Source of the DNA: Candidatus Polarisedimenticolaceae bacterium
Lineage (GTDB): Bacteria > Acidobacteriota > Polarisedimenticolia > Polarisedimenticolales > DASRJG01
Reading direction: 5' to 3'
Length of the DNA: 64,000 bases
Assembly (NCBI GenBank): GCA_036275915.1
Contig: DASUCV010000023.1
Location: 1 to 64,000, forward strand
A program made the translations under genes and the position numbers. Of the stretch, positions 1 to 64,000 are shown in pieces. The notes under the pieces are model-generated. The model was not told the origin of the DNA, made no database searches, and saw only the letters and a program-made list of their open reading frames with translations. The stretch's first letter is position 1, and each line of letters begins with the position of its first letter.

Positions 1-1
1 G

Positions 2-481
2 CCGTGGTCCCGGCGCCTGCGCTACCGCGCCGGCGACGGCCTCGCGGCGCTCGAGCCGGCCGACCGGATCGACACCGTCGTTCTCGCGGGGGTCGGCGGG
101 CGGACGATCGTCCGGATCCTCTCGGCGCCGCCGGCGCTCCCGCGGCGGCTCGTCCTCCAGCCGCGTACCGAGGAGCGCGCGCTGCGCCGGTGGCTCTCGG
201 AGCGCGGCCTCGTCCCGGTCGCGGAGACCCTGACGGAGGAGCGCGGCCGCCAGCACCTCACGCTGGCCGCCGAACCGGGGCCCGACGAGGAGCTCTACCG
301 CTACCCCGGGCTGACCCGCGACGACCTCCTCGCCGCCGGCCCGCTCCTCGTGCGCGCGGGGAGCGAGACGCTCCGGCGGCGCTGGGCGGCGGAGGCGGAC
401 CGCTGGAAGACGCTCCGGCCGGAGGGGCCCGAGCTGCGGCGGGCCGAACGGGTGCTGGCGGCTATTTCCCGGCGCGCTTGA
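2..481 (+). CDS. trmK: tRNA (adenine(22)-N1)-methyltransferase, C-terminal part
   Basis: The frame is open from the window edge to a TGA at 479-481 and gives 159 residues; the N-terminal SAM-binding start lies outside the window. The visible part has the TrmK core: a VLAGVGGRTIVRIL segment, then RLVLQPRTEERALRRWL and a RQHL stretch. TrmK methylates N1 of adenosine 22 in bacterial tRNAs. The gene ends in a basic tail and overlaps the convergent elongation factor gene by 20 bases. The family assignment rests on motif order and is fairly secure. The length of the missing part is unknown. Confidence 0.75.
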   Translation, partial: PWSRRLRYRAGDGLAALEPADRIDTVVLAGVGGRTIVRILSAPPALPRRLVLQPRTEERALRRWLSERGLVPVAETLTEERGRQHLTLAAEPGPDEELYRYPGLTRDDLLAAGPLLVRAGSETLRRRWAAEADRWKTLRPEGPELRRAERVLAAISRRA

Positions 482-1034
482 TGAACTCGAGGGTCCTCGG
501 ATCGACGAGGACCCTCTCGCCCGACTCGACGAAGAGCGGAACGCGGATCGTCAGGCCGTTCGTGAGCGTCGCGTCCTTCAGGTTCTTGCCGCTCGCGGTG
601 TCGCCCTTGGCACCGGCACCGGCCATGTCGACCTCGGCCTCGACGTACTGCGGCAGGCTGATCCCGGCGACGCTGCCGTTCCAGTAGACCGCGTTCAAGA
701 CGAGGCCGTCGGTGAGCCACGGCACCGTGTCCTCGATCCGCTCGTTCGGGATCGCGACCTGCTCGTAGCTCCCCTGGTCCATGAAGTGGCACGCCTCGCC
801 GTCGGCGTAGAGGAACTGGACCTGCCGGAACTGAACGTCGGGCTCCTCGAACTTCTCGCCCGACTTGAACGTCTTGTCGACGAGCGATCCGTCGACGATG
901 TTCCGGAGCTTGCAGCGGACGAGGGTCGCGGCGCCGCGCGCCGACGGGGTCTGCACCTGGTAGTCCTCGAGCTGGTACGGCTGGCCGTCGAGGAGGATGC
1001 GGGCGCCCCGCTTGAAGTCGGTCGTGCTGATCAT
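462..1034 (-). CDS. Elongation factor P, EfpL/YeiP-like loop type
   Basis: The 190-residue protein has the three-domain EF-P layout: KOW-like N-terminus, central OB fold, and a C-terminal OB fold ending in LEFIKRAGK. EF-P enters the ribosomal E site and relieves stalling at proline-rich codons. The loop that normally carries the modified Lys or Arg reads TPSARGAATL, with Arg at position 33. This is the longer loop of the E. coli paralogue EfpL (YeiP, SPTARGAATL), not the PGKG loop of classical EF-P. The rest, such as CKLRNIVDGS, looks more like ordinary EF-P. ATG at 1034 lies 3 bases after the exonuclease stop, so the two genes are probably co-transcribed. Whether this is the only EF-P of the organism cannot be seen here. 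Confidence 0.85.
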   Translation of the reverse strand: MISTTDFKRGARILLDGQPYQLEDYQVQTPSARGAATLVRCKLRNIVDGSLVDKTFKSGEKFEEPDVQFRQVQFLYADGEACHFMDQGSYEQVAIPNERIEDTVPWLTDGLVLNAVYWNGSVAGISLPQYVEAEVDMAGAGAKGDTASGKNLKDATLTNGLTIRVPLFVESGERVLVDPRTLEFIKRAGK

Positions 1035-1037
1035 TCG

Positions 1038-1802
1038 TCAATCACCGCGGAGGGCGGCTTCCACGAGCTTGCGCGCGTCGTCGGGGAAGTCCGACCGGAG
1101 GATCCATTCGAGGTAGTCGCGCTGGACGCGCGCGACCTCGCGGAGGGGCTTGCCCTTCTGTCGCCCGAACGCGAAGACGACCTCGCCCTCGCGCACGATG
1201 AACTTGCCTTCGCGATCGACGGCGCCTTCGGCCTTGGGATGGGCCCATTGCTCGAGCTCGTCGACCGTCGCCGGAAGATCGGGGTAGCGCGCGAGCTGCG
1301 CCTCGAGGACGTCGAGCGAGGCGAGGACGTCCGCCTCGGCCCCGTGCGCGCCGTCGTGCGGCCGTCCGAGGAAGAACTTCACCGCGGCCGAGAGATCGCG
1401 CGGCTCTTTCCGGTGGAAGATCGTCATCGCGTCGATGACGCGCCTGCCCGCGAGCGCGAGATCGACGCCGCTCTCCTTGAGCTCGCGTTCGAGGAGGGGA
1501 ACGTCGAACCTCCTCACGTTGTAGCCGGCGAGGTCGGCGTCGCCGAGGTGAGCGACGATCTCGCGCGCGACCCCGCGAAACGGCGGCAGCCCGCGGACGT
1601 CCTCGTCCCGGATCCCGTGCACCGCGGTCGCCTCCTTCGGGATCGGGCGCTCGGGATCGACGCGCCAGACACGCGCCTCGCGGCGGCCGTCGGGCTCGCG
1701 ACGGACGATCGCGATCTCGACGATCTTGTCCTGTCGCGGATCGATGCCGGTCGTCTCCAAATCGAAGAACGCCAGCGGACGGCTGAGGCTGAGCGGCGGC
1801 AT
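1038..1802 (-). CDS. DEDDh 3'-5' exonuclease (DnaQ-like) with DUF3820-like tail
   Basis: The 254-residue protein carries the three exonuclease motifs: FFDLETTG (Exo I, residues 12-19), AGYNVRRFD (Exo II, around 92-100) and HGAEADV (Exo III, around 153-159). It is therefore a DEDDh nuclease like the DNA polymerase III epsilon subunit or RNase T. The last 60 residues (FGRQKGKPLREVA, YLEWIL) resemble the small DUF3820 domain. I chose the ATG at 1802 because the exonuclease fold begins right after it; a longer in-frame reading upstream is low-complexity antisense of the next gene. No strong ribosome binding site precedes it. It lies directly upstream of the EF-P gene in the same direction. A repair or proofreading-related role is inferred. 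Confidence 0.8.
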   Translation of the reverse strand: MPPLSLSRPLAFFDLETTGIDPRQDKIVEIAIVRREPDGRREARVWRVDPERPIPKEATAVHGIRDEDVRGLPPFRGVAREIVAHLGDADLAGYNVRRFDVPLLERELKESGVDLALAGRRVIDAMTIFHRKEPRDLSAAVKFFLGRPHDGAHGAEADVLASLDVLEAQLARYPDLPATVDELEQWAHPKAEGAVDREGKFIVREGEVVFAFGRQKGKPLREVARVQRDYLEWILRSDFPDDARKLVEAALRGD

Positions 1803-1892
1803 CGCGCGGGAGGGTAACACCACGGTGGCGTCGCCGCCGGGGCGCGGCGCATCTATAGTTCGTGGGTCTTTCTCCTCCGGAGGCCCCGCTGC

Positions 1893-4079
1893 ATGGCTTC
1901 GCATCCCGTCATCAAGACGCTCCCCGGCGCCGAGGTCGATCTTCCACGCGACGTCGCGCGTCTCTACGATCTCGCCTACAACCTTTGGTGGACCTGGTCG
2001 CCGAAAGCTCACCTCCTCTTCTCCGCGATCGATCCCGCCCGCTGGATCCGCACGCGCAACCCCGTCGAGCTGCTCCTCGGCGTCGAGCCGCACCTGTGGG
2101 ACTCGCTCGTCCAGAACGAGAGCTTCATGGCGAACTACCACACGGTCATCGGCGAGTTCGACCGCTACGTCGCCGGCCTCGACACGGCGTGGTTCCGCAA
2201 GCACTACCCCTCGTTCCACGGCGGCCCGGTCGCATACCTCTCCACCGAGTTCGGGTGGCACGAATGCCTCGGGATCTACTCCGGCGGTCTCGGAATCCTC
2301 TCCGGCGACCACTGCAAGTCGGCCAGCGACCTCGGCATCCCGTTCGTCGGCGTCGGGCTCATGTACCGCCGCGGCTACTTCCGGCAGACGGTCGATGCCG
2401 ACGGCCTCCAGCAGCATTCCTACCCCGACTTCGACATCCGGCGCCTCCCGCTCCTGCCGGTCGCCGGTCCCGGTGGCAAGCCGCTGCGCACCGAGGTCGA
2501 GTTGCCCGGCAGGTCGATCGCGCTGCAGGTCTGGATGGCTCAGGTCGGGCGCGTTCCAGTCCTCCTGCTCGACTCGGACGTCCTCGACAACGATCCGGCC
2601 GACCGCCCGATCACCTCGATCCTCTACGTCCACGGCCGTGAGATGCGCCTGTGCCAGGAGCTCGTCCTCGGGGTCGGCGGCGCCCGCGCGCTCAGCGCGC
2701 AGGGCGTCAACCCTTCGGTCTGGCACCTCAACGAAGGCCATTCGGCGCTCGTCGCCTTCGAGCGCATCCGCGCGCTCGCCGACGGCGGGGCCTCGTTCGA
2801 CGACGCGCTCGCGCGCACGAAGCGCAGCACGGTCTTCACGACCCACACGCCGGTCCCGGCGGGGAACGAGACGTTCGCTCTCCCGCTCGTCCGTCGTTAC
2901 GCCGAGGCGTGGGCCAATGGAAGCGTTCCCGACCTCGACCGGTACGTCGAGCTCGGGCGCGACGGGTCCGGCGACGTCTTCAACATGACCGTGCTCGCGA
3001 TCCGCGCGTCGTCCCGGATCAACGGGGTGAGCAAGCTCCACGGCCAGGTCGCCGACCGCATGTGGCGCCATCTCTTCGGAGACGCGGAAAACGCCCAGGA
3101 GCGTATCGGGGCGATCACGAACGGCGTGCACACGGCGACGTGGCTCGGACCCGAGATGGGTGAGCTGCTGCGCCGCTACGCCGGCCCCGACTTCGGCGAG
3201 CGCCTCCTCGACCCCGGCCTCGCCGACGACATCCTCGCCATCCCGGACGACCAGGTGTGGGAGGCGCACCGCGCGCAGAAGGCCCGCCTCATCGGCCTCG
3301 TCCGCGAGCGCGTCCGCGGCCAGCTCGCGCGGCACGGCCGCTCCCCCGACGACCTGAGGCGCGTCGAGACCCTGCTCGACCCGAACACCTTGACCCTCGG
3401 CTTCGCCCGGCGCTTTGCGACCTACAAGCGCGCGGACCTTCTCTTCCGCGACATGGAGCGCCTGCGCGGTATCGTCACGTCGGCGGACCGGCCGGTCCAG
3501 ATCCTCTTCGCCGGGAAGGCGCACCCCGCCGACAAGCCGGGGCAAGAGGTGCTGCGGCGAATCTTCGAAGCGTTCATGAGCCCCGCGCTCTGGGGCCACG
3601 TCATCCTGCTCGAGAACTACGACATGCGGGTCGCGCGCTTCCTCGTCCAGGGCGTCGACGTCTGGGTCAACACGCCGCGGCGCCCGCTCGAGGCGAGCGG
3701 CACGTCGGGAATGAAGGCTGCGGTGAACGGCGCGCTCAACCTGAGCGTCCTCGATGGATGGTGGGCCGAGGCGCACGACCCGTCGCTCGGCTGGGCGATC
3801 GGGCGCGGCGAGGACTACCAAGACCACGAGGCGCAGGATCGCGAAGATGCCGCGTCGCTCTACGACCTCCTCGCCGGCGAGGTCGCCGAGGCGTTCTACC
3901 GTCGCGACGCTTCCGGCCGGCCGGCCGAGTGGATCGCGAAGATGAAGCGCTCGATCGCCCGCCTCGGGCCGCGCTTCTCGACCGAGCGCATGGTCCGCGA
4001 CTACGCGATCCGCGCTTACCTGCCCGCGATGCGCGAGAACGATCCGTCGCTCGACGAAGAGAGGCTCTGGGCGCCGTAG
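1893..4079 (+). CDS. glgP: Alpha-glucan (glycogen/maltodextrin) phosphorylase
   Basis: This 728-residue enzyme belongs to the shorter GlgP branch of glycosyltransferase family 35 and phosphorolyses alpha-1,4-glucans to glucose-1-phosphate. Visible landmarks are NLWWTWSPKA near the N-terminus, AYLSTEFGWHECLGIYSGG, GGLGILSGDH, HLNEGHSAL, and near residue 610 SGTSGMKAAVNGALN, which contains the PLP-binding lysine. The length fits the alpha-glucan phosphorylase family of about 700-850 residues. ATG at 1893 is preceded by GGAGG about 10 bases upstream. It is transcribed alone, with the exonuclease gene divergent. The hairpin at 4100-4127 follows its stop codon. Confidence 0.93.
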   Translation: MASHPVIKTLPGAEVDLPRDVARLYDLAYNLWWTWSPKAHLLFSAIDPARWIRTRNPVELLLGVEPHLWDSLVQNESFMANYHTVIGEFDRYVAGLDTAWFRKHYPSFHGGPVAYLSTEFGWHECLGIYSGGLGILSGDHCKSASDLGIPFVGVGLMYRRGYFRQTVDADGLQQHSYPDFDIRRLPLLPVAGPGGKPLRTEVELPGRSIALQVWMAQVGRVPVLLLDSDVLDNDPADRPITSILYVHGREMRLCQELVLGVGGARALSAQGVNPSVWHLNEGHSALVAFERIRALADGGASFDDALARTKRSTVFTTHTPVPAGNETFALPLVRRYAEAWANGSVPDLDRYVELGRDGSGDVFNMTVLAIRASSRINGVSKLHGQVADRMWRHLFGDAENAQERIGAITNGVHTATWLGPEMGELLRRYAGPDFGERLLDPGLADDILAIPDDQVWEAHRAQKARLIGLVRERVRGQLARHGRSPDDLRRVETLLDPNTLTLGFARRFATYKRADLLFRDMERLRGIVTSADRPVQILFAGKAHPADKPGQEVLRRIFEAFMSPALWGHVILLENYDMRVARFLVQGVDVWVNTPRRPLEASGTSGMKAAVNGALNLSVLDGWWAEAHDPSLGWAIGRGEDYQDHEAQDREDAASLYDLLAGEVAEAFYRRDASGRPAEWIAKMKRSIARLGPRFSTERMVRDYAIRAYLPAMRENDPSLDEERLWAP

Positions 4080-4090
4080 AAAGCACAGAC

Positions 4091-4127
4091 AAAAGAAAAG
4101 GGGACCGCGACGTTCGTCGCGGTCCCC
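4091..4127 (-). terminator. Intrinsic terminator between convergent genes
   Basis: An 11-bp perfect stem (GGGGACCGCGA at 4100-4110 with its complement at 4117-4127) is followed on the minus strand by a T-rich tract (complement of 4091-4099). It fits termination of the leftward fibronectin-III gene. The stem may also stop glgP transcripts, but no T-tract follows in that direction. Confidence 0.7.
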
Positions 4128-4128
4128 T

Positions 4129-4156
4129 ACTGTCGACTGTCAACTGTTAACTGTGG
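4129..4156. repeat. Heptamer tandem repeat, four copies
   Basis: Four consecutive 7-base units of pattern ACTGTNN (ACTGTCG, ACTGTCA, ACTGTTA, ACTGTGG) lie between the terminator hairpin and the stop codon of the fibronectin-III gene. The first five bases are invariant and the last two differ in every copy. No function is evident. Confidence 0.75.
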
Positions 4157-4157
4157 A

Positions 4158-6170
4158 CTAGTGTTTGTCCGTCCTCGTCAGGTTCGTCACGCTCGCCGGA
4201 GGCGTCGTGTCGGTGACGGTCGCCGAGGTCTTCGCCGGCGAGCCGATGTTGCCCGCCGTGTCGACCGAGAAGGCGCTGTAGTAGTACGTCGTCTGGCTCT
4301 GCAAGCCGGTGTGGACGTACGAGTCCGCGGATCCCGGCGCGCCCGATTGCGCGGTCACCGGGAAGCCGTCCGACGGGCTCACCGGGTACTTGCCGTCGGT
4401 GCGGTAGCGGATGATCGTCTGGGCGAAGTCCGTGCTGGTCGAGTTCGTCCAGTTCAGCGTCACCTGCCCGATGCCGCCGGTGCCGGTGAAGCTCGTATCG
4501 CCGGTCGGCGGGGTGGTGTCGCCCACCGCCTGCTCCGTCGGAACGAACGTCGGGTCGTTCGTCAGGATGATGCGGTCGGCCTGCGCCCGTGCCTCGCGGC
4601 CCGCGATCTCGAGCGTATTGAGGCCCGCGGTGAGCGTGAAGGTGGGGCCCGCGATCCACGTCCACTGTGCCAGAGGTGTGGCCGTCATGATGGCGCGCGC
4701 GGCGCCGTTCATCGACCCGAACATCGTGTCCGAGGTCGCGTCCGGCGCGTACATGCGGACCCACAGGAACCAGGTGCCGGCCGTCGGGACGTTGACGCCG
4801 AAGGTGTCCGTCCCGGCGGGCGCGGTCGCGGTCCCGGTCGTGGTGCCGGCCGGGGTGTCGACGTAGGACGACTGGAAGGCGGCCGACGCCGAGGCGACCG
4901 TGCGCATCGGAGCCACGATCGTGCCGGCCTCCGCCTCCATCCGCAGGTAGCTGTAGCTGTTCGCCGCCGTCGAGAAGTTGCTCGTCGGGGTCGAGGTCGC
5001 CACGTTGCCTGCCGAGTCGGCGCTGCGGACGTAGTACTCGTAGCTGGTCGACGGCGTGAGGCCCTGCAGGCCGACGCTGTGGCTCGTCACGAGCGCCGCG
5101 ACGATCGCAGTCTGCTGGTAGGCCGGGTCGCCCACCTCGCGATAGAAGACCTGGCTGTCGGCGTTCTCGTTCGTCGTCCAGGTGATCGTCGCCGAGGTGC
5201 CGGTGACGCTCGTCGCCGCCACCGCGGTGATCGTCGGCGGCGTCGTGTCGGCCACCGTCGCGAAGCCGGTGCTCTGGAGGTAGGTCGCCGCGAGCCCGTG
5301 GTTCGCGAGGTCGAGGGCGCCGGACACGCCGCCGATGACCTGGATGCGATACGTGGCGCCCTGCAGCAGGTTCGCCGCCGGGGTGATCGTCGCGGTCAGG
5401 CCGTCGCTCGAAAGGGACGGCGAGCCGGCGGCCTGCGCGACCGGCGTGCTCGTGCTGTCGAGCAGGCGTACCGTCGACGACGTGATCGACGTCGGCAGCA
5501 TCGCCTCGCTGAAGGTCACGGTCGGATGGACGGCGATCGAGATGCCCGTGGCGGCGTTCGCCGGGCTCGTCGAGGAGACGGTCGGCGCGACCGCCGCCTG
5601 GACGGTGAAGATGCCGGTGCCGGTGCCGAAGACCCCGTCGCTGTCGGTGATGTCGACGTTCGAGGCGCCCGGCGCGGCGGTGTTGCCGATCGTGATGTTC
5701 ACCGTCACCTGGCCGCAGGCGTTGACGGTCGTCGAGTTCACGGTGATCCCGACGTTCGAGAACGCCGCCGCGGCGCCGGTGCGGAAGTCGTTCCCGGCGA
5801 TCGTGACCGCGAGGGTCCGTCCCTGCTCCGCGGCGGCCGGCGTCGCCGTCTGGACGATCGGGCGCGACCACCCGTTGACCTCGTTCGAGTAGCTCGTGCT
5901 CTCGTTGCCGGTGGTGTCGTAGGCCTTGACGCCGAAGTAGTAGAGCGTGCAATCGGTGAGATTGCTGATCGTCGCCGACGTCACGTTGCCGACGTCGACG
6001 GAGCTCGTGTAGTTACCCGGCGCCAGGCCGTAGTAGACCTTGTAGCCGGCGAGGTCGGAGTCCGTGTTCGCATTCCACGCCAGAGACGCGGTGCCGGCGA
6101 GCGCCGGACTTCCGTAGAACAGAGCGATAGCGCTCCCGATCGTCGCGAGCGCCTTCATCAAGAATCTCAT
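4158..6170 (-). CDS. Secreted multi-domain fibronectin type III / Ig-like protein
   Basis: The 670-residue protein begins with a signal peptide (MRFLMKALATIGSAIAL, then SPALAG). A first fibronectin-III domain follows (about 25-105), then a bacterial Ig-like segment (about 125-310, including VSSTSPANAATGI), a second fibronectin-III domain (about 310-400), a beta-sandwich resembling a carbohydrate-binding module (about 405-535, MEAEAGTIVAPM start) and a final fibronectin-III domain to the end. There is no catalytic domain and no C-terminal sorting signal. ATG at 6170 follows GGGAGG by 4-5 bases and is preferred over a longer start lacking a signal sequence. A role in surface or polysaccharide binding is inferred. 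A sigma54-like promoter lies about 40-55 bases upstream. Confidence 0.8.
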   Translation of the reverse strand: MRFLMKALATIGSAIALFYGSPALAGTASLAWNANTDSDLAGYKVYYGLAPGNYTSSVDVGNVTSATISNLTDCTLYYFGVKAYDTTGNESTSYSNEVNGWSRPIVQTATPAAAEQGRTLAVTIAGNDFRTGAAAAFSNVGITVNSTTVNACGQVTVNITIGNTAAPGASNVDITDSDGVFGTGTGIFTVQAAVAPTVSSTSPANAATGISIAVHPTVTFSEAMLPTSITSSTVRLLDSTSTPVAQAAGSPSLSSDGLTATITPAANLLQGATYRIQVIGGVSGALDLANHGLAATYLQSTGFATVADTTPPTITAVAATSVTGTSATITWTTNENADSQVFYREVGDPAYQQTAIVAALVTSHSVGLQGLTPSTSYEYYVRSADSAGNVATSTPTSNFSTAANSYSYLRMEAEAGTIVAPMRTVASASAAFQSSYVDTPAGTTTGTATAPAGTDTFGVNVPTAGTWFLWVRMYAPDATSDTMFGSMNGAARAIMTATPLAQWTWIAGPTFTLTAGLNTLEIAGREARAQADRIILTNDPTFVPTEQAVGDTTPPTGDTSFTGTGGIGQVTLNWTNSTSTDFAQTIIRYRTDGKYPVSPSDGFPVTAQSGAPGSADSYVHTGLQSQTTYYYSAFSVDTAGNIGSPAKTSATVTDTTPPASVTNLTRTDKH

Positions 6171-6210
6171 CGAGCCTCCCCCGATTGCGACAGCCACCGG
6201 GGTCGGCCTC

Positions 6211-6226
6211 AGCGAGGTCCATGCCA
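6211..6226 (-). promoter_or_regulatory. Possible sigma54 (-24/-12) promoter of the fibronectin-III gene
   Basis: Read leftward, the site is TGGCATG-N4-TCGC, close to the sigma54 consensus TGGCACG-N4-TTGC with two mismatches and the correct GG-GC spacing. Transcription would start near 6200, about 30 bases before the ATG at 6170. The same TCGC variant occurs in front of the sortase operon at 28867, which raises my confidence somewhat. Confidence 0.45.
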
Positions 6227-6414
6227 CACGCCACGCGCGGACGGCAGCACGATTAAGAACTTCTATCTCAAGTACTTACGATTGCGGCATCGCGCACGAC
6301 CCGGCGCGTCAGCCACTTCGAGTTACGGTCTTGTCCGATCGTGATTACGGAAACTATTTGGATCTATAGAATCCCGACAGACAACGAGGAGGGCACGGCG
6401 AGCGCCGCGCCGCG

Positions 6415-7515
6415 TCACTCCCAGAACTTCCAGGCGGGCTTCGCGCGGTCTCCTCCCGACTCGAGCACGACGTCGTGCACCGGCAGGTCGGGGAGCGCTC
6501 CGGCGACGATCTCGCGAAACGCCGCGGGGTCGGCGTCGGGGCCGGACGGGTTCCAGGGATTCGTCACGGCGGCGAGGATCCGGAGCGGCCGCACCACCTG
6601 GATCCGGCCGCGGCCCTTGAGCCACGCCTTGTAGTAAACCGGCGCGACGTTGATCCGCGTGGCGTCGCGCACGACGAGCGTGCAGCGCATCGCCGACCGG
6701 ACGAGCGGGATCATGAACTCGTCGTTCAACCCGTGCGGGAGCACGACCGCGGAAGCGGGCGCACCCTCGGGCGTCTTGAGCGCGGGCACGGGGTCGTCGA
6801 TCCCGGGCGGGAGGACGCCGTACGGGCGGCCCCGCGGGTCGAGAAGCGCTGCCGCCCCCTTGGACGCGGTCTCTTCCCACGCGTCGCGCGCCGCCTCGTC
6901 GCAGGGGGGCGCTCCGAGGGTCTCGACGAGGTAGCGGGCCGCCGCGGCGGAGCGCTCCGGCGTCGCCGAGTAGCCCGCGGCAAAGACGATGACGACGCCG
7001 TCGGTCACGCCCGGCGCCGCGAACGCCCGGCGCTCCCACGCGCCGTCGACGAGGACCATTCCGCCCGACAGCTCCGACAGGCGCTTCAGGACGGTCTTCA
7101 TCGAGTCGCTCTCGCCCGGGCCGTGGAGGTCGACCTCGCCGGCCCCGACGACGCGGTAGATCGACACCGGCCCCAGCGTCGTCGACCACGGCGTCGATTC
7201 GACGAGATCGAGGCGCGCCTGACCCTCGGCCGGTCCGGACGGCGCCGACGTCGCGATCCACGCCCCCTCGGGGAGTCGCATCTTCGTCACGGGAAGCCGC
7301 TCGGCCCCCTCTTCCTGTTCGAGCGGGAGCCGGGGCGACGACGTGAGGGCGAGCGGCCACGAGCGGGCGCCGATCTCCTCGACGAGCGACGCGAGGACGG
7401 TCCGGGTGCCGGCCTGCGGGTGGAGGCCGAGGATGGCGATCTTGTGCGCGCCGGATTTCACGATCCGGTCGAGCAACGCCGGCGCGGCAGGGTCTTTCGG
7501 TTTCTTGTCGAACAT
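6415..7515 (-). CDS. KamB-like protein with degenerate P-loop
   Basis: The 366-residue protein starts with a Rossmann/P-loop-like segment, ILGLHPQAGTRTVLASL. It occupies the Walker A position but lacks the invariant GK(S/T) lysine. The central region (GAWIATSA, LGPVSIYRVVGAGEVDLHGPG, MVLVDGAWERRAFAAPGVTDGVVI) resembles, from memory, proteins annotated as KamB-like or lysine 5,6-aminomutase reactivase subunits. About 100 C-terminal residues (AVVLPHGLNDEFMIPLV, VRPLRILAAVTNPWNPSGPD) have no recognised function. No aminomutase gene is in the window, so the link is by resemblance only. The start is 25 bases downstream of tRNA-Cys on the same strand, and the two may share a transcript. Confidence 0.5.
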   Translation of the reverse strand: MFDKKPKDPAAPALLDRIVKSGAHKIAILGLHPQAGTRTVLASLVEEIGARSWPLALTSSPRLPLEQEEGAERLPVTKMRLPEGAWIATSAPSGPAEGQARLDLVESTPWSTTLGPVSIYRVVGAGEVDLHGPGESDSMKTVLKRLSELSGGMVLVDGAWERRAFAAPGVTDGVVIVFAAGYSATPERSAAAARYLVETLGAPPCDEAARDAWEETASKGAAALLDPRGRPYGVLPPGIDDPVPALKTPEGAPASAVVLPHGLNDEFMIPLVRSAMRCTLVVRDATRINVAPVYYKAWLKGRGRIQVVRPLRILAAVTNPWNPSGPDADPAAFREIVAGALPDLPVHDVVLESGGDRAKPAWKFWE

Positions 7516-7540
7516 CCTCAGTTCCGCGCGGCGACGGTGG

Positions 7541-7612
7541 AGGCGGCGACCGGATTTGAACCGGTGAGTGACGGTTTTGCAGACCGTTGCCTTACCACTT
7601 GGCTACGCCGCC
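7541..7612 (-). tRNA. tRNA-Cys (GCA)
   Basis: A 72-nt tRNA reads leftward with a 7-bp acceptor stem GGCGGCG/CGCCGCC and discriminator T. It has a short D-loop (AAGTGG), an anticodon loop CTGCAAA with GCA at 7578-7580, and a T-arm with GGTTCAAATCC. The CCA end is not encoded. Confidence 0.95.
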
Positions 7613-7659
7613 GTCGTCCTATTCGGTGGAACGGGTCTTCCAGGGCCGAAGGGGACGCG

Positions 7660-7688
7660 AATATAACCGACCCCCCGGGACGGGTCAA
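7660..7688 (-). promoter_or_regulatory. Sigma70-type promoter of tRNA-Cys
   Basis: Read leftward: TTGACC (7683-7688), a 17-base spacer, TATATT (7660-7665). Both hexamers are near consensus. The -10 element ends 47 bases before the tRNA 5' end. It is back-to-back with the promoter of the TPP riboswitch operon, with only about 10 bases between the two -35 boxes. Confidence 0.75.
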
Positions 7689-7698
7689 ACCGACGTGC

Positions 7699-7727
7699 TT
7701 GACGGGACCCGGGGCCGGGCGTAGCGT
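7699..7727 (+). promoter_or_regulatory. Sigma70-type promoter of the TPP riboswitch operon
   Basis: TTGACG (7699-7704), a 17-base spacer, then TAGCGT (7722-7727). Transcription would start near 7734, a few bases before the riboswitch P1 stem. The -35 box is strong and the -10 box moderate. Confidence 0.65.
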
Positions 7728-7738
7728 GCGGGACGTCT

Positions 7739-7819
7739 CCGTTAGGGGTGTCCGGCGAGAGCCGGACTGAGATCAGACCCTCGAACCTGAACTGGGTCAT
7801 ACCAGCGTAGGGAAACGGG
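7739..7819 (+). promoter_or_regulatory. TPP (thiamin pyrophosphate) riboswitch
   Basis: All conserved THI-box parts are present in order: GGGGTG at 7745, a variable hairpin TCCGGCGAGAGCCGGA, CTGAGATCAGACCC, GAACCTGAACTGGGTCATAC and CAGCGTAGGGA. P1 can pair 7739-7743 with 7814-7818. Downstream, TCCCGTTCCC (7853-7862) can pair with the 3' strand of the aptamer (7810-7820), and a hairpin forms from 7862 to 7888 just before the Shine-Dalgarno GAGG at 7893. No T-tract follows it. Control of translation of the receptor gene is therefore the simplest reading. Confidence 0.95.
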
Positions 7820-7901
7820 ACGATGCACGACGCTCCTTCCGTACATCCGTCCTCCCGTTCCCTCCGCCGGACATCCCGCCGGACGGAGCCGTGAGGCCGC
7901 C

Positions 7902-10145
7902 ATGGAACGGACGATCCGCCGCGTCATCCCCCCCCTCCTCCTCGCCGCCGCCTTCGTCGTCCCGCGCGCGACCCGCGCCGACGAGCCGGAGCAGCCGCTC
8001 CCCTCGTCCGGCGAGGAGTCGGTCGTCGTCATCGACGACGTCGCGAAGGTCCGCCGCGACTCGGCGTCGTTCACCGACCTCGACGCCTCGGCGATCCAGG
8101 AGCTCCACGTCGGCCAGGACCTCTCGACCCTCCTCGGCGAGACGACCAACGCCTACTCGTACAGCGATGCCGGGAACGGCTACGGGTACAGCTACCTCCG
8201 GATCCGCGGGTTCGACCAGAGCCGGATCGCGGTCAACATCAACGGCGTCCCCCTCAACACGCCGGAGACGCACCAGGTCTACACGATCGATCTCGGCGAC
8301 TTCGCGACGAGCCTCGGACTGATCCAGATCCAGCGCGGCCCGGGAACCTCGCTCTACGGATCGCCGGCCGTCGGGGGGGTGGTGAACCTCGAGACAGCAT
8401 CGCTCTCGACCGTCGCGGGCGGCGAGCTCGAGCTGGGCGCGGGCTCGTTCGGCACGTACCGCGGCTCGATCCGCTACGGCTCGCCGATCGGCTCATCGCC
8501 GTGGTCGTGGTCGTTCCGCGCCGCGCACGTCGAGAGCGACGGCTACCGCGACCCGTCGTGGTCGAAGCAATCGTTCGGAGAGATCGCCTTCGAGCGGTTC
8601 GACCCGAATTCGGTCTGGCGCATCCTGCTCTTCGGCGGGCCGGAGGAGACGCAGCTCGCCTACCTCGGCGTGCCGCACGATTACCTCTCGTCCGACACCC
8701 TCCGGAAGACGAACTTCCTCCAGCCGGGCGAGACCGACAACTTCTTCCAACCGCAGCTCCAGGTCATGAACGACCGCCGGATCGCGCCCCACCTCATGCT
8801 CAAGAACACGGTCTACGTCATCCTCGGGAGCGGCTACTTCCGTCAGTTCGCGGCGACGCAGGACGCGGAGGGGACGACGGTCGACAACGCGTGGCTCAAG
8901 CGCGCCCTCGACAACAAGCAGTTCGGCTGGATCCCGCGCGTCGAATGGAGCCACCCGCACGGCCTCCTCACCGCGGGGCTCGAGCTGCTCTTCCATCAGG
9001 GGCGCCACGACGGGCAGGTGACCGAGGGCACGGTCGCGTCGGCGCCGATCTCCGGGGATCTGCAGCTCTACGACTTCACGAACCACAAGGACACCGTGAA
9101 CCTCTTCGTCCGCGAGGACCTGCGCCTCTCGCAGAAGGCGACCCTCGGTCTCGAGATCCGCGGCACGCGTCACGACTTCGCGATGCGCGACGACCGGGTC
9201 AACAACGTCTCCTGGGACGCGACCTACCAGTTCCTCTCGCCGCGCATCGGCTTCAACTGGAACGTGAGCGACCGCTGGAACGTCTACGCCCAGGCGTCGC
9301 GGACCGAGAGCGAGCCGCCGTTCAACAACGTCTGGGACCCCGAGGACACCTCCGCCGGGAACGCTCCCGCGAACTTCTTCAAGTCCTACGACCCGTCGAA
9401 GAACCGCTACTCGGACCCGTTCGCGGAGCCGGAGCGCCTCGCGAGCTACGAGGTCGGCGGCGGCTACCGGAAGGGTGCGACGCACGTCAAGGCGGACGTC
9501 TACCGGATGCAGTTCCACAACGAGTTCGTCTATGCCGGCGGGCTCGACGCCGACGGCCTCCCGATCACGCGGAATGCGGGGTCGTCGGTGCATCAAGGGG
9601 TCGAGGTCGAAGCGGGCGGGCGGCTGCCGGGACAGGTCGACCTCTCCGGCTACGTCGCGGTGAGTCACGACGTCCTCCAGAAGGACACGGTGCTCTCCCC
9701 CGACGGCTCGGGGAACGTCTTCACGATCGACTACTCCGGCAACCGCATCGCGCTTTTCCCCGGCGACATCGAGCGCCTCGAGATCGGCCGCACCTTCGGG
9801 ATCGTCCGCGCGTCGATGTGGGCCCGCCGCGTCGGCACGATCTACCTCGACAACTCGCAGAACGAGCGGAAGACGCCGGAGAACCGCGATCAGCCGGGAT
9901 ACGTCGACAAGCAGGTCGATCCGTACACGCTCGTCTCGGCGCAGGCGGTCGTCGACCTCTCGCGCTTCGGGCACCGGCCCGCCGGGTCGATGACGGTGAG
10001 GCTCCGCATCGACAACCTTCTCGACGCGAAGGTCGCCCAGTTCGGCTACTCGTACCCGCTCGACGCGGCGTACACGCAGTTCTACTCGGAGTTCTTCCCG
10101 TCGGCGACGCGCAGCGCGATGCTCGGCTTCACCTTCGGGTTCTGA
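7902..10145 (+). CDS. TonB-dependent outer-membrane receptor, probable thiamin uptake
   Basis: This 747-residue protein has a signal peptide (about residues 1-26) and a plug domain with LRIRGFDQSRIAVNINGVPLN and VEIQ-like IQIQRGPG. A long beta-barrel of about 600 residues follows, ending in the aromatic FTFGF typical of outer-membrane proteins. It would import a scarce ligand using TonB energy. The TPP riboswitch 80 bases upstream makes thiamin, its phosphates or a pyrimidine/thiazole precursor the likely ligand. ATG at 7902 follows GAGG by 5 bases. The symporter gene starts 6 bases downstream. The receptor fold is certain; the ligand is inferred from the riboswitch. Confidence 0.9.
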   Translation: MERTIRRVIPPLLLAAAFVVPRATRADEPEQPLPSSGEESVVVIDDVAKVRRDSASFTDLDASAIQELHVGQDLSTLLGETTNAYSYSDAGNGYGYSYLRIRGFDQSRIAVNINGVPLNTPETHQVYTIDLGDFATSLGLIQIQRGPGTSLYGSPAVGGVVNLETASLSTVAGGELELGAGSFGTYRGSIRYGSPIGSSPWSWSFRAAHVESDGYRDPSWSKQSFGEIAFERFDPNSVWRILLFGGPEETQLAYLGVPHDYLSSDTLRKTNFLQPGETDNFFQPQLQVMNDRRIAPHLMLKNTVYVILGSGYFRQFAATQDAEGTTVDNAWLKRALDNKQFGWIPRVEWSHPHGLLTAGLELLFHQGRHDGQVTEGTVASAPISGDLQLYDFTNHKDTVNLFVREDLRLSQKATLGLEIRGTRHDFAMRDDRVNNVSWDATYQFLSPRIGFNWNVSDRWNVYAQASRTESEPPFNNVWDPEDTSAGNAPANFFKSYDPSKNRYSDPFAEPERLASYEVGGGYRKGATHVKADVYRMQFHNEFVYAGGLDADGLPITRNAGSSVHQGVEVEAGGRLPGQVDLSGYVAVSHDVLQKDTVLSPDGSGNVFTIDYSGNRIALFPGDIERLEIGRTFGIVRASMWARRVGTIYLDNSQNERKTPENRDQPGYVDKQVDPYTLVSAQAVVDLSRFGHRPAGSMTVRLRIDNLLDAKVAQFGYSYPLDAAYTQFYSEFFPSATRSAMLGFTFGF

Positions 10146-10151
10146 CCTTCC

Positions 10152-11540
10152 GTGACCGGCCGCCTCGGAGCGCTCGACGTCGCCGTCATCGGCGCGTACC
10201 TCGCCGCGACGTTCGTCCTCGGCGTGCGGTCGGCGCGGAAGAGCGCGGCCTCGCCGCAAGAGGACTTCCTCCTCGCCGGCCGGACCCTCACGCTGCCGGC
10301 GTTCGTCGTCACGATCGTCTCGACCTGGTACGGCGGCGTGCTCGGCGTCGGCGAGTACTCCTACGTCCACGGACTCTCGAACTGGCTCGTCCTCGGCGTC
10401 CCTTACTACGTCGGCTGCCTCCTCTTCGCGCTCCTCTTCGCGGAGAAGGCGCGTCTCGTCGGCGACGCGACCCTGCCCGACCTCCTCTACGGCACCTACG
10501 GCGTCACGGCAGGAAGGATCGGCGCGCTCATGGTGCTCGCGCTCTCGCTTCCCGCGCCCTACCTCCTCATGCTCGGCGTCCTCCTGCGGCGCGCGACTGG
10601 GATGCCTCAGAGCGTGGCGGTCATCGCCTGCTCGGCGTTCTGCCTCCTCTACATCGGCGCCCGCGGGTTCCGCTCCGTCGTCCAGACGAAGGGCCTCCAG
10701 TTCACGCTCATGTACGGCGGCTTCCTGCTCCTCCTTCCGACCGCGATCGTGCACAGCGGCGGCTTCTCGGTCCTCCGCGAGCGCCTTCCCGACGTCTCGT
10801 TCACCGTGCTCGGCGGGCAGAGCGTCGGCTACGTCGTCGCCTGGTACTTCATCGCGCTCCAGACGCTCGTCGAGCCGACCTTCTTCCAGCGCTGCTTCGC
10901 GGCGAAAACTCCCGCCGTCGCGCGCCGCGGCCTGCTCTGGTCGATCGCCTTCTTCGCGCTCTTCGACTGCATGACGACCTTCACCGGGATGTACGCGCGC
11001 GCGCTCCTGCCGGACCTCCCGAGCGGCGTCGACGCCTTCCCGGCGCTCGGGGAGCTGCTCCTCCCCGTCGGGCTCCTGGGCGTCTTCTACGCCGGGATGA
11101 TCGCCACGATCATGTCGACGGTCGACGCGTACCTCTTCAACGCCGGGATCACGCTCTCGCGCGATCTCCTCGCGCGCATCGGGCGCTCCGCCGCGGCGAC
11201 CGTCACCGGCGAGCGCATCGGTCTCGTCGCCGGCGCCGCCCTCGCGACGGCACTCGCGCTCGCGTCGTCGTCCGTCGTCAACCTCTGGTACGACTACGGC
11301 ACGATCGGAACGTGTGTCCTCCTCGCACCGGTGCTCGGCGTCTTCTTCCCGGCGCTCCGGCCGACGCCGTTCTGGGCGGCCGCGGGCATGCTCGCCGGCG
11401 GCGGCGTCTCTTGCCTCTGGCTCGCCGCGGGACCGTGGCTCGGCCTCGAGCCGATCTATCCCGGGCTCGCCGCCGCCGGCGTCACCGCAGCGATCGGCGT
11501 CTTCCGATCTCGCAACGCGACCCTCGGCGCGGCATACTGA
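10152..11540 (+). CDS. Sodium:solute symporter (SSS/SLC5), probable thiamin or precursor transporter
   Basis: The 462-residue inner-membrane protein has about 13 hydrophobic helices and the SSS family pattern. The N-terminus shows VIGAYLAATFVLGVRSAR and EDFLLAGRTL, followed by STWYGGVLGVGEYSY, and FYAGMIATIMSTVDAYLFNAGITLSRDL near residues 310-340. The GTG start lies 6 bases after the receptor stop, so both are under TPP riboswitch control. SSS transporters preceded by TPP riboswitches were proposed as thiamin transporters (ThiV) in comparative genomics. Here the paired TonB receptor would complete passage across both membranes. Substrate identity is inferred from regulation alone. Confidence 0.85.
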   Translation: MTGRLGALDVAVIGAYLAATFVLGVRSARKSAASPQEDFLLAGRTLTLPAFVVTIVSTWYGGVLGVGEYSYVHGLSNWLVLGVPYYVGCLLFALLFAEKARLVGDATLPDLLYGTYGVTAGRIGALMVLALSLPAPYLLMLGVLLRRATGMPQSVAVIACSAFCLLYIGARGFRSVVQTKGLQFTLMYGGFLLLLPTAIVHSGGFSVLRERLPDVSFTVLGGQSVGYVVAWYFIALQTLVEPTFFQRCFAAKTPAVARRGLLWSIAFFALFDCMTTFTGMYARALLPDLPSGVDAFPALGELLLPVGLLGVFYAGMIATIMSTVDAYLFNAGITLSRDLLARIGRSAAATVTGERIGLVAGAALATALALASSSVVNLWYDYGTIGTCVLLAPVLGVFFPALRPTPFWAAAGMLAGGGVSCLWLAAGPWLGLEPIYPGLAAAGVTAAIGVFRSRNATLGAAY

Positions 11541-11544
11541 GAGG

Positions 11545-12105
11545 ATGGAAGCCGAACAGGACGGGCGCACGCTGGCCCCGGGGTTCTTGATCGCGGTGCC
11601 GCAGCTCCTCGACCCGAACTTCCGCCAGTCGGTCGTCCTCCTCCTCCAGCAGAACGACGAAGGAGCGCTCGGCCTCGTCGTGAACCGCGAGTCGCCGATC
11701 CTGCTGCGGGACCTCTGCAAGGACCACGACATCCGCTACGCCGGCGATCCGGAGAAGCACGTGCGCGTCGGCGGTCCCGTCCAGCCGGAGCAAGGCCTCG
11801 TCCTCTACGACACGTCGGTGAACGATCCGGAGGGCCGCCAGGTCCTGGAAGGCCTCCAGGTCAGCGCGTCGACGAAGACCTTGACGCGCCTCTGCGGCGG
11901 CGAAGGGATCCGCTTCCAGTGCTACTCCGGCTACGCCGGCTGGGGCCCGGGCCAGCTCGAGCGCGAGCTCAGCGAGGGCTCGTGGATCGTCGCCAACGTC
12001 GATCCGAGCCTCGTCTTCGACATGCATCCGGACGAAGTCTGGATCGCGATCCTGCGCGCGAACGGATTGGACCCGAACCTGATCGTGCCGGGCGAGGCGG
12101 ACTAG
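11545..12105 (+). CDS. YqgE/AlgH family protein (UPF0301)
   Basis: The 186-residue protein matches the whole AlgH/YqgE family: LAPGFLIAVPQLLDPNFRQSVVLLLQ at the start, GALGLVVNRES, VRVGGPVQPEQGLVLY and a YSGYAGWGPGQLE segment. The biochemical role of this family is unsettled; one member was described as a transcriptional regulator of alginate. ATG at 11545 directly follows GAGAGG and lies 4 bases after the symporter stop. The gene may be co-transcribed with the thiamin uptake genes, though a functional tie is not evident. Its TAG stop codon forms the first base of a palindromic repeat. Confidence 0.9.
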   Translation: MEAEQDGRTLAPGFLIAVPQLLDPNFRQSVVLLLQQNDEGALGLVVNRESPILLRDLCKDHDIRYAGDPEKHVRVGGPVQPEQGLVLYDTSVNDPEGRQVLEGLQVSASTKTLTRLCGGEGIRFQCYSGYAGWGPGQLERELSEGSWIVANVDPSLVFDMHPDEVWIAILRANGLDPNLIVPGEAD

Positions 12106-12175
12106 GAAAAGAGGGGACAGGCACCAATTTCCAAAGCGAAGCGCTTTGAAAATTGGTGCCTGTCCCCTCTTTTCC
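12105..12175. repeat. Palindromic intergenic element R1 (bidirectional terminator-like)
   Basis: A long inverted repeat: the left arm from 12105 (GGAAAAGAGGGGACAGGCAC, continuing to about 12130) pairs with the right arm ending at 12175. An inner hairpin CAAAGCG/CGCTTTG sits at the tip. It fills the whole space between the convergent algH-like and top6A-like stop codons. AGAGGGGACAG is shared with elements at 23744 and 32240. Runs of A and T at the two ends would let it stop transcription from both sides. Confidence 0.8.
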
Positions 12176-13300
12176 TCACGGCAGGAACTTCGCCGTCGCC
12201 TTGAGCTTCTGCGGCAAGTACTCGTCGATGACGTAGTTCAGGCCCCAGCGGGCGAGGGCCTGCTGCTCGGCGCGGACACCCATCTTGATGAGCTGCTCGA
12301 TCGCCTGCGCCCACGGGCGGTGGATCTTGAAGAACGGGTCGTTCTTCAGTGCATCCTTGGCGCGCTTGACGTCGACGTCCTTGAGCGGGTGCGTCGGCAG
12401 CTTGTAGTCGACGATGTCCGACGGCGTGACGCCGAGGAAACTCGCCTGGGGCACGCAGAAGAAGCGGTTGATGTGCGCCGCGTTCCCCGAGCCGACCTTG
12501 AGCGTGCGGTAGATGTTCGAGATCCCGTACGGGTCGCAATCGACGAAGGCGTAGACGGGGATCTTGCACTGGTCCGAAAGTCGCCGCACGAATCGCCGCG
12601 TCGCGCGCGTCGGCACGCCCGCCATCGAGACGAGGATGCAGTGCGACTTCTGCCAGAACTTGTGGCTCTGGAGGCGCTGGAACATGCCGCCGGTCTCGAT
12701 GCAGAGGATGAACTTCGCCTTGGTCTCGAACGTGAGATGTTCCACCAGCGACGGGATGGAGTAGGCGCCGGAGCCGAACTTCGTGCAGTCGATCCGCTCG
12801 ACCTTGCCGGTCTCGAGGTCGGTGTCGTTGACGATCAGCTCGCCCGCGATCGCGCCGCCATGCTCGTCGGGAATGTAGCGGAGCTGCTCGCGGCTGACCC
12901 CTTCAGACGAGAACATCGCCTCGATGTCGTCCATGACCATGTCCGACTCGCCCTGCTCGTCGAACTTCGCCTCGCCCCAGTTCTTCGATTGGTAGTACGC
13001 GTCTCGCTTCGTGGCGAAGTCGTTCGTGTCCACCATCTCCTTCGACAAGGCCATCATCTTCAACGTCTGCGCAAAGGTCTTTGCGGTGTTCACCGTGAGC
13101 GTGCGCGTCGATTTTCCTTTGCCGATCTCGAAGTAACCCTTCTTCGGGTCGTAGCGGACGTTCGAGAGCGAGCGCACCGGAAAGGCGACTTCCGGCTTCC
13201 CGTGCTTCTCGATCTTGGTCTCGATCCCGGAGGCGACGTCGGCGATCGCTTGGAGCGTGACGCGGTCGAGACGGGCTTTCTCGGATTGCGGTGATTTCAC
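12176..13300 (-). CDS. DNA topoisomerase VI subunit A-like (Spo11/Top6A family) protein
   Basis: The 374-residue protein has the Top6A architecture. A winged-helix 5Y-CAP domain contains RDAYYQSKNWG, with the catalytic tyrosine at 102 or 103, and then FDEQGESD. A TOPRIM domain follows with AGVPTRATRRFVRRL and FVDCDPYGISNIYRTLKVGS (metal-binding Asp pair). The tail LARWGLNYVIDEYLPQKL is also typical. In archaea it pairs with the ATPase Top6B to form a type IIB topoisomerase; Spo11 is the eukaryotic relative. No B subunit is adjacent or anywhere in the window. The GTG start at 13300 follows AGGAG by 7 bases. The gene is monocistronic. The fold assignment is firm; its role in this bacterium is unknown. 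Confidence 0.85.
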   Translation of the reverse strand: MKSPQSEKARLDRVTLQAIADVASGIETKIEKHGKPEVAFPVRSLSNVRYDPKKGYFEIGKGKSTRTLTVNTAKTFAQTLKMMALSKEMVDTNDFATKRDAYYQSKNWGEAKFDEQGESDMVMDDIEAMFSSEGVSREQLRYIPDEHGGAIAGELIVNDTDLETGKVERIDCTKFGSGAYSIPSLVEHLTFETKAKFILCIETGGMFQRLQSHKFWQKSHCILVSMAGVPTRATRRFVRRLSDQCKIPVYAFVDCDPYGISNIYRTLKVGSGNAAHINRFFCVPQASFLGVTPSDIVDYKLPTHPLKDVDVKRAKDALKNDPFFKIHRPWAQAIEQLIKMGVRAEQQALARWGLNYVIDEYLPQKLKATAKFLP

Positions 13301-13353
13301 GGGCGGCTCCTGAACCAGGCGGGAGGGCAGGATACCACTGGTAGGATCGCGCC

Positions 13354-15090
13354 ATGCCGCGAGCGCGCACCCTCGCCACGATCTTCGCCGCGGTCACGCA
13401 CACGGCTTACGCGATCGTCGCGTGGATGACCGATCCGCTCGCGGTTCATCTCATGCACGATGCCGCGCGCTACGACGCGTGGGCGAAGGCGATCGTCGCG
13501 GGACAGGTCTTCGAGCCGGGACCGTTCTCGCAGGCACCGGTCTATCCGTATCTCCTCGCGGAAGCCTACAGGCTCTTCGGCGCGAGTCCGTTCGCGATGA
13601 TCCTCCTCCAAGTGGCGCTCGGGGTCACGTCGGTCTGGCTCGTCGGAAAGGCCGCAGCGCGCGCCTTCGGCGAGGAGGCCGGCGCATGGGCGGCGTGGCT
13701 GCTCGCCGGGTGCGGAGTTCTCGCGTTCTTCGAGACGAAGCTCCTCCCGACGGCGCTCGTCGTCTGTCTCGTCGCGGTCGTCATCGTCCTCGTTCAACGG
13801 GCCGACGCCTCCGACCGTCCGCGCACGTGGATTCCCGCCGGCGTCGCGCTCGGCGTGCTCGTCGTCGCGAACGCCGCTTCGCTCCTCCTCCTCGCGGCGA
13901 CGATCGCCTGGATCGCCTTCGGACGGCAGCGCGTCGTACGCGCCGCCCTTTGCCTCGGCTGCGCCGCACTCCTCATCTTGCCGGTCGCGATCCACAACCG
14001 GCGTGCGTCAGGGTCGTGGATCCTCGTCACCGACAACGGCGGCGTGACGTTCTGGCAGGGAAACAACCCGGTCGCCACCGGCGTGTACTCGACACCCGAG
14101 GGATTCTCCGGCGCGATCGCTGCGCAGCGCGCGGAGTCGGCGGCGCTCGCCTCCGCCGCCGAGGGTCGCGACCTTGGCGCCGCCGAGGTGTCCTCGCACT
14201 GGCTTCGCGAGGGGGTGAAGTTCCTCGCGTCCGACATCCCCCACGCCGCGTGGCTCGTCGGGCGGAAGGCGCTGCTCGCGGTCGCGAGCACCGAGCAGCC
14301 TCTCGAATATTCGCCGCGGCTCGACGCCAACCCGCTGCGTTTCGTCGTGTTGGTGCCGTTTGCCGTACTTATCGCGCTCGCCGTTGCCGGCATCGGTCCC
14401 GCGTGGCGGCAGCGCGCGGCGCATCCCGCCCTCCTCACGATCGGGACCACTTTCGCCACTCTCCTCATCTTCTTCGTCGCATCGCGTTACCGGATGCCGA
14501 TGGTTCCGGCGCTGGCGATCGTCGGCGGCGCTGGAGCGGTCGCGCTGCGACGGAGAGCTCCGGCCGCGATCGTGACCGCCGTGTGCATCGCATCGCTCTC
14601 GTTCCTGTGGTTTCCCTTGTCCGAGCGCGCGCTCGCGCGGGCGCAGGATGCGATGTCGCTCTCGGACCTCGGCACCGCGCTTCGCGAGACCGGACGTCTC
14701 GACGACGCGGTGGCGACGTACCGGCGCGCGATCTCGATGGCGCCCGACACCCCCTACTCGCACCTCGATCTCGGCAAGGCGATGGCGCGCGCGGGGCGTT
14801 TCGACGAAGCGGCCGCCGAGACGCGCGAGGCGATCCGGCTCGCGCCGGAGATCGGCGAGGCGCACTTCGATCTCGGGGTGCTCCAGTTTCGCGCCAATGA
14901 CCTCCAAGGCGCGGCACAGTCGTTTGGAGAGGCGTTCCGGCTCTCCCCTACCGATGCGGATGCCGGGGACAACCTCGCGGGGACTTTGCTCAAGCTCGGT
15001 CGCGCCGAGGAAGCGCGCGCCATCGTGCTCCAGATGCGAACCCGCGGCCTGGCCGTCGATCCGCCGCTGCTCCGGCTTGTCGGGAAGTAA
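13354..15090 (+). CDS. Membrane glycosyltransferase-like protein (GT39/GT83 type) with C-terminal TPR repeats
   Basis: The 578-residue protein has about ten transmembrane helices in residues 1-430. They have the layout of dolichyl/undecaprenyl-phosphate sugar transferases: HDAARYDAWAKAIVAG in the first periplasmic loop, then FEPGPFSQAPVYPYLLAEAYRLFG. Residues 430-575 hold three to four TPR units (SDLGTALRETGRLDDAVATYR, HLDLGKAMARAGRFDEAA, HFDLGVLQFRANDLQGAAQ). The acceptor and sugar are unknown. Acidobacterial and related genomes contain many such TPR-tailed transferases. The ATG lies 53 bases from the divergent top6A-like gene. The function is family-level only. Confidence 0.7.
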   Translation: MPRARTLATIFAAVTHTAYAIVAWMTDPLAVHLMHDAARYDAWAKAIVAGQVFEPGPFSQAPVYPYLLAEAYRLFGASPFAMILLQVALGVTSVWLVGKAAARAFGEEAGAWAAWLLAGCGVLAFFETKLLPTALVVCLVAVVIVLVQRADASDRPRTWIPAGVALGVLVVANAASLLLLAATIAWIAFGRQRVVRAALCLGCAALLILPVAIHNRRASGSWILVTDNGGVTFWQGNNPVATGVYSTPEGFSGAIAAQRAESAALASAAEGRDLGAAEVSSHWLREGVKFLASDIPHAAWLVGRKALLAVASTEQPLEYSPRLDANPLRFVVLVPFAVLIALAVAGIGPAWRQRAAHPALLTIGTTFATLLIFFVASRYRMPMVPALAIVGGAGAVALRRRAPAAIVTAVCIASLSFLWFPLSERALARAQDAMSLSDLGTALRETGRLDDAVATYRRAISMAPDTPYSHLDLGKAMARAGRFDEAAAETREAIRLAPEIGEAHFDLGVLQFRANDLQGAAQSFGEAFRLSPTDADAGDNLAGTLLKLGRAEEARAIVLQMRTRGLAVDPPLLRLVGK

Positions 15091-15111
15091 GGCAAATCGA
15101 CCCCGCCCGCG

Positions 15112-16032
15112 CTAGAACTCCGCGAGCAGGATCTCCGCGACTTCCATGCCGACGCGCGCTTGCGCCTCGACCGTCGATGCGCCGACGTGCGGGGTCGCGA
15201 TGACGCGCGGGTGCTGGATGAGCTTCAGGTCCTTCGGCGGCTCCGTCTCGAAGACGTCGAGCGCGGCGCCTGCGACCTTGCCCGACTCGAGGGCCTCGAA
15301 GAGCGCCGCCTCGTCGACGACGCCGCCGCGGGCGCAGTTGACGAGGAAGACGCCGTTCTTCATCTGCGCGAGCTGCTCGCGTCCGATGGCGGCCGGCGTG
15401 CCGGCGACGCGCGGCATGTGGAGCGAGATCAGCTCGGCGCGCGCGTAGACCTCGTCGGGAGACAGGAGCGTCAACCCTTCGATCGTCCCCGTCTTGCCGA
15501 GCGCCGGGTCGGCGCCGATGACGACCATGCCGATGCCGGCGGCCTTGCGCGCGAGCGAGCGGCCGATGCGTCCGACGCCGAGGATGCCGAGGGTCTTGCC
15601 TTCGAGCTCCATCCCCTTCGCGAACGTCTTCTTGTCCCAGGCGCCGCCCTTCATCGAAGCGTCGGCGCGCGGGACCTGCCGCGCGAGCGCGAACATGAGG
15701 GCGAGCGCCAGCTCGGCGACCGACGCCGACGAGGCGCCGGGCGTGTTCAGGACGCGGATCCCTTCGGCCTCGGCGGCCGCGACGTCGATGTTGTCGACGC
15801 CGACACCGCCGCGCACGATGACCTTCATGCGCTTCGCGGCGGCGACGTGCCGCGCCTGGATCTTCGTCGCGGAGCGGACGACGACGGCGTCGTACTCGCC
15901 GATCGCCTCTTCGAGCTGATCGGCGTTCATGCCGATCTTCTCGTCGACCGTCAGCCCGCCGGCGCGCATGCGTTCGATCGCGTCGGCGGCGACGGCGTCG
16001 CAGATGAGGACGCGCTTCGGACCTGCGCCCAC
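15112..16032 (-). CDS. serA: D-3-phosphoglycerate dehydrogenase (short form, no ACT domain)
   Basis: This 306-residue NAD-dependent 2-hydroxyacid dehydrogenase performs the first step of serine synthesis. The NAD-binding motif is GILGVGRIGRSLARKA, and the substrate and catalytic region is VNCARGGVVDEAAL, then ATPHVGAST with the catalytic His. It ends after the catalytic domain, so it lacks the regulatory ASB/ACT tail found in long SerA. I take the GTG at 16032, one base after the TAA of the aminotransferase gene. An upstream ATG at 16074 would add residues that are only read-through of that gene. Pairing with a class V aminotransferase supports the serine pathway. Confidence 0.85.
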   Translation of the reverse strand: MGAGPKRVLICDAVAADAIERMRAGGLTVDEKIGMNADQLEEAIGEYDAVVVRSATKIQARHVAAAKRMKVIVRGGVGVDNIDVAAAEAEGIRVLNTPGASSASVAELALALMFALARQVPRADASMKGGAWDKKTFAKGMELEGKTLGILGVGRIGRSLARKAAGIGMVVIGADPALGKTGTIEGLTLLSPDEVYARAELISLHMPRVAGTPAAIGREQLAQMKNGVFLVNCARGGVVDEAALFEALESGKVAGAALDVFETEPPKDLKLIQHPRVIATPHVGASTVEAQARVGMEVAEILLAEF

Positions 16033-16033
16033 G

Positions 16034-17101
16034 TTAGTGCCGGAGAATCCGATCGATGACGGCGAGGAGGCCACGGATTTCCCACTCCTGTGTGTCGCCC
16101 ATGTGGGCGATGCGGAAGGTCTTCTCTTTGAGGTCGCCGTACCCGTTCGAGATGGCGGCCCACTGCTTACCGAGCTCCTTGTTGAGGCCGGCGACCGAGA
16201 TCCCCCGCGTGTTCGTGATGCAGGTGAGCGTCGGCGACTCGTAGCCCTCTTCGGCGAAGACGGCGAAGTGCCGCAGCGCCCAGTCCCGGACGATCCGCGC
16301 GAGCCCCTCGTGCCGCGCGTAACGGGCGGCCGGGGTCTCGGCGAGGATGTCGTCGAGCTGCGCGTCGAGCGCCTGGATCTGCGGGATCGCGGGGGTCGCG
16401 GGCGTCTGCTGCCGCTCGTGGTACTTGAGCATGTCGAGGAAGTCGAAGTAGTAGCCGCGATTCGGGATCGTCTTCGCCTTGTCGAGCGCGCGCGACGAGA
16501 CCGACGCGACGGTGAGCCCCGCCGGCAGCGCGAACGCTTTCTGGAGGCCGGCGAGACAGACGTCGATCCGCCACTCGTCGACCGGGATTCTCGAGCCCGC
16601 CATCGAGGAGACGGCGTCGACGAGGAAGCTGACGTCCGGGTACTTGCGGAGGACCGCCGCGATCTCGTCGAGGCGGTTCAGCACCCCGGTCGAGGTCTCG
16701 TTGTGGACGACGGTGATCGCGTCGAAGCCGCCCTTGGCGAGCTCGCGGTCGATCATCTCGGCGGTGATCGCCTTCCCCCACGGCACCTGCAAGGGAACCG
16801 CGGTCTTGCCGTTCGACGTGGCGACCTTGAGCCAGCGGTCGGAGAAGGCGCCCTGCATGCAGCAGAGCACCCGCTCGCGCACGCAGTTGCGGATCGCGGC
16901 CTCCCACACGCCGGTCGAGGAGCAGGTGAAGAGGAAGACCGGATCCTTCGTCTCGAGAAGCTGCTGGAGCTTCGGAATCACACGTCCGTAGAGATCCTTG
17001 AACTCGTCGCCGCGATGGCCGATCTGCGGCTTCGCGAGCGCGGCGAGGTTCTCGGTGCGGACCTCCGTCGGCCCCGGAATGAACAGGCGCTTGTGCGGCA
17101 T
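16034..17101 (-). CDS. Class V aminotransferase, probable phosphoserine aminotransferase (AGXT-like type)
   Basis: The 355-residue PLP enzyme begins KRLFIPGPTEV, typical of alanine-glyoxylate/serine-pyruvate aminotransferases. It carries FTCSSTGVWEAAIRN, FLVDAVSSMAG (cofactor Asp) and CLAGLQKAFALPAGL with the PLP lysine. Its stop is one base from the GTG of serA. In several phyla this aminotransferase type replaces SerC, so conversion of 3-phosphohydroxypyruvate to phosphoserine is the likely reaction. Alanine-glyoxylate transamination is the alternative. ATG at 17101 follows GGGGAG by 6 bases. A small CCCCC-GAAA-GGGGG hairpin sits at 17106-17119 in the leader. Confidence 0.75.
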   Translation of the reverse strand: MPHKRLFIPGPTEVRTENLAALAKPQIGHRGDEFKDLYGRVIPKLQQLLETKDPVFLFTCSSTGVWEAAIRNCVRERVLCCMQGAFSDRWLKVATSNGKTAVPLQVPWGKAITAEMIDRELAKGGFDAITVVHNETSTGVLNRLDEIAAVLRKYPDVSFLVDAVSSMAGSRIPVDEWRIDVCLAGLQKAFALPAGLTVASVSSRALDKAKTIPNRGYYFDFLDMLKYHERQQTPATPAIPQIQALDAQLDDILAETPAARYARHEGLARIVRDWALRHFAVFAEEGYESPTLTCITNTRGISVAGLNKELGKQWAAISNGYGDLKEKTFRIAHMGDTQEWEIRGLLAVIDRILRH

Positions 17102-17138
17102 CGGCTCCCCCGAAAGGGGGCGCACTGTAGCACCGAGG

Positions 17139-18065
17139 CTACGACTTGGCCGCGACGCCGCCTTGCGCGCGCTCGATGACCGCGTCGAGCCACGAGAGGA
17201 ACTCGTCGGGGCTCATGACGCCGGTGTTGCGCGCGACCTCATGACCGGTCCCATCGACGACGACGATCGTCGGATAGACCTCGATCCCGTAGCGAAGGGC
17301 GAGATCGACGCCCTTCAAGCCGCCGCGGTCGACCGTCTCTTCGGCATCGACGCGCACGGGCACGACATCGCGCAGGCGATCCATGACCCGCGGGTCGTGG
17401 AACGTTCGCTTCTCCATGAGCTTGCAGGGCCCGCACCACGTCGCGTAGAAGTCGGCGACGATGAGCTTGCGCCCCGACTTCGCTTCCTTGATCCCCGACG
17501 CGAAATCGCGCCAGCTCAAACCCCCGGCCGGCGACGGCGCGGGCACCGGCTCCGTGCCGGCCGTTGCGGGCGACGAGGGAGAGCCGGGCACGCTGCCGAC
17601 GGCGATCGGCGCCGGCGCCGGCGTGCGGGCAGCCGCCCAGCCGAAGGCGCCGACGAACCCTGCGATGGCGGCGCAAGCGGCGCCGAGCAGCACGCGGCTC
17701 GCCGTCGAGGGGCGCGGCGCCGGACCCGGCGACGATGCGGGGTCGCGCTTCACGCGCCCGGTGAACGGGACGAAGAGGAAGACGGCGGCCACGCCCGAGG
17801 CGAGCATGACGAGGAGCGGGAAGACCGACCCGCGCGCCAGGAACGCGCCCGCGCCGATCCACGCGAACCACGCACCGACGAGGACCCCGAGCCAGCGGGC
17901 CCAGGGGCGGCCGATCAGGAGGCCGCCGGCGACCGAGACGCCGAGGACGATCAGGGAGGCGCCCTTGAGCATCGCCGGCGGGTTTCTGCTGAGCAGGAAC
18001 CCGATCCCCAGGAACGGGCCGAGGATGCCGAATGCGATCGCGCCGAAGAGGGAGCCGAACGCCAT
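17139..18065 (-). CDS. Membrane-anchored thioredoxin-like protein
   Basis: The first 110 residues of this 308-residue protein form four hydrophobic helices, and another helix lies at about 125-145. A Pro/Ala/Ser-rich linker leads to a thioredoxin domain (about 190-300) with FYATWCGPCKLMEKRTF, cis-proline YPTIVVVDG and the usual C-terminal helix. The CGPC site predicts disulfide reduction or isomerisation, probably outside the cytoplasmic membrane as in DsbD-like proteins. It precedes the serine genes on the same strand with 37 bases between. It starts 15 bases from the divergent M23 peptidase gene. The substrate is unknown. Confidence 0.75.
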   Translation of the reverse strand: MAFGSLFGAIAFGILGPFLGIGFLLSRNPPAMLKGASLIVLGVSVAGGLLIGRPWARWLGVLVGAWFAWIGAGAFLARGSVFPLLVMLASGVAAVFLFVPFTGRVKRDPASSPGPAPRPSTASRVLLGAACAAIAGFVGAFGWAAARTPAPAPIAVGSVPGSPSSPATAGTEPVPAPSPAGGLSWRDFASGIKEAKSGRKLIVADFYATWCGPCKLMEKRTFHDPRVMDRLRDVVPVRVDAEETVDRGGLKGVDLALRYGIEVYPTIVVVDGTGHEVARNTGVMSPDEFLSWLDAVIERAQGGVAAKS

Positions 18066-18080
18066 GCTAACGTCCTTTCC

Positions 18081-19004
18081 GTGAGCAGCCGACGTCCGTT
18101 TGTACCGTGCCTCGGCGCTTGGCGCAAGGGCGCGGCGTTCGTGCTCGCCGGTGCCGCGACGCTGTCCGACCCCGGGGTGTCACCTCACACCTTCGCCCGA
18201 GCCTACGCCCCCGGCGAGATCGTCAGGATCGAGGTGACGGCCGCGCCAGGCACGAAGGAGGTCCACGGGACGTTCGGAACGGCTCCCGTCGCCTTCGTTT
18301 CCAAGGACAAGGCCACATGGGTCGGCTGGGCGGTCATCCCGCTCGACGCGGCGCCCGGGGAGATCACCTACCGGGTCGAAGCCGGGAAGGCGTCGGCCAC
18401 GCGCGCGCTCACGGTCGAGGCGAAGAGCTTCCCGGAGCAGCGCCTCACGGTCGAGGAGAAGTTCGTGAACCCGCCCAAGTCGGTCGAGGCACGCATCGCG
18501 CGGGAGAAGAAGACGCTCGATGCGATCTACGCGCGCCGCACGGCGCTTCCCCCGCCCGGCGCGCCGTTCGTCCGTCCGGTTCCCGGCGACCCGACCTCGG
18601 AGTTCGGGACGAAGCGCTTCTTCAACGGCGAGGCGCGGGCGCCGCATCCGGGGATCGATCTCCACGCCGGCACCGGCACGCCGGTCCTCGCCGCCGGCCC
18701 GGGCAAGGTCGCGCTCGCGCAGGATCTCTACTACTCCGGCGGCACCGTCGTCATCGATCACGGCGGCGGCCTCTTCACGATCTACGGTCACCTGTCGAAG
18801 ATCGCCGCGAAGGCGGGCGCCTCGATCCGCGCCGGGGAGAGCGTCGGCCTCTCGGGCGCGACCGGGCGCGTGACCGGACCGCATCTTCACTGGGGGGCGC
18901 GCGTCGGCGGCACGATCTTCGACCCGCGCGGCCTCCTCGATCCGGCGCTCTTCGGGAGCGTCAGTCCCAGCTCCACCGCACCGGCCGCGACTCCAGGCGG
19001 GTAA
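18081..19004 (+). CDS. M23 family (LytM) metallopeptidase, secreted
   Basis: The 307-residue protein starts at GTG 18081 with a hydrophobic N-terminal segment (residues about 15-30) and a beta-rich domain of about 100 residues. The M23 domain (about 165-300) has HPGIDLHAGTGTPVLAAGPG (first zinc His and Asp) and HLHWGARV (last His), with the GHLSKI and GATGRVTGPH turns. Such enzymes cut peptidoglycan cross-links or act as activators of amidases. The helical stretch SVEARIAREKKTLDAIYARR precedes the catalytic part. It overlaps the convergent HExxH gene by 44 bases. The zinc ligands look complete, so an active enzyme is likely. Confidence 0.85.
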   Translation: MSSRRPFVPCLGAWRKGAAFVLAGAATLSDPGVSPHTFARAYAPGEIVRIEVTAAPGTKEVHGTFGTAPVAFVSKDKATWVGWAVIPLDAAPGEITYRVEAGKASATRALTVEAKSFPEQRLTVEEKFVNPPKSVEARIAREKKTLDAIYARRTALPPPGAPFVRPVPGDPTSEFGTKRFFNGEARAPHPGIDLHAGTGTPVLAAGPGKVALAQDLYYSGGTVVIDHGGGLFTIYGHLSKIAAKAGASIRAGESVGLSGATGRVTGPHLHWGARVGGTIFDPRGLLDPALFGSVSPSSTAPAATPGG

Positions 19005-20094
19005 CCAGCCGGTCGAGCGCCTCGAGATCCGCTCGGTTGAGCGACGCGCGACGTCTCGTGGCCGCACGAGCGAGCGCGCGATGCTCCCGCTCGGCGGCCG
19101 CGACGAGACGCCGCCCCGCCGGTGTGAGCCAGCCCTTGCGGCCGGCTTCACGAAGAGCCGGCATCACCATCGCGACGCTCGCCCGCTCCTCGAGGAGGCG
19201 CCGCGCGAGCCAACGGCGGCGCGGCGGGGCGAGCTTCAACTTCGAAGAGAGGACCGCCTCGAAGTACATCGCGCCTGCGGTGAAGGTGCAGACGGCGTGG
19301 ACCATTCCCCGGAGCGGCCGCCATTCTCGCCGCCACGGCGAGTAGAAGCGTAGATCCTCGGCTTTCGCCGAGACGAGCGGGCCCACCGCCTCGATCTCGT
19401 GGACGCGGATGTGGGTCGTCTCGTGGACGAGGTCCTCGGCGAGGCGGATCGCGGGACTGCTGTTGACGTTGATGTAGGCGATCCCGGGCTGCCGCGCGGA
19501 CGAATATGACACCGTCGCCCACGCGGTCACCGGAACGACCCTCCAGGTGCGCGCGCGGACCATCGCGGCGCCGGCGGGAAACGCGGCGTCGAGCAGGGCC
19601 ATCGCCTTCGCCACCCGGCGCGCGAACGCCGGGTCGGGCCCGGAATCGACGATCGCGAGCCCGCGCTCGACGAGAAGGCCGCCGATCTCCATCTCCGACG
19701 ATCCATGAGGAATTTTCGAGAGCTTCCCGAGGTTCGCGCGGACGGCTCGCTCGGCACGCTTCCGGAAATCCGGCGGGATACGCCCCTTCGGCGCCAGCCG
19801 CGCGAGGAGCCCGGCGTCGGCGACGAGATCCACGAGGCGCGAGCGGTCGCGGCCCCGCGCGGCCGCCGCGATCGCGAGCAGGTCCTCGACCTCCGCAAGC
19901 CAGGTGCGGAACCGCCCCGACGCCGGCTCGATCCCGGCAAACGAGGCACGCGCGGGAGCCCGGCCTTCGATCCGTCTCCACGCGGCGAGGGCAGTACCGA
20001 GACGCTTCGCCGCGTCGCGTGCGAGCGCTTCGCGGAGTGCGTCATCGGTGCCGTCGTCCTCAGGGACGAGTTTGCCGATGGCGTCGAGGCTCAC
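18961..20094 (-). CDS. HExxH-motif protein resembling aKG-HExxH peptide beta-hydroxylases
   Basis: This 377-residue protein has no signal peptide. The centre reads AYINVNSS, then DLVHETTHIRVHEIE (H224-E225-H228), SPWRREWRPLRGMVHAV (252-268) and an arginine-rich helical tail. The order HExxH, SPWR, RPxxGxxH matches the mod_HExxH group first noted as putative peptide-modification proteins and now described as 2-oxoglutarate-dependent peptide beta-hydroxylases. It could equally be a simple metallopeptidase-like fold. The GTG start is 24 bases downstream of the transketolase stop, so it is the last gene of an aminotransferase-transketolase operon. No substrate peptide is adjacent. The assignment rests on motif order only. 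Confidence 0.55.
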   Translation of the reverse strand: MSLDAIGKLVPEDDGTDDALREALARDAAKRLGTALAAWRRIEGRAPARASFAGIEPASGRFRTWLAEVEDLLAIAAAARGRDRSRLVDLVADAGLLARLAPKGRIPPDFRKRAERAVRANLGKLSKIPHGSSEMEIGGLLVERGLAIVDSGPDPAFARRVAKAMALLDAAFPAGAAMVRARTWRVVPVTAWATVSYSSARQPGIAYINVNSSPAIRLAEDLVHETTHIRVHEIEAVGPLVSAKAEDLRFYSPWRREWRPLRGMVHAVCTFTAGAMYFEAVLSSKLKLAPPRRRWLARRLLEERASVAMVMPALREAGRKGWLTPAGRRLVAAAEREHRALARAATRRRASLNRADLEALDRLVTRLESRPVRWSWD

Positions 20095-20118
20095 GTGGCG
20101 TGTGTAAGAAAAACTCGG

Positions 20119-22470
20119 TTACTGTCCCGGGATCGCGGCCACCACGTCGCGAAGCTTCTTCAGGCGCTCCGGCCGCTCCACGGCGAAGCGGCGAATCGCC
20201 TCGACGATGTGCGTGGGGCCGAGGTGCGCCTCGTCGACGACCTCGTCGACGGTGCCGCCGGTGCGCCAGCGGTTGTCCCAGTCCGACGAGAGCGAGTACG
20301 CGGCGACGACGGGGTTCGCGATCCAGTCGCGCATCGTCTTGAGGCTGCGGTTCGTGATGACCATCGCGTCCCAGCGCGCGGCGTCGCCGGCGACCCTCTG
20401 CCGGTACGCCTCGTCCTGGAGCGCGAAGAGCTGCGGGCTGATGACGGCGACGATGCGGACGTTCCAGCCTCCCTTGTCGATCTCGGGAAGCGATGCGACG
20501 AGGTTCGCCGTCGTCATCGTCCCCTGGACGAATACCGTTCCCGCGCACGGCGTGCCGGGCTTCGCCTCACGCAGGACGTAGGCGCCGCGCGCGGCGTCGA
20601 GGTGCGAGCCGAGCCCGAGCGCCGCGCGGTCGGGGATCGTCACCGCGGGCCGCGTGAGGTGCAGGGCGACGATCGGCGCCTTCTGCGCGAGCGCGGCGCC
20701 GAGCACCACGGGAACCTCGTTGTGCTCCCACGGGTGGAGGTCGATGACGTGCCCCTCGGGGAAGAGCTGCGTCACGTACGTCTCGAAGATGCCGAAGTGC
20801 GTACGCGAGTCTTCCGCGGTCTCGGGGCCCGAGTGGCCGGCGACCCAGAGCACCTTGCCCAGCTTCAGCTCGCAGTCCTGCGCGAGCTGCGAGAACAGGC
20901 GCATCGAGCCGTATTTCAGGTACGAGAACGAGCCGTAGGTCGAGCACGCGCCCCAGAACCCTTCGAACGAGTCGCGCGGCTCCGGCGCCAGGTTGACCGA
21001 AGCGAGGCCGACCATGAGCCCCGCGTTCGTGAACTCGGTGATCTGCTGCGGGAGCAGCGCGCCCCGAGGGTTCTTGTCGCGCTCGTACCAGCCCCAGCCC
21101 TTTTCGCCCTCGAAGTCCTTCGCGAAGCCCGCGATGTTCGTCGAGTCCGCCAGGTCCGCCGAGCACGCGATGAAGAGCGGCCGTCCGTAGTGCTTCTTGG
21201 CGTAGGTGTTGACCCACGCGCCCCAGGTCGCGAGCGCGGCGCGGTTGGGGTGCTTCTCGCCGGCCTTCTTGTAGAGCGACGCCGGGTAGCTCTTGTAGTC
21301 GTAGATCGCCCCATCGGAGAAGACGCCGGTCGCGGCGCCGCCGAGCCAGACGCTCGAGATCTTGTCGGGCACGGCGTCGGCAGCCTCGGTGAGACGGCGG
21401 CCGACGGTCTCGACGACCTCGGAGCGCGCATCGAGGATCGAGAACGCGAGCGCGAGGTTCGCCGCGGCCTGCGCGTTCCGCTCCTTCGCGTCGGCCGGAG
21501 CGGGCTGATCGACGCCCTGATACTCGATCCCGTATTTCTCCATGAACGCCTTGCGGTTCGCCCAGAACTCGGGCGCGTGCATCGGCCACGGCGTTCCGTG
21601 CGACTTGTTGTCGTACTTCCCGTAGCCGCGGCCCTTCCGCGTCTTGCCCCAGACCATCGTCGGTGTGGCGCCCGGGTTGTCGCCGCGCACGCCCTCGAGG
21701 ATCGCGCGGCAGATCTCGCCCCAGTCCGATCCCTGCTCGGTGCCGACGACCCGCCATCCGTACGGGGCGAACCAATCTACCGGCGTGCCGTGGACGACCG
21801 ACGAGCACGGGTTGTCGTCGATCCCGAAGTCGTTCCAGTCGACGAGGAACACGAGGTTCGAGAGCCCGAGCCCCCACGCGGAGTTCTTCGTCTCGTGAGA
21901 CGCGCCCGGCGTGAGCCCGCCCTCACCTTCGACGACGAAGACCTTCACCTCCGACGCGCCCGCGAGCTTGAGCGCGAGCGCCTCGCCGGCCGCCGGCGGC
22001 ATCCCGTGCCCCGAGGGGCCGGTGTTCCACTTCAGGAAGAGGGTCTTGCCCTCCATCTCGGCGTGGCCCGGCAAGCCGCCGCGGCGGCGCAAGTTGACGA
22101 GATCCTTGTAGGTCAGCGCCCACCTGCCGCCGTCGGGGAAGGCGGCGCCGTGACGCCGCGCGATCTCGTTCAGCGTCGCGAGGGTCGCGTAGATGAGCGG
22201 CACCGTATGGCCGGCGGAGAGCACGAACCGGTCGCCGTACGGGCGCCACGGCCGCAGGAGATCGAAGCGCATCGCCCCCGACAGCATCGTCGAGAGGAGC
22301 ATGTGGACCTTCGATCGCGAGCCGCCGGGGTGCCCCGACTGGCGGTAGTTCAACATCAGGTCGATCGACTCGTCGACGAGGTCTTTGACGACCTCCCACT
22401 GCGCGAACTCGCCTTGCGCCTTGGCGAAGAGCGTGTCGATGGCCTTCGGCGCTTCCGCGGCCCGGCTCAC
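20119..22470 (-). CDS. tkt: Transketolase
   Basis: This 783-residue thiamin-diphosphate enzyme transfers two-carbon units in the pentose phosphate pathway. Visible are SGHPGGSRSKVHMLLS near residue 45, the cofactor region GPSGHGMPPAAGEALAL, GEGGLTPGASHE, and VDWNDFGIDDNP at about 150-220. The pyrimidine-binding and C-terminal transketolase domains follow (GLASVNLAPEPRDSFEGF, HPWEHNEVPVVLGAAL). It is about 120 residues longer than E. coli TktA; the longer type is known in several phyla. The GTG start overlaps the TGA of the aminotransferase gene (GTGA), so translation is coupled. Confidence 0.92.
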   Translation of the reverse strand: MSRAAEAPKAIDTLFAKAQGEFAQWEVVKDLVDESIDLMLNYRQSGHPGGSRSKVHMLLSTMLSGAMRFDLLRPWRPYGDRFVLSAGHTVPLIYATLATLNEIARRHGAAFPDGGRWALTYKDLVNLRRRGGLPGHAEMEGKTLFLKWNTGPSGHGMPPAAGEALALKLAGASEVKVFVVEGEGGLTPGASHETKNSAWGLGLSNLVFLVDWNDFGIDDNPCSSVVHGTPVDWFAPYGWRVVGTEQGSDWGEICRAILEGVRGDNPGATPTMVWGKTRKGRGYGKYDNKSHGTPWPMHAPEFWANRKAFMEKYGIEYQGVDQPAPADAKERNAQAAANLALAFSILDARSEVVETVGRRLTEAADAVPDKISSVWLGGAATGVFSDGAIYDYKSYPASLYKKAGEKHPNRAALATWGAWVNTYAKKHYGRPLFIACSADLADSTNIAGFAKDFEGEKGWGWYERDKNPRGALLPQQITEFTNAGLMVGLASVNLAPEPRDSFEGFWGACSTYGSFSYLKYGSMRLFSQLAQDCELKLGKVLWVAGHSGPETAEDSRTHFGIFETYVTQLFPEGHVIDLHPWEHNEVPVVLGAALAQKAPIVALHLTRPAVTIPDRAALGLGSHLDAARGAYVLREAKPGTPCAGTVFVQGTMTTANLVASLPEIDKGGWNVRIVAVISPQLFALQDEAYRQRVAGDAARWDAMVITNRSLKTMRDWIANPVVAAYSLSSDWDNRWRTGGTVDEVVDEAHLGPTHIVEAIRRFAVERPERLKKLRDVVAAIPGQ

Positions 22471-23678
22471 CGTGCCGCCTTCTTCATGAAGTCGGCGATC
22501 CGCGAGAGGCCGTCGTCGATCGCCTGGAACGACGACGCGTAGGAGAACCGGATGTGCTGCCCTTCGCCCTGCACCGGCGTGCCGAAGTGGATGTCGGCGA
22601 GGACCGCGACGCCGGCCTCATGGAGGAGGCGTTTCCGGAACTCCTCGCTCGACGCGGCGCCGACGCGCTTGCACGCCTCGGTGACGTTCGGCCAGACGTA
22701 GAAGGCGCCGCCCGGCGACTGGCAGGTGAAGCCCGTCAGCGCGTTCAACCCCTTCACGATGCGATCGCGCCGCTCGAGGAAGACGTCGCGCATGCTTTCG
22801 GAGGTCGCCTGCGAAGCGTTCAGGGCCTCGACCGCCGCCCACTGATTCGGGTGCGGCGGGCACGAGTCGGTGTTCGTCACCCAGCGGGTGAAGACCGGCG
22901 CCAGCGCGCCGTTCGCCGCGTAGCCGATGCGCCAGCCGGTCATCGAGTACGTCTTCGACGCGGAGTCGGCGATGATCGTCCGCTCCTTCATCCCCGGCAT
23001 CGCCGCGATCGACTTGAAGACGCCGTCGTACACCAGCCCCGAGTAGACCTCGTCGGAGTAGATCCAGAGGTTCTCGTACTGGGAGCAGATCTTGGCGATC
23101 TCCTTGAGCTCGTTCTCCGAGAGCAGGTTCCCCGTCGGGTTACCCGGGCTGCAGAGGATGAGGAGGCGCGTCTTCGCGTTGATCTTCTTCTTCAGCTCGT
23201 CGAGGTCGAAGTTGAAGCCGCGCGCCTCGCGGAGCGGCAAGGGAACCGGAACGCCGCCGTGCGCCTTGATCTGCGCCTCGTAGATCGGGAAGCCGGGGTT
23301 CGGATAGACGACCTCGTGCCCTTCGCCCGGATCGATGACCGAGAGGATCGTGTAGCCGATGAACGGCTTGCCGCCGCAGCCGCAGACGACCTCGTCGGGG
23401 GTCACCGTCACGCCGCGCGTCCGCGTGAACGCCTTCGCGACCGCCTCGCGCAGCTCGGGGATGCCGGGAGAGGGCGTGTAGCCGGTCTTCCCCTCGGTGA
23501 TCGCCTTGATCCCGGCGAGGCGGATGTGATCGGGGGTGGGAAAGTCCGGCTGGCCGATGCAGAAGGAGACGATGCTCTTGCCCTCGGCCTGAAGCTTCGC
23601 CACCTCGCCCAGGACGACGAAGGCGTTCTCCGTGCCGAGCTCGCGGGACCTCTTCGAGATGGACAGCGTGGAAAGCAT
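22467..23678 (-). CDS. Class I/II pyridoxal-phosphate aminotransferase (aspartate aminotransferase-like)
   Basis: The 403-residue fold type I aminotransferase shows SFCIGQPDFPTPDH near residue 40, GYTPSPGIPELREAV, LCSPGNPTGNLLS, YSDEVYSGLVYDG and the PLP-lysine motif DSASKTYSMTGWRIGY, ending with HIRFSYASS. It belongs to the aspartate/alanine/methionine aminotransferase group; the exact amino donor cannot be read from sequence. ATG at 23678 is preceded by GAGGAGGG with 6 bases spacing, which rules out a longer in-frame start. It is the first gene of an operon with transketolase and the HExxH protein. Confidence 0.88.
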   Translation of the reverse strand: MLSTLSISKRSRELGTENAFVVLGEVAKLQAEGKSIVSFCIGQPDFPTPDHIRLAGIKAITEGKTGYTPSPGIPELREAVAKAFTRTRGVTVTPDEVVCGCGGKPFIGYTILSVIDPGEGHEVVYPNPGFPIYEAQIKAHGGVPVPLPLREARGFNFDLDELKKKINAKTRLLILCSPGNPTGNLLSENELKEIAKICSQYENLWIYSDEVYSGLVYDGVFKSIAAMPGMKERTIIADSASKTYSMTGWRIGYAANGALAPVFTRWVTNTDSCPPHPNQWAAVEALNASQATSESMRDVFLERRDRIVKGLNALTGFTCQSPGGAFYVWPNVTEACKRVGAASSEEFRKRLLHEAGVAVLADIHFGTPVQGEGQHIRFSYASSFQAIDDGLSRIADFMKKAAR

Positions 23679-23710
23679 CGTTCCCTCCTCACGAAAGCGC
23701 GTAGCGCGCG

Positions 23711-23740
23711 ATTGTAGTGAAAGGGGGAACGGGCGGGCAA
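23711..23740 (-). promoter_or_regulatory. Sigma70-type promoter of the aminotransferase-transketolase operon
   Basis: Read leftward: TTGCCC (23735-23740), an 18-base spacer, TACAAT (23711-23716). A small GCGCG/CGCGC hairpin (23698-23710) lies between it and the Shine-Dalgarno sequence. Confidence 0.6.
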
Positions 23741-23743
23741 CCG

Positions 23744-23830
23744 AGAGGGGACAGCTTCCGAAACGCAAACGGACTCGGAGAGGCCGGTAGCCTCCCCGAA
23801 TCCGTTCGAGTTTCGGAAGCTGTCCCCTCT
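23744..23830. repeat. Palindromic intergenic element R2
   Basis: Perfect 21-base inverted arms AGAGGGGACAGCTTCCGAAA(C) at 23744-23764 and 23810-23830 enclose a second imperfect hairpin. The left and right arms are identical to those of element R3 at 32240. The element ends 4 bases before the stop codon of the PDZ gene, so it forms the 3' end of that transcript. Confidence 0.85.
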
Positions 23831-23834
23831 GGGA

Positions 23835-24956
23835 TCAGACGCTGAGAAGCCCTCGAAGCGCGGTCGTGAGCGTTCCCAGACCGTGGCCCACGCCCAGGCC
23901 CAGGCCCTTTCGGCTCAGGGGCGCCAGCCTCGAGGCCCGGGGGCCCGTTGGCGGGTCTTCCTGCTCGTCGGTCTTCGGCAGGTTCGCCTTGAAATGCATC
24001 GACTTGTGGTCTCGCACGACGTCCATGTCGATCGTCTTCCCCTCGCGGTCTCGGATCGCGTCCATGAGATCGCCCGAGTCGGCGACCTTCGTGCCGTCGA
24101 TCGAGAGGACGAGATCACCCACGCGTAGGCCGGCTTTCTCCGCGGCGCTGCCGGGGAGCACCTTGCCGATGAGGACGCCGGAGTCCTTCGTGCCGCCGAG
24201 CGTCTCGCGAAGCTCCGGGGTCGTCTCGACCATCTCGACGCCGAGGAGCGGCTTGTTGTTGAAGCCGAGGAGGTAGTGGCGCCCACCGGGACCGACCTTG
24301 AACTTCCCCATCTGGCGGAGCTGGGGCATCGTCTTGTCGAGTTCCTTCAGGCTCTTCTCCACCGCCTTCTGCTGGTCCTCGCTCAGGGCGCCCCAATCGG
24401 TCGTCTTCCCGTTCCAGCTCCAGACCATCGGCTTGGGCCGATCGCCTATCGTGACCTGGAGCGAGACCGGCTTGCCGTCGCGCTTCACGTCGAGCTTGAT
24501 CTTGTCGCCCGGCTTCGCCGCGTGGATCTTCTCGGTGAGCTTGCCGGGGCCCCGGACGACTTCGCCGTTGAACCCGACGATGACGTCGCCCTCCTTGACG
24601 CCGGCCTTGTCCGCGGGCGAGCCGTCGATGACCATCTGGACGTACGCGCCGCCGTCGTCGCTCTTCGTGTACTCGCGGCTGTCGATCCCGAGGTAGCCGC
24701 CCTTGCCCTCGTCGCCGCTCAGCGCATCCTCGTACGCCATCTCCGCTTGGGCCTCCGGGCCGTCGCCCGACACGACGCGGATCACCTTGACGCCGTCGTC
24801 GCCGTTCGACTCGTAGACCTTGACTTTGCCGCTCTCGTCGTCCGCGAGCGTGTCCTTGCCGATCGCCAGGAACAGCCCGAACGCCAGGACACCCATTCCG
24901 GCCACCGAAGCCAGCACCGCGGCCTTCCACGAACGGCTCATCGTCTCGTCTCTCAT
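23835..24956 (-). CDS. Membrane-anchored protein with two PDZ domains
   Basis: The 373-residue protein has one N-terminal hydrophobic segment (about residues 10-32; signal anchor) and then PDZ 1 (about 85-165; GYLGIDS, SPADKAGVKEGDVIVGFNG). A helical linker rich in Lys/Glu follows, then PDZ 2 (about 225-320; LLGVEM, GSAAEKAGLRVGDLVLSIDG). There is no trypsin-like protease domain, so it is not HtrA; a scaffold or protease-adaptor role in the periplasm is inferred. ATG at 24956 has GGAG 9 bases upstream and is preferred over a GTG six codons earlier that contains this ribosome binding site. Confidence 0.8.
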   Translation of the reverse strand: MRDETMSRSWKAAVLASVAGMGVLAFGLFLAIGKDTLADDESGKVKVYESNGDDGVKVIRVVSGDGPEAQAEMAYEDALSGDEGKGGYLGIDSREYTKSDDGGAYVQMVIDGSPADKAGVKEGDVIVGFNGEVVRGPGKLTEKIHAAKPGDKIKLDVKRDGKPVSLQVTIGDRPKPMVWSWNGKTTDWGALSEDQQKAVEKSLKELDKTMPQLRQMGKFKVGPGGRHYLLGFNNKPLLGVEMVETTPELRETLGGTKDSGVLIGKVLPGSAAEKAGLRVGDLVLSIDGTKVADSGDLMDAIRDREGKTIDMDVVRDHKSMHFKANLPKTDEQEDPPTGPRASRLAPLSRKGLGLGVGHGLGTLTTALRGLLSV

Positions 24957-25072
24957 CACCCGCGTCTCCTTCACTTATTCGGCCCGGCCGGATCGCGACC
25001 GGACAACCCTTACTACGCACGGCCCCCGGAAAAGTCGATCCCGCGGGTAGGATGCGGTCCCAGGAGAAATCC

Positions 25073-25891
25073 ATGTCCGACGCACTTTCGCTTCACGGCC
25101 GGGTCGCCCTGATCACAGGAGGTGGCACCGGCCTCGGTCTGGCGGTGGCGTCCTCCCTCGCCCGGCGCGGCGCGGCGGCCGTGATCGCGAGCCGCTCTCC
25201 GGAGCATCTCGAGGAAGGGCGGCGGGTGCTGGCCGCGGCCGGGGCGAAGGTCGCCGCCCACGTCTGCGACGTGCGCGATGCCCACGCGGTCCGCCGCCTC
25301 GTCCGCGAGGTCGACGAGACGGAGGGCGGGATCGACATCCTCGTCAACAACGCGGCCGGCAACTTCGTGCGCCCCGCCGAGGCGCTCCCCGAGAAGGCGT
25401 TCGCGAACGTCGTCGACATCGTCCTCAACGGGACGTTCAACGCCACGCGCGCCGCCGGGCGGTCGATGATCGCGCGCGGCCGGCGGGGAGTCGTTCTCAA
25501 CGTCGTCGCCACCTACGCGTGGACCGGGGGCCCCGGAACGATCCACTCCGCCTGCGCGAAGGCGGGGGTGCTCGCGATGACGCGCACGCTGGCCGTCGAG
25601 TGGGCGCGTCACGGGATCCGTGTCGTCGCGATCGCACCGGGCCCGTTCGAGTCGAAGGGCGCGGCCGACCGCCTCTGGCCCTCGTCCGAGCTGGAGGAGC
25701 GCGTGAAGCGCTCGATTCCCCTGAAGCGCTTCGCGACGCGAGAGGAGGTCGCCGAGGCCGCCGCCTGGCTCGTCTCGGACGCCGCGTCGTACGTGACCGG
25801 AGAATGCTTGACGATGGACGGCGGCGCGTGGCTCGGGCGCGGCATCCTCGGCGACGACGAGCCGGTCCCTTCCGTGAGGCGCCGGCGTTGA
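25073..25891 (+). CDS. Short-chain dehydrogenase, 2,4-dienoyl-CoA reductase-like
   Basis: The 272-residue SDR has the NAD(P) motif ITGGGTGLGLAVA and NNAAGNFVRPAEAL, the latter characteristic of peroxisomal-type 2,4-dienoyl-CoA reductases. In the active-site stretch SACAKAGV the usual YxxxK tyrosine is replaced while the lysine is kept, as in dienoyl-CoA reductases. PGPFESKGAADRLWP and a C-terminal VTGECLTMDGGAWL complete the fold. A role in unsaturated fatty acid degradation is likely. ATG at 25073 follows AGGAG by 6-7 bases. Its TGA overlaps the TTG start of the sensor kinase gene. Confidence 0.82.
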   Translation: MSDALSLHGRVALITGGGTGLGLAVASSLARRGAAAVIASRSPEHLEEGRRVLAAAGAKVAAHVCDVRDAHAVRRLVREVDETEGGIDILVNNAAGNFVRPAEALPEKAFANVVDIVLNGTFNATRAAGRSMIARGRRGVVLNVVATYAWTGGPGTIHSACAKAGVLAMTRTLAVEWARHGIRVVAIAPGPFESKGAADRLWPSSELEERVKRSIPLKRFATREEVAEAAAWLVSDAASYVTGECLTMDGGAWLGRGILGDDEPVPSVRRRR

Positions 25892-27420
25892 CCCTGCAGA
25901 CGCGCATCGTCGGCGCACTCGTGGTGGCGGCGCTCGTCCCGATGGCGGTCGTCATCGCGGTTCCGCTCGCGCAATCCAGGAAGCGGGCCGACGAGGAGAC
26001 CGCGCACCGGCGCGACCGCGCGCTCAAGCTGGCGGCGGTGCTCCTGAACGACGAGCGGCGCTCGCTCGCGACCGAGGCCGACCGGGCCGCGCGCGAGCTC
26101 GGCGCCGAACCCGAAGACCTGGCGGCGCTCGTGCGCGGGCCCGAGGCGATCGCGAAGCCGGTCGCCGTGCGCCTCGCCGAGCGGCATGGATTCACCGCGG
26201 TCTCGATCCTGGGAGACGCGGACGTCACGCTCGCCGAGGCGGGGACCGTGGAGACGCTCGTCCTCATCGAGCGCCGTCCGGTGAAGACCGAGCACGAGAC
26301 CCTCACGCTCGTCGTCTCCCGCAGCCTCGGCGACGATTTCGCCGCGAAGGCCGGCGAGCTGGCCGACGCCGGCGCCCGCTTCGCCGCGACCTGCACCGGC
26401 GACGAGGTCGCGGTTCCGATCGACCGGGGACACGCGCTCTGCCTCACGGTCGTCCCCGCGGACGCGAAGAGCCTGCGCCGCGACCTCCTCGGCTCGTTCG
26501 CCGGCGTCGCGTCGATCGCGGTCATCCTCGCCCTCCTGGTCGGCGCGCTCCTGGCTTCACGGATCGCGAGCCCGATCCGGCGGCTCGCGGTCCGCGCGGA
26601 GAAGATCTCGGAGGAGCGGTCGCGGCCGATCACGCTCCTTCCAGAGCAGGACGAAACGCGCCGCCTCACGCTCGCGTTCGACCAGATGCTCGACGCGCTC
26701 TCGGCGAGCGAGCGGCAGCGCCTCGCCGCCGAGCGCGCCGCCGCGTGGGAGGAGATCGCGCGGCGCCTGGCGCACGAGATCAAGAACCCGCTCTCCCCGA
26801 TCCAGCTCGCGGTCGAGAACCTGAGGCGCGTCCGGGAGAAGTCGCCGGAGACGTTCGACCGCGCGCTCGAGGAGGAGACCGCGACGATCCTCGAGGAGGT
26901 CGGGGCGCTCAAGACTCTCGTCGACGAGTTCGCGCAGTTCGCGCGCCTCCCGCAGCCGCGAATCGGTCCGTGCGATCCCAAGGCGGTCCTGGAGCAGACG
27001 CTCGTGCTCTTCTCGGGGCGGATCGAGTCGATGGGCGTGCACCTCTCCGTCCAGGCCGACGACGCCCCCAAGACGATCCACGCCGACGTGGAGCAGCTCG
27101 GGCGCGTCTTCAAGAACGTCGTGGCGAACGCGCTCGACGCGATGGAGCGGTCGAGCCGCCGCGAGCTTGCGGTCGCGATGCGCCGGACCGGATCCGATCT
27201 CGCCATCGAATTCCGCGACACCGGCTCGGGATTCGACGCCGAGGCGCTGCGGCGCGTCTTCGAGCCCTACTTCACGACCCGTGGCGACCACGGGGGAACC
27301 GGGCTCGGGATGGCGATCGCGTATCGCATCGTCACCGATCACGGAGGGACGATCCGCGCCGAGGGCGCCCCCGGGCGCGGCGCCGCGATCACGATCCTCC
27401 TTCCCGCCGATCGCGCGTAG
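25888..27420 (+). CDS. NtrY-like sensor histidine kinase
   Basis: The 510-residue kinase has a first transmembrane helix (about 7-28), a periplasmic sensor of about 170 residues and a second helix (about 205-225). HAMP, the phospho-acceptor motif LAHEIKNPLSPIQLAVENL and a HATPase domain with NVVANALDAM, DTGSGF and GTGLGMAIAY follow. This is the NtrY/PrsK-type layout. The TTG start at 25888 overlaps the SDR stop (TTGA). The response regulator begins 10 bases after the stop. The signal sensed is unknown. Position suggests it controls the adjacent sigma54-dependent sortase operon. Confidence 0.88.
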   Translation: MTLQTRIVGALVVAALVPMAVVIAVPLAQSRKRADEETAHRRDRALKLAAVLLNDERRSLATEADRAARELGAEPEDLAALVRGPEAIAKPVAVRLAERHGFTAVSILGDADVTLAEAGTVETLVLIERRPVKTEHETLTLVVSRSLGDDFAAKAGELADAGARFAATCTGDEVAVPIDRGHALCLTVVPADAKSLRRDLLGSFAGVASIAVILALLVGALLASRIASPIRRLAVRAEKISEERSRPITLLPEQDETRRLTLAFDQMLDALSASERQRLAAERAAAWEEIARRLAHEIKNPLSPIQLAVENLRRVREKSPETFDRALEEETATILEEVGALKTLVDEFAQFARLPQPRIGPCDPKAVLEQTLVLFSGRIESMGVHLSVQADDAPKTIHADVEQLGRVFKNVVANALDAMERSSRRELAVAMRRTGSDLAIEFRDTGSGFDAEALRRVFEPYFTTRGDHGGTGLGMAIAYRIVTDHGGTIRAEGAPGRGAAITILLPADRA

Positions 27421-27430
27421 GATTCCGCCG

Positions 27431-28789
27431 ATGCCTCACGTGCTCATCGCCGACGACGAGAAGAACATCCGGGCGACGCTCGCGCGCGCGCTCCGGCTCG
27501 AGGGCTACCGCACGTCGGAGGCCGGTGACGGCGCCCTGGCGCTCGAAGCCCTCGAGCAGGGCGAGATCGATCTCGTCCTCCTCGACGTGCAGATGCCGAA
27601 GCTCGACGGCCTCGGTGTGCTCGCAGCGATGCGGGAGCGTGGTCTCGCTGTTCCGGCGATCGTCCTCACGGCCCACGGATCGATCGAGCGGGCGGTGTGC
27701 GCGGTCAAGCTCGGCGCCTTCGACTTCATCGAGAAGCCGCCTTCGGTCGAGAGGATCCTGGTCGCGATCGGGAACGCGCTCGACCGCGGCCGCCTCGAGA
27801 CCGAGAACCGCCGGCTCACCGAGGCGACCGGGACAACGGGCGAGATCTTGGGCGACGCCGAGGCGACGCGCGCCCTCCGCCAGACGCTCGCGCGCGTCGC
27901 GCCGACCGCGGCCACGGTCCTCCTGCTCGGCGAGAACGGGACGGGGAAGGAGCTGGCCGCGCGCGCGATCCACGCCGGCAGCCCGCGGGCGCGCAAGCCT
28001 TTCGTCGTCCTCAACTGCGCGGCAATCCCGGAAACCCTGTTCGAGAGCGAGCTGTACGGCCACATGAAGGGCGCCTTCACCGGCGCCACCGAAGCACGCC
28101 GCGGGAAGTTCCAGCAGGCCGACGGCGGCACGCTCTTCCTGGACGAGATCGGCGAGACGCCGATTCAGCTTCAGCCGAAGCTCCTGCGCTCGCTCGAAAC
28201 CGGCGACGTCGAGACGATCGGCGGGCGCGCCCCCGAGCGCGTCGACGTGCGCGTCGTGGCCGCGACGAACCGGGACCTCGCGAAGGAAGTCGAGGCCGGC
28301 CGCTTCCGGCGCGATCTCTATTACCGTCTCGCCGTCGTGCCGGTGCCCTTGCCGCCCCTGCGCGCGCGGTCCGCCGACATCGTTCCCCTGGCGGCGCGCT
28401 TCCTCGCCGCCGCGTGCCGCGACAACCGCGTTCGCGCGAAGCGCCTCGACGCGCCGGCCGAGGCCGCGCTGACCCGCCACGCGTGGCCCGGAAACGTCCG
28501 CGAGCTGAAGAACGTCATGGAGCGCGCCGCGATCCTCGTGCAAGACGACGTCGTCCGCGAGGACGACCTCGAGCTGCCGGTCGCGCACGTCGTCACCGAC
28601 ACGGCGCCCACGGCCGAGGGCGGCCGCCTCGCCGACCAGCTCGTCCGCCACGAGCGCGCGATCGTCCTCGCCGCGCTCGAGAAGAACCACTGGCGGATGA
28701 CGAAGACCGCCGACGACCTCGGCCTCGAGCGCAGCCACCTCTACAAGAAGCTCAAGGCGCTCGGCATCGAGAAGCGCGTCGAGGACTAG
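27431..28789 (+). CDS. NtrC-family sigma54-dependent response regulator
   Basis: The 452-residue regulator has a receiver domain (residues 1-120; phospho-accepting Asp52 in LLDVQMPKLDG, Lys in FIEKP). An AAA+ domain (about 140-375) shows Walker A GENGTGKE, the sigma54-contacting loop GAFTGA, Walker B GGTLFLDEIG and arginine fingers. The C-terminus is a Fis-type helix-turn-helix (LGLERSHLYKKLKALGI). It activates transcription at -24/-12 promoters. Two such sites are seen in this window, one only about 80 bases downstream of its own stop codon. It is paired with the upstream kinase. Confidence 0.93.
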   Translation: MPHVLIADDEKNIRATLARALRLEGYRTSEAGDGALALEALEQGEIDLVLLDVQMPKLDGLGVLAAMRERGLAVPAIVLTAHGSIERAVCAVKLGAFDFIEKPPSVERILVAIGNALDRGRLETENRRLTEATGTTGEILGDAEATRALRQTLARVAPTAATVLLLGENGTGKELAARAIHAGSPRARKPFVVLNCAAIPETLFESELYGHMKGAFTGATEARRGKFQQADGGTLFLDEIGETPIQLQPKLLRSLETGDVETIGGRAPERVDVRVVAATNRDLAKEVEAGRFRRDLYYRLAVVPVPLPPLRARSADIVPLAARFLAAACRDNRVRAKRLDAPAEAALTRHAWPGNVRELKNVMERAAILVQDDVVREDDLELPVAHVVTDTAPTAEGGRLADQLVRHERAIVLAALEKNHWRMTKTADDLGLERSHLYKKLKALGIEKRVED

Positions 28790-28866
28790 ACACGGCGCGC
28801 GTGTCCCGCCCACCACATCCACCTGTCCTCGCGATCTGATTCCTCAGTCACTCCGCGCTCTTTCCA

Positions 28867-28881
28867 TGGCACGTCCTTCGC
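28867..28881 (+). promoter_or_regulatory. Sigma54 (-24/-12) promoter of the sortase operon
   Basis: TGGCACG (28867-28873), four bases, then TCGC (28878-28881). This is one mismatch from the consensus TGGCACG-N4-TTGC. Transcription would begin near 28893, giving a leader of about 48 bases before the ATG at 28941. It follows directly behind the sigma54 activator gene. Confidence 0.65.
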
Positions 28882-28940
28882 CATGTACCCCGGCAGCCCG
28901 GCCTCCCGACGGAGATTCCCCGGGCCGAAAGAAGGACGTC

Positions 28941-29813
28941 ATGAGAGCCGCGCTCGGATCGATCATCACCGGATGCCTCGTCCTCTCCGCTTGCGGGAGT
29001 CAAGACAAGTCGACGCCCCCGAAGATCGATCTGCCGGGCGTCGCGGTTCCGGCCTCGCTCACGACCACGCAGCTGCCGTTCACACCATCGACCCCCACGA
29101 TCGACCCGAAGACCGCGTGGAAGGACGGCGTGACCCGCTACGAGAGCGGCGACTTCACCGGCGCCGCGACGTCGCTCACCGTCGCCGCCGACGGCCACGG
29201 CGACCCGTACCGCAGCTACCTCCTCGGCCTCGCGCGCTTCAAGTCGGGCGATCTCGCCGGTGCCGAGACGGCGCTCGTCGCTTCCGTCACGAAGAATCCG
29301 TCGAGCCTCAAGGGCTGGATCAACCTCGCGCGCGTCCGCAACGAGCGGAGTGACCGCTCGGGCGCGCTCGACGCCGCCGAGAAGGCGCTCGGCATCGATC
29401 CGACCTCGGCCGACGCCCTCCACCAGAAGGGCCGCGCGCTCATGGAGCTCGGTCGCCGCGACGAGGCGCTCGAAGCCCTGAAGACCGCGCACGACCTCGA
29501 TGCGGACAACGGTTATGTGGCGAACTCGCTCGGCCTTCTCCTGATCCAGATCGGCCGCCCGCAGGACGCGGTCGCGCCGCTCGAGGTCGCGAAGGCGCGC
29601 CTGCCGCACGTCGCCTACGTCCGCAACAACCTCGGCGTCGCCTACGAGCGCACCGGCCGCATGGACGAAGCCAAGCTCGAGTACCAGGCCGCCGTCGATG
29701 CCGGCGACATGGGCGGTAAGGGAATGAAGTCGCTCGTGCGCCTCGGTGCAAAGGACACGACCGATTCGAACGCGGTGCTCCAGGCGGCCGGCAACCCGGC
29801 CGCCGAGAAGTGA
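28941..29813 (+). CDS. TPR-repeat lipoprotein
   Basis: The 290-residue protein begins with a lipoprotein signal (TGCLVLSACGS, lipobox Cys about residue 18), followed by a Thr/Pro-rich linker. Four to five TPR units follow between residues 70 and 265 (KDGVTRYESGDFTGAATSL, GLARFKSGDLAGAETAL, QKGRALMELGRRDEALEAL, NNLGVAYERTGRMDEAKLEY). It probably serves as a periplasmic-facing assembly or interaction platform. ATG at 28941 follows AAGGA by 4 bases. It is the first gene after the sigma54 promoter, 4 bases upstream of the sortase substrate gene, so a role with the sortase pair is inferred from position. Confidence 0.8.
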   Translation: MRAALGSIITGCLVLSACGSQDKSTPPKIDLPGVAVPASLTTTQLPFTPSTPTIDPKTAWKDGVTRYESGDFTGAATSLTVAADGHGDPYRSYLLGLARFKSGDLAGAETALVASVTKNPSSLKGWINLARVRNERSDRSGALDAAEKALGIDPTSADALHQKGRALMELGRRDEALEALKTAHDLDADNGYVANSLGLLLIQIGRPQDAVAPLEVAKARLPHVAYVRNNLGVAYERTGRMDEAKLEYQAAVDAGDMGGKGMKSLVRLGAKDTTDSNAVLQAAGNPAAEK

Positions 29814-29817
29814 CGCC

Positions 29818-31716
29818 GTGCGGCCCCGCATGACCCTCGCGATCCTCGCGGCCGCCTCGGTGCTCGCCACCGGGGCGGCCGCGCAAGCGCAACAGGACGA
29901 CGAGCCCGGCACCGGCGCGCTCCTCGCGAAGTTGAATGGGCAGCTCGTCCCGATGCCGCTCGCGCGCATGGAAGTCGCGCTCGACGTCTCCGGCCCGATC
30001 GTCCGCGGCCACCTCCGCCAGACCTTCCAGAACCCGACCGCCGAGACCCTCGATGCCGTCTACGTCTTCCCGCTGCCCGAGGGCGCCGCGGTCGACGCGG
30101 TCACGCTCGTCGTCGGCGGCCGCCGCTACAAGGGCGAGATCCAGGAGAAGGAAGAGGCGAAGAAGACGTTCGAGCAGGCGAAGGCGGCCGGTCAGGGCGC
30201 CGGCCTCATCGAGCAGCACCGGCCGAACGTCTTCCGCACCAGCGTCGCGAACGTCCCGCCGCACGGAGAGGTCGCGGTCGAGCTGGGCACGATCGACGAA
30301 GCGTCGTTCACCGACGGCTGGTTCGAGACCGTCTTCCCGACGACGATCACCGCGCGCTATGCGCCCGGGGGGATGGAACCGGCTGAAAGTGGAGCACCGC
30401 CCGCATCGCTCTCGATCGCCGCGCGCCTCGACGCAGGGGTCGCGGTCGACACGCTGCGCTCGCCTTCGCACACGATCGAGACCGCGACGCGCGGCGCTAC
30501 GATCGAGGTCAAGGCGGCCGGTTCGGGAATCGCGAGTGACCGCGACTTCGTCCTCCGCTGGCGGCCGAGGACCGGACAGGACCCGATCGCCGGCGGGCTC
30601 GTCGAGAAGCGCGACGACGGACTCTACGCGCTGGCGCTCGTCGTCCCGCCCTCGATCGACGACCGCGCGCCCGGCGGCCTGCCGACGCAGACCGTCTTCG
30701 TCGTCGACGTCTCGGGATCGATGGCCGGCCCCTCGATCGAGCAGGCGAAGGCGGCCCTTGCCGTCGCCCTCGACCGTCTCCGCCCCGGCGACACGTTCAC
30801 GCTGATCAAGTTCGACAGCGAGAACGAGGCGTACTCCGAGCGGTTCCTCCCCGCGTCGCCGTTCGAGATCGCCAAGGCGAAACGGTGGGTCGACACCCTC
30901 GAGGCCGGCAGCGGCACCGAGATCGTGCCGGCGCTCATCCACGCCTTGGCGCTCTCCGAGAACGGCGACCCCGCGTCCTTGCGCCGCGTCGTCCTCATGA
31001 CCGACGGCGCGGTGGAGAACGAGGAGCAGGCGATGACCGAGGTCGAGAGCCATCTCGGCGGCACGCGCCTCCACATCATCGGGATCGGTCCCGCGCCGAA
31101 CCGCTGGCTCATGAAGGAGCTCGCGGGCGCGGGGCGCGGCACGTTCGAGTCCGTCGGCTCACGTGAAGAGGTGCGCGACAAGACGCTCGCGCTCCTCGCA
31201 CGCACGGAGCGGGCGGTGCTCACCGACGTCGCCGTCGAGTGGGAGGGCGCCACGCCGCTCGAGTCCTCGCCGACCCCCGTGCCCGACCTCTACCTCGGCC
31301 GGCCGCTCGTCGTGACGGCGAAGCTCGATCCTTCGAAGCCTCTCCCCAAACTGCGCGTCTGGGGCCGCGCGCCCAAGGGTCCGGTCACGATGGAAGTCGC
31401 GCTGCATCCCGCCGTCGAGGGCGCGGGGATCGCGACCCGCTGGGCGCGGGCGAAGATCGCGTCGCTCGAGTGCGCGCGCATGCATGGCGCCGACCCGGCG
31501 ACGGTCAAGGCGGACGTCATCGCGCTCTCGAAGCGATTCACGATCCTCTCGCCTTACACGAGCTTCGTCGTCGTCGCCGACGAGGCGCACCAGGATTCGA
31601 CTCCCGATGAGGACGGCCTGCTGCCGCAGGGCGGCACGCTCGAGCCGCTGCTCCTCCTCATCGGTCTCGTCGCGACCGCAGCAGGGGCCATCATTCTGCG
31701 GAGCGCCCGCTCGTGA
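29818..31716 (+). CDS. VIT and von Willebrand A domain protein, LPQGG sortase substrate
   Basis: The 632-residue protein has a signal peptide (MTLAILAAASVLATGAAAQA). A VIT domain (about 30-165) follows, with RGHLRQTFQNPTAETLDAVY and VFPLPEGAAVDAV. A vWA domain (about 295-465) carries a complete MIDAS start, DVSGSM. The last 32 residues form a sorting signal: LPQGG, a hydrophobic helix and a short RSARS tail. This is the build of the single substrate of class GN sortases (marine_srt_targ type). I start at GTG 29818, five bases after the lipoprotein stop; an ATG four codons later is possible. The stop overlaps the sortase start (GTGA). Adhesion or surface display in a Gram-negative envelope is inferred. 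Confidence 0.87.
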   Translation: MRPRMTLAILAAASVLATGAAAQAQQDDEPGTGALLAKLNGQLVPMPLARMEVALDVSGPIVRGHLRQTFQNPTAETLDAVYVFPLPEGAAVDAVTLVVGGRRYKGEIQEKEEAKKTFEQAKAAGQGAGLIEQHRPNVFRTSVANVPPHGEVAVELGTIDEASFTDGWFETVFPTTITARYAPGGMEPAESGAPPASLSIAARLDAGVAVDTLRSPSHTIETATRGATIEVKAAGSGIASDRDFVLRWRPRTGQDPIAGGLVEKRDDGLYALALVVPPSIDDRAPGGLPTQTVFVVDVSGSMAGPSIEQAKAALAVALDRLRPGDTFTLIKFDSENEAYSERFLPASPFEIAKAKRWVDTLEAGSGTEIVPALIHALALSENGDPASLRRVVLMTDGAVENEEQAMTEVESHLGGTRLHIIGIGPAPNRWLMKELAGAGRGTFESVGSREEVRDKTLALLARTERAVLTDVAVEWEGATPLESSPTPVPDLYLGRPLVVTAKLDPSKPLPKLRVWGRAPKGPVTMEVALHPAVEGAGIATRWARAKIASLECARMHGADPATVKADVIALSKRFTILSPYTSFVVVADEAHQDSTPDEDGLLPQGGTLEPLLLLIGLVATAAGAIILRSARS

Positions 31717-32306
31717 GGCGCCCGGCGCGCGCCGCGATCGTCGGGATCCTCTTGCTGCTTCCCGGCGGATTCCTGTTGGCGCGAGCCGGATGGGTTCACG
31801 CGAAGGGCGCGGTCGGTGAGGTCCTCATCGGCCGCGCCCTCGACGCGACGCTCGAGGACGGCGTGCCTCGGAAGCCGTGGTCGTGGGCCGACATGGTCCC
31901 GGTCGCGCGGCTCGACGTTCCGCGCCTCGGCGTGTCGCGTCCGATCCTCTCGAACGCGAGCGGCTCGGCGCTCGCCTTCGGCCTCGGACGTGTCAGCGGC
32001 ACGGGACTCTCGATCGTCGCCGGCCATCGCGACTCGTGGGCGGCGTTCCTCGAAGACGTAAAGGTTGGGGATGAGCTGACGGTGACGTCGCACGAGCGGC
32101 AGGTGCGTTATCACGTCGTCGGTGCCGAGATTGTGCGCTACGACACTGCGCTTCGCGGCGACGGTCTCTCGCTCGTCACTTGCTGGCCGTTCGATGGGCT
32201 GCTGCACTCACCGTGGCGGTACGTCGTTCACTGCGAGCCAGAGGGGACAGCTTCCGAAACTCGCACTGCGGAGTTTCGGAAGCTGTCCCCTCTTACTTCG
32301 AGATGA
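31713..32306 (+). CDS. Class GN sortase
   Basis: The 197-residue sortase has an N-terminal membrane anchor (about 7-28) and the sortase beta-barrel with catalytic His105 (VAGHRDSW), Cys157 (SLVTCWPF) and Arg169 (SPWRYVV). It would cleave the LPQGG signal of the preceding protein and transfer it to an amine acceptor at the cell surface. Sortases are unusual in Gram-negative bacteria, and the GN class typically has one dedicated substrate next door, as here. The GTG start overlaps the substrate stop. The last 22 residues after CEP are encoded by palindromic element R3, so the native C-terminus seems to have been replaced by repeat sequence. Confidence 0.88.
   Translation: MRRPARAAIVGILLLLPGGFLLARAGWVHAKGAVGEVLIGRALDATLEDGVPRKPWSWADMVPVARLDVPRLGVSRPILSNASGSALAFGLGRVSGTGLSIVAGHRDSWAAFLEDVKVGDELTVTSHERQVRYHVVGAEIVRYDTALRGDGLSLVTCWPFDGLLHSPWRYVVHCEPEGTASETRTAEFRKLSPLTSR
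32240..32293. repeat. Palindromic element R3, partly coding
   Basis: The 23-base perfect arms 32240-32262 and 32271-32293 begin AGAGGGGACAGCTTCCGAAA and are separated by 8 bases. The outer 21 bases equal those of R2 at 23744. The element is read through by the sortase gene. It ends at the first base of the sodC stop codon on the other strand. Confidence 0.9.
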
Positions 32307-32826
32307 CCCCGCAGGCGACGCGCCCACCCGCATTCCCGGAGGGCTGCGTCTTGAAGTCGTCTTCCTTCAGGTGGACGACGACCGCCTTGCCGACGATGTC
32401 GGACGGCTTTCCGTCGCCGATCGTCCAGAGGTCGGTCGAGAAGGTGAGCGTCGCCTTGCCGCTCGCGTCGGCGGTGAGGTTGCCGATGTCGCCGTGATGG
32501 AACGGCGCCGTCCCCCACTTGCCGTGGTTCTCGGTCGTCGGGTTCCAGTGGCCGCCGGCCGAAGACGCGTCGGGCGCCGAGCAGTCCCCCTTCTCGTGGA
32601 TGTGGATTGCGTGCTCGCCGGGCGTGAGGCCGGTCATCTCGACCTTCATGTGGACCTTGCCGCCCTCGGACTTGAAGGTCACCGTTCCCATCGCCTTCGA
32701 GTCGCTCTTCGATTCGAGTTTCGCGGTGGCATCGGCCTTCCCGCCTTCGTGGTGCTTCTCCTTGGCGAGCGCCGCGCTTCCGGAGAGGACGAGCGCGACG
32801 ACCATCGACGTGACGAGAGTCTTCAT
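32293..32826 (-). CDS. sodC: Cu/Zn superoxide dismutase
   Basis: This 177-residue periplasmic enzyme dismutates superoxide. A signal peptide (about 1-22) is followed by a His/Lys-rich stretch. The SodC core shows HAIHIHEKGDCSAPD (copper His pair and first disulfide Cys), AGGHWNPTTENHG, HHGDIGNL (zinc-binding His/Asp) and GNAGGRVACGVI with the second Cys. ATG at 32826 overlaps the stop of the urocanate hydratase gene (ATGA) and has GAGGAG 9 bases upstream. It is the last gene of a five-gene leftward operon and overlaps the sortase gene tail by 14 bases. Confidence 0.93.
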   Translation of the reverse strand: MKTLVTSMVVALVLSGSAALAKEKHHEGGKADATAKLESKSDSKAMGTVTFKSEGGKVHMKVEMTGLTPGEHAIHIHEKGDCSAPDASSAGGHWNPTTENHGKWGTAPFHHGDIGNLTADASGKATLTFSTDLWTIGDGKPSDIVGKAVVVHLKEDDFKTQPSGNAGGRVACGVISK

Positions 32827-34868
32827 GGAGTGTCTCCTCGGAGCGCCGCATCGACGATCGTGTCGTCGGCGTGCTCGGGCATCGTGACCTTCAAGCGCGG
32901 ATCGTCCGCCATCGCGCGGCGGATCGTGGATTCGGCTCCGTCGTGGCGCGCCCACGCGCGGCGCGCGATCCCGTTGTTGACGTCCCACGGGACCATGCTC
33001 TCGATGCGGCGTTTCGCCTGCGGCGTTCCATCGAGCACCATTCCGAAGCCGCCGTTGACGACCTCGCCCCACCCGACGCCGCCGCCGTTGTGGAGTGAGA
33101 CCCACGTCGCGCCGCGGAACGCGTCGCCGATGACGTTGTGGACCGCCATGTCCGCCGTGAGATTCGATCCATCGCGGATGTCGGCGGTCTCGCGGTACGG
33201 CGAGTCGGTTCCCGAGACGTCGTGATGGTCGCGGCCGAGGACGACGGGTGCCTTCACGCGGCCCTTACCGACGGCATCGTTGAAGGCAACGGCGAGGCGC
33301 CGCCGTCCTTCAGCGTCGGCGTAGAGGATGCGCGCCTGGCTTCCGACGACGAGGCGATTCTCCGCGGCCTGCTTGATCCAGCGAAGGTTGTCGAGCGTTT
33401 GCTGGCGGATCTCCGGCGGTGCCTCGGCCGCCATCGCCGACAAGACTTCCGCGGCGATCGCGTCGGTCGTGGCGAGGTCGTTCTCGTTCCCGCTCGTGCA
33501 GATCCAGCGGAATGGGCCGAAGCCGTAGTCGAAGCACATCGGTCCCATGATGTCTTCCACGTAACTCGGGTAGACGAAGCTGCCGTCGGCCTTCGTGACC
33601 GCCGCGCCAGCGCGCGACGCCTCCAGGAGAAACGCGTTGCCGTAGTCCCAGAAGCGCATGCCGCGCTGGGCGAGCGCGTTCACCGCATCGACGTGGCGGA
33701 CGAGCGACGCCTTGACCGCGCGCTCGAACGCCGGAGCATCCGTACGCATCAGCTCCTGCGCGTCGTCGAAGCTCATCCCGGCCGGGTAGTAACCGCCGCC
33801 GAGAGGATTGTGGAGCGATGTCTGGTCCGAGCCGAGGTCGACCGCGACGTTCTCCTTGACGAGACGCTCCCAGAGATCGACGACGTTGCCAACGTAGGCG
33901 ATCGAGACGGCTTCCTTGGCACGTCTCGCCTTCTCGACGCGCTTGAGGAGCGTGTCGAGATCGCGCTCGACCTCCATGACCCAGCCCTGGTCGTGGCGGA
34001 TCTTCACGGCCTTCGGGTTCACCTCGGCGACGACGCCGACCGCACCGGCGATGACCGCCGCCTTCGCCTGCGCGCCGCTCATCCCGCCGAGGCCCGACGT
34101 CACGTACGTTCGACCCGCGAGGCCGGCCTCGCCGGTACCGAGGTACTTCCGCCCTGCGTTGAGGAGCGTGATCGTCGTGCCGTGGACGATCCCCTGCGGC
34201 CCGATGTACATGAAGCTTCCGGCGGTCATCTGCCCGTAGCTCGTCACGCCGAGCGCGTTCAAGCGCTCGTAGTCCTCCGGGCGCGAGTGGTTGGGGATCA
34301 CCATCCCGTTCGTGACGACGACGCGCGGCGCCTCCGGATGCGACGGGAAGAGGCCGAGCGGGTGGCCCGAGTAGAGGACGAGCGTCTGCTCGTCGGTCAT
34401 CTCCGACAGGTACTTCATCGCGAGGCGATACTGCGCCCAGTTCTGGAAGACGGCGCCGTTGCCACCGTAGGTGATGAGCTCGTACGGGTGCTGCGCGACC
34501 GCCGGGTCGAGGTTGTTCTGCACCATGAGCATGATCGCCGCCGCCTGACGGCTCTTCGCCGGATAAGCGTCGATCGGGCGCGCGTGCATCGCGTAGTGCG
34601 GCCGCCAGCGGCGCATCGTGATGCGGCCGTCTTCCCGAAGCTCGGCCGCGAGCTCGGGAGCCGCCGCGGCGTGGAGGCGGCGCGGCAGGTAGCGGAGCGC
34701 GTTCGCGAGCGCGAGGCGCTTCTCGGGGGCGGTGAGCACCTGTTTGCGACGCGGCGCGCGGTTGACCGCCGGGTCGTCGTGCGGCCGCTCGGGAAGATCG
34801 TCCGGAATTCCCAGGGCGACCTGCTCGGCGAAAGAGCGCGCGGTTCCCGTGCCCATTCCCTCGATCAT
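32823..34868 (-). CDS. hutU: Urocanate hydratase
   Basis: The 681-residue enzyme converts urocanate to imidazolone propionate in histidine degradation, using tightly bound NAD+. Matching stretches include ELITYGGNGAVFQNWAQY, YSGHPLGLFPSHPEAPRVV, TSGLGGMSGAQAKA, VDLGSDQTSLHNPLGGGYYP and the NAD-site region NGGGVGWGEVVNGGFG. It is longer than Pseudomonas HutU (about 560), as in the family branch with extended ends. The ATG at 34868 has GGAG 7 bases upstream. No hutH, hutI or formimidoyl enzyme is nearby; its companions are M16 peptidases and sodC, so the operon mixes functions. Confidence 0.93.
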   Translation of the reverse strand: MIEGMGTGTARSFAEQVALGIPDDLPERPHDDPAVNRAPRRKQVLTAPEKRLALANALRYLPRRLHAAAAPELAAELREDGRITMRRWRPHYAMHARPIDAYPAKSRQAAAIMLMVQNNLDPAVAQHPYELITYGGNGAVFQNWAQYRLAMKYLSEMTDEQTLVLYSGHPLGLFPSHPEAPRVVVTNGMVIPNHSRPEDYERLNALGVTSYGQMTAGSFMYIGPQGIVHGTTITLLNAGRKYLGTGEAGLAGRTYVTSGLGGMSGAQAKAAVIAGAVGVVAEVNPKAVKIRHDQGWVMEVERDLDTLLKRVEKARRAKEAVSIAYVGNVVDLWERLVKENVAVDLGSDQTSLHNPLGGGYYPAGMSFDDAQELMRTDAPAFERAVKASLVRHVDAVNALAQRGMRFWDYGNAFLLEASRAGAAVTKADGSFVYPSYVEDIMGPMCFDYGFGPFRWICTSGNENDLATTDAIAAEVLSAMAAEAPPEIRQQTLDNLRWIKQAAENRLVVGSQARILYADAEGRRRLAVAFNDAVGKGRVKAPVVLGRDHHDVSGTDSPYRETADIRDGSNLTADMAVHNVIGDAFRGATWVSLHNGGGVGWGEVVNGGFGMVLDGTPQAKRRIESMVPWDVNNGIARRAWARHDGAESTIRRAMADDPRLKVTMPEHADDTIVDAALRGDTP

Positions 34869-34872
34869 AGCG

Positions 34873-36123
34873 CTACTCCGGCACGGCACGGATCATCGTG
34901 AACTTGGCCGGGTCATAGTACGCGCGGATGAACGCGTTGACCTCGTCGAGCGGGAGCGCCGCGGCGCGATCGTCGATCGCGTCCAGGGCGCCGGGGGCGA
35001 GGCCCGCCCGCCGCTCGCTCAGGAAGCGCGACAGGATCTGCTCCGGCGCCTGCCGGTCGAAGGCGCGGTGGCCGAGGAGGTAGCCGGCGGCGTCGGCGCG
35101 CTCCGCCTCGGTGATCCCCTCCTTCGCGAATTTCTCCATCGCGGCACGGAGCTTCGCCTCGATCGCGGCGGAGTTCGCGACGCGCGTGTACGTGGCGGCG
35201 CCGTAGAGGCCGGTCTTCGGGCCGCCTTCGTCGACCGTGGCGACGCCGTAGGTGTCTCCGGCCTCGTGGCGAAGTGCGACCCACAGGCGCGCGTAGAAGT
35301 GGCCGGCCAGGACGTGGTCGGCGATGCGGAACGCGGCCCGTCGTACATCGTCCCAGGGGATCGAGTCCCTCGCGTCGAGGAAGTAGACCTGCGTGAGACG
35401 GCGCACCTTGACGTCGCTCGAGGCCGCCGGCGGCGCCTCGCGCAGTGGGAGATAACGCGGCGCGAGATCCTCCGGCGCCTCGTGAACGGGAGGTGGAAGA
35501 AGACCGGCGGCGAGGCGTAACGCCTCCTCGGCCGTGACGTCGCCGGCGACGCCGACGATCCGGCCGGGAAGGCGCAGGAGCGCATCGCGCGTCTGCGCGA
35601 GCGCGGCGGGATCGGTCTCGATCGCCTGCGGCTTCTCGTAGGGGATCAATCGTGGATCCCCCTCGGCGTAGAGAGCGCGGGCCGCCGCCTGGCGGACGCG
35701 GAAGCCGACGTCGGTCGTGCGCCCGCGCCAGAGGATCTCCTGCTCGCGTTTCGCGCGCACCAGCTCGTCCTTGTCGTAGGACGGGTTCGCGAGCACATCG
35801 CGGACGAGCGCGACCGCCTGGTCGAGGTTCGCCTTGAGGCAGGTCACCCGCAGCGTCGATGCGCGGGCGCCGACGTCGAGCGAGAGGGCGACCGCGAGCG
35901 CGTCGGCCCTCCTCCCGAGCGCGCGCTGCGGGTCGCGGTCCATGAGCTCGAACGCCTCGACCGCGTGGTGCTTCGCCGCCCACGGCGAGAAGCGTCCCGC
36001 CGGCAGCTCGACGACGATCGTGACGACCGGCTCGCGATGGTCCTCGACGAGGACCCCCTCGGTGCCGTCACCGAGCGTGAACGGCGCGAGCGCCGCCGCT
36101 AGGAGAAGAGCGGGTAGAGCCAT
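34873..36123 (-). CDS. M16 family peptidase-like protein, non-catalytic partner
   Basis: The 416-residue protein has a signal peptide (MALPALLLAAALAPF) and the two-lobe M16 fold, with AVEAFELMDRD where the zinc motif would lie and LWVALRHEAGDTYGVATV in the C-terminal lobe. The HxxEH zinc site of active M16 enzymes is absent. It overlaps by 25 bases with the gene for an M16 protein that has the motif. M16 enzymes commonly work as an active/inactive pair, so the two probably form a periplasmic heterodimer. A longer upstream reading frame was rejected as antisense low complexity. Confidence 0.82.
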   Translation of the reverse strand: MALPALLLAAALAPFTLGDGTEGVLVEDHREPVVTIVVELPAGRFSPWAAKHHAVEAFELMDRDPQRALGRRADALAVALSLDVGARASTLRVTCLKANLDQAVALVRDVLANPSYDKDELVRAKREQEILWRGRTTDVGFRVRQAAARALYAEGDPRLIPYEKPQAIETDPAALAQTRDALLRLPGRIVGVAGDVTAEEALRLAAGLLPPPVHEAPEDLAPRYLPLREAPPAASSDVKVRRLTQVYFLDARDSIPWDDVRRAAFRIADHVLAGHFYARLWVALRHEAGDTYGVATVDEGGPKTGLYGAATYTRVANSAAIEAKLRAAMEKFAKEGITEAERADAAGYLLGHRAFDRQAPEQILSRFLSERRAGLAPGALDAIDDRAAALPLDEVNAFIRAYYDPAKFTMIRAVPE

Positions 36124-37442
36124 CCGAACATCCTCACGAGAACGGGAACGTGCTCGGGCTTCACGTAGACGCGGATCTTGGGAGCGCTCTCGACGTACCG
36201 CCGCCATGCAGCGGCGACGTCCTCGCGCGAGACCGCTTCGAGACGGGCGCTGCGATCGAAGGCGCGCGCGGTCGATCCCTCCCACCAGAGCGCCTGCCCG
36301 GCTTCCTGCGCGACGTTCTCGGCACGGTAACCGTCGCGGGCGCGCGCGAGGAGGAGCTTCGCCTTCGCCGCTCGGAGCGTCCCCTCGTCGAGCCACGCGA
36401 GCTTGCCGAGCTTCGCGACGGCGTCGTCGAGGAGCCGCTCTGCGGTCTTCTTCCGCCGGTACGGCAGGCTCGCGGAGAAGAAGACGAGGCCTCCGCCGCG
36501 CCGGAGCGCGAGGCTCTGGATCCCCGCCTCGAGCGCCTTCTTGCGCTGCGAGACGATCTCGTCACGGACGGGATCGACGGCGAGGCCGGTCAGCATCGCG
36601 ACGAGGACCTCGACCGCGGGCGCGTCGGGAGCGTCGGCCGCGGGGAGCGGGACGCCGACGAGCGCGACCTCGACCGGGGGGATGTCCTCCTTGAGGTCGA
36701 GCGCGCTCGGGAACTTGTGATGGAGCAGCTCGGGGATTTCGTCGGGGGCGGCACCTCCGGCCGGCAGCGGACCGAACGCCGCGCGGATCGTCTCGAGCGC
36801 CGCGGCGGCGTCGACAGGGCCGGCGACGACGACCTGCGCGTGGTTCGGGTGGTAATAGCGATCGTAGAAGGCGCGGCAGGTGTCGACGGTCGCGGCCTGC
36901 ACGTCTTCTTTCGATCCGGAGGGATCGTAGGCGTAGGGGTGATCGCCGAGGAGCGCTTCCTGCGCCTTGACGAGCAGGCGCGCCACGGGATCGTTCTCGG
37001 TGCGCAGGCGCAGCTCCTCGACGACGATCCGCTTCTCGTTGTCGAGGTTCGCCTGCGAGAGGACGAGCCCGCGCATCCGGTCGGCCTCGCGCTTCAACAC
37101 CTCGGCAAAGGCGGCGGGCGGCACCTCGGCGACGTAGACCGTTTCGTCCGGAGTCGTGTACGCGTTCTCGTCGCCGCCGACCGACGCGACGAAGCGCGAG
37201 TAGTCGCCGCGCGCGTAGGTCGCGGTCGCGCCGAACATGAGGTGCTCGAAGAGGTGCGCGAGACCGCGCTCCGCCTTCCCCTCGTTCGCCGCGCCGACGT
37301 GGTACCAGACCTGCGTCGCGACGAGTGGCATAGTCGGATCGGGAACGATCGTGACGACGAGGCCGTTTTCGAGGGTCGTCTCGACCGGATGGAGCCTCGG
37401 GGCCGCCGCGGCGGCCGCCGCGAGGAGAAGGGCTCCGATCAT
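36099..37442 (-). CDS. M16 family zinc metallopeptidase, catalytic partner
   Basis: This 447-residue protein starts with a signal peptide ([15 protein letters not shown]) and ENGLVVTIVPDPTMPL. The inverted zinc motif HLFEH is at about 62-66, and the distal glutamate region EKRIVVEELRLR follows about 75 residues later. YDPSGSKEDV and FYDRYYHPNHAQVVVAG are typical of the pitrilysin/PqqF group. It probably degrades peptides in the periplasm together with the inactive partner encoded downstream. ATG at 37442 overlaps the stop of the TIGR01777 gene (ATGA). Substrate unknown. Confidence 0.88.
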   Translation of the reverse strand: MIGALLLAAAAAAAPRLHPVETTLENGLVVTIVPDPTMPLVATQVWYHVGAANEGKAERGLAHLFEHLMFGATATYARGDYSRFVASVGGDENAYTTPDETVYVAEVPPAAFAEVLKREADRMRGLVLSQANLDNEKRIVVEELRLRTENDPVARLLVKAQEALLGDHPYAYDPSGSKEDVQAATVDTCRAFYDRYYHPNHAQVVVAGPVDAAAALETIRAAFGPLPAGGAAPDEIPELLHHKFPSALDLKEDIPPVEVALVGVPLPAADAPDAPAVEVLVAMLTGLAVDPVRDEIVSQRKKALEAGIQSLALRRGGGLVFFSASLPYRRKKTAERLLDDAVAKLGKLAWLDEGTLRAAKAKLLLARARDGYRAENVAQEAGQALWWEGSTARAFDRSARLEAVSREDVAAAWRRYVESAPKIRVYVKPEHVPVLVRMFGWLYPLFS

Positions 37443-38344
37443 CGCAGCCCCGCGAGGGCCGCGTCGAGGCGCGGCGCGTTCCAGACGAAGCCGCTGCGCA
37501 GGAGCACGGCGGGCCTCACGAATGCGCCGCCGAGAAGCGTCTCCTCTCCCATCGCGCCGAAGAGGATACGCACGGCGGCGGCCGGGAGCGGCAGGCGCGC
37601 GGGGCGATGAAGGGCACGGCCGAGCGCCTCGGCGAAGACACGCTGCGGCACGGGCTCCGGCGCCACGAGGTTGACCGGGCCCGCAATCGCCGCATCGCCG
37701 ACGACGTGATCGATCGCGCGCACGATGTCGTCGAGCTCGATCCACGAGAAGCCCTGGCGACCGCTTCCGATCGGGCCGCCGAGGCCGAGCCGGAACGCGG
37801 GGAGCATCTTGGCGAGCGCGCCGCCCTCTTCCGCCAGGATGATGCCGAAGCGCGTGACGGCGGTACGGATCCCGGCAGCCGGCGCCGGCGCCGTCTCCGC
37901 CTCCCACGCGCGCACGACCTCCGCGAGAAACCCCGCACCCGGCGGCGAGGACTCGTCCACCGGTGCCGCGCTGTCGCCGTAGTAACCGATCGCCGACGCC
38001 GAGACGAAGACCGCCGGCTTCGATGTCAGCGAAGCCAGCGTCCGCACCAGGAGGCGCGTCCCCTCGACGCGCGAATTCAGGATCGCCGCGCGCCGCCGCG
38101 CGGTCCAGCGTTTCGCGATCGACGCACCGGCGAGATGGACGACCGCATCGAGCCGCTCGAGCTTCGCGCCGTCGATCCGGCCCGCATCCGGATCCCACGC
38201 GACCTCGTTCGCCCCGGCGGCGGGACGGCGCACGAGCCGGACCACGGCATCGCCGCGAGCGGCGAAGAACGAGGCCAAAGCGGACCCGACCAGTCCGGAG
38301 GCCCCTGTGAGCGCCACACGCAAGTTCCTCATCCTCCTCGACAT
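37439..38344 (-). CDS. TIGR01777 family NAD-dependent epimerase/dehydratase-like protein
   Basis: The 301-residue SDR shows the Rossmann motif [12 protein letters not shown], then [24 protein letters not shown] with the SDR tyrosine, [18 protein letters not shown] and a C-terminal DUF1731-type segment with [13 protein letters not shown]. Members resemble cell-division inhibitor SulA-like and nucleoside-sugar epimerases, but their reaction is not established. The start could be 38344 or the ATG four codons later, where AGGAGG abuts the codon. It is the first gene of the operon ending in sodC, divergent from pntA. Confidence 0.82.
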
Positions 38345-38436
38345 ATCGTAACCGCGCTGCCCCGGGACGCGCGTGGCCGCGACCGCGGTGCATCGTCTAC
38401 CATGCGCGGCCGATACGATCGCAGGGAGGCCCGCTC

Positions 38437-40041
38437 GTGCCCGATGCCGTCGAGACCGCGGCGAAGCCCGCTCCGACATCCACCGCCCCGACACCGCGCC
38501 TCAAGATCGGCGTCCCGAAGGAGCGCCATCCGGGCGAGCGCCGCGTCGCCTGCGTGCCGCGCGCCGCCGTGCGGCTCATCAAGCTCGGCTTCGACGTCCT
38601 CGTCGAGACCGGCGCGGGGGTCGAGTCCGCGTTCACCGACCAGGCCTACGAAGAAGTCGGCGCGACCGTCGTTCCCGACGCGTCGACGGTGTGGGCGAAG
38701 GCCGATCTCATCCTCAAGGTCCGCGCGCCCGAGCCGGACGAAATCGAGCGCCTGCGTGAAGGCGTCGGTCTCATCTCGTTCATCTGGCCGGCGCAGAACA
38801 AGGACCTCGTCGCGCAGCTCGCGCGCCGCAAGGCGACCGTCCTCGCGATGGACGCCGTGCCGCGCATCAGCCGCGCGCAGAAGCTCGACGCGCTCTCCGC
38901 GATGGCGAACGTCGCCGGGTACCGCGCGGTCATCGAGGCGTCTTCGTACTACGGCCGCTTCCTCGGCGGGCAGATCACGGCAGCCGGGCGGATCCGCCCC
39001 GCGACCGTTCTCATCGTCGGCGCAGGCGTCGCCGGGCTCGCGGCGGTCGGCACGGCGAAGTCGCTCGGCGCGATCGTCAAGGCGTTCGACACGCGCGAGG
39101 CGGTGAGAGAGCAGGTCGAGAGCCTCGGCGCCCAGTTCATCACCTTCCAGATGTCGGAGAAGGGCGAGGGCGAAGGCGGCTACGCGAAGCAGATGAGCGA
39201 CGCCTTCCTCGCCGCCGAGCAGGAGTTCCTCGCCGGTCACGCGAAGGACGCCGACATCGTGATCACGACCGCGCTCATCCCCGGAAAGCCGGCGCCTCAG
39301 CTCATCACCTCGGGCGCCGTCGTCGCGATGAAGACCGGATCGGTCATCGTGGACCTCGCCGCCGAGCAGGGCGGTAACTGCGCCCTCACGGAACGCGACC
39401 GCGTCGTCGAGCGCTACGGCGTCACGATCATCGGCGCGACCGACCTCGCGAGCCGCCTCTCGCGCCAGGCGAGCGAGCTCTACGCCAACAACATCGTCAA
39501 CCTGCTCGAGGACATGACCCACGAGGGGCGCTTCGAGATCGACCTCCACGATGAGGTCCAGCGCGGGATGATCGTCCTCAAGAGCGGCGAGCTGCTCTGG
39601 CCCCCGCCGAAGCAGGAGGTCCGCGCCGCAGCACCGCAGCCGAAGGCCGCCACGCCCGCCGCGACCGCGCACGCCCCGGCGGCGGCGAAGCCCAGCTCGC
39701 CGTGGGCGGGCCGCATCCTCGCCCTCGTCGCGGCGGTCCTGCTCGCGCTTCTCGGCCTCTACGCACCGGGCGATCTCATCCCCCACCTCACCGTCTTCCT
39801 CCTCGCGTGCGTCGTCGGATGGCACGTCGTCTGGAATGTGACGCCCGCGCTCCACACGCCGCTCATGTCGGTCACGAACGCGATCAGCGGGATCATCGTC
39901 ATCGGCGGCATGCTGCTGACGGCGGGCCCCACGGTCGGGACCGGCAGCCTGCTCGCCGCGGTCGCGGTCCTCGTCGCCTCCATCAACATCGCGGGCGGGT
40001 TCCTCGTCACCTCGCGCATGCTCAAGATGTTCCGGAGGTAG
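38437..40041 (+). CDS. pntA: NAD(P) transhydrogenase subunit alpha
   Basis: The 534-residue subunit couples proton movement to hydride transfer from NADH to NADP+. Residues about 20-390 form the NAD-binding dI domain ([58 protein letters not shown]). An Ala/Pro-rich linker leads to four hydrophobic helices (about 425-530), the dII part, giving the fused PntA layout of E. coli. GTG at 38437 follows GGGAGG by 9 bases. pntB starts 3 bases after the stop. Confidence 0.95.
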
Positions 40042-40044
40042 ACG

Positions 40045-41481
40045 ATGACCGCCACGCTTCCGAACGTCGCCTACATCGTCGCCAGCTTCCTCTTCATCCT
40101 CAGCTTGAAGGGGCTCAGCCAGCCGGAGAGCAGCCGGCGCGGCAACATGCTCGGCAGCATCGGGATGCTGCTCGCGGTCGTCGTCACGCTCATGGCGCTC
40201 TACATCCCGGGAAGCGGCGCGCCTGCGCTCCCCTCACCGAGCACGGCTGCGCTCCTCGCCGCCGCGATCGGCGTGGGCTGCGTCATCGGCGCCGTCCTCG
40301 CGGCGCGCGTCGCGATGACGCAGATGCCCGAGCTCGTCGCGATCCTCCACAGCTTCGTCGGCCTCGCCGCCGTCCTCGTCGGCATCGTCACGAAGATGCG
40401 CGCCGGCGGCGAAGCCGCCGTCGCGACCGCGCACGAGCTCGAGATCGCGATCGGCGTCCTCGTCGGCGCGGTGACGTTCTCGGGCTCCATCGTCGCCTTC
40501 CTCAAGCTCAGAGGCAGCATCGGCGGGAAGCCGCTCCTCCTCCCCGGCCGGCATCTCCTCAACCTGGCGCTCGTGACCGGCTGCGTCCTCCTGACGGCGA
40601 TGATGCTCACGACGCACGATCCGTCGAAGGCGATGATGCCGCTCCTCGGCATCACCGCGCTCGCGCTCCTCCTCGGCATCCACCTCGTGGCGGCGATCGG
40701 CGGCGGCGACATGCCCGTCGTCGTGTCGATGCTCAACAGCTACTCCGGGTGGGCCGCGGCCGCCGCCGGTTTCATGCTCTCGAACGACCTCCTGATCATC
40801 ACCGGTGCGCTCGTCGGCGCCTCGGGCGCGATCCTCAGCTACATCATGTGCGTCGCGATGAACCGTTCGATCTGGAACGTCATCTTCGGCGGCTTCGGCG
40901 CCGAGGTTCATGCGCCTGCAGCGGCCGTCGCCGCCGGAACCGGCGGCACCGCTCATGAGACCAACGTACCGGACGTCGCCGAGCTGCTGACCAGCTCCAA
41001 GTCGGTCGTCATCGTTCCCGGATACGGCATGGCAGTGGCCCAGGCGCAGCACGCGGTCCGCCAGATCTCGGACGCGCTCGCCGAGAAGGGCGTCACCGTC
41101 CGCTACGCGATCCACCCGGTGGCAGGCCGCCTCCCGGGACACATGAACGTCCTCCTCGCCGAAGCCGGTGTCTCGTACGACATCGTCAAGGAGATGGACG
41201 AGATCAACGAGGACCTTCCCGAGACCGACGTCGTGCTCGTCATCGGCGCCAACGACATCGTGAACCCCGCGGCCTTGGACGATCCCGGCAGCCCGATCTA
41301 CGGCATGCCGGTCCTCCAGGTCTGGAAGGCCGGCCGCGTCGTCATGCTCAAGCGCAGCCTCGCCGCCGGCTACGCCGGTATCGACAACCCCCTCTGCTAC
41401 CGCGACAACACGCTCATGCTCTTCGGCGACGCCAAGCAGAGCGTGACGAAGCTCCTCGCCGCGGTGCAAGGCCAGAGTTGA
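40045..41481 (+). CDS. pntB: NAD(P) transhydrogenase subunit beta
   Basis: This 478-residue subunit has about nine transmembrane helices (1-270), including the dII proton channel, followed by the NADP-binding dIII domain. dIII shows VVIVPGYGMAVAQAQHAVRQ, YAIHPVAGRLPGHMNVLLAEA, LVIGANDIVNPAA and RSLAAGYAGIDNPLCY. It completes the proton-translocating transhydrogenase with PntA, a major NADPH source. ATG at 40045 follows GGAGG by 7 bases. The stop overlaps the TTG start of the GNAT gene. Confidence 0.96.
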   Translation: MTATLPNVAYIVASFLFILSLKGLSQPESSRRGNMLGSIGMLLAVVVTLMALYIPGSGAPALPSPSTAALLAAAIGVGCVIGAVLAARVAMTQMPELVAILHSFVGLAAVLVGIVTKMRAGGEAAVATAHELEIAIGVLVGAVTFSGSIVAFLKLRGSIGGKPLLLPGRHLLNLALVTGCVLLTAMMLTTHDPSKAMMPLLGITALALLLGIHLVAAIGGGDMPVVVSMLNSYSGWAAAAAGFMLSNDLLIITGALVGASGAILSYIMCVAMNRSIWNVIFGGFGAEVHAPAAAVAAGTGGTAHETNVPDVAELLTSSKSVVIVPGYGMAVAQAQHAVRQISDALAEKGVTVRYAIHPVAGRLPGHMNVLLAEAGVSYDIVKEMDEINEDLPETDVVLVIGANDIVNPAALDDPGSPIYGMPVLQVWKAGRVVMLKRSLAAGYAGIDNPLCYRDNTLMLFGDAKQSVTKLLAAVQGQS

Positions 41482-41954
41482 GCCTCACGATCGTTGCGGC
41501 CGCTCCGCGCGACGTCCCGCTGATCCTCGCCTTCATCAAGGAGCTGGCCGAGTACGAGAAGCTCGCCCACGTCGTCGTCGCGACGGAGGACGACCTTGCC
41601 AAGACGCTCTTCGGCGACCACCCCGGCGCCGAGGTCGTGCTCGCGCACTGGAACGGCGAGCCCGCCGGCTTCGCGCTCTTCTTCCCCAACTACTCGACCT
41701 TCCTCGGCAAGCAGGGCCTCTACCTCGAGGACCTCTTCGTGCGCCCCTCCTACCGCGGCCACGGCATCGGCCGCGCGCTCCTCCGCACGCTGGCCCGCAT
41801 CGCGCACCAGCGCGGCTACGGCCGCCTCGAATGGGCCGTCCTCGACTGGAACGAGCCCGCGATCGGCTTCTACAAGAAGCTGGGAGCGGAGCCGATGAGC
41901 GAGTGGACGGTGTTCCGGTTGGCGGGTGAGGCGCTCGAGGAGTTGGCGGAGTAG
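41478..41954 (+). CDS. GNAT family N-acetyltransferase (diamine acetyltransferase-like)
   Basis: The 158-residue protein shows acetyl-CoA-binding RPSYRGHGIGRALLRTLARIA and the acceptor region LEWAVLDWNEPAIGFYKKLGAEPM. LIKELAEYEKL-like and LFFPNYSTFLGKQGLYLEDLFV features are typical of the spermidine/thialysine N-acetyltransferase branch. The TTG start overlaps the pntB stop (TTGA), so translation is coupled. Amine substrate (polyamine, thialysine or other) is not determined by sequence. Confidence 0.85.
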   Translation: MSLTIVAAAPRDVPLILAFIKELAEYEKLAHVVVATEDDLAKTLFGDHPGAEVVLAHWNGEPAGFALFFPNYSTFLGKQGLYLEDLFVRPSYRGHGIGRALLRTLARIAHQRGYGRLEWAVLDWNEPAIGFYKKLGAEPMSEWTVFRLAGEALEELAE

Positions 41955-41958
41955 CGCA

Positions 41959-42381
41959 TCACGGCCACGCTTTCTTGAGGAGCTCCTCGAGCGGTTCCGT
42001 CACGACGAAGCGCTTCCCCTCGACGTAGGTGGTCTTCCACCGCCGGTACTGGGACTCCAAGTAGATGGGCGCGTTCGGCAGCTGTCTCGTGACGCGATCG
42101 ACGCTCATCCGCAGCGCGCTCCGCGAGACAGGGATGAAGCTGAGCGTCGAGGGGCTTTCCTCTTGGCCATGCAGGTTCTCAATATCCACGAAGATGACCT
42201 CGCCGAGCACCGGTTCGGGGTCGATCTTGACCACCACGAGCTCTGCGCCGCGGTACTTAGGGTCAGCCCTCAGAGCCCAACACTGTCCCACTTTGAACTC
42301 CGGGAGCGGTGAAGCAGGAAGCTTCGGAATGAGCGCGACGAGCATGGCCACGATGGCGACGTATCTGGTTGCGGCGATCAC
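41959..42381 (-). CDS. Hypothetical protein with N-terminal signal or membrane segment
   Basis: This 140-residue protein is not recognised. A hydrophobic N-terminus (VIAATRYVAIVAMLVALIP) suggests export or membrane anchoring. The rest is a mixed beta-rich domain with KVGQCWALRADPKYRGAELVVVKID and FVDIENLHG, and an RRWKTTYVEGKRF end. I start at GTG 42381, whose bases overlap the amidohydrolase TGA (GTGA). A longer ATG at 42414 would overlap that gene by 37 bases. Codon use is less biased than in neighbours. Confidence 0.6.
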   Translation of the reverse strand: MIAATRYVAIVAMLVALIPKLPASPLPEFKVGQCWALRADPKYRGAELVVVKIDPEPVLGEVIFVDIENLHGQEESPSTLSFIPVSRSALRMSVDRVTRQLPNAPIYLESQYRRWKTTYVEGKRFVVTEPLEELLKKAWP

Positions 42382-43256
42382 CGGCTGTCGAAGACCCGCG
42401 CCGAATTCTCCCAAAGAATGGCGCGCCGAGCGTCATCGGGAAGATCGAGCGCGAGAAAATCGATGACGTTCCTTCGCAGATCCTCGACGCCCGGGCTCGG
42501 CCAGTCGGATCCCCACAAACAACGACCGGCGAGGTCAGTAAGGCGCGGCACGTAGTCGAGCATCCGCTTCGGCGGTATTCCCGATAGGTCGAGCATGAAG
42601 TTGGGATGCCGCCGTACGAGGAACATCGCAGTGCGGCCGTGCAATGGACGCCCCGCGTGCGCGAGGATGACTTTCAGCTTCGGGAAGTCGACGCCGACGT
42701 CGTCGGCGGGCAACGGGTCCGCGTAGGTGTTGCGTGCGCCGGGAAAGATCGACGTCCCGGTGTGGATCATGACCGGCACCGAACGTTCCTGCGCGACACG
42801 CCAGACATCGCCGATGCCTGAGCCTTCGCCGCCGGTGCGATAGGCGTTCACCTGGAAAAGCTGGTGCGGTGGATGGATCTTGAGCGCGCGGATGCCGAGA
42901 TCGAGCACGCGCTCGGTCTCGCCCGCGGGATCGTCAGTGAAGCGGGGGTTCACAGAGCCGAACGCGATGAGACGATCGGGCGCTTCGCCGCACCAGCGTG
43001 CGCACCAATCGTTGACCTCTGCTGTAAACCCCATGACGTCCGGCGCGACGTAGTTGATGATCGCCGCGCGCTCGATGCCGGAGCGGTCCATGTGCTCGAG
43101 AAACGCCTTGGGTTTCGCCATGAACGACGCGATGAGGCCGAGGTCGCCCCTGCCGTGCTCCATCGCCGCGGCGACCGAGGGAGGATGCATCTCCCACGGT
43201 TGAATGTGGACGTGGACATCACAGACGCGGTAGCCGTCGATCACGGCGTCACGCAT
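42378..43256 (-). CDS. Amidohydrolase 2 family metal-dependent hydrolase
   Basis: The 292-residue TIM-barrel hydrolase has the N-terminal metal motif CDVHVHIQ, then LKIHPPHQLFQVN, VMIHTGTSIFPGAR, a His in LAHAGRP and the C-terminal WGSDWPSPG with the catalytic Asp. This is the ACMSD/amidohydrolase_2 signature, covering decarboxylases and hydrolases of aromatic or heterocyclic acids. It overlaps the end of the 3-hydroxybutyryl-CoA dehydrogenase gene by 8 bases and is probably co-transcribed. Substrate unknown. Confidence 0.8.
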   Translation of the reverse strand: MRDAVIDGYRVCDVHVHIQPWEMHPPSVAAAMEHGRGDLGLIASFMAKPKAFLEHMDRSGIERAAIINYVAPDVMGFTAEVNDWCARWCGEAPDRLIAFGSVNPRFTDDPAGETERVLDLGIRALKIHPPHQLFQVNAYRTGGEGSGIGDVWRVAQERSVPVMIHTGTSIFPGARNTYADPLPADDVGVDFPKLKVILAHAGRPLHGRTAMFLVRRHPNFMLDLSGIPPKRMLDYVPRLTDLAGRCLWGSDWPSPGVEDLRRNVIDFLALDLPDDARRAILWENSARVFDSR

Positions 43257-44106
43257 CCCAACGGTAGAACCCCTGCCCCGACTTCTTGCCGAGCTTGCCC
43301 TCCGCCACCATCCGCCGCATGAGGTCGGGGACGCGGAACGCGTCGGACTTCAGCTCGCGATGGAGGTGCTCCGCGATCGCGAGGCGCACGTCGAGACCAA
43401 CGAGATCGGTGAGGCGGAGCGGCCCCATGGGGTGGCGATAGCCGAGCGTCATCGCCTTGTCGATGTCCTCGGCGGTGCCGACCTCCTGCTCGAGCATCCG
43501 TATCGCCTCGAGACCGAGGAGGACGCCGAGGCGGCTCGTCGCGAAGCCGGGCGTATCGCGCACGACGATCGGGTCCTTTCCCATCTTGCGGCCGACCTCG
43601 ACGGCGGAATTGACCGTGGCGTCGGAGGTCGGCTCCGCGCGCACGACTTCGAGGAGCGCCATGACGGGGACGGGATTGAAGAAGTGCATGCCGACGACGC
43701 GATCGGGGCGCTTCGTCGCGGCGGCGAGCTTGCCGATGGGAAGGGACGACGTGTTGCTCGCGAGGATCGCGCCCTTCGGTGCGGCCTTGTCCATCTCGCC
43801 GAAGATCTTCGTCTTGAGATCGAGCGACTCGGGCGCGGCCTCGACGACGAGGTCGGAGCCGTCGGCGCCTTCGGCGAGCGTTCCTGCCGGCGCGATGCGC
43901 TCGGCGATGCGGTCGCGCTCGGCCGTTTCGATCTTGCCCTTGTCGACGAGCGTTTGAAGCGCATCGCGGATTGCGTTCAGGCCGCGCGCCAGCGCTTGCG
44001 CGTCCGCATCCACGATCTTGACGTCGTAGCCGGCCGCCGCAGCGGCCTGCGCGATGCCGCGTCCCATCGTTCCGGCGCCGATGACGGCGATTGTCTTGAT
44101 CTCCAT
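43249..44106 (-). CDS. 3-hydroxyacyl-CoA (3-hydroxybutyryl-CoA) dehydrogenase
   Basis: The 285-residue stand-alone enzyme oxidises L-3-hydroxyacyl-CoA with NAD+. The NAD-binding motif is AVIGAGTMGRGIAQAAAAAG, followed by ASNTSSLPIGKLAAATKRPDRVVGMHFFNPVPVM with the catalytic His, TPGFATSRLG and the C-terminal GYRHPMGPLRLTDLVGLD. The size equals that of Hbd/PaaH enzymes of butyryl-CoA and related pathways. It lies divergent from a fused dehydrogenase/hydratase, suggesting a local fatty- or organic-acid module. Confidence 0.92.
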   Translation of the reverse strand: MEIKTIAVIGAGTMGRGIAQAAAAAGYDVKIVDADAQALARGLNAIRDALQTLVDKGKIETAERDRIAERIAPAGTLAEGADGSDLVVEAAPESLDLKTKIFGEMDKAAPKGAILASNTSSLPIGKLAAATKRPDRVVGMHFFNPVPVMALLEVVRAEPTSDATVNSAVEVGRKMGKDPIVVRDTPGFATSRLGVLLGLEAIRMLEQEVGTAEDIDKAMTLGYRHPMGPLRLTDLVGLDVRLAIAEHLHRELKSDAFRVPDLMRRMVAEGKLGKKSGQGFYRWDA

Positions 44107-44130
44107 CTGCGGAGTGTAACGTACGGCCCG

Positions 44131-44466
44131 GTGAAAGACCTCGGCGCCTTCCTCGCGCACCTTCTCCTGCTCGCCTTCGGCGTGGCGATGGTTCTGAGCG
44201 CCGGGCGGCTCGAAGCGGAAGGGCGCCTCGTCGAGGCCAAGCGCACCGCGAGGCGCGGTGGCTGGATGGCCGCGGTCGGTGCGCCGGTCGGTGCGGTCGG
44301 CGCGGCGACCTTGCCGGCCTACGGGGCGTTCGTCGCGATCGCACTTCTCGTCTCGGGATTCGCGGCGTGGCTCGCGGGGCTTTCCGGCAAGCCCCGTCCG
44401 ACCGGATGGGCGGCGGCGGTCTTGCTCTTCGTGGGCGTCGTCGTCGCGATCGCGTCCGTGCGCTAG
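44131..44466 (+). CDS. Small membrane protein of unknown function
   Basis: This 111-residue reading frame starts at GTG 44131, 24 bases from the divergent dehydrogenase gene. It is almost entirely hydrophobic: three to four helices at about 5-22, 42-60, 60-80 and 88-110, with a positively charged loop RLVEAKRTARRG. The hydrophobic and positive-inside pattern and coding bias support a real protein. No motif is recognised. It precedes the fused dehydrogenase/hydratase gene by 31 bases. No clear ribosome binding site is seen. Confidence 0.5.
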   Translation: MKDLGAFLAHLLLLAFGVAMVLSAGRLEAEGRLVEAKRTARRGGWMAAVGAPVGAVGAATLPAYGAFVAIALLVSGFAAWLAGLSGKPRPTGWAAAVLLFVGVVVAIASVR

Positions 44467-44497
44467 ACTGCGGTCTTCGGCTCGAGGGTTCATTTCC

Positions 44498-46528
44498 ATG
44501 AAGAAGATCCGTCAGATCGCCGTCATCGGCGCCGGCAACATGGGGAGCGGCATCGCCCAGAAGGCCGCGACCGAGGGATTCCCCGTCGTGCTCGTCGATC
44601 TCGACGACGCCAAGGTCACGCGAGGCCTCGGCATCATCGACGAGACGCTCAAGCAGGGAGTCGAGCGCAAGGTGTTCCGTCCCGACGACGCGAAGGCGAT
44701 TCGCGAGCGGATCTCGGGCACGTCCGACTGGTCGCGTCTCGCCGACATCGATCTCGTGATCGAGGCGGTGTTCGAGGACCTCGAGGTGAAGCGCTCGGTC
44801 TTCACGCGGCTCGAGGAGGTGTGCCGGCCCGATGCGCTCCTCGCGACGAACACGTCGTCGTTCGCGGTGAGCGACCTCGCGCGCGGGATGAAGCATCCCG
44901 AGCGGATCCTCGGGCTCCACTACTTCTACCACCCCGCGAAGAACCGCCTCGTCGAGGTGATCGCCGGCGAGGCGACGTCGCCCGAGGCGTTCGACCTGGC
45001 GTGGACCGCGCAAGAGATGATGGGCAAGACGCCGATCCGCTCCGCCGACGCGTCGGGGTTCATCGTCAACCGGTTCTTCGTGCCGTGGCTCAACGAGGCC
45101 GTGCGCCTGCTCGAGGAAGGAGCCGGCGACATCCCGACGATCGAGGCGGCGGCGAAGACGACGTTCGGCGTCGGCATGGGCCCGTTCGAGCTGATGAACG
45201 TCACCGGCGTGCCGATCGCGCTTCACGCCGCGGAGACGCTGGGCCGCGCGTTCGGTCCTCTTTACGAGCCGGCCGCGCTGTTGAAGTCGCAGGTCGCGTC
45301 CGGGAAGCTGTGGGACCTTTCCGGGACGGCCGATCCTTCGAAAGCCGACGCCGTCTCCGCTCGCCTTCTCGCGGTGACGTTCCTCGTCGCGACGTCGCTC
45401 GTCGACGAGGAGGTCGGCACGATCGAGGACACCGACATCGGCGCGCGCGTCGGCCTCCGGTGGCCGCGCGGGCCGTTCGAGATGATCAACAAGTTCGGCA
45501 TCATGGAGGCCGGCGATCTCGTCGGCCAGTTCGGGGGCGCGTGGGGGGTGGCCGTCCCCGGCATGCTCTCGCTCCAGTGGCGCTCGCGCACGCCGTTCAC
45601 CTTCCAGCTCGTCAAGAGCGAGGTGAAGGACGGCGTCGCGACGCTGACCGTCAACCGGCCCGACGCGATGAACGCGCTCAACGAGAAGGTCGTGGCGCAG
45701 CTCCACGAGGCGTTCCAGGCGGCCGCTGCCGATCCGAAGGTCAAGGGCATCGTCATCGCGGGAGCCGGCAAGGCGTTCATCGCCGGCGCCGACATCCGCT
45801 TCTTCGTGCGCAACATGGAGTCGGGCGATCTCAAGCGCATCGTCGACTTCACGCGCGCCGGGCATGCGCTCCTCCATGACATCGACGCCTGTCCCAAGCC
45901 GGTCGTCGCGCGCCTCCATGGGCTCGCGCTCGGCGGCGGGCTCGAGCTGGCGTGCGCGTGCGACACCCTCATCGCGACGCCGCGGGCGAGCTTCGCGTTC
46001 CCCGAGACGGGGATCGGGATCTACCCCGGCCTCGGCGGGACGCAGCGCCCGACGCGGCGCATCGGGATCGGTCTCACGCGCTGGCTCGTCATGTCCGGCC
46101 ACACGCTCACCGCGGACGAGGCGGCCGCGATCGGTTTCGTCGACGCCGTCGTCCCCCACGAGGAGCTCGACGCCGCCTGCCGCCAGGCGATCGTCCGCGG
46201 GGCTTCGCCTTCGCCGAAGGCGTCGCTGTCGGCGCGCCACCTCGCACTCGAGGCGTTCTTCGCCGGGAACGACGCCGAGACGCTCCGCCTCGGCAAGGCC
46301 GATACCGGCGGCGACGAGGCGCTCGGCAAGGCGATGAAGCGTGTCGGCTTCAAGGCGCCGATCGCCCTCCGCCTCGCCGGCAAGCTCATCGAGAGCGGGG
46401 CCTCGCTCCCGCTCGAGGACGGTCTCGCGCTCGAGCTCGCCCATCTCGAGGAGATCTTCTCGACCAAGGACGCGTACGAGGGACTGTCGACGCTGGGGAA
46501 GAAGGCGCCGGTCTTCCAGGGGCGTTAG
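44498..46528 (+). CDS. Fused 3-hydroxyacyl-CoA dehydrogenase / enoyl-CoA hydratase
   Basis: The 676-residue bifunctional beta-oxidation enzyme carries the dehydrogenase first. NAD motif AVIGAGNMGSGIAQKAATEG and HYFYHPAKNRLVEV lie in residues 1-190, and helical dehydrogenase domains continue to about 375. A crotonase domain (about 385-640) has RPDAMNALNE, GAGKAFIAGADIRFF and LALGGGLELACACD, with FPETGIGIYPGLGGTQ containing the catalytic Glu. This order is the reverse of E. coli FadB/FadJ and resembles archaeal and some bacterial crotonyl-CoA hydratase/3-hydroxybutyryl-CoA dehydrogenases. ATG at 44498. Confidence 0.9.
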   Translation: MKKIRQIAVIGAGNMGSGIAQKAATEGFPVVLVDLDDAKVTRGLGIIDETLKQGVERKVFRPDDAKAIRERISGTSDWSRLADIDLVIEAVFEDLEVKRSVFTRLEEVCRPDALLATNTSSFAVSDLARGMKHPERILGLHYFYHPAKNRLVEVIAGEATSPEAFDLAWTAQEMMGKTPIRSADASGFIVNRFFVPWLNEAVRLLEEGAGDIPTIEAAAKTTFGVGMGPFELMNVTGVPIALHAAETLGRAFGPLYEPAALLKSQVASGKLWDLSGTADPSKADAVSARLLAVTFLVATSLVDEEVGTIEDTDIGARVGLRWPRGPFEMINKFGIMEAGDLVGQFGGAWGVAVPGMLSLQWRSRTPFTFQLVKSEVKDGVATLTVNRPDAMNALNEKVVAQLHEAFQAAAADPKVKGIVIAGAGKAFIAGADIRFFVRNMESGDLKRIVDFTRAGHALLHDIDACPKPVVARLHGLALGGGLELACACDTLIATPRASFAFPETGIGIYPGLGGTQRPTRRIGIGLTRWLVMSGHTLTADEAAAIGFVDAVVPHEELDAACRQAIVRGASPSPKASLSARHLALEAFFAGNDAETLRLGKADTGGDEALGKAMKRVGFKAPIALRLAGKLIESGASLPLEDGLALELAHLEEIFSTKDAYEGLSTLGKKAPVFQGR

Positions 46529-47539
46529 TTGCTCGATCAACTCGTCGAGCTGCTCGCGCGGGCGTTCGACGCGCTCGGCCTCAACGGCACCCGCCTGCGG
46601 TGGAAGTGGAACCGGCGGCGGCGCGAGCTGGGCGAGTCCGGCCTCAAGGCCGAGATGGTCGTCCGCTCCACCCAGGTCGCCTACAAGATGTGCCCGTCGT
46701 GCCGAGCGCTCGTCCCGCGGCACGTGCGCCGCTGCACCGAGTGCGGGGCGACGCTCGCCGACGTGCGCGCGCCCGGGATCACCCGCGTCATCGAGAACTT
46801 GATCCCCGGAGCGACCGCGACGACCGCCGCGATCCTGCTCGCGAACACGCTGATGTTCGCCCTCTGTCTCCTCCGTCCCTTCACGGCCGACGGATACGAC
46901 CCCGGCCCGCCGTTCACCCGGCTCTTGCGCTTCGACCTCCCGACGCTCGTTCTCTACGGCTCCGGCCTCAGCCCTCTGACGACTCAGTTTCACGAGTGGT
47001 GGCGGATCATCACGCCGGTCTTCCTCCACGGAGGCCTGCTCCACTTCCTGTTCAATTCCCTAGCGCTCGTCAGGCTCGGCCCGCTCGTCGAGGAGGAATT
47101 CGGGACCGAGCGCCTCGCGACCATCTACGTCGTGACCGGCATCGCCGGCAGCGCGATGAGCCAGCTCGTTCGCCCGGTCCAAACCGTCGGCGCTTCCGGC
47201 GCCCTGTGCGGCCTCCTCGGCCTTCTTCTGGTCCACGGCTGGCGCCTCGGCGGTGCCTACGGCTCGCGTCTCAAATCCGTGATGCTTCAGAACACGGTTC
47301 TCATGGTGGGCATGAGCTTCCTGCCCGGCATCGACTGGCTCAACCACCTCGGTGGATTCCTCGCGGGGTGCGCGCTCGCCTTGATCGTTCCGTCGGGCTC
47401 GTTCCGCAGCCGCGCGACGGAAGGCGTCTGGATCATTCTCGCGTGGCTCTCGATCGCCGCAGTGCTCGCGTCGTTTTACTTCATGTCGAAGCTCGGGGTG
47501 CGGGACGTCGGGCTTCTGCCCCCTCGCTTTTTCCATTGA
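46529..47539 (+). CDS. Rhomboid family intramembrane serine protease with zinc-ribbon N-terminus
   Basis: The 336-residue protein begins with a basic helix, then a zinc ribbon (CPSCRALVPRHVRRCTECG, about 55-73). Six to seven membrane helices follow. The first loop contains FHEWWRIITPVFLHGGLLHFLFN, the catalytic serine is in GASGALCG, and the catalytic histidine is in NHLGGFLAG, so the Ser-His dyad looks complete. The TTG at 46529 directly follows the previous stop codon; ATG 42 codons later would cut only the basic helix. Its stop overlaps the next gene start (TTGA). Substrates unknown. Confidence 0.85.
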   Translation: MLDQLVELLARAFDALGLNGTRLRWKWNRRRRELGESGLKAEMVVRSTQVAYKMCPSCRALVPRHVRRCTECGATLADVRAPGITRVIENLIPGATATTAAILLANTLMFALCLLRPFTADGYDPGPPFTRLLRFDLPTLVLYGSGLSPLTTQFHEWWRIITPVFLHGGLLHFLFNSLALVRLGPLVEEEFGTERLATIYVVTGIAGSAMSQLVRPVQTVGASGALCGLLGLLLVHGWRLGGAYGSRLKSVMLQNTVLMVGMSFLPGIDWLNHLGGFLAGCALALIVPSGSFRSRATEGVWIILAWLSIAAVLASFYFMSKLGVRDVGLLPPRFFH

Positions 47540-48498
47540 GGCCGCTCCGGATCGGCCTCGCGGGGCTCGGGATCCACGGCCGCCGCTACGCCGATCACCT
47601 GCTCGCCGGCGACGTTCCGGGCGCCGCGCTCGGCGCCGTCTCCAGGAGCGACCGCCGCGAGGGATCGCTCTTCGCGCTCCAGAACGCCGTCGCCTTCGCG
47701 CACGACCCGCACGAGCTGGCGACTCTTCCGGGGCTCGACGCGGTCGCGATCGCCCTCCCGCCCGACCTGCATCCGCCGGTGGCGATCGCGTGCCTCGAGG
47801 CGGGCCGTCCGGTCCTCGTCGAGAAGCCGCTGGCGCCCGATGCCGCCTCGGCCGAGCGCATCGCCCTCGCCGCGGAGCGGACGGGAACGCCGCTCATGGT
47901 CGCGCACACGCTGCGCTTCGATCCGCTGATCGCCGCCGTGCGCGACGAAGCACGCCGGATCGGCCGCCTCCGCATGCTCGCCCTCAGCCAGCGCTTCGAG
48001 CCGGCGGGACGCTCGTGGATCGACACACCGGGGAGGGGCGGAACGATCCTCAACACCGCCGTTCATTCGTTCGACCTCCTGCGGTTCCTGACCGGCGCGG
48101 AGATCGTCTCGGTCACGGGCGCGTCACGGCGCGTCGTGACCCGGGACACCGAGGACGAGCTCGCCGCCGTCGTCACGCTCGAGCCCGGCGGCCTCCTCGC
48201 GACCGTCGACAATGCACGCACCACCGGCGGCAGGAGCGGCCGGATCGAGATCGTGGGCGAGCAGGCGCAAGTCCGCGCCGACTTCGTCCACCGGGAACTG
48301 GCCCGCATCGAGGGCCGGACGGTCCTGCCGCTCGGGGTCTGGCCTCCGGTCCCGACGGTGGCCGCGATGCTCGCCGCGTTCGTGCGCTGTCTGCGGGAGG
48401 ACGCGCCGATGCCCGTGACCGCCCGGGACGGCGCCGCCGCAGTGCGCGCGTGCGATCTCGCGTATGCTTCGATTCCCGCCCGGATTGGGCGGGATTGA
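47536..48498 (+). CDS. Gfo/Idh/MocA family oxidoreductase
   Basis: The 320-residue NAD(P)-dependent oxidoreductase starts RPLRIGLAGLGIHGRRYADH with the dinucleotide-binding glycines. It has the family motif LVEKPLAPDAASAERI (catalytic-site lysine) and a C-terminal beta-sheet domain with GGTILNTAVHSFDLLRFLTG, containing the conserved His. These enzymes act on sugars, inositols or related polyols; substrate cannot be told. The TTG start overlaps the rhomboid stop. This is the last gene before the glutamate dehydrogenase promoter. Confidence 0.82.
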   Translation: MRPLRIGLAGLGIHGRRYADHLLAGDVPGAALGAVSRSDRREGSLFALQNAVAFAHDPHELATLPGLDAVAIALPPDLHPPVAIACLEAGRPVLVEKPLAPDAASAERIALAAERTGTPLMVAHTLRFDPLIAAVRDEARRIGRLRMLALSQRFEPAGRSWIDTPGRGGTILNTAVHSFDLLRFLTGAEIVSVTGASRRVVTRDTEDELAAVVTLEPGGLLATVDNARTTGGRSGRIEIVGEQAQVRADFVHRELARIEGRTVLPLGVWPPVPTVAAMLAAFVRCLREDAPMPVTARDGAAAVRACDLAYASIPARIGRD

Positions 48499-48500
48499 TC

Positions 48501-48530
48501 TTGACGGTCCTTCGCGGCGGGGTGGATCAT
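48501..48530 (+). promoter_or_regulatory. Sigma70-type promoter of the glutamate dehydrogenase gene
   Basis: TTGACG (48501-48506), an 18-base spacer, GATCAT (48525-48530). The -35 box matches those found at 7699 and 61292. It lies in an 85-base gap between a converging tail and the gene start. Confidence 0.5.
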
Positions 48531-48575
48531 CTCAGACCACCAAGCGGATGAGACGCTCCGCTATCGTCTGAGGAG
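48531..48575 (+). promoter_or_regulatory. Structured leader of the glutamate dehydrogenase mRNA
   Basis: CTCAGAC (48531-48537) can pair with GTCTGAG (48566-48572), and AGCGG (48543-48547) with CCGCT (48558-48562) inside. The outer stem covers the start of the Shine-Dalgarno sequence AGGAG at 48571-48575. This is a possible translation control hairpin. No known riboswitch family is recognised. Confidence 0.4.
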
Positions 48576-48583
48576 AACGCGCT

Positions 48584-49855
48584 ATGGCCGCAATTGGAGA
48601 GCGTCCGATGACCGATCACAACCCGTTCCACATCGCTCAGCGCCAGCTCGACGAGGCGGCAAGGATCCTGAAGCTGGATCCCGCGATCCACGAGTTCTTG
48701 CGCTGGCCGGTGCGCGAGATGCACGTTACGCTGCCGGTCAAGATGGACGACGGCACCACGAAGGTGTTCCACGGGTTCCGCGTCCAGTACAACGACTCGC
48801 GCGGCCCAACGAAGGGCGGGATCCGGTTCCACCCGGACGAGACGGTCGACACGGTCCGCGCGCTCGCGGCCTGGATGACGTGGAAGACCTCCGTCGTCGA
48901 CATCCCGCTCGGCGGCGGCAAGGGCGGCATCATTTGCAACCCGAAGGAGATGTCCCCGGCCGAGCTCGAGCGGCTCTCGCGCGCCTACGTCCGGCAGATC
49001 GGGCGGATGATCGGCCTGTTCGAGGACGTTCCCGCGCCCGACGTCTACACGACGCCGCAGATCATGGCGTGGATGATGGACGAGTACTCGTTCATGAAGG
49101 GCCACAACGAGTTCGGCGTCATCACCGGCAAGCCGCTCGCCCTCGGCGGCTCGAAGGGCCGCGGCGACGCGACGGCGCGCGGCGGCATCTTCTGCGTCCG
49201 TGAGGCTGCGAAGGCGCTCAAGATCGAGCTCAAGGGCGCGAGCGCGGCGATCCAGGGCTACGGCAACGCGGGCTCGTTCGCGCACAAGCTCGGCCAGGAG
49301 ATGCTCGGCCTCAAGATCGTCGCCGTCTCCGACTCGCGCGGCGGCATCGTCAACATGGACGGCCTCGACGCGACCGAGGTCCAGAAGTTCAAGGAGCAGA
49401 CCGGCTCCGTCGTCGGCTTCCCCGGCAGCAAGCCGATCACGAACGAGGCCCTTCTCGAGCTGAACGTGACGGTCCTGTTCCCTTCCGCCCTCGAGAACGT
49501 CATCACGTCCGAGAACGCCGGCCGCATCAAGGCCAAGATCCAGGCCGAGCTGGCGAACGGACCGACGACCCCGGAAGCGGACGTCATCCTGCACGCCGCG
49601 AACGTCTACGTGATCCCCGACTTCCTCTGCAACGCCGGTGGCGTGACCGTCTCCTACTTCGAGATGGTGCAGAACGCCTACCAGTACTACTGGGAGGAAG
49701 GCGAGGTGCACAAGCGCCTCGACACCAAGATGACCGCCGCGTTCCACGCCGTCCACGACATGGCGCGCCGGTACAACGTCCACAACCGGCTCGCGGCGTA
49801 CCTCGTCTCGGTGAGCCGGGTGGCGGAGGCGGTGAGGTTGAGGGGCTGGGCCTGA
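48584..49855 (+). CDS. gdhA: Glutamate dehydrogenase
   Basis: The 423-residue enzyme interconverts glutamate and 2-oxoglutarate plus ammonia. Substrate-binding motifs are [19 protein letters not shown] and [16 protein letters not shown] with the catalytic lysine; [19 protein letters not shown] follows. The NAD(P)-binding part shows [14 protein letters not shown], and [16 protein letters not shown] lies near the end. Length and motifs fit the hexameric small GDH class. ATG at 48584 follows GAGGAG by 8 bases. A second ATG at codon 9 is a weaker alternative. An intrinsic terminator follows, inside the 3' end of the convergent peptidase gene. Confidence 0.95.
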
Positions 49856-49864
49856 TCGTCCCGG

Positions 49865-51517
49865 TTACTTCGTCTTGGCTTTGTGCTTCTTGGGGGCCGG
49901 AGATCTCTTCGGCCCCTTTTTCTGTGCCCGCCGCTTTACCATCTTCGGTTTGGACTTCTTCTTCGCCGACTTCGACCGATGTGTTTTCGCCTTGGCAGCG
50001 TGGAATTTCTTTCCCTCGACCACGAGGAGTCGCGGACTATCGAGGGCCTCTGCCATCGCCGCCGCACATGCGGGACAATAGTCTGACACCATGTCGCGCA
50101 TCCGGCAGCGACCCATCGGCCGGTAGAAGTCGGCGCCGCGCTGGTCGGCATTCCCGAGGCACGACTTGGTGTGGTCCTCGACGCTCGTGAATTCGCAACC
50201 CCAGAACGCCCCGAGCGAGAGAAGCTGATCGTCCGGCGGATCGGGATCGCCGTAAAGCTGAACGACCTTGAAGTCATTCTTCGGGTTGTTGTCGATGAAA
50301 TCCGACCGTGCTGCGATGGCGCGCCAAGGTTCGGTCTTGGCCGCGCGGTCCTCCTTCGTCGCCAAGTTCGGGATCGGCGTGACCTTGTCGTAGGCGTCGC
50401 AGCAGATGTACTCGTCGGCAAGGCCCGCGACGACATGTCCCATCTCGTGCGCCGCCGTGACGAGGAACCGATGGACGCTCTCCTTGTGCGATTTCGAGCA
50501 TGCGACGATTCGTTGGTCGCGCCACGCGTGCGCTGTATCGAGATTCAAGTTGCAAATGACGACGACGAGATCGATATGGGTCCATGGCGCGATCTTGCCC
50601 GCGACGTCCATAACAATCTGCGGGTACGGCGTCCCGATGACGTACCGAGTTTTCGTGTCAGTCTTGAAATAGAAGTAGGTGTTCCGCTTTCCGACGCCCG
50701 TCGGCGTCTCGTCGGTGATTCCGGACTCATCGGAAACGACCGTGATCTTGTGAAAGCTGAGAGTACTTGCTCGGCTGCGAAACGGCTGCATGTCACGCAA
50801 GCCGTGTACGAGCGCGTTGGCCAGCGTGTCGAATTCGCGGAGGTCTTGGTTCGTGTGGAATCCGTCCCCCATGATCACGACGTCGAATGACGACTTCGGC
50901 TTCCGACCTGGGTCGAGCGACTGGACGTTCTTGACGTGGCCATGCGGCGCAGGAGTGCCGATCGTGACGGCGAGCGCCGGCGGCGGAGTATTTGGCCTGA
51001 ATTCGAGCGGAACGAGGCCCGGCATCACGCCAAGGCCGCCGAGTACGATCGGGGGAGGCGCCGCCGGAGGCGGCCCAGCGCCGTATTCGAGGTGACCGAA
51101 CATGACGGGGGTTCTCTGAACGAACTTCGCAAGGACACCGCCGCCCCTAACCAGGGCTCGGAAGAGCAGCACGAATCGGCCACCGGGAGGAACCGGAATG
51201 TAGAGCTTCCGGAATTCGCTCGCGACAGGGCCATACCACCTCTGCAGGGCGTCCGGCATATCGTCACGCGGTGACTCGTGGTAGATGGCGTCGCGCGGGC
51301 TGAAGCCATAGCTGGCGATCACGTTGCCAGCGACGTCGATGACCGCTGCCACGAGCTCCTTCACGCCTGCGGACAGCGCGGCCAAGTTCGCATCCGTGAC
51401 CCGTGGAGATCGCGGCTGCACTCCGCCCGGTGCCCGTTCCGCTCGTGCCGCCGCCAAGAGACTGAACGCGGGATCGCCTTCACTCACCAAGAGCGCGAGA
51501 ATCGGATTGGAAGCCAT
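49865..51517 (-). CDS. M64-type metallopeptidase with Lys-rich tail, peptide-cassette partner
   Basis: The 550-residue protein has no signal peptide. Residues about 205-490 match peptidase family M64: VVIMGDGFHTNQDLREF, zinc site HEMGHVVAGLADEY (His357, Glu358, His361), and CRMRDMVSDYCPACAAAMAEAL. About 200 N-terminal residues are unrecognised. The last 45 residues are a Lys/Arg/Pro-rich tail. M64 members include IgA-cleaving peptidases. Here a role in maturing the small peptide encoded upstream is inferred from position. The ATG at 51517 is one base after the radical SAM stop, with GGAGG 10 bases upstream; the in-frame extension inside the radical SAM gene was rejected. Codon bias is weaker than in neighbours. 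Confidence 0.78.
   Translation of the reverse strand: MASNPILALLVSEGDPAFSLLAAARAERAPGGVQPRSPRVTDANLAALSAGVKELVAAVIDVAGNVIASYGFSPRDAIYHESPRDDMPDALQRWYGPVASEFRKLYIPVPPGGRFVLLFRALVRGGGVLAKFVQRTPVMFGHLEYGAGPPPAAPPPIVLGGLGVMPGLVPLEFRPNTPPPALAVTIGTPAPHGHVKNVQSLDPGRKPKSSFDVVIMGDGFHTNQDLREFDTLANALVHGLRDMQPFRSRASTLSFHKITVVSDESGITDETPTGVGKRNTYFYFKTDTKTRYVIGTPYPQIVMDVAGKIAPWTHIDLVVVICNLNLDTAHAWRDQRIVACSKSHKESVHRFLVTAAHEMGHVVAGLADEYICCDAYDKVTPIPNLATKEDRAAKTEPWRAIAARSDFIDNNPKNDFKVVQLYGDPDPPDDQLLSLGAFWGCEFTSVEDHTKSCLGNADQRGADFYRPMGRCRMRDMVSDYCPACAAAMAEALDSPRLLVVEGKKFHAAKAKTHRSKSAKKKSKPKMVKRRAQKKGPKRSPAPKKHKAKTK
49893..49921 (+). terminator. Intrinsic terminator of gdhA, inside the M64 gene
   Basis: Stem GGGGCCG (49893-49899) pairs with CGGCCCC (49910-49916), followed by five T on the plus strand. 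It lies 38 bases after the gdhA stop, within the antisense of the peptidase C-terminal codons. Confidence 0.75.
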
Positions 51518-51518
51518 G

Positions 51519-52688
51519 TCACTGACCCTCCCACGGAGGTCGGGACAAAGGAAAACGATCGCGATACGAGAGCGAGACGAGGTTGTACGCGCAGAGAAAA
51601 TCCGGCACGGTCGTGAGGTCGGAACCGCCGTTGGCATAACCGATCGACATCGGGCAAAGGGAGCATCGCGCGAGGTACCGGCACTCGGCACACTTTCCGT
51701 AGGTCGAACGTTTCGACTGCTTGTCGTGAAAGAGACCCGCGGCACGAACCGCGTCGGGGAACATCGGGAGCCGCTGGGAAACTTCGGGCGTCCGGACATC
51801 GCCGAGGCGCAGCGGGGCCAATCGCTCGCGAAGTCCGGGGGACGGAAACGACTGATACGACTCCGCGAACATGAGACAGCCGTTCGTCTGACCGTCGACG
51901 TCGACCGCGAGCCGCTCGCCGCGCATCACGCCGCACATGGTGATCCGCTTGGGCCGCGGAACGCGCCTGGCCCGACCGGACTTCCGAAAGGCGACCAGAG
52001 GCACGCGGCCGGTTCTCGCGTAGTGCCTCACCGAAGCACGGAAGACACGTCGGAACTGGGCGCGAAGATCCTCGATCATTTCCGGCTTGAAGTACGGATC
52101 GGGCGTCACCTTCGCCGAGACGCCCAGCTCCGGCACGTCCTTCGCGAGAAAGTACTCGACCGAATCGGCGAACCAAGGAATCGTCCGTGGCACGAGAGTC
52201 ATCGCGATGCTCACGTGATCCTCGTACCAGGGTCCGGCGCGCTCGCGCATCTCGTCGAGGAGCGCGTCCAGGACTCGATGCGTTCCCTTCCCGCGAAAGA
52301 TCTGCATCTGCGGCACACCGTCGAAGCTGAGCTGGACGTCGAACGCGTTGGAGCTCAGAAACTCGATCGCCTCGGATGTCATCGACATGCCGTTGGTCAG
52401 AAGGGACAGTTGCACGCGCTGGGTGGGTTTGCGCCGCGCCTTCAGGTAGTCGACGGCACGCCGAATCGTGTCGAACTCGAGCATCGGCTCGCCGCCGAAG
52501 AACACGATTTGGACGCGAGGCTCGGACGACCCGAGTGCGAGGTCGAGCGCCGCCTGTGCGGTCTCCCATTCCATGCTCTTGGCCTTCTTGTCGTCCTGGA
52601 AGCAATACCCACACTTCAGGTCGCAGCGCGACGTGAGAATCACGTCGACCGTTTTCACGCGCGAAATGCTGGGGTGCGGACCCTGCAT
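51519..52688 (-). CDS. Radical SAM/SPASM peptide-maturase-like enzyme
   Basis: The 389-residue enzyme has the radical SAM cluster motif CDLKCGYC (Cys22, 26, 29) and GGEP at 65-68. The SPASM region carries Cys252 and 271, then Cys333, 336, 342, 345 and 366, enough for auxiliary iron-sulfur clusters. The layout matches sulfatase and RiPP maturases that install cross-links on peptides. The ATG at 52688 is 13 bases after the stop of a 74-residue peptide gene, and the peptidase start is one base after its own stop. An upstream frame extension overlaps the peptide gene and was not used. Which chemistry it performs cannot be told. Confidence 0.85.
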   Translation of the reverse strand: MQGPHPSISRVKTVDVILTSRCDLKCGYCFQDDKKAKSMEWETAQAALDLALGSSEPRVQIVFFGGEPMLEFDTIRRAVDYLKARRKPTQRVQLSLLTNGMSMTSEAIEFLSSNAFDVQLSFDGVPQMQIFRGKGTHRVLDALLDEMRERAGPWYEDHVSIAMTLVPRTIPWFADSVEYFLAKDVPELGVSAKVTPDPYFKPEMIEDLRAQFRRVFRASVRHYARTGRVPLVAFRKSGRARRVPRPKRITMCGVMRGERLAVDVDGQTNGCLMFAESYQSFPSPGLRERLAPLRLGDVRTPEVSQRLPMFPDAVRAAGLFHDKQSKRSTYGKCAECRYLARCSLCPMSIGYANGGSDLTTVPDFLCAYNLVSLSYRDRFPLSRPPWEGQ

Positions 52689-52701
52689 CGGCGTTGCCGT
52701 A

Positions 52702-52926
52702 TCAGTCCTTGATCGGCGGCGGACAGTCTCCGCCGACCCAGCGCATCGGACCGCCGAGAGAGTCACCCGACTTGTTTGATTCGAGCTGTTTCGAAACCCC
52801 CTTGAGCATTGCCGCTGCTTCCTTCAACACTCTCTTCAGATGCTTGGCCTTCTTCTTCGACGCGGATGACCCGCTGCGTCTCGTGGTGCCAGGCCGCGCG
52901 GCTTTCTTCTTCGCTTGTTTCTCCAT
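52702..52926 (-). CDS. Small Lys-rich peptide, candidate RiPP precursor
   Basis: This 74-residue protein is not recognised. Residues 1-50 are very basic, with a likely amphipathic helix (AKHLKRVLKEAAAMLKGVSK). The C-terminus changes in composition: GGPMRWVGGDCPPPIKD, with Gly-Gly at 58-59, Trp63, a single Cys68 and three prolines. This leader/core contrast, the size and the radical SAM/SPASM gene 13 bases downstream are typical of modified-peptide precursors. ATG at 52926 has GGAGGA 5 bases upstream, the best ribosome binding site in the area, which supports translation. Cleavage after Gly-Gly and cross-linking at Trp or Cys are guesses. Confidence 0.65.
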   Translation of the reverse strand: MEKQAKKKAARPGTTRRSGSSASKKKAKHLKRVLKEAAAMLKGVSKQLESNKSGDSLGGPMRWVGGDCPPPIKD

Positions 52927-52931
52927 GACAG

Positions 52932-52979
52932 TCCTCCATGGCCCAAGCGGGCCACACACCCGGCCGCGCAGAAGCGCGG
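52932..52979 (-). promoter_or_regulatory. Leader of the peptide gene: strong RBS and two hairpins
   Basis: The Shine-Dalgarno sequence GGAGGA is at 52932-52937. Just upstream are GGCCC-AAGC-GGGCC (52940-52953) and CCGCGC-AGAA-GCGCGG (52964-52979), written on the plus strand. No T-tract follows either one. They may stabilise or separate the peptide mRNA from the kinase message. The gap to the kinase stop is 110 bases and has no convincing promoter. Confidence 0.5.
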
Positions 52980-53036
52980 ATTCGGTTGAAAAACCTCTTA
53001 ACGGTGGTAGCGAATCCTTGGTCGATGCGAACGACG

Positions 53037-55682
53037 TCAGAAGGTTCCTGGCGGCGCCTCGAGGATCCAGACGTCCCCACGCGTCTCGGAGATCATGCTC
53101 ACGAGCATACGCCCGTTGCGATCCAAATCGAAGAGGGCGCTCGATGGATCTGTACCCGTCAGGGGTGGCGAGAGGGCTGCCGCGCGTCCAGTGCCAAGGT
53201 CGACCCTGCGAACGTCGAACGTCGAGCCACCCCAGACGCCGGACGCGAAGAGCCCGGAGGGCGGGGCGAGCCAGCGCAGCCGCTGGGCGTCCGCACCGTG
53301 GGTGACCCTGCGCAGAGCTCTTCCGTCGATCTGCACGACGAAGATTTCACCGATCCCGTCGATTTTCCGCACGAACGAGATCGACCGTCCGTCGGGCGAC
53401 CATTCGGGTGATGAGTCGAAGTCGGGGCCGGATGTGACGCGGCTTGCCGTACCGATCGCCCGCCCTTCTGCCACCGCTTCGACCCAGATGTGCGGAGTTC
53501 CCCCGCGCTCCGAGACGAACGCGAGCTTGGCACCGTCCGGCGACCACGCGGGCTGGATGTCCGCAGCCGGGTCATCCGTGAAGCGAATGGCCTCTCCGCC
53601 GCGCGACGACATCAGCCAAATGTCGCGCTGGCCGTCGACGATCCTCCAGAACGCAAGCCATCGCCCATCGGGCGAGACGCGCGGAAGCGCGGCGTTCCAT
53701 TCGGTCAGCCGCTCGACGGGACCGGTCGGCTTCCCATCGGCGATCGATTGAGCGGCAAGGCCCATGACACCGCCCCAACGGCCTGAGCAGAAATAAACGC
53801 GAGTGCCATCGGGAGCGATCGCGGGTGCGGTTTCATACGCGGGAGAGCTCAGCCGGACTTGCGAGCCGGTAATCATGTTACGCAGTCCGACGTCTGCGTC
53901 GCTGTTGAAGCTCGTGAAAGCCATGCGCCTTCCGGCACGGTCGATCGTGGGAGTCGTTTCGGGTCCGGTGCCGTAGGTCAGTCTCTCCGGGGAACCGCCG
54001 TTCGCGGAAACACGCCAGAGCGCAAGCGTGCCGTCGCGCATCGATCCGAAGTAAACGTGCGTTCCGTCGGAGGAGAACGCAGGACGTGTGTCGGCCACGA
54101 CGCCATCTGTCAATTGGCGCGCCGTGTGCGCCGTCGGGTCCGCGATCCAGATGTGCGCGGAATCGGCGAACACGATCCTCGTGGCGTCTGGCGACCATGC
54201 AGGGTCAAATTGCCCCCATTGCCCGACGCCATCCTTGGTGAGCGGACTGGCCGCCTCCGGCGCCGCGACCGGCGCGAGGTAGATGCGCGGGTCGCCGTTC
54301 GCGGGCGTCCGCATGAACGCGATCCTTCTTCCGTCGGGTGAGACCGCCGGTCCGTCGGCATCAGGGACGACGAGGGTTGGCGACCCCCCGAGCGCTGGGA
54401 CTTTCCACACGGCGTCACGTCCGCCGCGATCAGAGACGAAAGCCAGAGCGGAGCCGTCCGGAAACCATGTTGGGCGTCGGTCGGCGGCGGGATCGCCGGT
54501 GAGACGCAGCGGGTTACCACCGTGGGCATCGATGAGCCAAATGTGTGAGCCGCCGCCCTCGTCCGAGGCGTAGGCGATGAGCGTTCCGTCGGGCGAGATC
54601 GCCGGATCGTGCTCCGTCCCCGGCGCTGACGTGATCTGGCGCGGCGTCCCGAGAACCACGGGCGCAGGGTCGCCACGATGCCACGCGATCCACGCCGCCA
54701 CCGCGAGCGCCAGCGCTCCACTGGACGCCAAGATCACGGTCCATGACGCCCGTCGACGCGAACCGAATTCCTCCTCGGGATCGAAATCACCCGATGCTCG
54801 GCGCCGCTTCAGGGCCCGCACGTCGGCGAGCATGTCTCGGGCGTCCTGGTAGCGCTCTTCCGGACGCCTTGCGATCGCTTTGCGGATGATCCGCTCGAGC
54901 GCACGAGGCACCGCGTAGTTGAGCCGTCCGATCGCGACCGGCTCCTTGCGCTGGACCGCTTGATAGACGTCCCACTGCGGCGTCGGCGAGAAGGCCGCCT
55001 TGGCCGTGCACATCTCGTAGAGAATCACTCCTAACGCGAAGATGTCGGTGCGCGGGTCCGGCTCCGCGCCGAGGAGCTGCTCGGGCGACATGTACGCGAT
55101 GGTGCCGACGATCTTTCCTTCCTTCGTGAGCTGCGAGCTGTTCGTCGATTGCTGGCTCGCCTCCCCCTCCGCGCTGAAAAACCGAGCTAGCCCAAAGTCG
55201 GTTAGCCGAGCCCGGCCATCCTTGCCGATAAGAACGTTGCCGGGCTTGATGTCGCGATGCAGGACGCCCTTCGCGTGCGCCGCTCGCAGCGCGTCGGTGA
55301 GATCCTCGGCGTGCACGATGATCTCGTCGACCGGAAGCGGCTCGCCGCCGGACAACACATCCGTCAGCGTGGCGCCGTCGACCCACTCCATCGCGATCCA
55401 TGGCAGGTCGCGCTCTTCGAAGACCTCGAAGACGGGGACGATCGTCGGATGCGTAATGCGAGACGCCGCCTTCGACTCGCGGAGGAACCGATGACGGCTG
55501 ACCGGGTCGGAAGCGAGGTGCGGCCACGGGCACTTGAGCGCCGCGTCCCTGCCGAGCCGGACGTCACGCGCGTGGAAAACGATTCCCATCCCGCCGGAGC
55601 CGATCTCCGACAGGACCTCGTAGTGCTGGACGCGATCGCCCGGCCGAGGGAGCCGGGGGTCGTTCCCGCCGTCAGCGGTCAG
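53037..55682 (-). CDS. Transmembrane Ser/Thr protein kinase with PD40 beta-propeller, CTG start
   Basis: The 881-residue protein has a Hanks-type kinase domain (about 14-290). The Gly-rich loop is IGSGGMGIVF, catalytic Lys is in AALK, the catalytic loop is HRDIKPGN and DFGLA follows. One transmembrane helix (about 315-340) comes next. About 520 residues of TolB/PD40-type WD40-like repeats complete the protein (DPAISPDGTLIAYASDEGG; PTWFPDGSALAFVSDRGG), placed outside the membrane. The first ATG falls inside the Gly-rich loop and would destroy it. The frame continues upstream to CTG at 55682, eight bases after AGGAGG, which I take as start. Such kinases are abundant in Acidobacteriota. It lies upstream of the peptide cassette on the same strand. 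Confidence 0.85.
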   Translation of the reverse strand: MTADGGNDPRLPRPGDRVQHYEVLSEIGSGGMGIVFHARDVRLGRDAALKCPWPHLASDPVSRHRFLRESKAASRITHPTIVPVFEVFEERDLPWIAMEWVDGATLTDVLSGGEPLPVDEIIVHAEDLTDALRAAHAKGVLHRDIKPGNVLIGKDGRARLTDFGLARFFSAEGEASQQSTNSSQLTKEGKIVGTIAYMSPEQLLGAEPDPRTDIFALGVILYEMCTAKAAFSPTPQWDVYQAVQRKEPVAIGRLNYAVPRALERIIRKAIARRPEERYQDARDMLADVRALKRRRASGDFDPEEEFGSRRRASWTVILASSGALALAVAAWIAWHRGDPAPVVLGTPRQITSAPGTEHDPAISPDGTLIAYASDEGGGSHIWLIDAHGGNPLRLTGDPAADRRPTWFPDGSALAFVSDRGGRDAVWKVPALGGSPTLVVPDADGPAVSPDGRRIAFMRTPANGDPRIYLAPVAAPEAASPLTKDGVGQWGQFDPAWSPDATRIVFADSAHIWIADPTAHTARQLTDGVVADTRPAFSSDGTHVYFGSMRDGTLALWRVSANGGSPERLTYGTGPETTPTIDRAGRRMAFTSFNSDADVGLRNMITGSQVRLSSPAYETAPAIAPDGTRVYFCSGRWGGVMGLAAQSIADGKPTGPVERLTEWNAALPRVSPDGRWLAFWRIVDGQRDIWLMSSRGGEAIRFTDDPAADIQPAWSPDGAKLAFVSERGGTPHIWVEAVAEGRAIGTASRVTSGPDFDSSPEWSPDGRSISFVRKIDGIGEIFVVQIDGRALRRVTHGADAQRLRWLAPPSGLFASGVWGGSTFDVRRVDLGTGRAAALSPPLTGTDPSSALFDLDRNGRMLVSMISETRGDVWILEAPPGTF

Positions 55683-55690
55683 ATGAGAGA

Positions 55691-55696
55691 CCTCCT
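55691..55696 (-). promoter_or_regulatory. Ribosome binding site fixing a CTG start
   Basis: A perfect AGGAGG on the minus strand lies 8 bases before CTG 55682-55680. No ATG, GTG or TTG occurs in frame between the previous stop codon (55707-55709) and the kinase Gly-rich loop, so CTG is the best start. Confidence 0.65.
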
Positions 55697-55706
55697 GCAG
55701 CCGATC

Positions 55707-58013
55707 CTACTCCAGCCAGCACATCGCTTCCCCCGCCTCGCCGTCCATCGCGAGCCGGAGGACGCGCCCGGGCGCCGCGTCCGCGGTGTGGACGACGTGG
55801 AGGCCGCGCGCGAGATCGGCGTCTTGCGGCGACACCGAGGCGAGCGCGTTCGGCGCGTCGAGGAAGAAGCTCTCGCGCAGCGTGTCGGCGCCTTCGTCCG
55901 GGTGGAGGGCGAGGTAGTAGATCCCGTCCTCGACAAGGTCCTGGAAGAAGTGCGTGCCGTACGAGACCTCGGGCACGTACTCGCCCTTTCGGTGGGCGAT
56001 CTCGATGAGCACGGCGCAGTGGTTGATGTCGGCGTAGTGGACGCGGACGCCGAGCTGGGGATCGTTCGTGCCCCATCGCCCGGGGCCCATGAGGAGAAAC
56101 GTCCGTCCCTCGAGCGCATCGTTGACGCGCGCCACGGCGCGGCCGATCGCCGCGCGCTTCTCGAAGCCGGCGGCATCGTAGGCGCGCGGATCGACGTAGA
56201 CGACGGTGTCGATGCGGGGGACCTCGCCCGAGCGGACGAGGCCGCGCGACGAGAAGACGACGCGCTCGCGCGGGATCCCGCGCGGGAGCCGGGCCTCCTC
56301 CTCGGCGACCTGGACGAGCGGCCGGCACTGGAGGAGGTAGAAGCGGTCCTCGACCTGCGCGAACTCGACGTTGACCGGCGTGCCGTACGCGTCTTCCAGG
56401 CGGCGCATGCGGTCGCGCATGATCGCGGCGAACCGCGTCCGCGCGAGCAGGCGGTCGAAGGTCAGGCAAATGCGCGACGCCGGCGTGCCCGCGAGGCTGC
56501 CGGTCGGCTCGACGAGCCCGTCCTCGGTGCGGATCGACGCGACCTGGTCGAGGCCCGGCGGCTCCGCGCCCTCCTCGAGGACGCTCGTCAGCGGCACGGT
56601 CGTGAAGCGATCCGCGGCGAGGTCGATGACGTCGACCATCCGCTGCGCGTAGCGCGCCTGGCGCTCCGGTGTGACCTCCGGCCGGAGCATCGGCGCTCCG
56701 AGCGCGACGAGACGCGAGTAGTCGTTGCCGGTGCGGTCGACGGCGCGAGTGCCGAGGCCGTAGACGACCCGCGCGAGCCCGTCCTCGGACTTCAGGCGCG
56801 GCGACCAGCGGTACTCGTTCCGCGAGAAGCCCACACCGGCGACGTCGGGGAAGAAGTAGCGGCCGTGCGGCCGCCCGACGACCTTTTGGATCAGGATCGC
56901 CATGTCCTCGTTGTAGTCGATGAGGTTGTGGCGGCGGCGATAGCTGAGCGGGTTCGGCGCGAGGGTGGACGCGAAGACCTCGGCAACGGCCGCGAGGAGC
57001 GCTTTCAACCGCTCGGTCCGCGTCCCCTGGTTCCCGAGGAAGACACTCGCGTACATCCCCGAGAACGCCGCGCCGAACCGGTCTTCCAGGAGGCTCGAGC
57101 TGCGCACGATGAGCGGATGGTGGCCGACGGTCTCGAGGACGCGATCGAGGCGCTGGACCAGCTCTTCGGGAAACTCCGCGTTCTGGAAGATCTGCCGGAT
57201 GAGCGGGTACTCGTTCCTGATCTCCTCCGTCGGCTTGTACTTCTGGCTCTGCCACTCGTCCAGCCGGTTCATGCGGATCACCGTCTCGATGAGATCGGAC
57301 CGGACGAACCACGACTCGGGCAGGTGGACCTGGGCGATCGGATCCCGGCCGTGCTCCTCCCGCTCGCCCTGGAGGATGCGATAGCCGAGGTACAGTCCGG
57401 CGGCCTTGCCGCCGATGCGCCCTTGCCCCTTCGAAGACCCGATAATGCGATCGAGGATCCACTCGAAATCGGTCACGCGGAGGTAGTTCTTCGCGACACC
57501 GATGAATTCGAGCTGGTCGCTGATGAAGTTGCGGATCAGGGCGACGCGGAGCTGGGTCGTGCGCGCCGGCGCCAGGCGCTCGTCGCCGCGCGGCAGGCGG
57601 CAGAACCGCCGCAGCGCCTCGGCGAGGACCTCGAACGACACGCCAGGGAGGTTCGCGATCGTCTCCAGGCTCTCGGCTTCGTCGCGCCGGCGGACGCCGT
57701 CGACGACCTGCTGCACGCGCTCCGGGGTCAGGAGCGCCGCCGCATGCTGGAGAACCGTGTCCCTGACGGCGACGCGCTCGCCCGCGCTCCACGGGGCCGC
57801 GCCCGGCCGGTTCGGGTTGTCGTCGGCCGGGGCGGCCGCGCCCTCCCCCGCCTCCGCCCGAGCCTCGCCGTAGACGGCGTCGATCGAGATCAGCCCCTCG
57901 CTGTGGAGGACGATGAGGAGCTGGCGCGCGATCCGTTCGGCCAGCTCCGGCCAGAGCGAGAGCGCCTCGCGCAGCGTCGCCTCGGTATCGGGCCGCACGT
58001 CCTTGGGGATCAT
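55707..58013 (-). CDS. PEP/pyruvate-binding (PPDK N-domain) protein without phosphohistidine domain
   Basis: The 768-residue protein has a helical N-terminal region (1-200) and then the ATP-grasp part of pyruvate phosphate dikinase/PEP synthase. Motifs are IGGKAAGLYLGYRIL, PLIVRSSSLLEDRFGAAFSGMYASVF, DMAILIQKVVG and VVYGLGTRAVDR, and an acidic nucleotide-site segment VNVEFAQVEDRFYLLQCRPL follows. The swivelling phosphohistidine domain and the C-terminal PEP barrel are absent. It may phosphorylate a partner or be regulatory; the reaction is unknown. ATG at 58013 overlaps the upstream lipoprotein stop (ATGA). The kinase CTG lies 24 bases downstream. Confidence 0.8.
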   Translation of the reverse strand: MIPKDVRPDTEATLREALSLWPELAERIARQLLIVLHSEGLISIDAVYGEARAEAGEGAAAPADDNPNRPGAAPWSAGERVAVRDTVLQHAAALLTPERVQQVVDGVRRRDEAESLETIANLPGVSFEVLAEALRRFCRLPRGDERLAPARTTQLRVALIRNFISDQLEFIGVAKNYLRVTDFEWILDRIIGSSKGQGRIGGKAAGLYLGYRILQGEREEHGRDPIAQVHLPESWFVRSDLIETVIRMNRLDEWQSQKYKPTEEIRNEYPLIRQIFQNAEFPEELVQRLDRVLETVGHHPLIVRSSSLLEDRFGAAFSGMYASVFLGNQGTRTERLKALLAAVAEVFASTLAPNPLSYRRRHNLIDYNEDMAILIQKVVGRPHGRYFFPDVAGVGFSRNEYRWSPRLKSEDGLARVVYGLGTRAVDRTGNDYSRLVALGAPMLRPEVTPERQARYAQRMVDVIDLAADRFTTVPLTSVLEEGAEPPGLDQVASIRTEDGLVEPTGSLAGTPASRICLTFDRLLARTRFAAIMRDRMRRLEDAYGTPVNVEFAQVEDRFYLLQCRPLVQVAEEEARLPRGIPRERVVFSSRGLVRSGEVPRIDTVVYVDPRAYDAAGFEKRAAIGRAVARVNDALEGRTFLLMGPGRWGTNDPQLGVRVHYADINHCAVLIEIAHRKGEYVPEVSYGTHFFQDLVEDGIYYLALHPDEGADTLRESFFLDAPNALASVSPQDADLARGLHVVHTADAAPGRVLRLAMDGEAGEAMCWLE

Positions 58014-59593
58014 CGCGCCGACGCCTTCACGCGCGCCCGCAGATCCCGGATCGCAGGATCGCCGGGATCGAGGAACGCCGCCGCGTCCAGGTGGACGGCG
58101 GCCTCTGCCGGCCGCCCGGCCTCGATCAGGAGACCGCCGAGATTCGCCTGTGCCGCGGCCCAGGTCGGCCGGAGCCGCACGGCGTCGGCGAGCTCGGAGA
58201 GCGCGTCGTCGACCCTTCCCTCGCGGGCGTATCCGGTCCCCAGGGCCATCGCATACGAGCCCTGATCGGGAAGGATCCGCCGCGCCTCCCTGAACTCCGC
58301 GACGGCGCCTTCGACATCGCCGCTCTCACGAAGGAGGACGCCGAGCTCCAGGCGCGAGTCGCCGTGCTGCGGCGCCTCGGCGACCACGCGGCGGAGGGTC
58401 GCGATCGCCTCGTCGTCGCGGCGCAGGCGCGCAAGGCAGCTCGCCTCGCGCCGGAGCCCGTAGACGGTGAACGGTCCGATCGGGTGCGCGCGGCGATAGT
58501 CGCGGTAGGCCGCGAGCGCGTCGGCCCATCGTCCGTTGATGAAGAGCGCGTCGGCCTCGAAGAGACCGGCGTCGGACAGAACCGGGTCGAGGGCGACGGC
58601 GCGGGCCCGGGCCGTCTCCCGTTCTGCGCTGCGGCCGGCGCGCGCTTCGGCCAGCGAGAGCGCGTACCAGGCCGCCGCGTCGTCGGGAAGCGCCTGCACG
58701 CGTGCCTCCGCCTCCCGTGCGTACACCGCGGCGCGCTGGGTCGCGGCGTCGACGTCGCCCTCGAGGGCGTCGGTCATCGCGCGGCCGAGCCAGCGGCACG
58801 AGGGCGGAAGGAAGCCCCCGAACGTCGAGTACGATACGGTCGCCAGATCGGCGCGGAGGCGCTTGGCCCGGAGGCGCGCCACGAGCGACGCCGGGTCGAT
58901 CCACGGCGCCTCGGTCACCTCCTGCGTCGTGGCCGAGCGGGTCGTGAGGAAATCGAGGTCGACGTCCAGGAGCACCGGCTCGTCGAAGACCGGAAGATCG
59001 GCCAGCTCGCAGATGGTCGTGTCGACGCCCAAGATCGTGCCCCGGATCACGCGCCCCTCGCGGTGGAGGGAGTGCGCCTCGTCGAGGGTCACCTTCTGCA
59101 TCTTCCGGAGGACGAGCCCCTGGACGAGCGCTTCGGCGGCCCCCGCATCGGGAAGGGTCCCGTCGGGAACGACCCAGACGTAGGAGCGCATGACGCCGAG
59201 GCGCGCGGCGGGATAGAGGAAGTTCCAGATGGCGAACCGCTGATGGGTCGTGCCGTCGAGCACGTACGGGTGGAGCTCGAGGTGGGGCAGCTCGTCCGGG
59301 TCGGCGGCGGCGATCCGCGCGATCGTCGCGTCCGGGAGCCAGTCGAGATCGGCGTGCCCGTCCAGATGGACGACGATGCGGCCCTGCGCGCCGGCGCGCC
59401 TCCAGGCGATGAGCGACGATGAGTGGTTCTCGTAGAGGTGGACCTGCGACAGCGGCTCGATCCCGATCTTCGAGCCCGCCGTCGATCGCTCCGGTGCGCG
59501 CCCGCCCGTTCCGCACGCGAGCGGCAAGACGACGGCGCCGGCTGTGATCAGACGATGGAGGCGCAAGCGCGTCGAATATACCGGGACCCTCAC
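58010..59593 (-). CDS. UPF0489 domain lipoprotein with TPR repeats
   Basis: The 527-residue protein starts at GTG 59593 with a lipoprotein signal ending LPLACG. Residues about 45-230 form a UPF0489-type domain: LYENHSSSLIAWRR, VVHLDGHADLDWLP and LLDVDLDFLTT, with His/Asp clusters that suggest metal binding. From about 285 on there are five to six TPR units (ALSLAEARAGRSAERETARARA, GYAREGRVDDALSELADAVRL, NLGGLLIEAGRPAEAAVHLDAA). Function unknown; an outer-membrane or periplasmic hydrolase/assembly role is possible. The start overlaps the MidA-like stop (GTGA). Confidence 0.75.
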   Translation of the reverse strand: MRVPVYSTRLRLHRLITAGAVVLPLACGTGGRAPERSTAGSKIGIEPLSQVHLYENHSSSLIAWRRAGAQGRIVVHLDGHADLDWLPDATIARIAAADPDELPHLELHPYVLDGTTHQRFAIWNFLYPAARLGVMRSYVWVVPDGTLPDAGAAEALVQGLVLRKMQKVTLDEAHSLHREGRVIRGTILGVDTTICELADLPVFDEPVLLDVDLDFLTTRSATTQEVTEAPWIDPASLVARLRAKRLRADLATVSYSTFGGFLPPSCRWLGRAMTDALEGDVDAATQRAAVYAREAEARVQALPDDAAAWYALSLAEARAGRSAERETARARAVALDPVLSDAGLFEADALFINGRWADALAAYRDYRRAHPIGPFTVYGLRREASCLARLRRDDEAIATLRRVVAEAPQHGDSRLELGVLLRESGDVEGAVAEFREARRILPDQGSYAMALGTGYAREGRVDDALSELADAVRLRPTWAAAQANLGGLLIEAGRPAEAAVHLDAAAFLDPGDPAIRDLRARVKASAR

Positions 59594-60711
59594 GCTCCGC
59601 CCACCGTCTCGAACGGATCTCGAAGCCCTTTCAGGTCCGGTGCGGGCGAGAGGGATTTCGCGAAGACGGCGACCTTGAACGCCGTTCCCATCCCCCCGGG
59701 ATGCAGGAGCTGCTTCGCCTGGAGGCGGCGCTTCGTCGCGGCGAGCGACCCGGAGTCGTCGTCGAGCCCTTCCAGGATCCCGTTCGCGATCAGGAAGCGG
59801 TCCTGCGTCGTCATCCGAAGCAGGGCGAAGCCGAGCGCGCGCGCCTCGTCGGTGAGGTGCGTGAGGTTGACGTGGGCGGTCAGATCCTGCTCGCCGACGT
59901 GATCGAGGTAATCCTCGGTGACCGCGTGACGGCGATAGGCGAGCAGGGTGCCGCGCCTGTGAGCGGGCGCCCGCAGCAGTTCCGCCTCGTGCCCGTAGTC
60001 GACGACGACGAGGAATCCGCGCTCGATCGCCTCGGACAGGGATGCGAGGAGACCGGGAAGCGCGAGGCACACCTCGGCCTCGTCGCCGTCCTCCGGGGCG
60101 GAACCGTAACGCGACGCCGCAGCCACGAGCTCGGCGTCCGCCTCGCGCTCGGCCTCGACGAGCCGGTCGCCCTCGATCGCGACGCGCACCTCGACGAGCG
60201 CTTCCCCGCGCCGCCGGACGCGATGGACCGGCAGGGCGTCGAACAGCTCGACGGCGACGACGACGCCCGCACCGCCACGGCGTGCGAGGTGAGCGCCGAC
60301 GCGAGCGCTCGGGACCGCCGCCGCGGCCGCCGCCCGCATCCCGGGACTTGCGTCGACGAGATCGGCGGCGACACGCGACGCGACCGCGGGGAGCGCTTCC
60401 AGGACGTCCCGCGCGAGCATCCCCCGCCCGGCGCCGTACTCGACGTAGCGGAACGGCTCCGGCCGGCCGAGCGCGTCGTCCATCTCGGTGACGAGACGCG
60501 CGAGCGCCTCGCCGAACGCCGGACCGACGTCGCTCGCGGTGAAGAAGTCTCCTCCCCTCCCCAGCCGCTCCGGTCCGCGCGCGTAGTAACCCGCGTCGGG
60601 ATCGTGGAGGGCGATCTCCATGAACCGAGCGAAGGAGACCGATCCTTCGGCGCGGATCTCGCCGGCGAGGCGCCGCAGCAGCTCGGGATGTCCGGCGGAG
60701 GAGTCCGCCAT
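59590..60711 (-). CDS. MidA/NDUFAF7-like SAM-dependent methyltransferase
   Basis: This 373-residue protein has the family start FARFMEIALHDPDAGYYA, then GDFFTASDVGPAFGEALARL and the SAM motif YVEYGAGRGMLARDVLEAL. VAVELFDALPVHRVRRRG and VVDYGHEAELL follow, with TLLAYRRH. The eukaryotic relative NDUFAF7 (MidA) methylates an arginine of the NDUFS2 subunit during complex I assembly. Here the gene lies 8 bases downstream of nuoB, a complex I subunit, which fits an assembly role. Bacterial substrates are unproven. ATG at 60711. Confidence 0.85.
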   Translation of the reverse strand: MADSSAGHPELLRRLAGEIRAEGSVSFARFMEIALHDPDAGYYARGPERLGRGGDFFTASDVGPAFGEALARLVTEMDDALGRPEPFRYVEYGAGRGMLARDVLEALPAVASRVAADLVDASPGMRAAAAAAVPSARVGAHLARRGGAGVVVAVELFDALPVHRVRRRGEALVEVRVAIEGDRLVEAEREADAELVAAASRYGSAPEDGDEAEVCLALPGLLASLSEAIERGFLVVVDYGHEAELLRAPAHRRGTLLAYRRHAVTEDYLDHVGEQDLTAHVNLTHLTDEARALGFALLRMTTQDRFLIANGILEGLDDDSGSLAATKRRLQAKQLLHPGGMGTAFKVAVFAKSLSPAPDLKGLRDPFETVGGA

Positions 60712-60719
60712 CGGCGAGA

Positions 60720-61262
60720 CTAGGCGGCGGTCGACGACGACGCCGCGAGCTCGGCGGCGCTCTTGACCCCGCGCTCGATCTTGCGCCGGATCTCGAGGAC
60801 GCCCTCGATGAGCGCTTCGGGGCGCGGCGGGCAGCCGCTGATGTAGACGTCGACCGGGATGATCTCGTCGACGCCCTGCACGACGGCGTACGACCGGTAC
60901 ATCCCGCCGCTGCTCGCGCAGGCGCCCATCGCGATGACCCATCGCGGCACCGGCATCTGCTCGTAGATGCGGCGCAGGAACGGCGCCATCTTCTTCGTGA
61001 CCGTCCCCGACACGACCATGAGGTCGGACTGGCGCGGGGAGAACCGGAGCGCCTCGGCGCCGAACCGGGCGAGGTCGTAGCGCGGGCCGACGGTCGCCAT
61101 GAGCTCGATCGCACAGCACGCGAGCCCCATCGGCATCGGCCAGAGCGAGTTCTTCCGCCCCCAGTTGACGAAGTCCTCGACGCGCGTCGTGTAGGCGGTC
61201 TCGCGCGCGTCCCCTTCCGGATAGCGCTCGTGGAGGACGAGGAGATCTTTGGGGTCGGCCAT
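60720..61262 (-). CDS. nuoB: NADH-quinone oxidoreductase subunit B
   Basis: The 180-residue subunit carries the terminal N2 iron-sulfur cluster of complex I. The ligand motifs are [10 protein letters not shown] (adjacent Cys pair), [16 protein letters not shown] and [39 protein letters not shown] is also typical. An alternative ATG three codons upstream (61271) is possible. No other nuo gene is in the window; neighbours downstream are a MidA-like methyltransferase and unrelated genes, so it appears detached from a nuo operon. The gene is divergent from lpdA. Confidence 0.93.
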
Positions 61263-61291
61263 CGGCGTCATCCTATCAAATCGGCGGGTTC

Positions 61292-61320
61292 TTGACGCCC
61301 CCCGACGGGCGGCGATAGAG
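61292..61320 (+). promoter_or_regulatory. Sigma70-type promoter of lpdA
   Basis: TTGACG (61292-61297), a 17-base spacer, ATAGAG (61315-61320). Transcription would start near 61327, about 45 bases before the GTG start at 61371. Confidence 0.5.
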
Positions 61321-61370
61321 TTCCGCGCCCAACGCAATTTCCCGCCACGAGACTCGCGAGGAGACCGCGC

Positions 61371-62765
61371 GTGCCCACCTTCGACCTGACGGTGATCGGA
61401 AGCGGACCCGGGGGTTACGTCGCCGCGATCCGCGCTGCCCAGCTCGGGATGAAGACGGCGGTCGTCGAGATGGCGCCGGTGCTCGGCGGAACCTGCTTGA
61501 TCTGGGGATGCATCCCGACCAAAGCCCTCCTGCACGCTGCCGAGGTCCTGGAGACGTCCCGGCACGCCGGCGTGTTCGGCGTCAAGCTCGCGCCGGGCGA
61601 GCTCGATGTCGACGGCGTGCAGAAGTACAAGGACAAGATGGTGACCGTGAACGCGAAGGGGGTCGAGTACCTCTTCAAGAAGAACAACGTCACGGTCGTC
61701 CGCGGACGCGGAAGCCTCGCCGGGCCCGGCAAGGTCTCGGTCGCCGCCGACGACGGCGCGAAGCAGACGATCGACACGAAGTTCACGGTCGTCGCCACCG
61801 GCTCGGTGATCCGCGGGCTTCCCGGGATCGAGTTCGACGGCAAGCGGATCATCAACTCCGATCACGCGCTCGGCTTGAAGACGATCCCCAAGTCGATGAT
61901 CGTGCTCGGCGCGGGAGCGGTCGGCGTCGAGTTCGCGTCGATCTACGCGACGTTCGGGACGAAGGTCACGGTCGTCGAGCTGCTCCCCCGCCTCATCCCG
62001 ATCGAGGACGCGGCGCTCGGGGCCGAGCTCGAGAAGGCGTTCAAGAAGCGAGGGCTCGGCGTCCACACCGGGACGAAGGTCGAGAAGGTCGCCGTCGCGG
62101 GCGACGGCGTCAAGGTGACGGCCTCGAAGGACGGCACGCCGATCGAGCTCGAAGCGGAGGTCCTCCTCGTGGCGGTCGGCCGCAGGCCGCTCACCGAGAA
62201 CATCGGGCTCGAAGCGGCCGGCGTGAAGGTCGACCGCGGCTTCGTCGAGGTCGACGGGCTCATGCGCACCGGCGTGCCCGGCGTGTACGCGATCGGCGAC
62301 ATCGTCAAGACGCAGGCGCTCGCCCATGTCGCTTCGCACGAGGGGATCGTCGCCGTCGAGGACGCGGCCGGCAAGAACCCGCACCCGATCGACTACGACA
62401 AGGTGCCGTCGTGCACGTACTGCGATCCCGAGGTCGCGTCGGTCGGTCTCACCGAAGAGGCGGCGCGAAAGCGCGGCTACGACGTCGTCGTCGGCCAGTT
62501 CCCGTTCACCGCCATCGGCAAGGCGAAGATCCTGAACGACACCCGCGGCTTCATCAAGATCGTCGGTGAGAAGAAGTACGACGAGGTCCTGGGGGTCCAC
62601 ATCATCGGCCCGCGCGCCACCGAGCTGATCTCGGAGGCGGTCGCGGCCGTCAGCCTCGAGGCCACCGCGGCCTCCCTCTTCCACGCCATCCATGCGCACC
62701 CGACGCTGGCCGAGGCGATGGGAGAGGCTGCGCTGGCCGTCCACGGCCGCGCGATCCACATCTGA
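61371..62765 (+). CDS. lpdA: Dihydrolipoyl dehydrogenase (E3)
   Basis: The 464-residue flavoprotein reoxidises dihydrolipoamide in 2-oxoacid dehydrogenase complexes. FAD motif [19 protein letters not shown] is at the start, redox-active disulfide [11 protein letters not shown] at about 40-50, and NAD motif [19 protein letters not shown] at about 180-200. GVYAIGDIV follows, and HAHPTLAEA at the C-terminus contains the catalytic His. GTG at 61371 has AGGAG 7 bases upstream. The E2 gene begins 11 bases after the stop. Confidence 0.96.
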
Positions 62766-62776
62766 AGGAGACTCCG

Positions 62777-64000
62777 ATGCGCGTTGACGTCGTCATGCCG
62801 CAGATGGGCGAGTCGATCGCCGAGGGCACGATCACCCGCTGGATCAAGCAGCTCGGCGAGAAGGTCGGCCGCGACGAGCCGCTGTTCGAGATCTCCACGG
62901 ACAAGGTCGACGCCGAGATCCCGTCGCCGTCGGCGGGGACGCTCGTCGAGATCAAGAACCAGGCCGGCGAGACGGTGCCGGTGAACCAGGTCGTCGCCGT
63001 GCTCGAGACCGACGCCGGTGCGACGGTGACGCCCTCGGCACCGAAGGCCGCGGAGGCGAAGGTGGCGCCTGCTCCGGCGCCAGCGCCCGCTCCCAAGCCT
63101 GTGGAGGCGAAACCCGCAGCGGCTCCCCCGGCTTCCGACGAAGGCGGCGGTTTCATCTCCCCCGTCGTCCGCAAGATCGCGCAGGAGGCCGGCATCGATC
63201 CGTCACGCGTTCCCGGCACCGGCGCCGGCGGCCGCGTCACGAAGAAAGACATTCAGGACTTCATCGCGAAGGGTGGAAGGACGGCTCCGGCTCCCGCCGC
63301 GGCGCCGAAGGCGGCTCCCGCGCCCGCGCCCGCGCCGACACCTTCGGTCACCTTCTCGTCCGGCGCGCGCGTCGAGCGGCAGCAGATGTCGCCGATGCGG
63401 AAGAAGATCGCCGAGCACATGATCGAATCGCGCCGCACCTCGGCGCACGTCCACTCCGTCTTCGAGGTCGACATGACGCGCATCGTCAAGCTGCGCGCGC
63501 AATACAAGGCGACGTACGAAGAGAGGCACGGGACGAAGCTCACGATCACGCCGTTCTTCGTGAAGGCGGTCTGCGACGGCCTCCGCGCGTGGCCGGTCAT
63601 CAACGCATCGGTCGAGGGCGACGAGATCGTCTACAAGAAAGACCTCAACATCGGGATCGCGGTCGCGCTCGACTGGGGCCTCATCGTGCCCGTCGTGAGA
63701 AACGCCGACGAGCTGTCGCTCGCCGGTCTCACAAAGCGCGTCGGCGATCTCGCCGAGCGCGCCAGGACGAAGAAGCTCGTCCCCGACGAGGTCGCCGGCG
63801 GGACGTTCACGATCACGAACCCCGGGATCTTCGGCGGCGTCTTCGGCCTGCCGATCATCAGCCAGCCTCAGGTGGCGATCCTCGGCCTCGGCGGCATCGA
63901 GAAGCGGCCGGTCGTCGTCGACGACGCCATTGCGATCCGCTCGATGATGTACATGTCGATGTCGTACGACCACCGGATCGTCGACGGAGCGGTCGCCGAT
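62777..64000 (+). CDS. 2-oxoacid dehydrogenase E2 acyltransferase, cut by window end
   Basis: The 408 visible residues start with a lipoyl domain (1-80; lipoyl-lysine in [14 protein letters not shown]). An Ala/Pro-rich linker leads to a peripheral subunit-binding domain (about 125-160, [22 protein letters not shown]). A second linker precedes the catalytic domain (about 205 onward), which ends in view with [10 protein letters not shown] containing the active-site His and Asp. The [10 protein letters not shown] and GESIAEGTI motifs fit 2-oxoglutarate or branched-chain complexes better than pyruvate. The end of the gene lies beyond the window. ATG at 62777 follows GAAGGAG by 6 bases. Confidence 0.93.

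Follow-up and report, generated by a model that had tools for sequence, protein, structure and literature searches.

The window, the 64,000-nucleotide stretch of DNA analysed here, contains a gene cassette that we read, with a probability of roughly 0.6 for the reading as a whole, as a member of a new RiPP-like radical SAM family with Cys-centred modification of a small peptide, M64 trimming in a CPP sub-clade and sensing by a kinase. The invariant unit would consist of a kinase-PD40 gene, a small peptide gene and a radical SAM/SPASM gene. The enzyme is predicted to bind the peptide and to modify its core around a conserved Cys; the most probable product is a bond between the sulfur of this Cys and a carbon of a residue close by, usually on its upstream side (a thioether, -2 Da). 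Where the cassette belongs to the CPP sub-clade, an M64 peptidase transcribed together with it would then trim or release the modified peptide, and the co-inherited transmembrane kinase, with its predicted extracytoplasmic propeller, would most likely sense the mature peptide or be controlled by it. Confidence is strong that the peptide is the substrate of the enzyme, moderate for Cys thioether chemistry and weak for the kinase as a receptor of the peptide. Such a family would add an enzyme/peptide pair with short, clear cores from poorly studied phyla, outside the curated models.

Table 1. Features of the cassette, in positions of the window
Feature	Position	Strand	Remarks
Transmembrane Ser/Thr kinase, C-terminal PD40 beta-propeller	53037..55682 (about)	(-)	conserved first cassette gene
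Shine-Dalgarno GGAGG of peptide gene	52933..52937	(-)	6 nt 5' of ATG
Small peptide gene	52702..52926	(-)	74 aa, precursor-like: Lys-rich N-terminal part, C-terminal core GGPMRWVGGDCPPPIKD
Putative core segment, residues 58-74	52705..52755	(-)	MRWVGGDCPPP; conserved Cys = residue 68
Radical SAM/SPASM maturase	51519..52688	(-)	389 aa; N-terminal RRE domain not apparent
CX3CX2C radical SAM cluster motif CDLKCGYC	52602..52625	(-)	invariant, 22-sequence alignment
SPASM region, seven cysteines C252 to C366	51591..51935	(-)	invariant, 22-sequence alignment
M64-family zinc peptidase	49865..51517	(-)	550 aa; contains HEMGHVVAGLADEY; CPP sub-clade accessory
M64 zinc-binding motif HEMGH	50435..50449	(-)	sequence; H357, E358, G360, H361 invariant

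The ORFs bear out the three packed minus-strand genes of the original prediction, with 13 nt between the peptide and radical SAM genes and 1 nt between the latter and the M64 gene. The GC3 of the peptide gene (0.72) is close to that of the adjoining genes. Two further assignments held as well, namely a radical SAM enzyme with CDLKCGYC and seven SPASM cysteines (Pfam Radical_SAM, 44.8 bits, cutoff 29.5) and an M64-type zinc peptidase, which passes the PF09471 cutoff (57.8 against 26 bits) and carries HEMGH as its HExxH motif. The view of these genes as a three-gene cassette, however, was incomplete: the genes are real, but the kinase/PD40 gene directly upstream belongs to the unit and had been omitted. 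Two minus-strand segments, 49865-50000 at the C-terminus of the M64 protein and 52830-52926 at the N-terminus of the peptide, are both very Lys-rich, and Lys-rich C-termini occur in the peptides of L034 and L037 (L-numbers denote the loci of relatives, WIN the window locus).

Among 60 relatives, a full-length homologue of the enzyme is encoded in one genome only, which belongs to the same taxonomic order, at 39% identity. Wider searches brought the radical SAM clade to 29 loci in 25 genomes, which form a group apart from the six radical SAM enzymes of the outgroup (SH-aLRT 98). The cassette is found in Acidobacteriota (including Vicinamibacteria), Eisenbacteria, one Gemmatimonadetes-labelled genome and others. 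Its occurrence is sporadic: about 11 of 396 sampled genomes of the window's phylum have it at strong scores, as do 5 of 47 genomes from the phylum to which one Eisenbacteria genome belongs and 3 of 193 genomes of one class, whereas a second genome of the window's family, the only other one covered, lacks it. At all 29 loci, a same-strand kinase-PD40 gene lies upstream and is separated from the enzyme gene by a small ORF (32-152 aa), which has a good ribosome binding site in most of them; in L147, L151 and L181 the kinase is truncated by masking or by the end of the contig. The outgroup radical SAM loci do not display this order. A small gene near each radical SAM homologue was the check proposed with the prediction, and the recurrence of the pairing in 29 loci is beyond chance. 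A conserved small precursor gene next to a modifying enzyme, as expected of a RiPP cassette, is thus a constant feature of these loci. The prediction of a new RiPP cassette stands as far as the peptide/enzyme pair is concerned, which is supported by the 29 loci and by the match between core and enzyme clade, but the anatomy differs, the kinase being constant and the M64 peptidase an accessory. Four genomes carry two cassettes each (L034/L035, L044/L179, L149/L150 and L182/L183), whose peptides and kinases differ.

The kinase gene of the window stops 110 nt before the peptide start on the same strand. Its product matches Pkinase (130 bits) and eight PD40 repeats in Pfam, and displays AALK, HRDIKPGN and DFGLA motifs together with one hydrophobic segment. 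The ATG-initiated ORF (53037-55589) begins within the glycine loop, and the frame remains open upstream to a CTG at 55682-55680 with AGGAGG 8 nt 5' of it; translation is hence likely to start at this CTG. A kinase-PD40 gene lies directly upstream of the small gene and the enzyme gene at 29 of 29 loci, for which chance is not a credible reason despite the 42 kinase matches in the window's genome. Numerous Ser/Thr kinases of that genome share the domain order of kinase, membrane segment and PD40 propeller, but the cassette kinases form a separate clade: against the window kinase they score 494-793 bits, compared with at most 258 bits for the own-genome paralogues. All 26 testable cassette kinases fall on one side of a branch (SH-aLRT 99) that separates them from 27 paralogues taken from the search of the window's genome, and their C-terminal end of the G[DN][IV]W[VIL][LI]EA type is not seen in those 27. 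DFG is kept in all cassette kinases, VAIK-type and HRD motifs in most (ten give no match to the strict HRD pattern), and a strong single hydrophobic segment precedes the propeller in nearly all, indicating that they are likely active transmembrane kinases with the propeller outside. Distances between kinases and between enzymes are modestly correlated (Mantel r 0.33, 12 of 5000).

A further-reaching reading is a signalling system, co-inherited across several phyla, in which the modified peptide would be a dedicated ligand or substrate of the propeller kinase, with the movable recognition domain described below and an optional releasing protease; we regard this as possible, though doubtful. If the kinase is indeed a receptor, radical SAM peptide chemistry would be tied to receptor-like Ser/Thr kinase signalling, for which we found no precedent in the open-access literature, and the cassette would hint at ligands of the large Acidobacteriota kinase class. 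A reading as anti-phage defence was discarded: PADLOC gave no specific match to a defence system among the cassette proteins; it matched only kinase models, within the kinase domain, and, weakly, viperin.

The peptides offer a greater level of detail on the predicted substrate. Cys is present in all 30 peptides of the set, drawn from the 29 loci (L181 has two). Eight of them contain CPP, whereas 0.57 would be expected from shuffles (none of 2000 reached eight), and CPPP is observed 6 times against 0.05 expected. The CPP cores read RWVGGDCPPP (WIN), RVSDGLCPPP (L034), RYYENCPPP (L037), PPWRGGACPPP (L042), PRYVDGCPPE (L045), KTIKNCPPP (L180), PIPECPPI (L039) and, in L036, RWYGGCPPP, present twice within the peptide as VRWYGGCPPP. 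The L180 ORF was chosen by its core and has no Shine-Dalgarno match. The enzymes of the eight CPP peptides form one clade (SH-aLRT 86), so that the motif needs 1 change on the enzyme tree against 7.4 in shuffles. As this tree was built without peptide data, the clade independently supports that enzyme and core belong together. Beyond CPP, a G, N or D stands 1-3 residues before a Cys in 26 of 30 peptides (17.9 expected, 0 of 2000). Other sub-clades have other cores, such as about eight WPGDSC-like (WPGxSC-like) units in L184, two KKGC units in L182 and QVDHTCG..PP twice in L038, and Cys is among the last two residues in L044, L150, L151, L153 and L182. In L181 (2256-2909), a single cassette contains two tandem paralogous peptides, PQVAGDDCKKGLWK and PRVAGADCLKSVWK.

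The conserved GG-x-x-x-W...C-P-P end that had been anticipated is hence seen in part. W/Y...C-P-P is found again in the closest relatives and follows the enzyme phylogeny, but the GG is not conserved; the ends of the neighbouring peptides agree in CPP in eight cases and differ elsewhere, though with Cys in all. Nor is the conserved element always C-terminal, as it lies N-terminally in L045 and L180. Two features of the set speak against our reading. Around the Cys there is no conserved acceptor residue, and peptides from beyond the CPP clade, whose small ORFs were called by position and ribosome binding site, hardly align, so that some may be miscalled.

Besides the cores, peptides share a helical domain (VKDLCAALxxLIxWAxDIREIL, about 35 residues long); in leave-one-out profiles, 13 of 14 segments score higher than shuffles, a few of them by a narrow margin, with L039 as the exception. 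The model of the L036 peptide displays one helix (residues 11-34) followed by a disordered core of low confidence. The order is reversed in L045 and L180, where the helical domain follows the core, and in several other peptides the core lies between two helix-like parts; such a swap of recognition domain and core would have implications for substrate recognition by these enzymes. Separable recognition and core parts, with a conserved or repeated motif, are typical of RiPP precursors and are found here, although the recognition part of the window peptide is unmatched. Its N-terminal half reaches only 1.9 bits against the shared helical domain, so that no copy of that domain is detectable in the window leader, which counts against our reading.

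The enzyme itself has the CX3CX2C motif, the seven-Cys SPASM region and the fold of a radical SAM/SPASM protein, and C252, C271, C333, C336, C342, C345 and C366 are invariant along with the three cluster cysteines in the 22-sequence alignment. Its AlphaFold model (pLDDT 87.8) has CteB (a thioether-forming enzyme), anSME, TigE and ChlB as best fold matches (TM 0.62-0.71), with CteB (5why, TM 0.70) as the best PDB match. No curated family was found to cover the enzyme or the peptides: the peptides tested had no NCBIfam match and the window enzyme stays below the cutoff of every NCBIfam model listed, which led us to reject the named RiPP classes. The ten matches listed in a plasmid search are distant maturases of less than 30% identity. 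Like CteB and the other SCIFF maturases (TIGR03974; PDB 5wgg, 5why), the enzyme may form thioethers, but CteB carries an RRE at its N-terminus and is paired with a Cys-rich SCIFF peptide, whereas the cassette enzyme scores 70 bits against a cutoff of 425 and the window core has one Cys; it was therefore not assigned to them. Neither a transporter nor an RRE domain was seen in the cassette, which is a further point against our reading. A Cys-centred modification would nevertheless fit all peptides, and a thioether to an upstream residue would fit those that end in Cys.

Other chemistries have to be weighed against such a thioether. Cyclophanes are the product of many SPASM enzymes, and a C-C bond from the core Trp or Tyr, with the Cys incidental, could be accommodated by WIN, L036 (both cores), L037, L042 and L045, where an aromatic residue lies within 7 before the Cys. 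The same clade, however, includes L034, L180 and L039, whose core Cys is not preceded by an aromatic residue within that distance; cyclophane models score far below PapB, and Cys is found in every peptide. We therefore did not place the enzyme among the cyclophane SPASM proteins and regard an aromatic cyclophane as unlikely. Oxidation of the Cys without a cross-link, for example to formylglycine, would agree with the anaerobic sulfatase maturases (anSME, PDB 4k36-4k39), which act on a Cys peptide, are of similar length and, with such a peptide bound, rank high among the fold matches (TM about 0.66); the Pro after the Cys would agree as well. Their CxPxR target is nevertheless found in 1 of 30 peptides and in none of the CPP set, and the score of 55.7 bits against the sulfatase maturase cutoff of 349 excludes membership, leaving this chemistry with perhaps a slim chance.

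A bond from the Cys to an Asp or Glu side chain a few residues downstream, as formed by the ranthipeptide maturase PapB, is suggested by the nearest NCBIfam model, PapB (NF047865), with 110 bits for the window enzyme and 104-152 for its relatives; as PapB is itself a thioether enzyme, this top-scoring model also counts for our own reading. The two families share a two-gene peptide/SPASM logic and Cys in the substrate; PapB tolerates C-Xn-D with n of 0-6 (PMC9413430), and D/E occurs within 7 residues downstream in 6 of 9 CPP cores. All these scores are far below the cutoff of 340, so that membership was rejected. The native CX3D/E spacing is seen in 2 of 9 CPP cores only, no D/E lies within 7 in L180, L039 and one L036 core, five peptides have the Cys in their last two residues, and the cassette differs further by its kinase and M64 partners; a PapB-type bond is thus improbable. 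Radical SAM enzymes also mature larger proteins, and the enzyme might instead act on the kinase or the M64 protein, with the small ORFs as regulators or miscalls. The divergence of peptides outside the CPP clade would suit that explanation, but most loci lack M64, the core motif tracks the enzyme clade, and there are tandem cores and Shine-Dalgarno sites; we consider it very unlikely. A thioether at the conserved Cys remains our preferred chemistry.

The prediction knew of no described class that combines this precursor pattern with an M64 partner, and in the open-access literature we found none with either feature, so that an earlier description elsewhere is possible. The closest hints in print come from clusters 59 and 115 in a radical SAM map, which hold uncharacterised peptides with a conserved Asp-Cys and, in one of the two, also a peptidase (PMC9062424). 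Their partners are a recombinase or several radical SAM enzymes, Asp-Cys occurs here in some peptides only (window, L181), and the likeness is one of peptide motif. The same literature offers nothing relevant on M64, kinase or propeller partners of radical SAM RiPPs, and M64 goes unmentioned in a review of RiPP leader proteases.

The M64 peptidase, which had been taken for a core partner, turned out to be an accessory of the CPP sub-clade. It lies directly downstream in five cassettes (WIN, L034, L036, L037 and L180). Among loci with at least 1.5 kb of downstream sequence, 5 of the 6 in the CPP clade have it and none of the 18 elsewhere does (Fisher 1.4e-4, without correction for kinship), and its absence from these 18 rules it out as a core gene of the cassette. 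This distribution suggests that M64 goes specifically with the CPP core, and with moderate confidence we propose that it would be the processing enzyme of CPP peptides. The window protein resembles known M64 peptidases (PDB 3p1v, 4df9) in keeping HExGH, though a RiPP role of that family was not found in the literature searched. All five cassette proteins have HExGH and finish in a segment of the CRMR or CIMR type that contains CxxC; HExGH, EY and CRMR..C..C are invariant in the four that were aligned, and the fifth, from L180, reads alike. The M64 proteins of L036, L037 and L180 are lipoprotein-like, whereas that of the window has a Lys-rich C-terminal tail and no recognisable signal peptide, a difference that counts against our reading. 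At L038 (11306-15616), two paralogous secreted M12B-like proteases are found where M64 would be.
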